Shown in pieces: positions 1-43,276 of a stretch of DNA of 43,276 nt; positions within the stretch are counted from its first letter, which is position 1, and each line of letters opens with the position of its first letter. Below the pieces are notes generated by a model that made no database searches, had not been told where the DNA came from, and saw nothing but the letters and a program-made list of their open reading frames with translations. The position numbers and the translations under genes were made by a program. The stretch is from Candidatus Poseidoniales archaeon (GTDB taxonomy: Archaea; Thermoplasmatota; Poseidoniia; Poseidoniales; Poseidoniaceae). Location of the stretch: the NCBI GenBank assembly GCA_028283345.1, contig JAPOGE010000005.1, positions 1 to 43,276 on the forward strand. Direction: 5' to 3'.

Positions 1-11
1 CCAACCCGAAT

Positions 12-3000
12 ATGCGGATTCTCGGTGTTACCTGGGTCATCATCTCGATGAAGTTACTCTACGGTTTGGCCCTCGACCTCCATCATTGGGGAACCCTGTC
101 GGAGTACGCTCCCACGGGAATCAGCGCCGAAGCAACTCTCGGTGGCATATTGGTCGGCTTGGTCGGGCTGAACATCTTCATCGCCCATCACCACGATGAG
201 GATGCGATTGCAGCGCAGGCGACATTGGTTACCTTGGCGCTCGCAAGTGGTGCCGGGGCGTTTTATGGTGAGGTCGGGCTGGCGCTGATGATTGGGCTTG
301 CCACGGTGCTTCTACACGGATTGGCGGTGATGAGAAAATCCGGTAATCTGGCCAGCCTTGGGATCGCCGCCAGCAATCTATGGATTGGTGTCCACGCATT
401 GGCGAATGACTGGTCGATTCTCGGCTTGGAAATCCTCAGATTTGACGATGCTCTGCTGCTGTTCCTGCTGATGACCTTCGTCAACGTTGTGAATGCAACG
501 ATGGCGGCGCGATTCTACAGATCGACCAATTGGTTCAGCGCCGCGTTCTCAGTCGTCGGCCTCGGTCGTCCTGGCCTGTGGGGGGTATCGGTAGGATTGG
601 GGATGGTCGGAGCGCTGATGGTGATTGCCGCCAATCGCAGTGAGACCGGCTATGCCTTGGCGCAGGTGATTCTCTTGGCAGCTGTATTCGGTGGCTCTTA
701 TCTGGCGGTGCGTGGGGTGCCGATTCGGCGCTTGCAGACCCATCTCATCTATCCGTTACCGGTCCTCATCCTTGTGTTGGTGGGTTTGGAACTAGGTTTG
801 GTCGACCTTTCGAACCTGGGGCTGTCGGCCTATGCGATATTTGCCATCGGTGCCACCATGGTCACCGGCTATGCTCTGCTCAAACACCAGACCGCGGTCA
901 GTGACCATGTGCTCTGGCTCGGCGGCTTGGTCATCATCATCCTGCTGACGATTCTGGTTCCTGCCGACGATGTTCAGGGCGGCCGTTTCCTCCTTCTCGG
1001 GGTTGTCTCGGTATGTGGTGGGTTGGCGATGTTGGCGCTTCTGCGCAATTCCCCCAGCCTTGCCGGGGTGTCGATATTGGCGCCGTGGCTATGGGCGCTG
1101 GCATTCGCCACAGATTTGGAGACCAGGGTGATCAAATCTGATGTGATTCCGATACAATTCGCAGAATGGGACCTGGCCTTTTTCCTCGCGGCAATCATCC
1201 TGTTGCAGCATCTGGTCAACCAGCGCCTAGGTGCCACCGGGGTCAATCTCACCTCCCGGTTATTGGGAATGTCGGAGATGAGCACCAGATTGCGCGATTC
1301 GGGATTATTCCGATTATGGAATATCGGCCTGTTGGCCTCATTGGCCGGAATATTGGCGATAATCCGCCCCGATGCATTATCGAGCGAGGGCCTGGTGCTG
1401 GTATTCTTCATCCTTCTCGGCGTCCATATCGGCGCTGAAATCAGCGGGCGACACCAGAACAATCCACAATTCCTGATCATTTCCTTCGGCATCTCGGCAC
1501 TGATTCTCCAATGGAGATTCGGCCTCGATGCCGTCTGGTTGATTTTCATCACCCTTTCGACCCTACCATTGGTCAGTGCTGAACTCGAGCGTCTCCAAGA
1601 ATGGCTGGCCGGAGCAGACTCGGTCGAGCGCGGCGCCGATGATATCGGCCCACGCCCACAACCGGAACGCATTATTTCTCTACAGATGGGAATGGCGGCC
1701 GCCAGCGCGTTGCTGTTTTACATCGCCAGAAGCAGCGCCGCGAAATCCGAGTTGTCAGTAATCTATTGGTGGCCGTCACCGACCCTTACAGCATGGATAT
1801 TCGTCGTCACAGTGGCGGCCATCTTGGCGGTGTATCTTCCTAAAGCGGCAAACTTTGAGAGGCTGTTACAGCCGGCATTGTCGTGTATCATCCTTCTCGT
1901 GGCATTGATTGTCGCGGTCAACGACAGCGCCTTTGGCGCCTGGCCATTCTGGGCTGCACTGGCTCTATTCGCCCTCTCCGGGGCGTGGTTGGCTACCCAG
2001 GGTGAAATCCGCTCGGGAATCGCCAGTGTCGCCCGACGAGAGCAGCGCATTCAGGAGTTTGCCACCCCTGGTGCCACCCCTGGTGCCACCTCAGCCGCCA
2101 CGGCTGTATCCCAAGGTGACCTAGATGACCCATCCATTGCCGGCCTGACCTCATCGGCAGAGGCGGAAGGCAAGGCTGCATCTCTCGACTCCAGCCCGGA
2201 CGGGGTGCAGATGTTCGACCCACGAATCATCGAGTTGGCCGAGAAGCAGAAGAAACGTCGCCATCGTTCCGGGTCAATCGGCGAGCATGACCTCATCGCC
2301 GGCGATATCCATCATCGTCCAGTGATAGTCCTGACCTTTGTCATCGGTCTGCTCGCCGGAACGACATGGTGGTCATTCTTCAGCGGTCAGGGTGAAGCGA
2401 TGCTGGCAATCGGTGGCGTGATGGCGCTCCTCTTCATCGGCCTGTCACGCTGGCGAGCCGCCACCTTGAATCTGCGCCTGCCCGACATTGCTGGAATAGA
2501 GGCACCGATTGCGTGGACGATGGTAGGGCTGGCAATCACTTATCTGGCGGGCCGCCTTTCACTGACCTACGTCGCTACCGATGACCAACTAAGCCTGCTC
2601 ATCCTGGTATTGACAGTGACAATACTAGCGGGTTTTTCCCTGCTTGAGAGACCGGACCTGCCGATTCGAATCCCATCTGCAATTGAATGGATTCTGTTCA
2701 TATTGGCCGGCACCAGGGCAATCAACTTCCTACTGGGAGGGCGAATGCCCACCCCTCTCAGGGTTGACCCCCTGAATGGCGATCTGCTGCTGTGGATTCT
2801 ACCTTGGGGGTTGCAGGAACTGATATTGATCGGGGCGGTCCTGGCTTGGGATTGGATTGAAGCGCAACGGCTGCAACGGAATCTGCCGGACCACCGCAGC
2901 GCTGGCGGCCGAACGATGATAGTGGTCATGGTGGCGATGATTTCTCTTGGGCCAGCCCTGTTACTGGCAATTGCCCTGGCTCTGCGCCGCGCCATCGACT

Positions 3001-3500
3001 GGGACCAGCCAGCGGTTGGAATGGTCAGCCTACCCTTGATATTGGTCGCTTGGGTGGCGCTTGAATCGTGGAGTATCCTTCCATCTGCTGGAATCTTTGA
3101 TGTTGTCCCTGTGGTAGTCGCACTGACTGCGGTCGCACTGGTGATATACTCAATTGCCAAAGTCCGCCTCCACTGGACGACGGCATGGCTTTGGGATGCG
3201 CAGGTTCTCTTACCGATCGCCGCTCTGATTGCCCTTGGAGAACATACCAGTGCATTGGTCATCAGTATTCTGGCGGTTTCCCTGCTGGCTTGGGTGAGCG
3301 GAGTTCTGCAACATCGACGTGGCTGGAGAATCCTCGGCGCGCTCAATTTGTTGGGCGCCTGGTTAATCGCCATCTTCAGCCTGCAGGGTGGTGGATTCGA
3401 CCCGGTTTCAGCCCTCGCGATGCTGGTCGCCACCGGTATATTACTCGGCGTGGTGACCTGGCTCAACCAAGCCCACGAAGCAGAATTGGCCGCAGATTAG
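12..3500 (+). CDS. Giant polytopic membrane protein, function unknown
   Basis: I do not recognise a named family. The 1162-residue product reads as about 35 hydrophobic segments of 17-22 residues separated by very short loops, so nearly the whole protein is in the membrane. One long polar, presumably cytoplasmic, segment at about residues 665-770 breaks the pattern. It carries a PGATPGAT low-complexity stretch near residue 690 (a 15-bp DNA repeat at about 2066-2095) and a basic KQKKRRHR patch just before the helices resume. No catalytic motif stands out. The reading frame is open upstream to the window edge, so the ATG at 12 may not be the true start and the protein may be longer. The stop codon overlaps that of the convergent mutase gene (TAG at 3498-3500 against TAA at 3499-3497). 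It loosely resembles large DUF2339-type membrane proteins in architecture only. Confidence 0.8.
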   Translation: MRILGVTWVIISMKLLYGLALDLHHWGTLSEYAPTGISAEATLGGILVGLVGLNIFIAHHHDEDAIAAQATLVTLALASGAGAFYGEVGLALMIGLATVLLHGLAVMRKSGNLASLGIAASNLWIGVHALANDWSILGLEILRFDDALLLFLLMTFVNVVNATMAARFYRSTNWFSAAFSVVGLGRPGLWGVSVGLGMVGALMVIAANRSETGYALAQVILLAAVFGGSYLAVRGVPIRRLQTHLIYPLPVLILVLVGLELGLVDLSNLGLSAYAIFAIGATMVTGYALLKHQTAVSDHVLWLGGLVIIILLTILVPADDVQGGRFLLLGVVSVCGGLAMLALLRNSPSLAGVSILAPWLWALAFATDLETRVIKSDVIPIQFAEWDLAFFLAAIILLQHLVNQRLGATGVNLTSRLLGMSEMSTRLRDSGLFRLWNIGLLASLAGILAIIRPDALSSEGLVLVFFILLGVHIGAEISGRHQNNPQFLIISFGISALILQWRFGLDAVWLIFITLSTLPLVSAELERLQEWLAGADSVERGADDIGPRPQPERIISLQMGMAAASALLFYIARSSAAKSELSVIYWWPSPTLTAWIFVVTVAAILAVYLPKAANFERLLQPALSCIILLVALIVAVNDSAFGAWPFWAALALFALSGAWLATQGEIRSGIASVARREQRIQEFATPGATPGATSAATAVSQGDLDDPSIAGLTSSAEAEGKAASLDSSPDGVQMFDPRIIELAEKQKKRRHRSGSIGEHDLIAGDIHHRPVIVLTFVIGLLAGTTWWSFFSGQGEAMLAIGGVMALLFIGLSRWRAATLNLRLPDIAGIEAPIAWTMVGLAITYLAGRLSLTYVATDDQLSLLILVLTVTILAGFSLLERPDLPIRIPSAIEWILFILAGTRAINFLLGGRMPTPLRVDPLNGDLLLWILPWGLQELILIGAVLAWDWIEAQRLQRNLPDHRSAGGRTMIVVMVAMISLGPALLLAIALALRRAIDWDQPAVGMVSLPLILVAWVALESWSILPSAGIFDVVPVVVALTAVALVIYSIAKVRLHWTTAWLWDAQVLLPIAALIALGEHTSALVISILAVSLLAWVSGVLQHRRGWRILGALNLLGAWLIAIFSLQGGGFDPVSALAMLVATGILLGVVTWLNQAHEAELAAD

Positions 3501-5116
3501 ACGACTAATTCTCGCTGTAGAACCTGCTCTATCTCGCCGAGCAGAACCTTTGCCGGTTCAGATAATCCCATGATCTGTGGCGCCAGACGAATACTCACAT
3601 TGGTCTTAGCTTCGGTGCCGGAATTGCGAATACCGATACTCATTGAAAAACCATCAACTTCCGCCTCGAGCAAGAGTAACGAGGTCTCACCCTGGATGTC
3701 GGTGTGCCGCCAGTTCTCAACCATGCCCCAACCGGTGATTGTCCGGCGGGCGATTTCCTCGACAATATCGGCGATGGTATTTTTCCCATCCCAGCGCGCG
3801 CGCTCGACCCCCATAACCGAGATTCGCCGCTTCCAGCCGCGTTCAAAGCCACCCTTGGGCAGCCCCGATAATCGACGCTGTGCGGCCAACACCGCGAGCA
3901 GTGAGGCGATTCCATCGCCGACCAGACTCCAATGATTCTTTATTCGGGGGTGCGGTGCTGCGAGCACCAGATGACCACTATCTTCGCAACCGATGACCGG
4001 AGGGATTTCAGCTCCCAAGAGCAACCGTGTAGATTGAGTGGCAGGTGGAGAAAGTGCCGCTGATAACCAGCGGTCGCCGACCGCGGTCTGGAAATCGACG
4101 GCCAATCCGAGGTCAGCCTCGATCGAGGCCGCCAAACGCCAAGATTCCCCCCCTGCCCGCATCAGCGCATCAGCCATCATGTCGCCGTCGAAAATACCCA
4201 GTCCGGTGGAGGTGACCTCGATTAAAAGACAGCGGTCGCCATCGCCATCGAGGGCGGCGGCAACGATGCTGCCCACCCGCCAACCATCCGGTACCCGATC
4301 ACGACATTTCTCAGCCAAGTGGGTCAGTAGTAGATGTTCTTGGGGATTTGATCGGAGTTGCTCCCAGGTCCACTCATCCGAAGGTGAGAACGCTCCGGCG
4401 CCACAATTCACATTCATTGCCACCGGACTTGCGACCGCATTGGCAGGAATGCCTTTGGCATTGAGCCATTCTACCAACCATCCATCCGCACTCCCGCCCG
4501 AGGCATCGATTGCCAGACCCTCTTCTCGGTGATTTCCGGCTATGTTGGCAAAGCACTTCTCAAACAGGGAGAATCGCCGCTCAAGCAACTCCCTATGCAC
4601 TGCGCTACCATCGAATTCAGTGTCCGGAATGGCAAGCCGATGTAGCTCCGGCTCGTCTACTTCGCGCTCTTCGCGGGCCAATTTGGCGATGATATCACTA
4701 ACTTGTGCCTCATATTCGGGCATCGATTTGTAGCCGTATTGATCGAATACCTTGACTCCCGAGTCAGTCACTGGGTTATGACTTGCTGTCACCATACAAC
4801 CCATTACAGCACCTTTGCGGAGCATACTGGCCTGCAGTCCGGGGGTTGCGACCTCACCGGCCCAAGTAACCATCACTCCTCGAAGGTGAAAACCTTGAGT
4901 AAGGGCTTCGACCAAAGCGGAATTTCCCGGTCTTTGGTCCCAGCCGATGACGACTTCTTCACCGTATTCCATCATCGCTCCCAAGGCTTCACCAATCAGA
5001 CGGAAAAGTCGGGGGCTGATTTCCCGCGACGACAACAATGCCTTGATCGCCGCCTCATCATCACTGGGACTTGAGGCGAAGCGGCCACGGATTCCATCGG
5101 TGCCGAATAGCTGCAT
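3497..5116 (-). CDS. glmM: Phosphoglucosamine mutase / phosphomannomutase family protein
   Basis: This is an alpha-D-phosphohexomutase that interconverts hexose(amine) 6- and 1-phosphates. The N-terminus has FGTDGIRG. The catalytic phosphoserine loop TASHNP is at residues 110-115 (Ser112). The metal-binding loop DGDGDR is at 290-295, and the C-terminal phosphate-binding loop RNSGTE is at about 497-502, so all four domains are present. At 539 residues it is longer than the usual 440-460. It is the last gene of a minus-strand run, 8 bases after a GlmU-like acyltransferase gene. This context favours glucosamine-phosphate over mannose-phosphate as substrate: GlcN-6-P to GlcN-1-P, then acetylation by the neighbour on the way to UDP-GlcNAc. 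Sequence alone does not settle the substrate, and phosphomannomutase remains possible. Confidence 0.88.
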   Translation of the reverse strand: MQLFGTDGIRGRFASSPSDDEAAIKALLSSREISPRLFRLIGEALGAMMEYGEEVVIGWDQRPGNSALVEALTQGFHLRGVMVTWAGEVATPGLQASMLRKGAVMGCMVTASHNPVTDSGVKVFDQYGYKSMPEYEAQVSDIIAKLAREEREVDEPELHRLAIPDTEFDGSAVHRELLERRFSLFEKCFANIAGNHREEGLAIDASGGSADGWLVEWLNAKGIPANAVASPVAMNVNCGAGAFSPSDEWTWEQLRSNPQEHLLLTHLAEKCRDRVPDGWRVGSIVAAALDGDGDRCLLIEVTSTGLGIFDGDMMADALMRAGGESWRLAASIEADLGLAVDFQTAVGDRWLSAALSPPATQSTRLLLGAEIPPVIGCEDSGHLVLAAPHPRIKNHWSLVGDGIASLLAVLAAQRRLSGLPKGGFERGWKRRISVMGVERARWDGKNTIADIVEEIARRTITGWGMVENWRHTDIQGETSLLLLEAEVDGFSMSIGIRNSGTEAKTNVSIRLAPQIMGLSEPAKVLLGEIEQVLQRELVV

Positions 5117-5124
5117 AGCGCCAC

Positions 5125-5865
5125 CTAGGATAGGAATGAACCGGCCCCGTGCACCCCGGTGATGGTCGTATTAGGCACGACCATGGTATCACGGCCGAGA
5201 ATGACGCCAGGATTGGTAACCACATTACAGCCGATTTGGCAACCTTCACCGAGAAGTGCGCCGAATTTTCGCAAACCGCTCGGGATTCGCTTTTCACCCA
5301 CTCGAAGATGGACCTCTTGCCCATCATGGCGCAGGTTCGATAGTTTTGCCCCAGCCCCGAGATTAACGCCCGAGCCAAGTATTGAATCCCCGACATAGTT
5401 GAAATGCGGGGCCTTGGCCGTGGGCAATAGAACACTGTGCTTGACTTCGGTGGCATGGCCGATGACCGAATCAGTGCAGACCCAGGTATTTGCTCGCACC
5501 AATGCGGCATGGCGTACTTCAGCGCCAGGCCCAATGTAGCATGGGCCGGTGATATGTGCAGAGGGTCCTATTTTCGCAGCATCATCGATATGAATGATTC
5601 CAGCGCCATCATCGGTGGTGACACTGGAATTGAGTTCAGAGGGTATATTGCTGCCGATTTCAGCTAATAATTCCGATAATTGAGAAATCAACCCACAGTC
5701 GGCAGTTGGATCGAGCAGTCGCCATGCCGCATCATCTGGAATTATCGGAATATGACCAGCAAAATCACCGCTCATAGAAGGCCATAGACCGAAGGGTGAA
5801 GCCGAATCTGGAAGGCCGTCCATGTCTAGGCGTGGGCGGCGTCTAAACAAGTGGTTTGCCCTCAA
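5125..5865 (-). CDS. Left-handed beta-helix acyltransferase, GlmU C-terminal-domain-like
   Basis: Residues from about 90 onward show the hexapeptide periodicity of a left-handed parallel beta-helix (for example AAKIGPSAHITGPCYIGPG). They also include the block APHFNYVGDSILG followed by VNLGAGAKLSN. This matches the acetyl-CoA site of bacterial GlmU (H-x-x-Y-x-G-D, then N-x-G-A-G), where the His is catalytic. There is no N-terminal nucleotidyltransferase domain, so this would be a stand-alone acetyltransferase that modifies GlcN-1-P made by the adjacent mutase. That role is inferred. The TTG at 5865 overlaps the TGA of the upstream winged-helix gene (TTGA). An ATG at 5823 (residue 15) is an alternative start and would remove only the basic leader. 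Confidence 0.82.
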   Translation of the reverse strand: MRANHLFRRRPRLDMDGLPDSASPFGLWPSMSGDFAGHIPIIPDDAAWRLLDPTADCGLISQLSELLAEIGSNIPSELNSSVTTDDGAGIIHIDDAAKIGPSAHITGPCYIGPGAEVRHAALVRANTWVCTDSVIGHATEVKHSVLLPTAKAPHFNYVGDSILGSGVNLGAGAKLSNLRHDGQEVHLRVGEKRIPSGLRKFGALLGEGCQIGCNVVTNPGVILGRDTMVVPNTTITGVHGAGSFLS

Positions 5866-6116
5866 GAAAGGGCATAAATCCGCTTCCCTGTGGCCGAATC
5901 CAAGGTCCAGTTCACCTGTTTCAGGTAGCGGGGGATGAAAAAGCCTATTTTGCGCGCTGTCAGGCCGTGGTTACGCATTTTTCGGTTATTTGCCAGATGG
6001 CAGACTATATCAGCTGCAGAACAGCCCGGATACTGCGCTACGTAGGCAACGATTTCTCGCTTTAATCGCTCCAATCTCGCCTGCTTCTGACTTCCTATTA
6101 CGCTGCTTTCCGCCAT
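5862..6116 (-). CDS. Small winged-helix DNA-binding protein
   Basis: From the ATG at 6116 this encodes 84 residues. A basic, Gln/Arg-rich helix (GSQKQARLERLKRE) is followed by a helix-turn-helix-like stretch (IVAYVAQYPGCSAADIVCHL). A second helix and a C-terminal strand pair ending in GKRIYALS resemble the wing of archaeal winged-helix regulators. The frame is open further up to an ATG at 6146 and a TTG at 6149. I prefer 6116 because GATATA about 25 bases upstream would suit a leaderless transcript. It sits inside the sugar-phosphate operon and overlaps the next gene by 4 bases, so it may be a local regulator. The DNA target is unknown. Confidence 0.65.
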   Translation of the reverse strand: MAESSVIGSQKQARLERLKREIVAYVAQYPGCSAADIVCHLANNRKMRNHGLTARKIGFFIPRYLKQVNWTLDSATGKRIYALS

Positions 6117-6174
6117 GGTATAATATATGCACTGAGGGTATATCATCAACCGGAGGGATACCCCTGAATACGTG

Positions 6175-7044
6175 TCACTGCGTTGAAATCACACTATTCC
6201 ACGGCTTGGCACTTCCACGCCGAAAAAGTTCATTATGAAACTTTCTCTGGGGGTAATGCACACATCTGGCGATGCGTCCGCGGTGGTCATAAATCCCCTG
6301 CTGGGTAAATAGTGGGACGGTAACCTCTGAAAGGTTGAGCGCCGGACCCAGGGGCTTCGGAGCCGACTCCTCCACCCGCTCGAAATCACCATCCCAAACC
6401 AGCATTTCCCGAGTTGGAGCCAGCAGGTTTTCATCGGGGGTGATGTGGATACTACCTTCGGCTAATTTACACCACCGCCAAGCGGTGGTTGAGCCGGCGT
6501 TGAGCCAATCGGTCATTTTCCTCATCTGCTCAATATCGGGCAGCGCGAGTAGTGTACGCTCCCACCAACCTTCGGTTCTTGCCAGGGTAACATGATGAAC
6601 CCCGGGCTGAACCTCGCGAGAATCCAGCGTATCTATCCAAGTTCTGGAAAGACCATCTATACGCACCGGAATAATCGGCATACCAGTGATGCCTATGTCG
6701 GCTAGGCGGTATGGGTTTGCCATTTCTCCTACTGCGAGGAATAGCCTGCGCTCGGCCAGAGAAGTGGCGTTCTTGGAGGCCAACCAATCTTCAAGGCCTC
6801 CCGCTGGGCCACCTTCGTCGATTACGGTGTGGTCACCGACCCAAGTGAGCAGTTCAGCTGCAGAAATCTCATCTCCGTTCGGTTTCACATCACTGGTCAG
6901 CGGATACATTACCCGTAAATCCTGCACCCATGCTGACTTAGGCAGGGGGTCGGGGGATGAACTGGCGGAGTAGGGCCAACCACGCGGACTTCCTACCTTC
7001 ATGACCGGTGGATGAGGTAGGTGGTCAAGAACCTTCACGCTCAA
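6175..7044 (-). CDS. Conserved-looking hypothetical protein in the sugar-phosphate operon
   Basis: The product has 289 residues, is soluble and has no clear membrane segment. The central region (about residues 100-165, LFLAVGEMANPYRL... then GLSRTW...) faintly recalls the gamma-glutamylcyclotransferase-like fold, which has a short Y/V-G-x-x motif followed by a Gly/Arg strand. The resemblance is too weak for a functional call. Coding character is supported by the close packing: the TTG start at 7044 overlaps the TGA of the upstream MFS gene (TTGA), which implies translational coupling. An ATG at 7002 (residue 15) is an alternative start. The gene lies between a transporter and a GlcNAc-precursor pair, so a role in the same metabolic unit is plausible but unproven. 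Confidence 0.7.
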   Translation of the reverse strand: MSVKVLDHLPHPPVMKVGSPRGWPYSASSSPDPLPKSAWVQDLRVMYPLTSDVKPNGDEISAAELLTWVGDHTVIDEGGPAGGLEDWLASKNATSLAERRLFLAVGEMANPYRLADIGITGMPIIPVRIDGLSRTWIDTLDSREVQPGVHHVTLARTEGWWERTLLALPDIEQMRKMTDWLNAGSTTAWRWCKLAEGSIHITPDENLLAPTREMLVWDGDFERVEESAPKPLGPALNLSEVTVPLFTQQGIYDHRGRIARCVHYPQRKFHNELFRRGSAKPWNSVISTQ

Positions 7045-8384
7045 GCTGTTGCTGAATCCAGTGCAGGTTCAGCGGTTAATTTGAGCGATAATTGGAGCAG
7101 GGTGGCGACGACAAAGAAAATCCCGGCGACACGGAAACAGGTGTGATAGGTCCACATTCCACCACCCTCCACCGTCACCGACCAGATATAGGCGGCTGAA
7201 AGCGGCCCGATGATTCTCGCCAACGCTCCGTAACCTTCCTGTGCCCCCATTATCACCCCGAGGTCATCATCCGAGGATTTGGCGGCAATTGTGAGGAGCG
7301 AAGATTGGGTTGGAGAATAAAGGCCGTTACCGATCGCAATCAGCCCGGCGGATACAAGGATCAGCCATACCATCCCACTTGACACATAGGGAAGAGAGGC
7401 GATGCCGAGTCCACTTGCGATGGTTCCCACCACCATCAGTTTCGACATTTTAAATTTCTTCGTCAACTTGCCGATGAGCATCCCCTGTACCACTACACCC
7501 AGCAGACCGATGAAGGCGAATACCAATCCGTTCTGTAGTTCGCTGAAACCGAGCCCACCCGAATCTACATTCAGGGCGGTGAATAGAATGAAGGTGCCGT
7601 GCATCATACTGAAACCCACCATGTAGAGGAAATTGATGATGACCAAAGTGGAAATCGTCGGGATGCGAAGCACTTTGACTGAATTACTCATCATCTTGCT
7701 GAAACCTGAAAGAGCCGAGTCGGCAGGCGCTGTACGGTTTTCTGGGTGCATGCTCTCCGGCAGTCGCCGGGCCGCAATGCTCAGGCTGGTAAGCGATAAG
7801 AGACTGCAGAATAAACAGGGTAAAAGATAGGGGTAGTTGCGCCAAAACTGGGTATTAAACATGCCACCAAAGGTGCTCGCAGGGTCGGATAGGACCCCCC
7901 CGATGAAGGGCCCAATCATGAATCCCAGGCCAAATGCAGCCCCGATGGCCCCCATCCTTGCGGCGGTCTCTCCCGGGCTACTTATGTCGCCGATGTAGGC
8001 TTTGGCGACGGCGATATTACCATTTCCGGCACCGGCCAAAAAGCGGGCGATCAAGGCCATTGTAAGACTAGAGGAAAGCCCGAAGACGGTGAAGAAAATC
8101 GTGTTTGAGGCTAACCCGAACATCAGGATTGGACGCCTCCCCCAACGGTCTGAAAGGGCACCCAGTATCGGCGTGAAAATGAATTGTGCGGCCGAATATG
8201 CGGCGATGATGATGCCGACCCAAAGGTCGCGTGCCCCGATGCTGGTGATGCCATCGGAGAGAGCCAGGTCCTGGACGAAGTAGGTGAGAAATGGGATTAC
8301 CAGAGTAAGCCCGATCATGTCGATCAGGACGACGAGGAATAATACTCCCATCGGTGATTTTTCAGTGTTGATTCTACGACCCAT
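7041..8384 (-). CDS. MFS transporter, TetA-like drug/H+ antiporter family
   Basis: This is a 447-residue, 12-helix major facilitator. The family motif A appears as GALSDRWGRRPIL in the loop after helix 2. The antiporter motif C is in helix 5 (GAAFGLGFMIGPFIGG), which groups it with proton-driven exporters such as the tetracycline-resistance class. Predicted helices span both halves with a longer cytoplasmic loop near residues 205-235. I take the ATG at 8384 rather than the TTG two codons upstream. It follows the CBS-domain gene on the same strand after an 83-base gap and is coupled to the next gene by a 4-base overlap. The substrate cannot be deduced; the operon context would also allow export of a sugar or amino-sugar derivative. 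Confidence 0.88.
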   Translation of the reverse strand: MGRRINTEKSPMGVLFLVVLIDMIGLTLVIPFLTYFVQDLALSDGITSIGARDLWVGIIIAAYSAAQFIFTPILGALSDRWGRRPILMFGLASNTIFFTVFGLSSSLTMALIARFLAGAGNGNIAVAKAYIGDISSPGETAARMGAIGAAFGLGFMIGPFIGGVLSDPASTFGGMFNTQFWRNYPYLLPCLFCSLLSLTSLSIAARRLPESMHPENRTAPADSALSGFSKMMSNSVKVLRIPTISTLVIINFLYMVGFSMMHGTFILFTALNVDSGGLGFSELQNGLVFAFIGLLGVVVQGMLIGKLTKKFKMSKLMVVGTIASGLGIASLPYVSSGMVWLILVSAGLIAIGNGLYSPTQSSLLTIAAKSSDDDLGVIMGAQEGYGALARIIGPLSAAYIWSVTVEGGGMWTYHTCFRVAGIFFVVATLLQLSLKLTAEPALDSATA

Positions 8385-8467
8385 TCTCAATCCACAGGTG
8401 TCGACGACTACGGCGGTCGTTTCTTTTGCCTTCCCCCTACAGATTCAGTTAGGCGAAGGTAATCCAA

Positions 8468-8941
8468 TCACAGCAGGAAACGCGGCAGGTGACGAGACAT
8501 GGTCGAGTGGCTGACCACTCCGAGCAGGGTGCCGTCATCATCCACCACCGGCAGTTGATTCAGGTCGTGGACCAGCATCAGGGCTCCAGCCTTGAGCAGG
8601 GGGGTCGAGGTGCGCACCGATAATGGCGGCATGAAGATTAGTTGGGTAGCCGGAGTGGCATGCATCCACGCGACATTGCGGTTGACCGATTTCCTGGCGA
8701 TTATCTTGAGCACATCGACGGCGTGGATACGTCCCATCGGCACCCCCTCGGCATCGACGATGAAGATATGGTCCCAGTTATTTTCGGTGATGGCCTGGAC
8801 GATGTCGAATACCGAGGAGGTATTGGCGGCGGCATGGGCTTTGGCCATCACCAATCCACAGGTGATTCTACGAATCTCGTTACCGGCAGACTTAGCGGCA
8901 GTAGCGCGCTTTTTCGCTCGTGTTGAAACCATATTCCTCAT
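8468..8941 (-). CDS. Tandem CBS-domain protein
   Basis: From the ATG at 8941 the protein has 157 residues: a short basic leader (STRAKKRATAAK) and then two CBS domains. The first is about residues 25-85, with HIFIVDAEGVPMGRIHAVDVL. The second is about residues 100-157, with QLPVVDDDGTLLGVVSHSTM. CBS pairs bind adenosine nucleotides and act as energy or ligand sensors. There is no fused catalytic domain, so it probably regulates a partner. A TATA-like CTTAAATAG lies about 25 bases before this ATG, which decides the start against the longer open frame that runs to 9052. A second ATG at 8932 is also possible. It heads the minus-strand run leading into the MFS and sugar-phosphate genes. Confidence 0.85.
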   Translation of the reverse strand: MRNMVSTRAKKRATAAKSAGNEIRRITCGLVMAKAHAAANTSSVFDIVQAITENNWDHIFIVDAEGVPMGRIHAVDVLKIIARKSVNRNVAWMHATPATQLIFMPPLSVRTSTPLLKAGALMLVHDLNQLPVVDDDGTLLGVVSHSTMSRHLPRFLL

Positions 8942-8960
8942 CCCCGGTGCAAGAACTTTC

Positions 8961-8970
8961 CTATTTAAGG
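8961..8970 (-). promoter_or_regulatory. TATA box for the CBS-domain gene
   Basis: Read on the minus strand this is CCTTAAATAG, a good archaeal box A. Its centre is about 25 bases upstream of the ATG at 8941, the spacing expected for a leaderless transcript that starts at the A of the ATG. Confidence 0.55.
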
Positions 8971-9084
8971 ACTGCACCTGTTGGTGCGATAGATAATCAC
9001 CGCTCCAAGGCTTGATGGCTTGGCTGAAGAGGTAGAGAAACTTGAACCCCAAACGCTGATGAGAGATAGTGGTGAGCGCAGTTC

Positions 9085-9537
9085 ATGGCAGTACCCGATA
9101 GCGTGCTCCACTCACTGCATTCCATGGATGGCTATGACCAGATGCTGGCGCTGGATAAAATCGCCCGAGAGCACGGTATCGAGGTTGCCCAACTCGAGGC
9201 CGAACTCAGCGTCTTCATCCAGCGCGGGGTGATGCCGCCGACCGAGATGGTAGAGTCGCAGCAAAATGTCATCGATGAATTTACCATTCCCGGCGATACG
9301 ACCGGCCAGGTCGGACAATCCGCTCAGCACTTGGCACCATCCTCACCGCAGTATATCGATGACCCATCCAAATTACGCATGCGCTACGACCCCAGCGTCG
9401 AAGGTGGAGAGCGCCAATCCGGGGTCACTCAGGCGATTCTGTGCCCGACCTGCAGTGCACCGCTGGGAATTCCCCCGACCCGGCCAATCAAGATCACCTG
9501 CCCGAATTGTGCTACCGAATCTCTGTTTGAAAACTGA
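9085..9537 (+). CDS. Small zinc-ribbon protein
   Basis: The product has 150 residues. The first half is helical and acidic (residues 1-55, ALDKIAREHGIE...), reminiscent of short coiled or winged segments. The middle is Pro/Gln/Ser-rich and looks disordered. The C-terminus has two CxxC knuckles, CPTCSAPLG and ITCPNCATES, that would coordinate one zinc ion. Such ribbons bind nucleic acid or protein partners, but the function is unknown. The ATG at 9085 is the first start in the frame. The gene is divergent from the CBS-domain gene across 143 bases and convergent with the DUF373 gene. Confidence 0.72.
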   Translation: MAVPDSVLHSLHSMDGYDQMLALDKIAREHGIEVAQLEAELSVFIQRGVMPPTEMVESQQNVIDEFTIPGDTTGQVGQSAQHLAPSSPQYIDDPSKLRMRYDPSVEGGERQSGVTQAILCPTCSAPLGIPPTRPIKITCPNCATESLFEN

Positions 9538-9608
9538 GTGGTGACCGGATACTTGGGCGCATCGGCTCATTCACTGAGTTGGAACTTGCGGTTGTAGTGG
9601 GGGCCGGG

Positions 9609-10733
9609 TCAGATTCCCCAGTATTTCTCTGAACTGGATTGCCGTTGTTGCACGGTCTTGACGATGAGCAGGGTCAACCACAGAACGAACAGCCACGCAA
9701 TCGGCACGGTTCCATCCTGTAGGATTCGTCTGACATCGAATTCATAGTCCGAGCCCTTGAGCACCTGAATGGTGATTTCCAACCCGGTGTTGAGGAATGA
9801 ATAGACCACCATTCCTCCGGCAGCAAGCACAAAGGCACGGCCGGAGAACTGGCCCCGCCGCAGACGCAGCAGTAACAGGCCACCGATAATCAGAAGGAAT
9901 ACGATGACGACCCAAGCCAGAGCACTGTGGAAGGAGGAGAGGTAGAGCACACTGCTGCGCGAACCGGCTTCGAGTTCATCATTATATTCAGAAAAAGCAT
10001 TGGCGACCGCGAAGACCGATGAGAATACCGCCCCGGCCCACATCAGTGAGGAGAAGAACGCGGCATCGGTATTCTCGCGCATCTCCGACATCACCCGTGC
10101 GACATTCGCTTCCAACCCCAACCCCTTGAACAGCAGCCAGAAGCCGACGAAAAACGGTAGGCCACCGATTAGAATGTCACCACCCAATTCAGGAGGGAGC
10201 ATGATTCCGAGGCCGAAAATCATCAACACGATAGCGAGAGGAACCAGCATCTTGGCCCGCCACTTCGGGTCTTCAAGCGCTTTGACGATGTAGTAGTAGG
10301 TGCCCTCGATACCCTTCGATTGTTTGACGATGATCTTCTGCACGTGGTCGATTCGCACCTGACTCTGTAGAATCGGTAGGACCGACTCATCTTCGGCACC
10401 ATCGGTCACCAAGATTGCCCGGTCTGGTTGGAATTGTGCAACCACTTCCTCGAGTTGCGCCGCGATGGCCCGGTCCGAACGGATACCGACCTTCTCGTCC
10501 CCGGTCAGGATGGCGACTTCCACCGCGTCGCCACTCTCACAACTTTCAGCCAAGTTGTCGTGTTGGTTCAGCGCCCCGAGAATCGCGTTGGTATCGCTTT
10601 CCTCCGGGTCGGCAATCCCTAATTTGAGAGCGGCGGTCAATACATTTCGCCGGCCTATTACCGGGCCGCGTATTGCGGCTTTTATCCCGAGGTCATTGTC
10701 GCGGTCGACGGTCAGTACGATAATACGGACGAT
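9609..10733 (-). CDS. DUF373 family archaeal membrane protein (non-canonical start)
   Basis: The soluble N-terminal domain carries the DUF373 signature. The codons just above the TTG at 10640 read LTVDRDNDLGIKAAIRGP and then VIGRRN, followed by LTAALKLGIADPEESDTNAI. DUF373 proteins conserve this VDRD(N/D)DLG...GP(V/I)IGR...A..LALADPE block at the extreme N-terminus, so translation must start before 10700. The frame closes at a TAA (10763-10761), and between that stop and VDRD there is no ATG, GTG or TTG. ATC at 10733 or ATT at 10724 are the plausible starts, behind the strong Shine-Dalgarno AGAGGTGATC (10745-10736). I give 10733. Residues after about 130 form six membrane helices. The function of the family is not established. 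Confidence 0.82.
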   Translation of the reverse strand: MVRIIVLTVDRDNDLGIKAAIRGPVIGRRNVLTAALKLGIADPEESDTNAILGALNQHDNLAESCESGDAVEVAILTGDEKVGIRSDRAIAAQLEEVVAQFQPDRAILVTDGAEDESVLPILQSQVRIDHVQKIIVKQSKGIEGTYYYIVKALEDPKWRAKMLVPLAIVLMIFGLGIMLPPELGGDILIGGLPFFVGFWLLFKGLGLEANVARVMSEMRENTDAAFFSSLMWAGAVFSSVFAVANAFSEYNDELEAGSRSSVLYLSSFHSALAWVVIVFLLIIGGLLLLRLRRGQFSGRAFVLAAGGMVVYSFLNTGLEITIQVLKGSDYEFDVRRILQDGTVPIAWLFVLWLTLLIVKTVQQRQSSSEKYWGI

Positions 10734-10735
10734 GC

Positions 10736-10745
10736 GATCACCTCT
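10736..10745 (-). promoter_or_regulatory. Strong Shine-Dalgarno before the DUF373 gene
   Basis: The minus strand reads AGAGGTGATC, nine of ten matches to the complement of the archaeal 16S 3' end (GGAGGTGATC). It stands seven bases after its GAGG core from ATC 10733 and further from ATT 10724. It supports initiation here, upstream of the only conventional start codon (TTG 10640). Confidence 0.55.
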
Positions 10746-10810
10746 GAGCCGTTGGCTCGATTAGCGTAAACCCCCCCTCCAATATCAACCATCGCCTCGG
10801 TGGCCTCTAT

Positions 10811-11059
10811 TCAAGCGAGTCTATCTATCAATTCACCGAAGACGGTGTAAAAAGTGCGTAATTCGCTGGAAAAATCCCTTCCTTGAATCTCTGGCAACTC
10901 GATTTTCTTTTCGCTACTTATTTGGCAAATTCCCTCGACGGTTGAGAGGACCATCGGCCCACTAGACATCCATAGACGCATGAACATGAGTAATTGCGGG
11001 GTATTCTCAATCGTCAGGTTTCCTTGGCTCATGACCCAACTCAGTCGATGAAGAACCAT
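10811..11059 (-). CDS. Small hypothetical protein downstream of priL
   Basis: This is an 82-residue open frame. Starting at the internal ATG at 11032 it would have 73 residues (MSQGNLTIENTPQLL...). The composition is that of a soluble alpha/beta protein, not a GC-driven shadow frame. The region has no competing open frame of comparable quality, and it lies on the same strand 33 bases after priL. I recognise no family. It may be a small primase-operon protein or a chance frame, and the only support is codon-level appearance and position. Confidence 0.45.
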   Translation of the reverse strand: MVLHRLSWVMSQGNLTIENTPQLLMFMRLWMSSGPMVLSTVEGICQISSEKKIELPEIQGRDFSSELRTFYTVFGELIDRLA

Positions 11060-11092
11060 GAAAGTTGTCCACCGAAGGCCACTGAGTATTTG

Positions 11093-12343
11093 TTACGACG
11101 GCCGGTCTTCGGAGGTGGTGGTATCGCTCTGGCCGACACGGTCCTCCTCATCTGCCTTAGCGGCAGCGTCACGCAACCGCCAGCGCTGTTGTGAGCGTAG
11201 ATACTTCATCGGATGGTCGAGCCACGGCTGGTCGCACAACCGGTCATCGCCGGGTTGCACCGCACAGCAGGCATTCAACTTGAGTTTTGCACACCCTGCC
11301 GGGGTGTAAGCGCGGTCGTAGACATGGCCTATCTGGTAGGCGGTGGTCTTCGGATTGTAGTCCGGGGCGTTGATGAAGAACCCGGCACAGGTTTCCTTAG
11401 GCAGGCCGATGGTGGCAGAAATCGAAGCGAGGAAGAGCCGGCCGAAGTGATTGACGTTGATGCCGGCCTCCAACTCGCGCACCGCTTTACGCATACATGG
11501 TGGCCAATCATCCTGCTCTACCCCGCTCAACTCCAGACGCTCACTCGAGGCTTGCTGAATCAGGGTGGTGGCCATTCCGACCGCATCTGCAAGTCGCACC
11601 GCGAGCTCATCTGTGACCTCGGTCATCCGCCGCAAAGCATCGGCCATTATCTGTTCCTTGATACGTTCGCGTAACAGGCGGGCGAGTTGTTGCTGGCTAC
11701 CCATCCGTCGATCGCCCAAGATTACCTTACCACCATTGACTTCATGGTTGATGAGGCGCCAGCGCTCACCGGTGATGCGAGGGCAGATCTCGATGAAATC
11801 AGCAAGCCCGACCTGCCAGACCTCGTCGCTGATTCCCCCTCGCCCTCCCGGCTTGGCTTGGCCGGTCGTGCCCATGGCAGTTGTAGTGAGGTTGGTGGCA
11901 CTTGCCGGGGCGGCAACTTTTTCGATTTGTGAGAGGTAGGTGCGGGCGATTATCGGTAATGCCGCATCATCCACGCAGAGCAACCTCTCGGCGCGCTCGG
12001 CTTCGGCTTGCGCCCAGCGGGAAATCAACACCTCTTGTTCCGAAGCGCATACGATGAGTCGAGCATAGGAGTAAGAGAATGATTCCAATAATCGCCCCTC
12101 TTCGGTGTGGATATCACGCATCGCCATCGCGTCCACACCGCCTTTGTTGCCAATCGACTCGACCAAACGCAATCGCCCCCTGGTGCGGGTTTCATCCATT
12201 CTCTCCGAGTCGAGAAGGACGTCGAGGGTGATGTCGTTATCGTCTGCGAGTCGGCGTTGATAAGCACTGGACTGGGGGAGGAAGGGATAACGCGCCAAGA
12301 TGACGTCATCGTCGATGACCGGCACCTGCAATGGCATTGCCAT
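11093..12343 (-). CDS. priL: DNA primase large subunit, iron-sulfur type
   Basis: PriL partners the catalytic small subunit PriS to make replication primers; its C-terminal 4Fe-4S domain supports initiation. The C-terminal half holds the diagnostic pattern DWPPCMRKAV...NVNHFGRLFLA (about residues 281-305) and then PAGCAKLKLNACCAV and RLCDQPWLDHPMKYL (about 348-378). Together these give the four cluster cysteines. The N-terminal region is the helical PriS-binding domain (ILARYPFLP near the start). I start at ATG 12343 (MAMPLQVPVIDDD); ATG 12337 is nearly equivalent. The longer open frame to 12526 is antisense to the divergent mptE gene and has no family similarity. The gap to mptE is 61 bases. 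PriS itself is not in the window. Confidence 0.92.
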   Translation of the reverse strand: MAMPLQVPVIDDDVILARYPFLPQSSAYQRRLADDNDITLDVLLDSERMDETRTRGRLRLVESIGNKGGVDAMAMRDIHTEEGRLLESFSYSYARLIVCASEQEVLISRWAQAEAERAERLLCVDDAALPIIARTYLSQIEKVAAPASATNLTTTAMGTTGQAKPGGRGGISDEVWQVGLADFIEICPRITGERWRLINHEVNGGKVILGDRRMGSQQQLARLLRERIKEQIMADALRRMTEVTDELAVRLADAVGMATTLIQQASSERLELSGVEQDDWPPCMRKAVRELEAGINVNHFGRLFLASISATIGLPKETCAGFFINAPDYNPKTTAYQIGHVYDRAYTPAGCAKLKLNACCAVQPGDDRLCDQPWLDHPMKYLRSQQRWRLRDAAAKADEEDRVGQSDTTTSEDRPS

Positions 12344-12404
12344 GGTTGGGCAAGGGTGTCGAGGGTTTTTGAAGCATAGCCGTAGTACTGATGATGAGGG
12401 ATGT

Positions 12405-13217
12405 ATGCCTCGCACAGACGTGCTCGCCCCGGTTTCTGCTTGGTTGGTCGATGTGCAGGAGCAGATTCGCGCTGACTTTGGATGGTGTGAGTCAGACGAC
12501 CTCGACAGTGCTCTGGCGGTGCGCAAAGCGGCTGATATACACCCCTTCTGGTCGGTAGATAATCGCTTGAAAACGCTTACTGCAGTACGGGATAAATTAC
12601 TCGCTGACCAAGCCCCGGTAGTCGTTCTCGGGGCGGCGGTCGAAGTAGGAGATATGGAAATATTGGCTGAACTTGGGCCTCACCTCGTCGCCGCCGATGG
12701 CAGTGTCGGCATTCTCGCTGAACTCGACTCAGTTTGCGACCTCGCTGGCGGCCAAGGTGACGACCCTGCGGGTGGTGTTGGGGGCGGTGTTGCGGGCGGT
12801 GACCATTGGGCTCGGCTGGCCCTGGTGGTCAGCGATGCCGACGGGTGGCCGTATCTGCAACTCGCGGTCGAGCGAGAAGTTCCTATCGCCCTGCATGCCC
12901 ACGGAGATAATCACGCTGAGGTCGCCTCGGCCCTCCACCGTTGGAGTGATGGAAACCCGCCAGCGATTTTTCTTACCCACCAGACATCAAAAGATCTGGA
13001 AGGGATGTACAATCCCGGGGGTTTCACCGACGGTGACAGGGCCATCTGTCTGCTGCTGGCCCTGGGGGTGACTCCTGAGCGTCTGATTCCGGTCGGCTAT
13101 GACGAGCACACTTTCGGTCGCTGGTCGGCAGTCTCGGACGAAGCTATCAAGCGACGCAAATTGGGGTGGATGGCTAAGATACTCGACCATCTGGGGTTCG
13201 GTGATGGTGAGCGGTGA
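12405..13217 (+). CDS. mptE: 6-hydroxymethylpterin diphosphokinase MptE-like (DUF115)
   Basis: MptE-type enzymes transfer diphosphate from ATP to 6-hydroxymethyl-7,8-dihydropterin in archaeal tetrahydro(methano)pterin/folate synthesis. The 270-residue product shows the DUF115 hallmarks: a Rossmann-like start VVVLGAAVEVGD near residue 67, the signature ALHAHGDNH at about residues 161-169, and FLTHQTS near 190, a conserved late His motif. The ATG at 12405 fits the family start; upstream codons in frame are antisense to priL and unlikely to be translated. A Gly-rich stretch near residues 122-136 (GGQGDDPAGGVGGG) is unusual, probably a flexible insert. The gene overlaps the next one by 14 bases. 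Confidence 0.85.
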   Translation: MPRTDVLAPVSAWLVDVQEQIRADFGWCESDDLDSALAVRKAADIHPFWSVDNRLKTLTAVRDKLLADQAPVVVLGAAVEVGDMEILAELGPHLVAADGSVGILAELDSVCDLAGGQGDDPAGGVGGGVAGGDHWARLALVVSDADGWPYLQLAVEREVPIALHAHGDNHAEVASALHRWSDGNPPAIFLTHQTSKDLEGMYNPGGFTDGDRAICLLLALGVTPERLIPVGYDEHTFGRWSAVSDEAIKRRKLGWMAKILDHLGFGDGER

Positions 13218-14073
13218 TGATGGCGAAGAGTTGGCCGCGGCACACCAGCGTCTGCGGCGAGCGACCCTCGCCGCGGTCTTTCTCCTCGTCGGCTTACAGG
13301 CTGGGTGGCTATTGGTCATCTCGCAGTCGGCGACGCGGGAGGTCAACGATATAGATACAGCCTTTCACAGCAGTCACTATTTCGAAGTTCCCGATATCAC
13401 CGCGACCGGAAAATCGATGCCGGTTTCGTTCACTTGTTCAAATGTAATCGGGCAAAATAATTCCAGCGTCGGAATCGGGTGGGCATTATATGATGAAAGT
13501 GGGCGGGTGGTGGCTGATTGGAATGGTATGTCGGGCGGCGACTGTGGTGGTTTTGACCTTTCTTTGGAGCCCGGGGATTACAAGATTCTCACGACCGAGG
13601 ACAGCGGTGCATATTTCGAACAGAATCTACACCTCAAGGTGTGGAAATCAATTTCATTCGAGGGGCATATGATAGGATTGGTCGTCGCTATTCTGCTAGG
13701 TGGTGACGGAATATGGCGGGCGAGGAAGAAGATCAAAGCTTTGGACAAGCCCACCGAACAGCACAAAATCGCCCAGAAAGGGGTGTGGGAACAAGTCCAT
13801 TCCGAGATGGAGGAGGAAGACCGGATTCAGGCCGAGGTGAGTGAGATGAGTTTCACTGGCTTCGTCGACCAACCCAGCGGCGAATCACCTGCCGGAAAGG
13901 ATATACCGGCGCTGTCAGAACACGACCAGACCGCTGAGATTGAACTTGCCGAGGAGCAGATGTCTGACTTGGATGAGATGGAGGAAGGGACGATGGAAGG
14001 TCTGCGCGGGCCGCTCAAGCGGGATGAGAGAATCAAGCGAGTTGGAGATATCTACGATTTTATGGACGATTAG
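13204..14073 (+). CDS. Membrane protein with small extracytoplasmic domain and acidic tail
   Basis: From ATG 13204 (GTG 13201 is an in-frame alternative) the 289-residue protein has membrane helix 1 at about residues 20-39. An extracytoplasmic domain of about 115 residues follows, with two cysteines (SFTCSNV and GGDCGGFDL) that could form a disulfide. The domain ends in a beta-sandwich-like GDYKILTTEDSG...LHLKVW. Membrane helix 2 is near residues 160-177. The remaining 110 residues are a charged, acidic cytoplasmic tail (EMEEEDRIQAEVSEM..., DLDEMEEGTMEGL) ending in DIYDFMDD. I recognise no family. It overlaps mptE by 14 bases and is co-transcribed with it, but no functional link is evident. 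Confidence 0.75.
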   Translation: MVSGDDGEELAAAHQRLRRATLAAVFLLVGLQAGWLLVISQSATREVNDIDTAFHSSHYFEVPDITATGKSMPVSFTCSNVIGQNNSSVGIGWALYDESGRVVADWNGMSGGDCGGFDLSLEPGDYKILTTEDSGAYFEQNLHLKVWKSISFEGHMIGLVVAILLGGDGIWRARKKIKALDKPTEQHKIAQKGVWEQVHSEMEEEDRIQAEVSEMSFTGFVDQPSGESPAGKDIPALSEHDQTAEIELAEEQMSDLDEMEEGTMEGLRGPLKRDERIKRVGDIYDFMDD

Positions 14074-14190
14074 CGAACCGGGCTTGATGACCGTCACGGT
14101 GGTCCAGACGGGGTGAATCGGTTAGCGATAATTTTGCGCTGGATGGCCGCATTTGCGGGGTTAATCGGCTAGTGAGAGGGGCTGGATAGG

Positions 14191-17100
14191 CTAGATGAAG
14201 TCGAACAGCGATGCTTGCCGCGCCCGGTCATTGTTGAACAGGCTCTCGACCGATTTTGCCAGCCATTCGATATTCTGCTTGGTATAATTATCGACGCCAT
14301 AGGTATTGACGACGTGCCCGGTGACGTCGATGTATTTGCGCACCGCTCCCTCGGTGACGGTAAGGGCCAGATTTCCACCGCATTGGCGATTATCATCAGC
14401 GGCTATTCCTAGCGCTGCGCCGGCCATACCATCGCCGCCCTTCTTAATCTGGATACATTTCCCTGCCAATGGCATGCGGCGATATGAGTGGGCGCATTTC
14501 ATACAACGAATCTTCTGTCGGGTGAAGGCGACGAGATTTCCTCGCAGGTCGGGAAGGAAATGCGAGCGTACCACGCTGCTGGCGACGGTGCGGACATCGA
14601 CGGCGCGAAGTTTGCGGCCGATTTCCAACTGACCATTCATCTTGTCGACCATGGTCTCAAGGGTCTTGTAGGCCGACATTGCCGGGCCGGCATCGAGTGA
14701 AATGCAATCATGGGTGTAGCCATAGCCGCGCAGACTGAGGGGTGTATTGATGCGGCCGTCGACGATGTCGACCAGGTCGAGCACCTCCTTGGGCTGGGGT
14801 TGGGATAGGGTGGCCTCGTAGAAGGCGCGGGGGTAGTACCACGAACAATCGACATTGAGCGCCTCTTTGTCGACCTCGGTCGGGTTGATGCGCGTGGTCA
14901 GGACCAGTGGTGCATCCATCTGCCCGCCGCGATTGGCGGGGAGAATCTCGCGGCTGAAATTCAACAGACCATCGAGCAACATCATAATCGCATCCTCATC
15001 GCCATCACAATTTCTGCGTTTTGAGGCGTGGAATAACGGGTGGGCATAACCGCCGCTGCAATTACTCCAACCGATGATGCGCGACAGCACCCCACTGCTG
15101 GTGTGCGGCGCTAGGGCGATGGTCAGGTGACCGATGAGGTCGTCGGCGGTATGGCAGTTGTAGAATGGTTCAAGGCCATAGAATCTCACCAACAGGTCGT
15201 CGATGAATTGGGTCGTGCGCAGGAGGAAATCATCGGCTCTCCGGCTGACGATCAAATCTTGGGGATAGAGTTCGAGCATCTGTTCAGCATTGCGAAGTTC
15301 TCGCCCATCGACATCGATTGTATAGCCCAATTGGCGTAAGCGCTCGATGCTGACATCTATTTCTCGGGGGCGGAAATGGGTAATCGGAACATCGGACATA
15401 TCGAAGCGAATAGTGCCGTCACGAAATACCGAGAGCCGGTGTGCGGCGCGTAAGATGCCCTTTTCCAATGCCTCGGGGGTCTGACCCTTGGACATCAATC
15501 CCTTGACGCATTTGACGATCTGCGGCATGCGGATCCCAAGGTTATCCCTCGCCGCATCGATTATCTTCTGAATCGGTAATGACTGCATCACTCCCATTCG
15601 CCGGGCGCCACTGTTTTCGGCCTCGGTGCGCGGCTCGCAGCGCCCACCGCAGACCTCGCCGGGAACGGTTTGGGCGATACAGGTCAGCATGCCCGAGGCA
15701 GCGCCACAATTCACACAGAATAGCTTGCGTAACTGAACTCGTAGAGTGCCCTTATCGGCCGCGACCGAAAGCCGCCGTTGTGGCCCACCGGCCATACCGA
15801 TGGGGAATAGTGAATGGACCGCCGGGCGCATTTCCCGTGGCGCGGCTTTTTCCGGTCTTGCCATCCTGGTGCCGATACGCACCGGCGCCGAGTGTTGCCA
15901 GCGCAGGTCGCTGGTTTTTCGTACCAACCAAATGGCGCCATCGACTCGATGCTCATCCTCAAGGACAAAAGCATCCTCGAGCAATATCGGGTTTTCCGGC
16001 CCCGGGTCGAGGACTTCATCCATCGCCTCCTTACCCTTTCTTTCGGTATCCTCGATATTGTAGCCTTTTTGCCGAGAATCGGTTTCAGCGGCGATACGAA
16101 TCCGTGCCCTTTCCGCATCGAGGGTGTGCCGGCGCTCCGCTTCCCGCTTCAGCAATTCGGCAATCTGCAATAATTTTTCACTGCGTGCCCGCAGGTGTAT
16201 GCCGGCATCGACAATCTGCTCAACCTTGCCATTCTGCTCACCGAGGCCCAAGCCCTCCAGCATCGCTTCCCAGCCTGAGGTGATGAGCAGGTCATCACCT
16301 TCGTGGTGATGGGCCAGCCCCAACACCAGCGCGAATGCCTTGGGTAAGCCGTGTACCCGCAGGGTCTCCATTTCGGCGATTTTTTCGTCGAGCAGTGGTT
16401 CACATAAGTGGAATTCAGGGCCCGGCGTCTCACCTTGGAAATCCTCGAATTGAAACTGTTGCAATGGAGATGGGTCCCAACCCTCAACCCCACCGCTGAT
16501 TCGCAAAGCGTCATCATCGATCTGAGCTCGTTGCAGTATCGCCAACATCGGTTCAATCCATTCCAGCGGCAGGTCGGACCACCAGGGGTTGTGAGGTGGT
16601 GGCAATGAGGTGGCGAACCTCTGGGCTATGGCTTCGGCTTGGTGCCAGTCAAGGGTCAGCGCCCGCAGGAATTGATGCCAAGCCCTGCGGGTGGTCTCGA
16701 TACCACCACTGGAAGTGCCGGCTGGGGCACCAGCGGGTAACTTTTCCCGCGACAGGCCGGTGATGTCGACGAAGTCCAGCAAGCCTTTGTCATCCAATGA
16801 ATCCAGCAGGTCGCTGGCCCACCAGTCATTACTATATGCCGAGGGAACCAGTTTCTTGTTATTCTCAAGGAATTCGCCGAAGCCGAGCACCAACTCGCCA
16901 TTATCCCAGATCATCAGAGTCTCGCCCCCCACTCGCTCCCAGGTCGCCTCGTCATCGACGCGTAGGAATCTACCATCCTCAAGCAGTAGCCAAGGGCCAT
17001 CGGCCTCATCGCAAGGGGTCACGGCGCAGGCTTTGCCGGGGCGCTCGATTTTCATCTGCGTGCCGACTGCGAGGAAGTCGTCCATCGCCCGCATGCTGAC

Positions 17101-18159
17101 CGGATTCAGCGAGCCCGCGGCCAGCCCCGAAGTTCTCGGCCGGCCATACCTGAGGCGAAATCCACCTGGTTTTGAGGGTTCGCCGAAGACCGGACGGCCA
17201 GCGATGATGTCGTTCATGAATTTGCGTACCGGCTTGATTTGGCGGCGGGCGACAATACCGTTGCCAGAATCATCACTCCCCTTGGCGGCGAAAGCCGAGA
17301 TGAATTCCCATCCCGGTACTTTCAAGCGCTCAGTGTGCTTTTGAATCTTAGGTGCCTTGAGGCATAAGCCCTCACCGATAACCAGCAGGACACCGCCGCG
17401 AATCCTTGCATCGTCGATATTTCTACACTCGCCAAAACCACTGCATTCGATAGATTCTGTTGACTCTCCATTGATCATCACCGGGCAGGCTCGTACGATG
17501 GTGTCGACCTCGTCCGGGGGTGGGCGATATTGCAGATTTCCGCGGTAGAGGCCGAATTCCTCCTTGACCCGTTCAACCTCAGGGGTGGTCGGCAGGTATG
17601 GCCCGATGCCCAAATCTCGGCGAATCATATCGCCGATGAGTACGGCCAGTGCTTGTGCGGTACCGCCAGCAGCGCGTATCGGGCCGGCGAAATGCAGGCT
17701 GAGAAAAGGCGAACCGTCGAGATTGTGCAAGAGCCTGACCTCGCTTATCCCCTCGAGTGGAGCGACCAGTACCGCTTCGGTGAGAATGGCTAGGCCGACC
17801 CTCAGGCCGACATCGATTGACTTGACCATATCATGGCCATCATCGCGGAAACGGCGAGCCACTTTCTGAGCCATTGATATCGCCGTAGTCTCACGGTCAC
17901 TCGCCTTGAGCATGGTACGGATATCGGCGGCGATATCGACCCCATCGAGGTGATTGATGAGTAATTTCTCGGTGCGGCTGGCGAGATCAGAGGCGCGCGG
18001 TATCTCGACCTCATAGGTATGGTCGAGCCCTTTTTGGCGCGCCCTTTGCGCCAATTTATAGCATTCTTCGGCGTGTTCGTCGAGCCAGGTCTGGTAGTTC
18101 TCCATCTCCCTGGCCAGGCGCTCTCCGTCGCGGGCCAGAAGTTCTTCACGTCCCGACAT
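14191..18159 (-). CDS. polC: DNA polymerase D large (catalytic) subunit DP2
   Basis: DP2 is the polymerising subunit of the archaeal replicative polymerase PolD, with a two-barrel active site like multisubunit RNA polymerases. At 1322 residues it has the expected length without an intein. The N-terminal conserved block LSLHFAGPIRAAGGTAQAL lies near residue 155. The catalytic aspartate loop is NCDGDEDA, followed by LDGLLNFSREILPANRGGQM and TRINPTEVDKEA. Zinc sites are FCVNCGAASGMLTC...GEVCGGRC and, near the C-terminus, IRCMKCAHSYRR...KCIQ. The last residues, RQASLFDFI, resemble a PCNA-interacting (PIP) box. ATG 18159 is preceded by GGAGAG at 18170-18165, a proper ribosome-binding site. The small exonuclease subunit DP1 is not in this window. 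Confidence 0.96.
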   Translation of the reverse strand: MSGREELLARDGERLAREMENYQTWLDEHAEECYKLAQRARQKGLDHTYEVEIPRASDLASRTEKLLINHLDGVDIAADIRTMLKASDRETTAISMAQKVARRFRDDGHDMVKSIDVGLRVGLAILTEAVLVAPLEGISEVRLLHNLDGSPFLSLHFAGPIRAAGGTAQALAVLIGDMIRRDLGIGPYLPTTPEVERVKEEFGLYRGNLQYRPPPDEVDTIVRACPVMINGESTESIECSGFGECRNIDDARIRGGVLLVIGEGLCLKAPKIQKHTERLKVPGWEFISAFAAKGSDDSGNGIVARRQIKPVRKFMNDIIAGRPVFGEPSKPGGFRLRYGRPRTSGLAAGSLNPVSMRAMDDFLAVGTQMKIERPGKACAVTPCDEADGPWLLLEDGRFLRVDDEATWERVGGETLMIWDNGELVLGFGEFLENNKKLVPSAYSNDWWASDLLDSLDDKGLLDFVDITGLSREKLPAGAPAGTSSGGIETTRRAWHQFLRALTLDWHQAEAIAQRFATSLPPPHNPWWSDLPLEWIEPMLAILQRAQIDDDALRISGGVEGWDPSPLQQFQFEDFQGETPGPEFHLCEPLLDEKIAEMETLRVHGLPKAFALVLGLAHHHEGDDLLITSGWEAMLEGLGLGEQNGKVEQIVDAGIHLRARSEKLLQIAELLKREAERRHTLDAERARIRIAAETDSRQKGYNIEDTERKGKEAMDEVLDPGPENPILLEDAFVLEDEHRVDGAIWLVRKTSDLRWQHSAPVRIGTRMARPEKAAPREMRPAVHSLFPIGMAGGPQRRLSVAADKGTLRVQLRKLFCVNCGAASGMLTCIAQTVPGEVCGGRCEPRTEAENSGARRMGVMQSLPIQKIIDAARDNLGIRMPQIVKCVKGLMSKGQTPEALEKGILRAAHRLSVFRDGTIRFDMSDVPITHFRPREIDVSIERLRQLGYTIDVDGRELRNAEQMLELYPQDLIVSRRADDFLLRTTQFIDDLLVRFYGLEPFYNCHTADDLIGHLTIALAPHTSSGVLSRIIGWSNCSGGYAHPLFHASKRRNCDGDEDAIMMLLDGLLNFSREILPANRGGQMDAPLVLTTRINPTEVDKEALNVDCSWYYPRAFYEATLSQPQPKEVLDLVDIVDGRINTPLSLRGYGYTHDCISLDAGPAMSAYKTLETMVDKMNGQLEIGRKLRAVDVRTVASSVVRSHFLPDLRGNLVAFTRQKIRCMKCAHSYRRMPLAGKCIQIKKGGDGMAGAALGIAADDNRQCGGNLALTVTEGAVRKYIDVTGHVVNTYGVDNYTKQNIEWLAKSVESLFNNDRARQASLFDFI

Positions 18160-18200
18160 TGAATCTCTCCGAGCCTTGCTTCAAGTGTTCGTCGACGGCC

Positions 18201-18210
18201 GTTTATCATC
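18201..18210 (-). promoter_or_regulatory. Possible TATA box for the PolD large subunit
   Basis: The minus strand reads GATGATAAAC about 45 bases before the ATG at 18159. This would give a leader of roughly 20 bases that contains the GGAGAG ribosome-binding site. The assignment rests only on sequence and spacing. Confidence 0.35.
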
Positions 18211-18325
18211 CCTACGTCACCCACTACACCCCGGATTCCACCGACGACCCCGACACTTCATCCATGGCAACCGTTTAGGCGATAAGGTTCATTCACCACC
18301 CCACAATACCGAGGTCGGGAGAGTC

Positions 18326-18919
18326 ATGGGGGCCGAGGATGGATTGCGTGGCGAGCCCGGTTGGCAGCGATTGCTCGAGTATGTCAAGAAACTCTCCTAC
18401 ATGCACTCGGATAATGAGCTATTCACCCTCACAAGCGGACGACAATCACCCCATTTCTTCGACTTGAAACCATTGATGATGCACCCCGAGGGTAGCGTTC
18501 TATTGGGCCAATTGCTCAATCAACGCCTCGATGCACTGGCGCCTGATTTCGTCGGTGGGCTCGAACTGGGGGCAGTGCCACTGACCGCTATCGCCGTGGC
18601 TACAGCTGGAGTGGACTGCCGCCGCCACGGATTCATGGTGCGCAAAGAACCGAAGGGTCGCGGTGGGAGGAAGACCAAGAATCCTCCGGGAATCGAGGGT
18701 AGCGGAATCATGGGTGGCGGGCGAATCGTAGTGCTTGAAGATGTTACGACCACCGGTGGCTCGGCCCTGAAAACGGTCGAACAATTACATCAGACCACCC
18801 CGTGCGAAGTCATCGCCGTCATCACCGTGGTCGACCGTGAGGAGGGTGGGGCCGAAACATTCGCTGCCGCCGGGATACCATTTGAGGCGCTGATTCGCCT
18901 GTCGGACATAGTCGAGTGA
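18326..18919 (+). CDS. pyrE: Orotate phosphoribosyltransferase
   Basis: PyrE joins orotate to PRPP to give OMP in pyrimidine synthesis. The 197-residue product carries the PRPP-binding signature VVLEDVTTTGGSALKTVE at about residues 135-152. It also has the upstream hood region (LFTLTSGRQSPHFFDLKPL, residues 34-52), the GGLELGAVPLTAIAV loop and RKEPKGRGGRK, all typical of OPRT. ATG 18326 gives a normal-length family member; the upstream part of the open frame is antisense to the PolD leader and is not family-like. The downstream methyltransferase gene starts 4 bases after the stop, so the two probably share an mRNA. The gene is divergent from the PolD large subunit gene. Confidence 0.9.
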   Translation: MGAEDGLRGEPGWQRLLEYVKKLSYMHSDNELFTLTSGRQSPHFFDLKPLMMHPEGSVLLGQLLNQRLDALAPDFVGGLELGAVPLTAIAVATAGVDCRRHGFMVRKEPKGRGGRKTKNPPGIEGSGIMGGGRIVVLEDVTTTGGSALKTVEQLHQTTPCEVIAVITVVDREEGGAETFAAAGIPFEALIRLSDIVE

Positions 18920-18923
18920 TTCG

Positions 18924-20234
18924 ATGATGCACCGGGTGATTTCTCCTCAGCACGGGGGCGAGGCGGCGGGCCCATTGGTGGCCATGGACAAGGTGACAGG
19001 TGGGGTCAAATTTCACCTCCATCCCAATGCAGCACCTCTGGCAACCCCTTGGCAGGTTGCGCTTGAGCGGGCCGGACGGCTGGCCGAATTGGAATTGCCT
19101 GAAGGGGTGATACTTGATCCCGCATGCGGCTCAGGGATTCAATTGGCAGCCCATATGATGGCGACACAGAGGGCTGGCCTGGGCATCGAGAGCGATGAAG
19201 TGGTGGCACTCTCGGCGGCGGCAAACATGTGGCGGGTTGGGACCTTCGAGCGTAGTGAAGAAGCGCCGTGGCTGGCATCATCCCAGGTGCTGGTCGGCGA
19301 CGGCATCGATTCCATCGGGGCGATGGCAGTTGCGGGGGAGGTGGCGATTGGAATGCTGCAACTCGACCCGGCACGGCCACAGAATAGTCAGACCCATGCA
19401 CTGGCTGAGATGTCACCGCAACTAGGCCGGATTTTCAAAGCCTGGGCCGAACACCTTGCAGTGACCGAGCGCGGCCCAGCGCTATTGCTCGACCTCTCGC
19501 CCAGATTATCGGATTCACAGTGTTTTGAGGTCGAGGCCCTGGTCGAAGCACAGTGGCCAGGGCTGGCAAGAACTTGGGAATGGACCTCGCGCGGCGGCGG
19601 TAGAATCGACCGTCTCTCATTATGGCTCGGTGCGGCCTCAAGCCCCGGGGTCGAGACTCGCTACGTCAGGATACCACCAAGTTCACAACAAGCGGCAATA
19701 ATCGTGGTCGATTCGTGCCCGAGGGAAGAAACTCGCATCGACCACCCCACCACCTCGACCGATTCACCACCCCCCCCGCCGGGCTCGGCGCGCCCTCTGC
19801 CTCGGGTCGGGGAGTATCTCACGATTCTCGATGCCGCCCTGATATCGAGTGGATTGGCGGCGCGATGGTTGGCTACGGTACTGCCACAGCAGGAGCGATT
19901 CAGGTGGTTTGAGAGAGGGGGCCGCAGGCCGGTGATAGCCCATCGCAAACGGCTGGATGTTGAAACTGATGGCGAATCGCTACTGGTGCAGACCAGTGGG
20001 TGCATCGTCGCCATCATCAGCATGGAGATCAACCTTGAAAACGTCCCATTGCTCGTCGATATTGCGGTTGAGAACAAGTTGCGCTCGGTGACGATTCGGG
20101 CGCCGCTAGACCCTGAGATTCAGCCGTTGGTCCAGGCCGCTCTGCACAGAATGCTGAGCGGAAAGGGTGGGACAAGGTCAGGATTCGTGCTCTGCGATCC
20201 ATCATCCTCACGGCTTTTCATCTGCCGCGAATAA
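18924..20234 (+). CDS. Class I SAM-dependent methyltransferase with THUMP-like C-terminus
   Basis: The 436-residue protein has an N-terminal Rossmann methyltransferase core: VILDPACGSGIQLAAHMM at residues 62-79 is the SAM-binding motif I. It is followed by GLGIESDEVVALSAAAN (motif II acidic residue) and VLVGDGIDS, where motif III/IV would be. The normal catalytic [N/D]PP[Y/F/W] is replaced by LQLDPARPQNS near residue 152, a DPAR variant seen in the THUMP-like methyltransferase family. The C-terminal part (VGEYLTILDAALISSGLAARW and onward) resembles the THUMP_like domain of that family, so the substrate may be RNA, but it is unknown. A Pro/Ser-rich linker (SPPPPPG) separates the halves. It follows pyrE by 4 bases. 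Confidence 0.75.
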   Translation: MMHRVISPQHGGEAAGPLVAMDKVTGGVKFHLHPNAAPLATPWQVALERAGRLAELELPEGVILDPACGSGIQLAAHMMATQRAGLGIESDEVVALSAAANMWRVGTFERSEEAPWLASSQVLVGDGIDSIGAMAVAGEVAIGMLQLDPARPQNSQTHALAEMSPQLGRIFKAWAEHLAVTERGPALLLDLSPRLSDSQCFEVEALVEAQWPGLARTWEWTSRGGGRIDRLSLWLGAASSPGVETRYVRIPPSSQQAAIIVVDSCPREETRIDHPTTSTDSPPPPPGSARPLPRVGEYLTILDAALISSGLAARWLATVLPQQERFRWFERGGRRPVIAHRKRLDVETDGESLLVQTSGCIVAIISMEINLENVPLLVDIAVENKLRSVTIRAPLDPEIQPLVQAALHRMLSGKGGTRSGFVLCDPSSSRLFICRE

Positions 20235-20310
20235 GTGCTGGGATGGTGACGGAAAAGATGCCCACTGAGCGCCTTTCCTCGCCGTGGTATCGCATTTGTA
20301 CATCGCGGTC

Positions 20311-20320
20311 TTGATATAGG
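20311..20320 (+). promoter_or_regulatory. TATA box of the rpsM ribosomal operon
   Basis: TTGATATAGG lies in the 159-base intergenic region before rpsM. Transcription would start about 26 bases downstream (near 20340), leaving a leader of about 50 bases before the GTG at 20394. It is the only strong AT-rich element in this gap. Confidence 0.5.
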
Positions 20321-20393
20321 GGGTTTTAGTCGGGCGGTTGGCCGGACGTAGTCCGCAGGTAGAATTCACCGCCGAGAAGCCCGAGGTTGTCGA

Positions 20394-20861
20394 GTGTCAA
20401 AGAAGCAGGATAGCGAGTTGGGAGATGATTTCTCCTACATCATTCGAATAGCCGATAGCGATGTGGACGGCCTGAAAACCTTGGCGGTGGCACTGACCTC
20501 GGTAAGGGGTATCGGCATCCGCACCGCCTCGACAATCTGCGGCATCTCCGGGCTGAGCCCGAAGAAGTTGGCCGGGCATCTTTCCTCGCAGGAGCAGGAG
20601 ACCCTTCGCAGCGTCATCGAATCCTATGCCGAGAATACTCCTAACTGGATGCTCAACCGGCAGCGTGATATCGAGACCGGGGATGATTACCATCTCTTCG
20701 GTATGGATGTCAAGTTGACCACCGGAGATGATATCGGACGTCTGCGAGCGACCAAGGCTTACCGCGGTGTGCGCCACGCCAGCGGTAACAAGGTACGCGG
20801 TCAGCGTGGGCGCAGTAATGGCCGTAGTGGTCTTACCCTCGGTGTGCAGAGAAGTAAGTGA
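20394..20861 (+). CDS. rpsM: 30S ribosomal protein S13 (uS13)
   Basis: uS13 sits in the head of the small subunit and contacts tRNA and the large subunit. The 155-residue protein has the archaeal N-terminal extension (KKQDSELGDDFSYIIRIADSDVDG). The helix-hairpin-helix ALTSVRGIGIRTASTIC is at about residues 33-49, and the basic C-terminal tail has KVRGQRGRSNGRSG. The start is GTG at 20394, since no ATG in frame would preserve the family N-terminus. First gene of a four-gene operon in the conserved archaeal order S13-S4-S11-RpoD; the next gene's ATG is 11 bases after the stop. Confidence 0.96.
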   Translation: MSKKQDSELGDDFSYIIRIADSDVDGLKTLAVALTSVRGIGIRTASTICGISGLSPKKLAGHLSSQEQETLRSVIESYAENTPNWMLNRQRDIETGDDYHLFGMDVKLTTGDDIGRLRATKAYRGVRHASGNKVRGQRGRSNGRSGLTLGVQRSK

Positions 20862-20872
20862 GGTGGGATAAG

Positions 20873-21592
20873 ATGGGTCATCCAAAGTTTTCTCGTAAGA
20901 AGTACGATTCACCGACCCATCCTTGGAAGAGTGCCCGAATCAAGGAAGAGCATGCCATCAGGGCAAATCACGGGTTGAAGAACGTCCGTGAGATATGGAA
21001 GGCCAACTCAGCCCTTCGTCGCCACCGTCATCAGGCGATGAAACTCATCAGTCGCGCCGCCTCGCCCGAGCCGCACTTGATGCGTGAGTACGATGACCTG
21101 CTACGTTCGCTATACAATAAGGGATTGATTCCAGATGGAGCGACCCTGGATAATATTCTCGAGTTATCGGTCGAAGACATGCTCGGACGCCGTCTCCAGA
21201 CCTTGGTACGTTTGAAGGGGCTTGCGGTCTCACACAAGCAGGCGCGCCAACTCATCACCCATGGCCACATCTCCATAGGTGAGCAGAAGGTAACCATCCC
21301 GGCATATCCTGTCAGCCGCGAAGAGGAGGAGAATATCACCTACGTCTCTCGCTCGGTACTATCCAATCCGAACCACAGTATTCGTCAAGATATAGAGACC
21401 CTGCGCTCGACCGCCGAATATGGTGAGGAAGAGCCGGTCGAGATGGGCGAGGTTTTCGTAAAGAGCGATGCCGAAGTCATCGCCGAGCGCGCCGCCGCGG
21501 CACCATCATCCGAGAGCACCATGGTGGCTGAGCCAGCGACTGAGACAGCCGCTGAACCAACTCCAGACCAGCCCGAAGGGGGTGACCAGTGA
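20873..21592 (+). CDS. rpsD: 30S ribosomal protein S4 (uS4)
   Basis: uS4 is a primary 16S rRNA binder that nucleates small-subunit assembly. The sequence opens [18 protein letters not shown], the archaeal S4/eukaryal S9 start. The S4 RNA-binding fold is at about residues 105-150 ([20 protein letters not shown], then [17 protein letters not shown]). ATG 20873 follows GAGGTGGG with proper spacing, so the slightly longer frame from 20858 is not used. After about residue 195 comes an acidic, Ala/Glu/Pro-rich extension of roughly 45 residues that is absent from most S4 proteins and looks disordered. The stop overlaps the start of rpsK by one base (TGATG). Confidence 0.96.
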
Positions 21593-21975
21593 TGTCACGC
21601 AAGGCCATAGTAAACATCTACAGTTCGTACAACAACGTATTGATGACCGCCACCGACCTTACCGGTGCCGAGACCATCGCCAAGTGCAGTGGCGGCCAGA
21701 TGGTCAAGAGCGGCAAGGACAGCGGTGGTCAGTTCGCCGCCACCCGTGCTGCTGAGCGCCTCTCTGATATGCTCAAAGCGCGTGATTTCACCCAGGTCAT
21801 CGTCAAGTATCGCGCCCCTGGTGGCAACAAGTCACCCAATACCGGGCCCGGTGCTCAAGCGGCTATTCGAGCGATGACCCGTGCCGGCATGTCGATCACC
21901 AGAATCGAAGACGTAACTCCTATACCACACGATGGTACGAAGAAGAAGGGTGGCCGCCGTGGCCGCCGAGTCTGA
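21592..21975 (+). CDS. rpsK: 30S ribosomal protein S11 (uS11)
   Basis: uS11 lines the platform of the small subunit near the mRNA exit and the E site. The 127-residue product has the standard signatures: [20 protein letters not shown] near the start, [38 protein letters not shown] in the centre, and the TPIPHDG(T)[12 protein letters not shown]-terminus typical of archaea. ATG 21592 overlaps the rpsD stop; the GTG one codon earlier is an alternative. GGGGGTGA just upstream provides ribosome binding. It is followed by rpoD after 15 bases. Confidence 0.96.
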
Positions 21976-21990
21976 GCGGAGGAATTATTG

Positions 21991-22914
21991 ATGAAGGCAG
22001 AGATTATCACCAACGAAGGCAATAAGATTCAAATCCTCCTCAAGGATGCTAAGACCTCAGAGGTCAACGCACTACGCCGTACTATCCTCTCAGATGTGCC
22101 GAAGATGGCCATCAGTCGGGTGCGCTTTGAGATGGGCTTGATTGAAGATAATGGTGAGAGTTACGAGTCGATAAACGTCCTTCCCGACGAGGTCATTGCC
22201 CACCGTCTGGCAATGCTACCGATTCCAACCTATTACGACCGTTTCTGTTTCCCTGAGGAAGACCCGGCCAACGAGGGTCTGCCCGAAGATCAGTGGGGTA
22301 GTCCTGCGTCGCAGATCATCTATCATTGCAGTGTACGTGGGCCTTCTAAGGACAGCGAGGAAGAATTCATCGTCGTGCGAGCCGGTGACCTCAACGTTCT
22401 CGGCGAGGTCGACCTGCAGATTCCCGAGCAGTACAAAGGCATCCCGCTGACCACGGTCATCCGCGGCCAATACCTGGAATTCTACGCCTATGCGGTAATC
22501 GGGCGCGGTAGCGAGCATGCCAAGTTCATCCCCGCCTCCGGTGTCGCCTTCTACCAGCGTGAAGTTGCCCGATTAATGACCAAGGGTAAGAAGTCAAAGG
22601 TGCTTTTCGACCTCGACCTCACCACCGAAGATGGGCGCGCCATCGATGCAAAATTATTCGGCAAGGATGGCGTTATCGATGATATTGACATGGTCGAGGA
22701 AATCCGCCGCGCCCTGGCACACGTCAGCCGCGGCACCAACCGCGACACCGACTTTGGCGATGCCATTGTATTGGAGAAGGTCGCCGGTGAATTCGTTTTC
22801 ACCTACGAGACTGATGGCGCCCTCAGACCCGAAGAGGTATTCAACCGAGCCTGTGAGGAACTCTCCGCTCGCTTCGTCCGAATCTCCGATGAACTCGATA
22901 CGGCACTGGCTTGA
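21991..22914 (+). CDS. rpoD: DNA-directed RNA polymerase subunit D (Rpo3)
   Basis: Rpo3 pairs with Rpo11 to form the alpha-like platform on which archaeal RNA polymerase assembles. The 307-residue protein has the dimerisation-domain signature SEVNALRRTILSDVPKMAI at about residues 23-41 and the matching C-terminal strand-helix segment (RPEEVFNRACEELSARFVRI). The insert domain between them has no CxxCxxC ferredoxin-type cluster, unlike the Rpo3 of several other archaea. ATG 21991 is set by GGAGG at 21978-21982, eight bases upstream. It closes the S13-S4-S11 operon. The usual downstream archaeal neighbours (L18e, L13, S9, RpoN) are absent. Confidence 0.95.
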   Translation: MKAEIITNEGNKIQILLKDAKTSEVNALRRTILSDVPKMAISRVRFEMGLIEDNGESYESINVLPDEVIAHRLAMLPIPTYYDRFCFPEEDPANEGLPEDQWGSPASQIIYHCSVRGPSKDSEEEFIVVRAGDLNVLGEVDLQIPEQYKGIPLTTVIRGQYLEFYAYAVIGRGSEHAKFIPASGVAFYQREVARLMTKGKKSKVLFDLDLTTEDGRAIDAKLFGKDGVIDDIDMVEEIRRALAHVSRGTNRDTDFGDAIVLEKVAGEFVFTYETDGALRPEEVFNRACEELSARFVRISDELDTALA

Positions 22915-23004
22915 ACACTTTCCGTCCATTACCCCAGATCCTCGGGCATTCGGGTCGGTAAGTCCTAGTATTCTTTACCCGAGGCATCCGTAAGGTGAGA
23001 ATGA

Positions 23005-24066
23005 GTGGCCAAAGCGGTAGCACGTGCCGGTGGGCATGTAACACTTATTTTCAGCATCCACGATGATGCTGATGATCCCGAGGCCCAAGGTAGTCGTGGT
23101 GCCGGAATCTGTCTCCAGCAAGGCGCCGAGGTCACCGCTTTAATCGAACTACTTGCAGATGGTGGGCGGGCTGATGAGGTGGGCACTGAAGATGAACCGG
23201 TATTCGAAATCGCGGTATTCGACCACGATGGCTCAGTCGCACCGATTGAGTGTCTTGAGCCGTATCTGGTGTTAATAGAAGAGCTACAGTCTAGCGGGAA
23301 ATTCAGTGCGGCCGGGCTTCGGATTGGACTAGAGGTGGTGCTGGAACTACCTCGTAGTCAGGGATTCGGGATGTCGGCCGCAGGTCTGCTGGCGGCGGCG
23401 CGCGCTCTGCTGGCTGCGGCAGGCAGTATCGGTGCGGCCGGTGGAGAAGGGGTTAGCGGAACCGGTAATCCCATCTCGGGTGATATTGACTTGGGCGATT
23501 TCGACCTGGCGAGCCGCCTCGCCCATCGCGTCGAGCGCAAACTATCTTCTGGATTGGGTGATGTATTGGCATCATCAGCGGGAGGGGTGGAACTTCGTCT
23601 CGAGCCCGGGGCGCCGGGTTCGTACGGTCAGGCGGTTGGATTCAATGTCGCGCTTTCGCCAATTCTGGTTTGGGCTGCTACGGAGGGGAAACATACCAGA
23701 GATTATATCGATGATGCGGATTGGAAATTGCGAATCTCCGCCGCTGGCGAGGATGCAGTCAGCCGCTTACGCCAAGGCGGGTGGAATGAGGATAAGTGGG
23801 CTGAACTACTGCTCGAATCAGCTATTTTCGCACAGACTTCGGGCTTGTACGGCGAGGAAATCCGGCGAAGGTTGTTGAACAAAGTCGAGGCAGTAATCTC
23901 TTCCGTCGGTCGGGCCGAGAGTCACGTGGCGAGATTATGTATGCTCGGCACCAGCGTTGCAATCCTACCGACATCTCTTGAGAGTAGCCAATGTGAAGAA
24001 GAGTTGCTGAGTATCACCGCCCAGTTGGAAGCATTCGGTTTGGATTACCTGCGAACAAATATTTGA
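23005..24066 (+). CDS. Pantoate kinase (GHMP superfamily)
   Basis: Archaeal pantoate kinase phosphorylates pantoate to 4-phosphopantoate on the route to coenzyme A. The 353-residue sequence shows the family layout: an N-terminal RAGGHVTLIFSIHDD with GSRGAGICLQQGAEV, the GHMP ATP loop RSQGFGMSAAGLLAAARALL at about residues 117-136, and LGDVLASSAGGVELRLEPG at about 188-206, a pantoate-kinase hallmark. The start is GTG 23005, preceded by AAGGTGAG. An ATG at 23001 is out of frame. An Ala/Gly-rich insert near residues 140-158 is unusual. It lies 90 bases after rpoD on the same strand and may be co-transcribed. Confidence 0.82.
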   Translation: MAKAVARAGGHVTLIFSIHDDADDPEAQGSRGAGICLQQGAEVTALIELLADGGRADEVGTEDEPVFEIAVFDHDGSVAPIECLEPYLVLIEELQSSGKFSAAGLRIGLEVVLELPRSQGFGMSAAGLLAAARALLAAAGSIGAAGGEGVSGTGNPISGDIDLGDFDLASRLAHRVERKLSSGLGDVLASSAGGVELRLEPGAPGSYGQAVGFNVALSPILVWAATEGKHTRDYIDDADWKLRISAAGEDAVSRLRQGGWNEDKWAELLLESAIFAQTSGLYGEEIRRRLLNKVEAVISSVGRAESHVARLCMLGTSVAILPTSLESSQCEEELLSITAQLEAFGLDYLRTNI

Positions 24067-24104
24067 GTGGGTGATGTTATTCGTGTCGGCTCGGTCCGGA
24101 TAGC

Positions 24105-24602
24105 ATGGCGAATCTGGGTTGGATACTGGTCGTAACAATGGTTGGCCTAGCACTCATCATCGCTGGCGCACAATTGTCGTCGCAAGAAGATGAAGTGGAT
24201 GATGTAGGGGATATAGGGAGTGATGAAGATAATCGTATTCTCGATGTCTGTCTACAATCACATTCCGAGGACCTTACCCACTACCACACAAATCTTGTGA
24301 TCAGTATTCGTGGCGAGGACCGAATAATCCCTTCAGGCACCGGAGTAACTTCGGCCTGCATGCGTGGAATCCATACCCATGGCGATGATGGTACCCTGCA
24401 TATTGAGACACCAGGGGATATGGAAGCGCGCCTAGAACACTTCTTTGAAATCTGGGACGAACCATTGAGCGGCACGCAGTTGATGGATGCTACAGTCAGC
24501 TCAGGAGAGTCGATTACGCTGACCGTCGATGGCGTTGCGGTCGAGGATTATGAGAACCACATCTTTGTCAATGGGCAGGAGATCATCATCAAACTGGAAT
24601 GA
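24105..24602 (+). CDS. Membrane-anchored protein with HTHGDDGTLHIE motif
   Basis: The 165-residue protein begins with one hydrophobic helix (residues 5-24, LGWILVVTMVGLALIIAGAQ). A short acidic linker then leads to an extracytoplasmic domain of about 120 residues. The core motif is GIHTHGDDGTLHIETPGD, followed by EHFFEIWDEPLSG and the end strand HIFVNGQEIIIKLE. A similar H-T-H-x-x-x-G-x-[IL]-H-[IV]-E motif followed by FxxW is found in unannotated exported proteins of other marine archaea and bacteria. The three His could bind a metal. Function unknown. It is convergent with the TPD-motif gene, leaving only 4 bases between stops. Confidence 0.72.
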   Translation: MANLGWILVVTMVGLALIIAGAQLSSQEDEVDDVGDIGSDEDNRILDVCLQSHSEDLTHYHTNLVISIRGEDRIIPSGTGVTSACMRGIHTHGDDGTLHIETPGDMEARLEHFFEIWDEPLSGTQLMDATVSSGESITLTVDGVAVEDYENHIFVNGQEIIIKLE

Positions 24603-24606
24603 CCAC

Positions 24607-25650
24607 TCAATCCTCAAAAAGGCGCGACAGGTCGAGCGGACTGGAATCGAGTAGTACGGTTCCGGGAATGTGTACATTCTCGCAGAACCCGTGCCGATAA
24701 ACGATTGCCCCCTGCCCCCACTCCTCGACATAACGCGCTGTCTGCTTGCTGGTTTTCTTGCGCTGGAACGAGACGTCGGCACCATAGAAATGCTTGGCAT
24801 CAATCCAAGCCACCGGTTGGCCGTTGATACGCACATCATCGAGCATCAGCAGGTCGGGTGTCCGGATCGGGCGTCCGTGTTCGTGGGTCTGCTCTTTGAC
24901 CATCTCACTCTGGCGGCGAAACTGTACCCCATTCTCACTGAACCAATCGCAGAGGATGTCCTCGAACAGTTCGGCCCGGTCGTGGGTCTCACTCTGGTCG
25001 ACGTTTGAGACCCGGTCGGCTTCCTCGGCCTTGGTGAATTCTTCAATATCTCGTTTGGACAAGTTCTTCCCAGGGGTTTTCAGAGCATCTTTGATGCGCG
25101 CTTTAGACCACCCGCGGGCTGAGAGAATCGCCCGGAAGGTGTTCACCGGGGGGGCATCGTATCTCTGCGACAGGTCTAGAACCCCAACCCCTTCTTCATA
25201 CAGCCGCAAGATATCTTTGGCTTGGCGCTGTAGGCGGTGATGACCGTAGACCGTCTTCTCCTGCAATAGGGCCGAGCGAAGTGAAAGCGCTTGATCGGTA
25301 TTGATTTGATTTTCCTTCAGGGCTTGAGCGATGTCCTCGACCCGCGAATCGGGCAGATAGCCGAACTCCCCTCTTTTGATTACCATTTTGGAAGCGGTCT
25401 CCTCATCGGCCAAGGAAACCGGCGAATTGCTCCAGACCAGGTCATGGCGTTGTGGAGTCAGGTTTTCGGGAAAGGCCATCGGCAGGGGGTTGCGGGAAAA
25501 ACGAGCGATGGCGGCAGCGCAAGCCTCGGCATCATATTCCGCATATCTCTCCAGCAGAGCGGTGCGAGGGGCGCCGCCATATCTCCTCGCTCGCCGCTTC
25601 TTATTACCGCGCTGTGGCCGTCGATTTCTTCGGCTATCGTTGGCGCCCAT
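24607..25650 (-). CDS. TPD-motif, PD-(D/E)XK nuclease-like protein (CDIN1/C15orf41 homologue)
   Basis: Residues 264-285 include RTPDLLMLDD and then NGQPVAWIDAKHFYG. This is the TPD family signature: an acidic TPD (264-266) followed by the D-x-K of a PD-(D/E)XK nuclease core (Asp284, Lys286), with an upstream Glu in ELFEDILCDWF (227-237). Human CDIN1, mutated in congenital dyserythropoietic anaemia type I, belongs to this family. Before the nuclease-like domain there are helical segments with HTH character (DILRLYEEGVGVLDLSQRYDAP and TFRAILSARGWSKARI, about residues 147-187) and a basic N-terminus (RRNRRPQRGNKKRRARR) suited to nucleic acid binding. ATG 25650. Activity and substrate are unknown; DNA or RNA processing is an inference from the fold. 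Confidence 0.78.
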   Translation of the reverse strand: MGANDSRRNRRPQRGNKKRRARRYGGAPRTALLERYAEYDAEACAAAIARFSRNPLPMAFPENLTPQRHDLVWSNSPVSLADEETASKMVIKRGEFGYLPDSRVEDIAQALKENQINTDQALSLRSALLQEKTVYGHHRLQRQAKDILRLYEEGVGVLDLSQRYDAPPVNTFRAILSARGWSKARIKDALKTPGKNLSKRDIEEFTKAEEADRVSNVDQSETHDRAELFEDILCDWFSENGVQFRRQSEMVKEQTHEHGRPIRTPDLLMLDDVRINGQPVAWIDAKHFYGADVSFQRKKTSKQTARYVEEWGQGAIVYRHGFCENVHIPGTVLLDSSPLDLSRLFED

Positions 25651-25761
25651 GGAATCCCTCGGCCCTAGCCCTGAGATGAACGCTTTTGAACATAGGGCCT
25701 GTTATGGGTTGGCGATAAGCGGTGATGATTTGGCTTTGAGATGACTGATATCAAGTCCTCA

Positions 25762-28656
25762 TCAACCATGGCGAGCGGCGATTTGTTCTGGCGTCCATCC
25801 GGCGCCCAGCAATTCCTCATCAGTCCATTGGTAGTCTTCCGATGACCCTCCGGCCTCTTCCTCGCCCGACCCCACCTCATCAACCGATTCATCATCAGTC
25901 TCATGCGCATCGGAAGTGGTGGATTGAGATTCATCCCCTTGCCCGCCTCCGACAAAAGCATCGGGCTGAGTCTTACCCGCGGGTCGAGGTGCTGGGGTCT
26001 TACTACCCAGCCATGCGACCACCGCTGCGGCGACGACCAGTAATGCGACGATTCCGAAGACGATATACATCATGTTGTCCTCGGCGAAGCCGGCGCCGCC
26101 GGCAGCCTCATCGTCACTACCAGAGGTTTGGTCACCACCATCTCCATCGGTTCCCGGCGAGACCTCTTTGGTACATCCGAGCACATCGACAGGGGTAAGT
26201 GCCGGGGTGTTGACACATTGGTCAGCATCATCATAGACACCGTCATTATCACCATCTCTCTGGGAGGCGGCGCAACCATTGGCATCGACATCGGCGTCAA
26301 GTGGCGTTTTCAGACAATCGTCGGCACCGTCGAGGACATTGTCGTTATCATCATCATCATCTTCAAGTTGATCATTACAACCATCTTCATCCCAATCCTG
26401 ACCTACACCGGAAGGAAACTTTTCACCTAATGGGCACCTATCGACCGAGTCGTTATAGCCATCGGCATCGTCATCATCATCCTCAACCGAATCCTTGCAC
26501 CCATCACTATCGTAGTCGGTTGCGAGATCCGCGGTCCAACCGGTCACCCCATCAGGGCAATCATCGGTCAGGTCGGGAATACCATCGTTATCGTCGTCAT
26601 TATCCTCGGAGTCGTCACGACAACCGTCGGCATCATTATCGTTATCGATACCTGAAATCCAGCCGAATAATCCCCGTGGGCAGGAATCGACATCGTTGTC
26701 GATACCATCACCATCTTCGTCATCATCACAGACATCGCCGATTCCATCGCTGTCTAGGTCGGCTTGGTCGGGGTTGGATAAATTGGCGCAGTTGTCCAAT
26801 TGGTCGACCAATCCATCGTCATCGGTATCAACGTCTTCACAACCATCATTATTTTCATCATTGCTGGCATTTGAAATCCATCCGACAGGACCTTTCGGGC
26901 AGATGTCGGGATGGTCGTCGAGGACTCCGTCATTGTCGTCATCTGGGTCTTCATCCGATGCATCGAGACAGCCGTCACCATCGTGATCGGAATTATTATC
27001 GGAAAACCAACCGGTTGCGCCCATAGCGCAATCATCATCATCATTTGCCAGGCCATCATTATCGAGGTCATCGTCGCAGGCATCACCCAGACCATCCGAA
27101 TCGTAGTCGGCCTGGTCAGGATTTGCATCGCTGGGGCAGTTGTCTGAACCATCGGTGATACCGTCGCCATCCAAATCCTTGGAATATCCCCAAATCGCCA
27201 GGTCGGTATAGCCTTCACTGGTATTCTGGGCGCCGGAGAAGGTTGCGGTCGAGTGGTAGTTCACGACACTGACCGCTGAGCCGGTCGAGTCCAAGGCGAT
27301 GTCGATTCCGTAATCAGTGCCCGGACCACCAGCGGTGATACCCCAGTTCCAATTTCCGGAGTTATCCATCTGGGCGAGTAGGATATCATCACCGCCAGAG
27401 GTCGAAAGGTTCTCGCTCCCGAGGAAGAACGAACTTGAAAGTCGACCCAACATCAAGATATCGTCATTGGCTGTGACCACCATGCTGTCTATCGATTCAT
27501 AGCCACTGCCGCCAGCGCTGGTGACGTTGCTCCAGTTTCCGTCAGCGGCGGAAGTGGCGATGAAGAGGTCGAACCAGCCATTACTGACGACGTATGAGTC
27601 GTTACCGAAGCTAGCGTTATCTTGGAATGCGCCCGAGGTGAAGACCGTGCCATTACTATCGACAACACATCCGGTACCCCAGTCATCATCAACCCCTCCG
27701 GCGCTATAACTCCAGCCCCACGAACCGTTATCGGTGATATGAGAGATGATTACGTCAGCACCCCCAGCACTAGTTAGTGACATTGGTTCAAGAATGACAT
27801 TACTGAGGAAGGAGCCAGCGAAATAGACCTCATCCATCGGGCCGAGACATAGACCTCCAAATGGCTCGAAACCGGCATCTCCGCCAGCGAATCCACCAAT
27901 GGCCCACTCCCAGACCTGCGAACTGGAGAGTTTTGCGACCGCAAGGGAGTATGCGTCCTGACCCGCAGGAATGTTACTGGAGCCGACATTCAGCATACCA
28001 CGGAAAAGCAGTGAGACGAAGACACTGTCATTTGAGTCGACGACGACATCGAGCGCCATCTCGTCATTGACGGTGCCGACAGATTCGACCCATTGCCAAG
28101 CACCACTCTTGGATAATTTAGCGACGAAGACATTGCCTTCATCATTATCCTGTCCTTTGCTCAGTGCCGTAAGGCTTCCAAGGCTCATCTCGCAGGCCAC
28201 GCCAGCGGTTCCAGAGCAATATAGGCCGGTGATGATGATATCTTCATTGCTGTCCAAAGCGATTCCGGCAACCGTGTCGACACCGATGTCGGTACCGCCA
28301 CCTACCATCCAATCCCAGGTACCGTTGGGGAATGCCTTGGCGATGAAGAAATCCTCATCGCTTTGTAGTCCTGTCGCCTGCAATCCACCATCATCGCCAA
28401 ACATCATGCTCGACATGAAGTTGCCAGAAATGTAGATTGAACCATCGCTTGCAGTGGCTATTCCAGTGACCAAGTCATCCTCAAAACCACCCGCAGATAA
28501 TGACCAGGATAGAGGTGAGCGGGCGCTGGCATCCCGAGATTGAGTTTCTTCGATGAGGCCATCTTCAAATGAGGAGAACTCGATTGCCATCGCCCAAGCG
28601 GTAGAGGTCAGCATTGCGGCGATGAACAAATTCAGTATTACCGAACGTAGTTGCAT
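25762..28656 (-). CDS. Secreted beta-propeller/TSP3-repeat surface protein
   Basis: From ATG 28656 the product has 964 residues. A signal peptide (1-22, NLFIAAMLTSTAWA) is followed by seven repeats of about 55-60 residues at 40-490. These have the pattern SAGG..DD...G.A.DS.G.IYISG.F, like SBBP-type beta-propeller blades. Residues 493-830 hold thrombospondin type 3-like calcium-binding repeats (DxDxDG...D.CP...GW). A membrane helix follows at about 862-881, and then an acidic cytoplasmic tail ending DEELLGAGWTPEQI. The protein is therefore a type I membrane protein displaying a calcium-stabilised stalk and a propeller head. A longer frame to a TTG at 28707 exists, but 28656 gives a clean signal peptide. 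It lies 67 bases after leuS on the same strand. Confidence 0.82.
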   Translation of the reverse strand: MQLRSVILNLFIAAMLTSTAWAMAIEFSSFEDGLIEETQSRDASARSPLSWSLSAGGFEDDLVTGIATASDGSIYISGNFMSSMMFGDDGGLQATGLQSDEDFFIAKAFPNGTWDWMVGGGTDIGVDTVAGIALDSNEDIIITGLYCSGTAGVACEMSLGSLTALSKGQDNDEGNVFVAKLSKSGAWQWVESVGTVNDEMALDVVVDSNDSVFVSLLFRGMLNVGSSNIPAGQDAYSLAVAKLSSSQVWEWAIGGFAGGDAGFEPFGGLCLGPMDEVYFAGSFLSNVILEPMSLTSAGGADVIISHITDNGSWGWSYSAGGVDDDWGTGCVVDSNGTVFTSGAFQDNASFGNDSYVVSNGWFDLFIATSAADGNWSNVTSAGGSGYESIDSMVVTANDDILMLGRLSSSFFLGSENLSTSGGDDILLAQMDNSGNWNWGITAGGPGTDYGIDIALDSTGSAVSVVNYHSTATFSGAQNTSEGYTDLAIWGYSKDLDGDGITDGSDNCPSDANPDQADYDSDGLGDACDDDLDNDGLANDDDDCAMGATGWFSDNNSDHDGDGCLDASDEDPDDDNDGVLDDHPDICPKGPVGWISNASNDENNDGCEDVDTDDDGLVDQLDNCANLSNPDQADLDSDGIGDVCDDDEDGDGIDNDVDSCPRGLFGWISGIDNDNDADGCRDDSEDNDDDNDGIPDLTDDCPDGVTGWTADLATDYDSDGCKDSVEDDDDDADGYNDSVDRCPLGEKFPSGVGQDWDEDGCNDQLEDDDDDNDNVLDGADDCLKTPLDADVDANGCAASQRDGDNDGVYDDADQCVNTPALTPVDVLGCTKEVSPGTDGDGGDQTSGSDDEAAGGAGFAEDNMMYIVFGIVALLVVAAAVVAWLGSKTPAPRPAGKTQPDAFVGGGQGDESQSTTSDAHETDDESVDEVGSGEEEAGGSSEDYQWTDEELLGAGWTPEQIAARHG
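26180..27175 (-). repeat. Coding TSP3-type Asp-rich repeats
   Basis: The segment encodes successive Asp-rich calcium-type repeats (DNDNDGIPD..DDCPDG.TGW.., DxDxDGxxD). GAT/GAC-rich codons make the DNA look repetitive on both strands. The long open frames on the opposite strand here (His/Arg-rich) are by-products of this composition. Confidence 0.75.
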
Positions 28657-28723
28657 GTGAAGGGCGACGACTTCATCCTTTTTCAAGCAATTCCGTAGCG
28701 GAATCAACCAGCAAGTGCCATTA

Positions 28724-31612
28724 TTAAGTAAAGGTCAAACTTGGCCGTAAGGGAAAAGCATATCCTCCTCGTCCGCCTTCATCTTCACTTTCACCGAATT
28801 TCCAGACGACGAATTCCTGTAATTCCAGTTCTGCACAGATGAACTTTGAGTTGAGGCGCAGAATTGAACTCTCATCGAGCCCGCCGAGCAGTAGAGCCCG
28901 CTCCTCATCCGACCACTTGAAAACCTGGGGCAACATTTTCTTACGCCAGAAAGTTATGACTGCACCCTTTTGCTCACCCTGAGCATATGGTTTTGCAATC
29001 AGCACTTTCTGGAATTGCTTGACGTCGCCGCCATCGGCGATGAAGCGCAGTGCCGAGAGTGCCAAATCGGTCTTCCAGTCATCGGTGGTCTGGGTGATGG
29101 CCTTGGTCGGTGCCTGCTCAAGATGGCGCTCAGCCATTCGTTTGGTGTTACGCGCCACCTCAAGAAATTGTCGTAGGTAAATCTCATGGGCCAAGATTCC
29201 GTCATCATCGGCTTCAGCCTCACCAAACCCATGAGGCATTATTCGTGCCGCATTGAGCCCGCCATCGGCAAGGCACGACCACCATTCCTCGGCTAGATGC
29301 GGGGTGGCGGTCGCCAGCATGTAGCACCACGCTTCAAGCAAGTATTGGCCGACTTCTGGATTTGCTCCTCCCCGGCGGATGTACCAGTTGAGGTCCTTAA
29401 TCAATTCATAATGGCTGATCTCAACCGCCTGCCGCAGGTCGGCAGCATCCATCGCCACCATCCATCGCCGTAACTGCTGGCGGGTGCGAGCATCCATCCA
29501 TGCATCGATTGGGGAGGCGGTTCCGGCCCATTCGGAGATGGTGGCGGGAATTCCATGTAGCAGGTTGATCTGACGCCAAGCTGCAAGTACGCCTTCGTCA
29601 GACCAATCCATCCCGGCCTCTGGTTGGGCTGAGAAGAGGATGAACAGGCGCACGGTATCGGCGCCATATTCGCCGATAAGCCCCTCCGGACTGACGGTAT
29701 TTCCCAATGATTTCGACATCTTCGCTGAGCGCATTCCCAACTTGGCCCCACATGCCGGACACGCCTTTCCAGTCAAATCCACGTGGTGGGTGATACCACA
29801 GGGTTGGCAGTAGGGAGCCGGCCTGTTGACCATGCCTTGGCACAACAGCGTCTGGAACGGCTCGTCGTGCGAATGCAAGCCGAGGTCGCGCAGAGCCTTG
29901 GTCCAGAACCGGGCGTAAATCAGATGCATCCGTGCGTGTTCGATGCCGCCGCAGTAGAAATCGACATTCATCCAGTAATCGATGACCTCGCCGGAAAAGC
30001 ACATTTCGTGGTTGATGGCATCGCAATAGCGCAGGAAATACCACGAAGAGTCGACGAAGGTGTCCATGGTATCGGTTTCACGCCGCGCCTTACCGCCGCA
30101 GGTCGGGCAATCGACATTACAGAAGTCATCCGAGGACTCGAGCGGATTTCCATGGCCGGTGAATTCGACATCGTCGGGCAACAGGACCGGAAGTTGCGTT
30201 TCGGGCACCGGTACTATTCCGCAATCCGGGCAATGGATGATCGGAATCGGCGTACCCCAATAGCGCTGACGCGAAATCAACCAATCACGAATCTTCCATT
30301 GTACTGTACCCTCGCCCATCCCGATTCCTTCAAGTGACTCGATGACTGCCCGTTTGGCCTCCTCTCCCGATTTCCCATCGAACCCCGGCACAGGAGATGC
30401 TACCATCGGTCCATACCCTTCGTAGGCTGAGGTCATCTCGCCCACTTCATCGCCGGCTTTCTCGACCAGGACCTGGCGGATGGGAATGTCGTAATTCTTC
30501 GCGAAATCAAAGTCGCGTTGATCGTGGCCCGGCACCGCCATCACCGCCCCGGTGCCATATGAGGCGATGACGAAATTACCGATCCAGATGGGCACCTCCT
30601 CTCCGGTCAGTGGATTGGTGGCAAAATGGCCGGTTGGAACTCCGATTTTCTGCTTGAGCATGCCGCGCTCGAAGTCGGACATCGCCACCACCTCGTCACG
30701 CATCGCCCGCCATTGGTTCTCGTATTCACTCCCGACCACCATTTTCTCTGCCAATGGGTGCTCGGGGGCGAGGGTGAGGAAGGTGACGCCGAATATCGTG
30801 TCGGGGCGAGTGGTGAAAGCGGAGATGACTATGTCATCTCCACCGGGTTGTTCGAGTACCGGCCCGGATTTATCGGCCGTGTCTGCTGAACTGGCCGGGA
30901 GGGTGATTACCGGAAAGCGAATCATCGCTCCTTCGGAGCGACCGATCCAGTCACGCTGTAACGACTTGACGTGTTCGGGATAATTGATATTCTCCAAGTC
31001 GTCGAGCAATTCCTGCGAATAATCGGTGATCTTGAGAAACCACTGGTTCATGTCCTTCTGTACGACTTCACTTGAGCAGCGCCAACACCTGCCATTCATC
31101 ACCTGTTCATTTGCGAGCACGGTATCACAATCATTGCACCAGTTGACCGGGGCGTGGTGGCGGTAGGCCAACCCCCGCTCGAGGAATCTCAAGAAGAACC
31201 ATTGGTTCCAGCGGTAGTATTTCGGGTCGTGACTCATCACGATTCGGCGCCAGTCATAGGAGAAACCCATGCGCTTGAACTGCACGGTAATCGCCTCCAT
31301 ATTGCGGTTGGTGATGTCCCGGGGGTGACCTTGCTCGGCGATGGCGGCATTTTCCGCCGGCATCCCGAACGAATCGAAGCCCATCGGATAGAGGACGTTG
31401 AAACCTCGTGCTCGCTTGTAGCGGGCGACGGCATCACCGATGCTGTAGTTGCGCACATGCCCCATATGCATTTTTCCGCTCGGGTATGGATACATCTCAA
31501 GGATGTAGAACTTGGGTCGCCCCATCTCAATCTGGCTATGAAAAATACCCTCAGATTCCCACTCAGCCTGCCAGTACGCCTCTCGTACAGTGGGATTCCA
31601 ATCCATCCACAT
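28724..31612 (-). CDS. leuS: Leucyl-tRNA synthetase, bacterial type
   Basis: LeuRS charges tRNA-Leu. The HIGH motif reads PYPSGKMHMGHVRNY (HMGH at residues 49-52) and is followed by GFDSFGMPAENAAI. The editing domain contains TRPDTIFGVTFLTLAPEHPL and GHDQRDFDFA, and KMSKS is at 631-635. These are features of bacterial, not archaeal/eukaryal, LeuRS. At 962 residues it is longer than the roughly 860 of bacterial enzymes. A zinc knuckle lies near residues 158-182 (WCNDCDTV...GRCWRCS). A further zinc-ribbon-like insert (YCQPCGI...KACPACGAKLG) precedes KMSKS. ATG 31612 is chosen; the Met two codons later is an alternative. Transfer from bacteria is inferred. Confidence 0.94.
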   Translation of the reverse strand: MWMDWNPTVREAYWQAEWESEGIFHSQIEMGRPKFYILEMYPYPSGKMHMGHVRNYSIGDAVARYKRARGFNVLYPMGFDSFGMPAENAAIAEQGHPRDITNRNMEAITVQFKRMGFSYDWRRIVMSHDPKYYRWNQWFFLRFLERGLAYRHHAPVNWCNDCDTVLANEQVMNGRCWRCSSEVVQKDMNQWFLKITDYSQELLDDLENINYPEHVKSLQRDWIGRSEGAMIRFPVITLPASSADTADKSGPVLEQPGGDDIVISAFTTRPDTIFGVTFLTLAPEHPLAEKMVVGSEYENQWRAMRDEVVAMSDFERGMLKQKIGVPTGHFATNPLTGEEVPIWIGNFVIASYGTGAVMAVPGHDQRDFDFAKNYDIPIRQVLVEKAGDEVGEMTSAYEGYGPMVASPVPGFDGKSGEEAKRAVIESLEGIGMGEGTVQWKIRDWLISRQRYWGTPIPIIHCPDCGIVPVPETQLPVLLPDDVEFTGHGNPLESSDDFCNVDCPTCGGKARRETDTMDTFVDSSWYFLRYCDAINHEMCFSGEVIDYWMNVDFYCGGIEHARMHLIYARFWTKALRDLGLHSHDEPFQTLLCQGMVNRPAPYCQPCGITHHVDLTGKACPACGAKLGMRSAKMSKSLGNTVSPEGLIGEYGADTVRLFILFSAQPEAGMDWSDEGVLAAWRQINLLHGIPATISEWAGTASPIDAWMDARTRQQLRRWMVAMDAADLRQAVEISHYELIKDLNWYIRRGGANPEVGQYLLEAWCYMLATATPHLAEEWWSCLADGGLNAARIMPHGFGEAEADDDGILAHEIYLRQFLEVARNTKRMAERHLEQAPTKAITQTTDDWKTDLALSALRFIADGGDVKQFQKVLIAKPYAQGEQKGAVITFWRKKMLPQVFKWSDEERALLLGGLDESSILRLNSKFICAELELQEFVVWKFGESEDEGGRGGYAFPLRPSLTFT

Positions 31613-31901
31613 TCACCGATTACAGGCACACCTGCAAGAGGCCGAGTTGTGGCATCCGTTTCAATGGAACGGACGCCAAGGCTGGTTCGATGGCGTTCGT
31701 AGTGGCCTTCGGTGGCCTTCTCCGGACTTGCCTGAACCGGAAGGTGAGCACTGTCTGAGAGCAAAGTTAGAGGGAAGTGCGAAGGTACGAATCGAAGCGA
31801 TTCCCCTAAGGCACGAGCATCGCTTTCTGCAAATTGATGCAGAGTTACTCGTGCCGCTATACATACATACAGATTTCAGTTGTCCGGTCGCGCTCAACGG
31901 A
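31613..31901. other. Intergenic gap with an uncertain plus-strand open frame
   Basis: This gap separates leuS from the regulator gene on the minus strand. A plus-strand frame is open from an ATG at 31590 (inside leuS, antisense) to 32129 (inside the regulator gene, antisense). In the gap it reads as fairly protein-like (EAELWHPFQWNGRQGWFDG..., VRIEAIPLRHEHRFLQIDAE). The start and the last 75 residues lie antisense to well-supported genes, so a complete functional gene is doubtful. A remnant gene or chance frame are both possible. No RNA gene or terminator was recognised. Confidence 0.3.
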
Positions 31902-34658
31902 TTAGATTCGCGGCTGATTGAGGAGGAATACCGCTTCTTTGGTCAACTTGTAACGATTCTTCAACCCGGACCTGCTCTTCTCGATCAGACCATACTTGTG
32001 CAGGGTTCGCAGATGATGGCTGATGAGTTGTTGGCTGCGCTCCAGTCGGTCGGCCAGGTCACGCTGAGTCGGATAGGTCCCCATCTGCCCGTCATTGTCG
32101 AGCAGGCGCAGAATCTTACCCTGCAATGAGTTTGCATCTGGGGTGAGGGCCGGTATCGGTAAATCTTCCACCGGGGTATCGGTATCGATGGTGGCGGGAT
32201 AGAATCGCATCAGACGGCCATCCTTGCGGCGCCATACGATCTCTTCTTCCTCAAGAATCTTGAGGTGATGGGTGATCTGTCCGTTGCTCATCCCCAGAGC
32301 CGCCATCAAGGCGCGGAAGTGGCATCCCGGGTTTGCTGTCAGATATCCCATCAGACGGCCACGCTGATATTTCCCATCATTAGTCTCGTGGGTTCGCCCG
32401 ACCAGACCGATGAGTGTCAAACCGATCTGTGAGAGCGGGATTCGCCACGACTCGTTGCCGACCACAGTCATCACCAGCAGACTCAATACCGAGGTAGAAA
32501 CGATGACCGCAACAATTGCTGGAGCGACTTCTTCGATGATGCTCTCTTCGATGATGACCACCGGCTCGTCATTGGCGATGCCGGCCTCAGATTCGGTCAG
32601 GAGGGCCTGCTCATGCAAGACTCCGATGATGGCAATGTGACTGTTCCACTCTGGGCATTCCGGGGCATTGCGCGGGTCATCTAGCACGAGGTATGTGCCC
32701 AGAGTCTTGGATTGTGGCATCCATGGTGCGACCGCGGTGGCATCGAGCAAGAGGTGGCTCTGGCCGCCGGCATTGAGTATCCAACAACCGTCATTCTGCG
32801 TGGTGACGTACATCCACGTGCCGGAGAGTGTGGTCGGGGTGATGACCTCGACCGGTTCATCTCCACTCGACTCATTTTCTCCTTCCACGGTGACGATTTC
32901 ATCTTCGAGTGGCCAAGTCAGTTGATACTGTATGGCGGCGGTAGGTAGAGCATTGATGCGGAAGTCTAGCCGGTAATCCCCTGGGACCAGGGGCTGTCCG
33001 ACCACGTCGACCATCAACAGTATGAACCCCTCATCACTCACAATGCTCGAGGGGGCGATACGCAGGCGCTCTGCCGCTTCAGCGCCACACCAGGTCTGCA
33101 ATCCGCCGACGATTGACTGTGTATCCAGAGAAGTGATATCCACACTGAGATGACAAGGACTGACCCAGCGCAGGTCGACGGAGTCATCGACGCTGGACAA
33201 GGTGATGGAGATGTTCAACGACTCGGTCGAGTCGAGCACAATACTCGGCTCACTCAATTGCAGGGTAGGGGAGATGTCAGTTTCCTGCGCGGCACCGAGG
33301 CAGGCGATTGCTGAGCCATCATCACTGTGAATGAATTCACTCACCGAGCGCAGGCGGAACTCGGGCACATCGACGATGACGGTGTAGACCCCGCTCACCA
33401 ATCCACAGCCACCACGGTCGACCAGAGGCCATTGGGCGTGATTGATTGAGAACTGTGTCCCCGCTTCAAGGACATGGTTGATGTCCACAACCCGGCAGTC
33501 ACGACCATCGCGGGTGTCGTAGACTATTTTCCCATCGGAGTTGAGAATGAAAATCTCGATTCGGCACATATTGGTGAAAGAAGCGATAACCGTCTGTTGT
33601 GCGGTATTGGTGAGGATTGCGGTGAAGCCGAGAGTTTCACCCCCGTTGGTGCGAACGATGCCTTCTTGGTCAGCGGCCATGGAAAAGATGACTCCGGGGG
33701 TGAGTGGCGAGCCTGGACCGGATAGTTGCGCCTCGGCGGGGGCGCCCAGATTGGAATAGGTGACAGTGGTCTGGGCCGACCGACTACCATCGGGCAGGCT
33801 GATTTCGATAAGCACCTCACCACTCTCGACCTCGATACCGTCAGAGCTGCGGAAATTCCAGTTCAACCAGCCATAATCACGTAGTTGGGAACTGACGAAA
33901 ACTTCGCCACCCAAGCCGCCATCGCACGGCATCTCGGTCAGTCGGTCGACCAACAGGGATTCATTCTGCCACGCGGTGAAGCGTAGATTACAGTCTGGTG
34001 AGGTGAATTGAGTCAATTCGGAATCTCCGGAATTGTACAAGCGGACCGCGGCGAACAAGCCCTCAGCAGAATTGAAGGAGCCTGAAGGAGATTCGGCCGC
34101 GACCAATTCAAATTCCAGCGCGTCAGCAATTTCGACCGGCGCCTGCCACAGGATTTCGATGCCGGAGGGGGAGTTTGCGCCAGCCGAGCCATCTGTCGAG
34201 AGGTTGGTATTGGGAATGGCAACGACCAAGGTCAGCAATCCCGAGGGCAGGTAATCATCATTTGCATCGGTGAAATTCCACGACAGGTCAGCCCAATCGA
34301 CGACTTCTCCAGCTGCGAAGTCGGTACCGCGGCTCTGTTGGCGGCAACCGGCAGATTGCAAACCATCCCACAACAGGGCGCCGGATTGCGAATATGCCGA
34401 CAATACCGCTGGGCAGGAAGGATTACTGGTAAGCGAAACGGCATCGCCACTATTGGTGATCAGGACGCTGATGTTCAATTCATCACCGGCGATATACCAG
34501 TCACGGGGTGGAGCCTCATCGATGCTGGCTGAAACCGAGAACCCATCATCCTCACCGGCTGAGACCAGGGCCGGAGCAGAGGCCAGCATCAGCGCTCCCA
34601 GCAGTAGCGCTATTGCCGAGCGCCGAGGTAGATTTTCCTTCGCGGTGGCACCGTTCAC
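31902..34658 (-). CDS. Transmembrane one-component regulator: Cys-paired ectodomain repeats plus two winged helices
   Basis: The 918-residue protein has a signal peptide (about 13-34, SAIALLLGALMLASAPALVSA) and then an ectodomain of about 670 residues with four beta-sandwich repeats. Each repeat has the pattern ...N(S/T)...C.....S..G..(L/V)......C and one cysteine pair. These resemble BsuPI-type (intracellular protease inhibitor) or Ig-like domains. After an acidic stretch there is one membrane helix (about 711-733, APAIVAVIVSTSVLSLLV). The cytoplasmic part has two winged helices: about 755-815 (GCHFRALMAALGMSNGQITHH) and about 845-915 (YPTQRDLADRLERSQQLISHH). It looks like a sensor that carries an extracellular signal directly to DNA. 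The start is GTG 34658; no other start precedes the in-frame stop at 34691. Confidence 0.82.
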   Translation of the reverse strand: MNGATAKENLPRRSAIALLLGALMLASAPALVSAGEDDGFSVSASIDEAPPRDWYIAGDELNISVLITNSGDAVSLTSNPSCPAVLSAYSQSGALLWDGLQSAGCRQQSRGTDFAAGEVVDWADLSWNFTDANDDYLPSGLLTLVVAIPNTNLSTDGSAGANSPSGIEILWQAPVEIADALEFELVAAESPSGSFNSAEGLFAAVRLYNSGDSELTQFTSPDCNLRFTAWQNESLLVDRLTEMPCDGGLGGEVFVSSQLRDYGWLNWNFRSSDGIEVESGEVLIEISLPDGSRSAQTTVTYSNLGAPAEAQLSGPGSPLTPGVIFSMAADQEGIVRTNGGETLGFTAILTNTAQQTVIASFTNMCRIEIFILNSDGKIVYDTRDGRDCRVVDINHVLEAGTQFSINHAQWPLVDRGGCGLVSGVYTVIVDVPEFRLRSVSEFIHSDDGSAIACLGAAQETDISPTLQLSEPSIVLDSTESLNISITLSSVDDSVDLRWVSPCHLSVDITSLDTQSIVGGLQTWCGAEAAERLRIAPSSIVSDEGFILLMVDVVGQPLVPGDYRLDFRINALPTAAIQYQLTWPLEDEIVTVEGENESSGDEPVEVITPTTLSGTWMYVTTQNDGCWILNAGGQSHLLLDATAVAPWMPQSKTLGTYLVLDDPRNAPECPEWNSHIAIIGVLHEQALLTESEAGIANDEPVVIIEESIIEEVAPAIVAVIVSTSVLSLLVMTVVGNESWRIPLSQIGLTLIGLVGRTHETNDGKYQRGRLMGYLTANPGCHFRALMAALGMSNGQITHHLKILEEEEIVWRRKDGRLMRFYPATIDTDTPVEDLPIPALTPDANSLQGKILRLLDNDGQMGTYPTQRDLADRLERSQQLISHHLRTLHKYGLIEKSRSGLKNRYKLTKEAVFLLNQPRI

Positions 34659-34671
34659 GGCAGGGGAACCG

Positions 34672-34692
34672 ATGACTTCCTTTAGAAGTCAT
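34672..34692. promoter_or_regulatory. Perfect palindrome between divergent regulator and hydrolase genes
   Basis: The arms ATGACTTC (34672-34679) and GAAGTCAT (34685-34692) are exact inverted repeats around a 5-base CTTTA spacer. The centre is 24 bases before the regulator's GTG and about 33 bases before the hydrolase ATG at 34715. The AT-rich core (TCTAAAG / CTTTAGA) could itself be the TATA element of one or both genes. Position and symmetry suit an operator for a dimeric winged-helix protein, possibly the regulator itself. Confidence 0.5.
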
Positions 34693-34714
34693 GCGGTACG
34701 TGGCATTTGTGTAA

Positions 34715-35491
34715 ATGTCCACCCTTCCCCGGTCCAACACCATCTATGATGGTGCAGAAATGCTTGTACTGCAGGCACAGTTGGGTGATTGGGATAATCT
34801 CAACCACCTGATAATCTGCAAATCGAGTGGCCAAGCGACAATCGTCGACCCGTTCAGCGGCAGATATTGGGCGCGGGTCTGCGGCGAGCGTGGATATACC
34901 CTCACATCAGCACTTCTCACCCATAGTCATTGGGACCACAGCAAGGGGGTTGCAGGTCTGCTCAAGGTGATTCCCGAAGTGCGGGTCTGGGTACACCAAT
35001 TGGAGTCCGGGCGCGGCTGGGAGGGGCCCGATACCGACCGTTGGGATCACTCCCCCCTCACCAGTGTTGATTTCCATCTTGGAAACCTGACTTTCAAGGT
35101 GCATTGTACCCCCGGACATACCCCTGGTCATGTGACGATATGCGGGCATGGAATCGTGCTATCTGGAGACTGTCTGTTCTTAGGTCGATGTGGCCGCACC
35201 GACTTGTTCGGCGGCGACATGCGGGCACAGCACGAGAGCCTGATATATCTCAAATCTATTCTCGCAGAATTTCCCGAAGATTGGCTGGTCCTGCCCGGTC
35301 ACCAATATGCGCTTGCAGATGGCAGTAACCCTACCTTCACAACCGTAGGTGAATTGTTGGTGGGAAATGCGGCTCTGGCTGCGGCGGGAGATTGGGATGA
35401 ATTCAGCCGCTTGGAGTTCTTATCATTCGATGATTCATTAGCAGTCAGGGCTCGGCGTCAACGAGCGAAAACCCGAGAACACAGTCACTGA
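34715..35491 (+). CDS. Metallo-beta-lactamase-fold hydrolase, glyoxalase II / persulfide dioxygenase-like
   Basis: The 258-residue protein has the full metal-binding set of the fold: THSHWDH at 69-75, the downstream His in CTPGHTPGH (131-139), GD at 151-152 within LSGDCLFLGRCGRTDL, and LPGHQY with His196. The stretch GDCLFLGRCGRTD and the TPGHTPGH block place it in the glyoxalase II/ETHE1/rhodanese-associated subgroup, which hydrolyses thioesters or oxidises glutathione-like persulfides. The sequence does not say which. ATG 34715 gives a complete N-terminus; ATG 34760 is an alternative, starting directly at MLVLQAQLGDWDNLNHL. It is divergent from the transmembrane regulator across a 56-base region that contains a palindrome, so it is a candidate target of that regulator. 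Confidence 0.85.
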   Translation: MSTLPRSNTIYDGAEMLVLQAQLGDWDNLNHLIICKSSGQATIVDPFSGRYWARVCGERGYTLTSALLTHSHWDHSKGVAGLLKVIPEVRVWVHQLESGRGWEGPDTDRWDHSPLTSVDFHLGNLTFKVHCTPGHTPGHVTICGHGIVLSGDCLFLGRCGRTDLFGGDMRAQHESLIYLKSILAEFPEDWLVLPGHQYALADGSNPTFTTVGELLVGNAALAAAGDWDEFSRLEFLSFDDSLAVRARRQRAKTREHSH

Positions 35492-35544
35492 ACAGCAGTT
35501 TTCCAGAAGGCCGTTAGAGGTAGCGATTTGTCGTGGCCTGCTGT

Positions 35545-38500
35545 TTAGAGGTTATCGAGGTCGAACATCGTCGGCGTCTCGGCCGCGGCGGCCTGCTCGA
35601 TTTCGTATTGCTTCCACTGCGGTAATTCTGAGATGTCCTGCCAGCCCAATTCCTTGGCCTTATCGTTCATTCCCTGCGAGAGGTAATAATCGATCCACTT
35701 CTGTTTCCGCTCCTCCTCCTCGCGGCTGTGTTCACCCCTCAGTTCGAGGAACTCGTCTTCGCTGACCAGGACCTTACCCTTGCGCCGAGCGCTCTGCTTG
35801 GCAACCTGGATTATCACCAAGGCGGCCAGAAGGAGCAGAATCACCCCGGTGAGAATAAACATCGGTTCGATACCAGACGATTCTTCGCCTGAGCCTTTGA
35901 CATCATCCTGCTGAGCCTCGGTTATCACACACTGGTCCTTTGAGCCGGACCAGAAATCCTTGTCGTAGGGGCAGATGTCATTGCGGTCGCTCTGGCCATC
36001 TCCATCGAGGTCGGGACAGCCATAACTATCACGCCAAGAGGTGCCATAATCGGTGCGGCAATCATCGGGTTGGAATGCTCCCAGGGTCACGTTATTGCCA
36101 TAACCATCGCCATCCGGGTCGGAGTTTTGCGTGAAACGGTCGGGAAATGCATCGGGTTGAGAGCCGTTGGGATTATCTCCCTTCCCATCGCCATCACGGT
36201 CGGCCCATTGGCTACCCTCATTGGGAAATGCATCACCATGCTCATCGCGCAGTGTGATGAAATTGCCGGCGATGAGCGGGTCTTCAACCGTCATATTCTC
36301 CCAGTAATAATTATCACCATAAGAATCACCATCGCTATCCTTCCACTGTAGTGGGTCGTTGGGAAAAGCATCCATCTCATCGGCCCAGCCATCGCCATCA
36401 TTGTCGGGGCAGCCTTCAAGCGGGGAGACCGAACTGGTGCCATACTCATCGAGGCAGTCATCACCGCTGGCGACCGCATTATTATCGCCGACGCCATCGG
36501 CATCGTCATCAGCCCATTGGAAAGGGTCATCGGGAAAAACATCTACCGAGTCGACATAGCCGTCACCATCACGGTCAGGACAACCACGAATCTCATCTTC
36601 ATTGGCCTCACCCGCCTCGGTCGGGCATTGGTCACCATTGGTTCCATCTGGGTTGTCGGGGAAGCCGTCGCCGTCGCTATCCCGACACTGGGTCGGGTCA
36701 TTCGGCCACCAATCACCGTCTGGTAGGACTTTGTTGTCGCCGCAACCATCACCATCACTATCCTTCCACTGGGTCGGGTCGAGAGGGAATTCATCGGAAT
36801 AATTGGCACCGATGATGAATACTCCCGGCCAATCGACACCGCGGGAGTCATTCCAAGTTGCATTACCCCAGTTATCGCCATAACCATCGCCATCGCTATC
36901 GGTCCACTGGGTTGGATCGTTCGGCCATTCGTCACCACCCAGCGGCTTGTTGGCCCAGCCATCGCCATCCCAATCCGGGCAACCGACCATATCAACCCAT
37001 GAATCACCTGAATCATATACACAGCCATCGGGATTGTTACCGCTCTGGTTATCACCGAATCCATCGCCATCCGAGTCGCGCCACTGAGTCGGGTCATCGG
37101 GGAATGCATCGGCATCGCCACTGGGATGGGCCGATTCATTTCCGTCGGCATTTGACCAGCCATCACCATCACTGTCCGGGCAACCCAACCGGTCCATCAT
37201 CGAATCACCCCATTGTCCGGGGCAGCCATCGGGCATTTGTCCCTCGGGATTATCACCGACCCAGTCACCATCGTAATCCGACCATTGGTAGCGGTCGAGA
37301 GGGAATGCATCGGCTGTTACCGCGCTGGCCACATAGATTCCGACACAGCCTATTTCCTCGGTACATCTGAACATGTTCGCCCACGAGGCATTGTTGTAAT
37401 TATCACCGTAGCCATCGCCATCGCTGTCATTCCATTGGGTGGGCTCGTTCAGAAATGCATCGCCGGATTGATTGAGGTGTAATTCCAGCGGTTGGGCGCC
37501 GGTGATGAAGTAGTAATTATCACCATAGCCGTCGTCATCGGTGTCGCGCCATTGGGTCACGTCGTCAAAGAAGGCATCGGCACCGTCGTCAACCTTCCAG
37601 ATCCCATCTGGATCAGACCATCCATCGCCATCGCTGTCTGGGCAACCGAAGCGGTCATGAAAAGACAGGCCAAAGGTTGTGACACAGGAGTCGGGTTGGT
37701 GGGCATTATCGTACCACTGTCCGACCGGTGTGGAGGCATTTTCACGGCTTGAATTCCACGATGTGTTGGCCCAATTATCACCATAGCCATCCATGTCGGT
37801 ATTGTTCCACTGCGTCGGTTCCAATGGGAAATAATCGACCCTGCCATCACCTTGGTCGGTGGTGTTCCAACCGTCCTGGTCGGGGTCGAGGTTGATATTC
37901 CAGAAGTATAGACCCTCATCATTTCTACCATGTCCAGTGACGATACTCTGACCGTCCGCCGACCAAGAGAGACCATACACGGTGCCACATTGGTTGCCGC
38001 CACCACCACTGGAACAGCCACCCGGTCGCGGACCAGAGAAGGTATCCTCGGCACTACCGTTATCGGTTGAATATACTCTCACTGAGGCACCATCGCCTTG
38101 ATAATAGGATATCGAGAAAGCGACCATTCTACTGTCGGGTGAGAAATCGGTTGACATGCAACTGCTGGTGTGAGTCTTTGTCCATAGCCTTGAACCGGTA
38201 TGAACATTGTATAACTCGGCCACTGAACCTGAACCTCCCCATGATTCACAGGTCGAAATCCAGTTACCATCCGGTGACCAGGCAATGTCGGCGATGGCGG
38301 CTCCGGCGATTCCGGTCATGCTGCGATTCAGTTGCCAGTTGACGGTATCATAAATCCACATGTCATCATTGCCGCCCAAGGCGATTCGCGAACCATCAGG
38401 TGACCAGGCGACGCTGTCGAAACGGTCTTCCCCGCCGGGGTTCAAGGAACGCTCTTCAAGTCCCGAAGAGGTATTGATGATCTTCACTACACCGTTGGTT

Positions 38501-39123
38501 CCACTTGACGTGGCACGCCCTATTGCAACCGCGATGAGACTGCCATCGTGGTTGAAGGCGATGCTCCCGGGAACATCATCGTTACCCGATTCGACATCGA
38601 CATTGATTGCGGCGTGGCGTGGGGTCATGTTCTCGGCCCACCAGATGTGCAACTCATCATCACCGCCACTACCTAGATTTGTAGACGCCGCGACCATGCT
38701 GCCATCCGGCGACCACGCGACCGCATCCGCGGCGCCACTCAACTGGTCGGAGAGCATGTTGATGTGGGTTGAGGTATTCCAGATTCGCACCCAGCCGTTC
38801 TCATCACCAGAGAGCACCAGTTCACCGTCCGGGCTATGGTCGATGCCGTAGTAATCGTAGCTTGAGGACAGGGTCTGAACGTTTTCAAAATGAGAACTCG
38901 GAATCGACCAGCGGTCAATCCAATCGCTGGTACCATCTCCGTCGGCATCAGGGCAACCGGTACGATCGACCGAACTGTTGCCGGCCGCTAGCGGGCAGTC
39001 GTCATTATGGTCTTCATGACCATCGCCGTCGGTGTCGACTGCACTTGCAAATGGCAGGAATACAAATAGGACCATGACTAACGCTACCGACGAGACGCGA
39101 AACAGCGGCAGCGCAGAGCGCAT
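35545..39123 (-). CDS. Large surface protein: WD40-like propeller plus TSP3 repeats
   Basis: From ATG 39123 the product has 1192 residues. A signal peptide (1-28, ALVMVLFVFLPFASA) precedes one TSP3-like pair (DTDGDGHEDHNDDCP). A WD40-like beta-propeller at about 78-414 has repeated AWSPDG/AFNHDG...IW(N/D)T blades. About 650 residues of long Asp-rich repeats follow, with the consensus DAFP.DPTQW.DSDGDGYGDN, many including a CPDxDGDG unit. A membrane helix lies at about 1086-1108 (MFILTGVILLLLAALVIIQV). The 80-residue cytoplasmic tail is charged (EEEERKQKWIDYYLSQGM). The upstream open frame to 39309 runs through a tandem duplication and is not likely coding. ACTAATATCA about 25 bases before ATG 39123 is a plausible TATA element. 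Confidence 0.82.
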   Translation of the reverse strand: MRSALPLFRVSSVALVMVLFVFLPFASAVDTDGDGHEDHNDDCPLAAGNSSVDRTGCPDADGDGTSDWIDRWSIPSSHFENVQTLSSSYDYYGIDHSPDGELVLSGDENGWVRIWNTSTHINMLSDQLSGAADAVAWSPDGSMVAASTNLGSGGDDELHIWWAENMTPRHAAINVDVESGNDDVPGSIAFNHDGSLIAVAIGRATSSGTNGVVKIINTSSGLEERSLNPGGEDRFDSVAWSPDGSRIALGGNDDMWIYDTVNWQLNRSMTGIAGAAIADIAWSPDGNWISTCESWGGSGSVAELYNVHTGSRLWTKTHTSSCMSTDFSPDSRMVAFSISYYQGDGASVRVYSTDNGSAEDTFSGPRPGGCSSGGGGNQCGTVYGLSWSADGQSIVTGHGRNDEGLYFWNINLDPDQDGWNTTDQGDGRVDYFPLEPTQWNNTDMDGYGDNWANTSWNSSRENASTPVGQWYDNAHQPDSCVTTFGLSFHDRFGCPDSDGDGWSDPDGIWKVDDGADAFFDDVTQWRDTDDDGYGDNYYFITGAQPLELHLNQSGDAFLNEPTQWNDSDGDGYGDNYNNASWANMFRCTEEIGCVGIYVASAVTADAFPLDRYQWSDYDGDWVGDNPEGQMPDGCPGQWGDSMMDRLGCPDSDGDGWSNADGNESAHPSGDADAFPDDPTQWRDSDGDGFGDNQSGNNPDGCVYDSGDSWVDMVGCPDWDGDGWANKPLGGDEWPNDPTQWTDSDGDGYGDNWGNATWNDSRGVDWPGVFIIGANYSDEFPLDPTQWKDSDGDGCGDNKVLPDGDWWPNDPTQCRDSDGDGFPDNPDGTNGDQCPTEAGEANEDEIRGCPDRDGDGYVDSVDVFPDDPFQWADDDADGVGDNNAVASGDDCLDEYGTSSVSPLEGCPDNDGDGWADEMDAFPNDPLQWKDSDGDSYGDNYYWENMTVEDPLIAGNFITLRDEHGDAFPNEGSQWADRDGDGKGDNPNGSQPDAFPDRFTQNSDPDGDGYGNNVTLGAFQPDDCRTDYGTSWRDSYGCPDLDGDGQSDRNDICPYDKDFWSGSKDQCVITEAQQDDVKGSGEESSGIEPMFILTGVILLLLAALVIIQVAKQSARRKGKVLVSEDEFLELRGEHSREEEERKQKWIDYYLSQGMNDKAKELGWQDISELPQWKQYEIEQAAAAETPTMFDLDNL
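35940..37870 (-). repeat. Coding FPxDPTQWxDSDGDGxGDN repeats
   Basis: More than ten units of an Asp/Gly/Trp-rich repeat are encoded in tandem with variable spacing. The DNA similarity between units (ccatcgccatc..., ttgggtcgggtc...) is strong enough to create long open frames on the opposite strand. The Asp ladder implies calcium binding. Confidence 0.75.
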
Positions 39124-39140
39124 AATCTCCGATATACCTG

Positions 39141-39150
39141 TGATATTAGT
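39141..39150 (-). promoter_or_regulatory. Possible TATA box for the WD40/TSP3 surface-protein gene
   Basis: The minus strand reads ACTAATATCA, centred about 23-26 bases before the ATG at 39123, the spacing for a leaderless transcript. Confidence 0.35.
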
Positions 39151-39183
39151 CCTTACGCATTGGTTGTGCGCGCCAATACATGC

Positions 39184-39251
39184 GTATTTTCGCTCGCGCG
39201 TGTGCGGCAGCGGGCCGGTATTTTCGCTCGCGCGTGTGCGGCAGCGGGCCG
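39184..39251. repeat. Perfect 34-bp tandem duplication in a divergent promoter region
   Basis: Two identical 34-base copies stand head to tail (39184-39217 and 39218-39251). Each begins GTATTTTCGC and ends GCAGCGGGCCG. The duplication lies between the divergent surface-protein gene (ATG 39123) and the STAND ATPase gene (start 39298 or 39310). No complete third copy follows. Confidence 0.9.
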
Positions 39252-39297
39252 ATTTATTGCGGCGCAAGCGGGCGAATGATTCAACATCACCTACACT

Positions 39298-40875
39298 TTG
39301 ACGGGCCATGTGGCGAGCGAATTACCAAAGGTCTCGGTTGCGGTCAGCGACCGCATTCTGCTACATCTCTTGGAGCATGATAATCAGGCCGACAAGTATG
39401 TCGTCAACAATTCCGTCACCCGACGTGGAATAGCCGAGGCCTGCGCTCTGCACCCGCCGAATGTGAGCCGGACGATGCGAACCATCCTGCGGCAGGGATT
39501 GGTCAGCGAGCACTCGCGTACGGTGAAGGGGGAATCACGCCGCCAGAAGACCTGGCAGTTGACAGATGCCGGGCGAGAGGAAGGTGAGATGCGCAAGGAG
39601 GCGATGGCGAAGATACCCTTGCTGATTCGTGACCGTCGCGGAACCCTGCTGGAATTAGAGGCCGGCCAAGCCACTGACAGGCTAGAGGCCGACCTCTCGC
39701 TACTACAGGTCCTGATGCACGCCCAACACGAGGGAGTATTGGTATTCGGAGACATTCGCTTCGGGCCGATTCGCCGCAGTGAGGGCGGTAAGGCGAAACA
39801 GCCGGGAAGGTTGACCCTGCTGGCCGGCGCCCATGCGACCTACCACACCGCTCCGCCTCCGCCGCGCGATTTGCATGGGCGGACTGCTGAGCTCGAACGT
39901 CTCCATCAATGGCGAATCGACCGTACGCCGGCACTGGTGCTCTCAGGGATTGCCGGTATCGGCAAGTCGACCCTGGCGGCGCAATGGGTCAAGGAGATGA
40001 TGGAAAAGGAGGAACTACTCTCGGTCTGTTGGTATCCATGCCAACCTTGGGACCGCCCCCTCGGAGTTGCCGTCAGCGTGCTGCACCGCTTGGGAATCGA
40101 TGAGAATCACGACCCATACAACCTGATGGACACCTTGCCGATGTTGCCCGGAGCCTCACTCGATGTCGATTCGTGGCGCCGACGCCTGCTCGCCTACCTG
40201 ACCGATGGCAAGGCGGTGCGCGAAAGGTATCGCGACAAGCCGGCCACCGGTGCACCCCCACCTACCTGGTTATTCATCCTCGACGATATCCACCATCTGG
40301 GCGAGGGAGGGGATGAATTCCTCGGTGCCCTGCTTCAGGTCGCCAGTCAATCGCCGATACAATTACTGATGATAAGCCGCTACGACCTCGGATTCTACGA
40401 CCGTCGAGATGTCCATACCCGTGGCCTGGTCGATGAGATGGCGATAACCGGTCTGTCGGTCGAGGCCTTGGGCAACTGGTTGTCGGCGATGAGCAGTGAG
40501 GAGAAACCCTCGGCCAAAGAAGTGCACAAGGTGACCGGCGGCCATCCTCTGGCGATGGAACTACTCGAATTATATGGTCAGGTAGCGCATGGGGATTGGT
40601 TGCGTTTCCTCGATGAGGAGATCATCGACCAACTCCCTGCACCCGAGCGTGCCCTGTTGTCACAGTTGGCAGTCGCCGAGCGCCCGATACCGTGGCCGCA
40701 ACTGGCACAAGCCGCCGGTTGGGACGGAAGTCCACCCAAGCGCCTGCTCGAGCGCTCATTACTGCTTGAGACCGATGATGGGATGTGGTTGCACGATGCC
40801 CTGCGCGAGAGATTGAATCGCGAGGTCGGAAAAGTACGGACGAAGCGAAAAAAGAAACTGAAACAGAAAAAGTAG
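39298..40875 (+). CDS. STAND-type ATPase with N-terminal winged helix
   Basis: The 525-residue protein has a winged-helix/MarR-like N-terminus (about 15-95, GIAEACALHPPNVSRTMRTIL then WQLTDAGR). After a linker with HGRTAELERLHQW comes an NTPase domain: Walker A GIAGIGKST at 217-225, Walker B WLFILDD at 324-330, LLMISR near 357, and the GHPLA motif of STAND/AP-ATPases at 415-419. A helical and second winged-helix-like segment ends in a Lys-rich tail (RTKRKKKLKQKK). No repeat sensor domain follows. It may be a DNA-binding, signal-gated switch. The start is TTG 39298 or GTG 39310; the latter may be better, and no ATG is in frame. It is 31 bases before the giant repeat protein gene on the same strand. 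Confidence 0.82.
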   Translation: MTGHVASELPKVSVAVSDRILLHLLEHDNQADKYVVNNSVTRRGIAEACALHPPNVSRTMRTILRQGLVSEHSRTVKGESRRQKTWQLTDAGREEGEMRKEAMAKIPLLIRDRRGTLLELEAGQATDRLEADLSLLQVLMHAQHEGVLVFGDIRFGPIRRSEGGKAKQPGRLTLLAGAHATYHTAPPPPRDLHGRTAELERLHQWRIDRTPALVLSGIAGIGKSTLAAQWVKEMMEKEELLSVCWYPCQPWDRPLGVAVSVLHRLGIDENHDPYNLMDTLPMLPGASLDVDSWRRRLLAYLTDGKAVRERYRDKPATGAPPPTWLFILDDIHHLGEGGDEFLGALLQVASQSPIQLLMISRYDLGFYDRRDVHTRGLVDEMAITGLSVEALGNWLSAMSSEEKPSAKEVHKVTGGHPLAMELLELYGQVAHGDWLRFLDEEIIDQLPAPERALLSQLAVAERPIPWPQLAQAAGWDGSPPKRLLERSLLLETDDGMWLHDALRERLNREVGKVRTKRKKKLKQKK

Positions 40876-40906
40876 GTTTCATCTAATCAATCGTACTCGC
40901 AAGGAC

Positions 40907-43276
40907 ATGTCCTCGTGGGGTCATCACTCATCGAAGAGTAACAATGCGCAATCATTCTTGATGATCATCCTGATGTTATTTTCTTCCTTTGCCGTCTATG
41001 CAGTGCAGGATATGGCCGTGGTGCCGACCATATTGGACGATAACAACGGTGTGATGTATGATGGTGATTTCAATGATGCAGAGATGGTCAAGGACATCAA
41101 TTCTGAAACCGGCGGCACCGGCGACAGTTCCCCGTACTACCTGACAGCAGTCGGAAGCACGCTATACTTCACGGCGACTGACGGCACCAACGGTCACGAA
41201 CTATGGAAGAGCGACGGGACCAGTTCGGGCACGGTGATGGTCAAGGACATCAATTCAGGCTCATCTAGCAGTAGCCTGGACCACCTTACCGCGGTCGGCA
41301 ACACGCTCTACTTCAGTGCGACTGACGGCACCAACGGTGCCGAGTTGTGGAAGAGCGACGGGACCAGTTCGGGCACGGTGATGGTCAAGGACATCAATTC
41401 AGGCTCAACCAGCAGTGTCCCGTCCTATCTGACCGCGGTCGGCAGCACGCTCTACTTCATGGCGTATGACGGCACCAACGGTTACGAACTATGGAAGAGC
41501 GACGGGACCAGTTCGGGCACGGTGATGGTCAAGGACATCAATTCAGGCTCATCCGGCAGTTCCCCTTCCGAACTGACCGCGGTCGGCAGCACGCTCTACT
41601 TCAGTGCGAATGACGGCACCAACGGAGTTGAATTGTGGAAGGCGACCACCACTTCCACCTCTTCGGTAGAGATTACTGGAGAGATTTTATGGAGAGATAC
41701 GATTGAGGAACTAGAAGCATATTGGACCGCCAGCAATCTGAGCATGGGTAACACCTACAACGTTGTATGGAAATTGTATTATGATAGCAACAGCACTCTC
41801 GTGTTAGAGTTTAACGATTCTTTCGCCCCCACGGCGAGCGTTTACACCGGTACTACCCAGTCGTGGTCTCTGGGTAATACGGAAATCACCAGAGGTCTGA
41901 CCTACTGTGTTGAAGCCACTATTTATCTCTCTTCAACCGTTTTAGACAGCGGCACTGTTTCATGCACCACAATACCGAGTGAAGGTGAAGGTGATATTGT
42001 AAGTTATAATTCGTATGACTCCAGTCAAGAGAAGTTGTTCTATGGTTGGATTGCAGACAACCTAACTGCTGGAATTGAGTATTTAGTTGACTGGAGCCTG
42101 TACTATTCCACTAACGATACAATCATTGACTCAGCAGTGGGATACAATTTCACTCCCAATTCAGACCAGTACAATGTCTTGATGGCCATTTTCCTCAGCG
42201 ATCCAAGCATCATCAGAGGACTTGAGTATTGTGTGGATTCGCAAATTTCCGATAGCCAAAATAATCTTTTAGATGCTGACACTGATGTATGTGTTACAAT
42301 ACCGAATGGCGGTGGTGGTGATGATGTCGAGATTGAGACGCTATTGGTATTCGATGGTGAAAACAATAATCTCGACCTGAGTTGGGACGCGTATAATCTC
42401 AGTACCACCAACTCATATTCGGTAAATTGGAGTCTGTACTATTCAAGCAATGGTTCTGAAATCTTTGCCAACTCAATACCCAATTTCACACCATCCAACT
42501 CCGAGTATTCGAGCATTATCGCAAATTATCCAATCTCCAACCCGTCGATAACAAGGGGGCTGACGTATTGTGTGGACATCAGTATTTTTGATTCCCAATG
42601 GACATCACTTTCTATGGATACTAAATGTACCACGATTCCGACCGGTGGTGGTGGCGGCGGTGGTGGCACATGGGCCGTCTCAACAATTGATTCCAACGAC
42701 AACGTGGGTGAATACACCTCACTGGCTCTCGATTCCAATGGTGCTGTGCATATATCCTACCATGACGTCACTCTCAACAACCTGGCATACGCCACCGATT
42801 CCAGCGGCTCATGGGAGTTCGAGGAGGTCGACTCCGAAGGCAACGTGGGCTTGTACACCTCACTGGCCATCGATTCCAATGGTGATGTGCATATCTCGTA
42901 CTGGAACACCACCAATCACAACCTGAAGTATGCCACCGATTCCAGCGGTTCATGGGTCACCTCGACCATCGATGCCGAAGGCAGTGTGGGTGGATACTCC
43001 TCACTGGCCATCGATTCCAATGGTGCTGTGCATATCTCGTACTATGACGCCGCCAATGGGGACCTGAAGTATGCCACCGATTCCAGCGGCTCATGGGTCA
43101 CCTCGACCATCGATTCCGAAGGCAGCGTGGGCATGGACACCTCACTGGCAGTCGATTCCAATGGTGATGTGCATATCTCGTACTGGGATTTCACCAATAA
43201 CGACCTGAAGTATGCCACCGATTCCAGCGGCTCTTGGGAGTTCGAGGAGGTCGACTCCGAAGGCGACGTGGGCATT
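40907..43276 (+). CDS. Giant secreted repeat protein, N-terminal 790 residues (runs off window)
   Basis: The frame is open from ATG 40907 to the last base (790 codons). A signal sequence (about 16-33, SFLMIILMLFSSFAVYA) leads to four 48-residue repeats (residues 60-247) with ELWKSDGTSSGTVMVKDIN and TLYF.A.DGTNG. Three Fn3-like modules follow (about 252-578), each with a RGL.YCV...C.TIP cysteine pair. Next come eight glycines (580-587) and then 47-residue repeats (SLAIDSNG.VHISY, DLKYATDSSGSW) that continue past the edge. All modules look extracellular and beta-rich; the first and last types resemble propeller blades. The C-terminus is missing, so anchoring is unknown. It may be an adhesin or surface-layer-associated protein. 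Confidence 0.85.
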   Translation, partial: MSSWGHHSSKSNNAQSFLMIILMLFSSFAVYAVQDMAVVPTILDDNNGVMYDGDFNDAEMVKDINSETGGTGDSSPYYLTAVGSTLYFTATDGTNGHELWKSDGTSSGTVMVKDINSGSSSSSLDHLTAVGNTLYFSATDGTNGAELWKSDGTSSGTVMVKDINSGSTSSVPSYLTAVGSTLYFMAYDGTNGYELWKSDGTSSGTVMVKDINSGSSGSSPSELTAVGSTLYFSANDGTNGVELWKATTTSTSSVEITGEILWRDTIEELEAYWTASNLSMGNTYNVVWKLYYDSNSTLVLEFNDSFAPTASVYTGTTQSWSLGNTEITRGLTYCVEATIYLSSTVLDSGTVSCTTIPSEGEGDIVSYNSYDSSQEKLFYGWIADNLTAGIEYLVDWSLYYSTNDTIIDSAVGYNFTPNSDQYNVLMAIFLSDPSIIRGLEYCVDSQISDSQNNLLDADTDVCVTIPNGGGGDDVEIETLLVFDGENNNLDLSWDAYNLSTTNSYSVNWSLYYSSNGSEIFANSIPNFTPSNSEYSSIIANYPISNPSITRGLTYCVDISIFDSQWTSLSMDTKCTTIPTGGGGGGGGTWAVSTIDSNDNVGEYTSLALDSNGAVHISYHDVTLNNLAYATDSSGSWEFEEVDSEGNVGLYTSLAIDSNGDVHISYWNTTNHNLKYATDSSGSWVTSTIDAEGSVGGYSSLAIDSNGAVHISYYDAANGDLKYATDSSGSWVTSTIDSEGSVGMDTSLAVDSNGDVHISYWDFTNNDLKYATDSSGSWEFEEVDSEGDVGI
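41084..41650 (+). repeat. Four 144-bp coding repeats (ELWKSDG type)
   Basis: The ATGGTCAAGGACATCAAT element recurs at 41084, 41237, 41381 and 41525. The spacing is 153 and then 144 and 144 bases, because the first unit carries three extra codons. The DNA is nearly identical between units, which implies recent duplication or homogenisation. Confidence 0.85.
41654..42643 (+). repeat. Three divergent Fn3-like coding modules, AT-rich
   Basis: Three modules of about 105-110 residues share the end motif RGL(T/E)YCV followed by C(T/V)TIP, but their DNA has diverged. The codons (ATT, TTA, AAT, AGA, TAT) are visibly more AT-rich than in the flanking repeats and neighbouring genes. Confidence 0.7.
42674..43276 (+). 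repeat. 141-bp coding repeats continuing past the window edge
   Basis: The GTGCATAT(A/C)TC element recurs with exact 141-base spacing (the c of cat at 42749, 42890, 43031 and 43172), each unit encoding 47 residues. Units alternate between a SWVTSTID and a SWEFEEVD ending, and a fifth begins at the edge. Confidence 0.85.

Follow-up and report, generated by a model that had tools for sequence, protein, structure and literature searches.

The gene at positions 31,902-34,658 probably encodes a type I transmembrane transcription regulator of Candidatus Poseidoniales, a one-component system in which an ectodomain, a single transmembrane (TM) helix and a pair of cytoplasmic winged helix-turn-helix (wHTH) domains are predicted to couple the cell surface to DNA. 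Poseidoniales are abundant archaea of the surface ocean, and we know of no established mechanism by which they sense particles, polymers or neighbours. With an outer ectodomain, a single TM and two inner DNA-binding domains, the protein would probably pass an outside signal straight to the genes. The window, i.e. the whole stretch of DNA analysed here (43,276 nucleotides), is a 43-kb contig belonging to a 2.1-Mb genome.

The open reading frame (ORF) is intact, and the nearest relative of its product is a protein of 83% identity in a metagenome-assembled genome, UBA60 (locus L033; NCBI: Ca. Poseidoniales). The features of the gene and its surroundings are listed in Table 1. DNA-binding domains and TM region lie within one chain, and Pfam and NCBIfam scans revealed no kinase, receiver or HAMP domain, in agreement with the one-component type proposed by a sequence-only reading of this DNA. 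Both cytoplasmic winged helices of that reading were recovered: the first matches PF24266 above the curated gathering cut-off (E 7e-13, 48.9 bits), and an HTH of the ArsR/MarR type follows at about residues 845-905. The same reading had described four cysteine-paired ectodomain repeats. D1-D4 are indeed mutually homologous (hhalign E 3e-7 to 8e-19, profiles of 24-sequence alignments), with Cys pairs spaced 22-23 residues, but a fifth domain (D5) with its own pair and the additional pair 418/453 in D3 had been missed. Profile comparison of the same alignments detected no kinship of D5 to D1-D4.

Table 1. Features of the regulator gene, its promoter and the linked surface-protein gene.
Feature	Position	Strand	Basis
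Whole gene, 918 aa, GTG start, predicted type I transmembrane transcription regulator	31902..34658	-	ORF and full-length orthologs
Signal segment (residues 1-35), hydrophobic core, ALVSA-GEDD	34554..34658	-	Hydrophobic segment at N-terminus in all orthologs
Ectodomain repeat D1 (36-176), Cys 82/105	34131..34553	-	Alignment, profile comparison
Ectodomain repeat D2 (178-312), Cys 223/245	33723..34127	-	Alignment, profile comparison
Ectodomain repeat D3 (322-460), Cys 365/388 and 418/453; best BsuPI-like domain	33279..33695	-	Pfam, alignment, profile comparison
Ectodomain repeat D4 (464-592), Cys 502/524	32883..33269	-	Alignment, profile comparison
Membrane-proximal domain D5 (600-690), SGTW...CW...C, Cys 625/668	32589..32861	-	Alignment, profile comparison
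Transmembrane helix (715-733)	32460..32516	-	Kyte-Doolittle (KD) hydropathy, flanking charges
Juxtamembrane segment NExxRIPxxxxGLxxxGLxGRT (734-757), conserved, possibly amphipathic	32388..32459	-	Ortholog alignment
Winged helix 1 (765-825), HTH_HVO_0163_N	32184..32366	-	PF24266, 48.8-48.9 bits vs cut-off 31
Winged helix 2 (845-905), ArsR/MarR-like, recognition helix SQQLxSHHLxTL	31944..32126	-	Pfam/NCBIfam scans, alignment
TATA-like core CTTCTAAA, -30 of GTG	34681..34688	-	Ortholog upstream comparison; generic TT[CGT]AA peak at -30
ACCGC element, conserved, just upstream of TATA-like core	34693..34697	-	Ortholog upstream comparison
Perfect palindrome ATGACTTC-N5-GAAGTCAT, overlaps promoter, genus-specific	34672..34692		Genome search
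Surface-protein gene, 1254 aa predicted, WD40 propeller, Asp-rich TSP3-like repeats, C-terminal TM	35545..39309	-	Pfam and sequence reading

Concerning topology, KD hydropathy reveals an N-terminal peak at residues 16-34 and a sole further TM-like peak at 715-733, which bears out the proposal of a signal peptide and a single membrane helix. Just these two peaks are present in 22 of 24 orthologs, the other two having one additional marginal peak. The 20 residues preceding the TM contain on average 0.2 K/R and 4.0 D/E, the 37 residues following it 5.2 K/R. This charge asymmetry fits a C-terminus inside the cell. Neither C-terminal domains lying outside the cell nor a lack of wHTH matches in them, which would have contradicted the sequence-only reading, emerged from these sequence comparisons. 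N-glycosylation sequons were considered as evidence of export and dismissed, since they are rarer than expected (56 vs 121 in shuffles, 24 orthologs); in the strongly acidic ectodomain (32,589-34,553, minus strand) they occur at about half the shuffled frequency.

The ectodomain repeats, judged by profile matches, are distant relatives of BsuPI (PF12690), the Ig-like domain family to which the Bacillus protease inhibitor IPI belongs (PMC3901451; PDB 3ISY). Of the 24 orthologs, 23 match BsuPI, with a best E of 8.6e-13; in orthologs L021 and L026 a match lies in D1. Five orthologs (L005, L008, L019, L021, L026) exceed the Pfam cut-off of 22.9 bits; the window protein stays below it with 18.8-19.8 bits, and the profile match of the ectodomain to 3ISY is weak (E 0.008). 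The earlier hint at BsuPI and Ig folds was thus right, and the Cys pairs are to be added to it. We infer an Ig fold for D1-D4 from sequence profiles, as AlphaFold2 predictions of residues 700-918 and 316-600 from two sequences only (window and L033) gave pLDDT values of 37 and 30, too low to use. In contrast to IPI, the repeats are here arranged in tandem, Cys-paired, predicted to be extracellular and fused to a TM and wHTH domains. The kinship does not imply protease inhibition by the regulator.

The sequence-only reading had recommended a search for the order ectodomain-TM-wHTH in Poseidoniales, and full-length orthologs turned up in each of the two Poseidoniales families. None of the 12 ectodomain Cys varies across the 24 full-length orthologs of both families, and Cys account for more than half of the 22 ectodomain columns without variation. 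Six disulfides are predicted from the conserved pairs; their conservation may be purely structural. Apart from the nearest relative, ectodomain identity is merely 20-37%. In the cytoplasmic part, identity to the window protein is 53-95%; SNGQ..HH and SQQL.S in the recognition helices do not vary, and the wing is rich in Arg. A fixed Cys framework, a variable surface and a fixed DNA-reading part fit a receptor with fixed output. Of 165 genomes of the order that are 80% complete or more, 101 have the ectodomain and 64 gave no match to it, so the regulator cannot be essential throughout the order. The ectodomain is missing from genus g4 and from several second-family genera; some absences may be assembly gaps.

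The regulator is linked to a gene for a predicted surface protein. The WD40 propeller of this protein was identified by Pfam, and its Asp-rich repeats are called TSP3-like from reading the residues, since no TSP_3 model passed. In the ortholog loci retrieved, the gene order surface protein - regulator - leuS is kept, with the surface-protein gene adjoining the regulator in 18 of 20; in one of the others (L041) the surface-protein piece is cut by the contig end and in the second (L036) the surface protein is absent. Across 57 genomes, both genes were present in 30, the regulator only in 3, the surface protein only in none and neither in 24; the corresponding numbers in the second family are 5, 1, 0 and 17. 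Four of the 24 genomes with neither (genus g4) hold a divergent surface-protein relative of about 40% identity. Fisher tests (p 4e-13 and 2e-4) overstate the association, because of the kinship among the genomes and because neighbouring genes can go together: the co-occurrence is phylogenetically clumped, and one deletion could remove both genes.

Other genes accompany the pair. A metallo-beta-lactamase-fold (MBL) gene (34,715-35,491, plus strand) lies between the surface-protein and regulator genes, divergent from the latter; of 20 relatives, 13 have it there and others lack it, so it comes and goes. Divergent from the surface-protein gene, and kept alongside it in most relatives, is an AAA_16 ATPase gene (39,298-40,875, plus strand) whose 525-aa product weakly matches a Crp-type HTH. 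A 981-aa TSP3-repeat protein (25,762-28,707, minus strand) is encoded next to leuS, its orientation relative to leuS varying among relatives.

Most of the 28 orthologs compared have a core CTT(T/C)(C/T)AA, or a near variant of it, about 30 bases before the start of the regulator gene, and ACCGC usually precedes this core by 4 bases. The 17-bp combination of both elements is nearly unique to the regulator promoter within each genome. At the same distance of -30, TT[CGT]AA also has a peak upstream of 143 other genes; the core thus probably serves a leaderless transcript as its TATA element. ATG starts in the group of loci L034-L053 and the window are likewise enriched in TT[CGT]AA at -30, which suggests that transcripts of these Poseidoniales are leaderless and that their TATA element is of the TTCAA type. 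The palindrome put forward earlier as an operator did not hold up well. It is exact and the sole exact copy in the genome, and it is common to just two genomes, that of the window and a sister genome of the genus; symmetric pairing about the TATA-like core in 17 orthologs across genera was not above shuffles (p 0.22). Being genus-specific and overlapping an apparently ordinary TATA element, it is weak operator evidence. The motif ACCGCWKNNCTTYYAAR was rejected as a regulon signature: in 57 genomes its matches, about one per genome, lie mostly upstream of the regulator gene, and thus no regulon was found. Upstream sets of leuS, the AAA gene and the MBL gene also yield motifs above shuffles, weaker than that of the regulator. 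Autoregulation of the regulator gene is possible, judging from its upstream sequence.

The cytoplasmic half is not peculiar to this protein. A chassis of TM and tandem wHTH (PF24266 and HTH_24) occurs across the phylum on many other ectodomain types; module matches are present in 121 of 200 phylum genomes, with a maximum of 20 per genome, and PF24266 also matches Haloferax, Methanosarcina and Methanocaldococcus controls. As in the HTH_HVO_0163_N (PF24266) family, the first wHTH of the regulator is above cut-off and is followed by a HTH_24/ArsR/MarR-type wHTH, and most relatives examined carry a TM before the wHTH, as here. In 20 chassis loci, hand-picked mostly from long-ORF matches and not an unbiased sample, a TM peak shortly precedes the tandem wHTH in all 20 and an N-terminal hydrophobic segment is present in 17. 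Outer domains of the nine picked loci scanned comprise PKD, CARDB, NPCBM_assoc, He_PIG, FG-GAP, NosD/beta-helix, CarboxypepD_reg and DUF2330. Four genomes (G186, G236, G208, G183; loci L126-L132, L138, L143) hold 14-20 module matches each, many of them forming the end of a long protein that carries PKD, CARDB, Ig or beta-helix outer domains.

Two further tandem-wHTH proteins are encoded in the window's own genome. Within the order, the cytoplasmic module is also carried by short outer parts (L077-L082), by Asp-rich TSP3-type (L083, L084, L089, L093) and by low-complexity outer parts (L090, L094, L095). L077-L082, from second-family genera, have an outer domain of about 90 aa and a cytoplasmic part 46-49% identical to that of the window regulator; D5 as the ancestor of these short ectodomains found no support, the resemblance being weak (profile comparison E 0.026, probability 2%). 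In the searches made, the Cys-paired BsuPI-type ectodomain on this chassis is restricted to Ca. Poseidoniales. Beyond the order, the ectodomain gave only weak matches in three genomes, to BsuPI-like proteins without wHTH, and no viral relatives were found. The idea of a marine-archaeal class therefore stands for the occurrence in Poseidoniales, but the chassis is phylum-wide with other ectodomains and the marine part is one ortholog group. Rather than standing alone, the regulator is a conserved variant within an archaeal design of broad occurrence.

We propose the following mechanism. The exported ectodomain would form a rod of four Ig/BsuPI-like domains and the CW domain, braced by the six predicted disulfides, and would have a binding partner on the cell surface; this may be the neighbouring WD40 surface protein or an envelope component. 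On binding, the single TM helix and the juxtamembrane segment, in which E736, R739, G746 and G751 are invariant, would change in spacing or in dimer state, and DNA binding by the two winged helices would change with them. Likely targets would be the regulator's own promoter and surface-protein genes.

Signalling might instead proceed by regulated proteolysis, with the ectodomain cut upon a signal and an intramembrane protease freeing the tandem-wHTH fragment as a soluble factor. The single TM does adjoin a conserved glycine-rich juxtamembrane segment, and a variable acidic linker separates D5 from the TM. We consider this route unlikely, as no cleavage motif was identified in the regulator, no protease gene was seen among its conserved neighbours and relatives on the chassis almost always retain the TM. 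Slightly less probable still is a constitutive membrane tether that anchors chromosomal sites or represses genes, its ectodomain an adhesin or wall-structural part and no sensor. Chassis ectodomains are mostly generic adhesion folds (PKD, CARDB, NPCBM_assoc, He_PIG), and that of the orthologs evolves fast except for its Cys, as a tether would allow; yet a large conserved ectodomain fused to DNA-binding domains is hard to explain without signal transfer, and specific residues are kept in D5 and the juxtamembrane segment. Even though wHTH folds can serve protein binding, a membrane scaffold whose winged helices make protein-protein contacts is very improbable, given that hardly any part of the protein is better conserved than the recognition helices and the Arg-rich wing, and that both domains match DNA-binding families above curated cut-offs.

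Direct transfer of a signal across the membrane to DNA is known from other regulators. ToxR and CadC have an OmpR-type wHTH at the N-terminus inside the cell and the sensor at the C-terminus; the window regulator, in contrast, has an N-terminal signal, the TM at 715-733 and the wHTHs at 765-905, and no ToxR/CadC family match was seen in it. What the window regulator would share with them is outside sensing coupled via one TM to a cytoplasmic wHTH (PMC5430869). Membrane-bound one-component transcription factors act in archaea as well, e.g. ArnR and ArnR1 of Sulfolobus (PMC6396743). ArnR has its HTH at the N-terminus, a HAMP-like domain, a sensor domain and, at the C-terminus, two TMs (PMC6396743); this order is reversed in the window regulator, which has one TM and a large ectodomain. 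The rarity formerly ascribed to membrane signalling without a kinase is contradicted by a survey reporting transmembrane transcription regulators in 367 of 404 archaeal species, about four per genome (Demey et al. 2023, PMC10269533). These share with our regulator a DNA-binding domain and TM in one single-pass protein without kinase or receiver; the large signal-led ectodomain and the tandem wHTH, C-terminal and predicted to be cytoplasmic, set the latter apart. The passages of the survey that were consulted mention neither this regulator family nor its BsuPI-type ectodomain, and no earlier description of the family was found in the literature on HVO_0163, COG3398 and Poseidoniales regulators.

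New in this regulator is a distinct ectodomain upon a wHTH module of known type; specific to it are the BsuPI-type ectodomain on the chassis and the tight pairing with the WD40 surface-protein gene. Searchable papers seem to say little about the broader modular class in Thermoplasmatota, and this class is the more interesting lead. We tentatively suggest, as a possibility we hold rather doubtful, that Thermoplasmatota employ modular type I membrane transcription factors with exchangeable adhesin-like ectodomains as direct surface sensors, and that the disulfide-bearing BsuPI version of Poseidoniales pairs with its WD40 neighbour as a two-protein sensor. For Poseidoniales, the regulator is a conserved surface-to-DNA candidate, with a likely partner and promoter named. 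For the phylum as a whole, the chassis points to membrane transcription factors whose outer domains are of the adhesion type and which are testable in cultured relatives.
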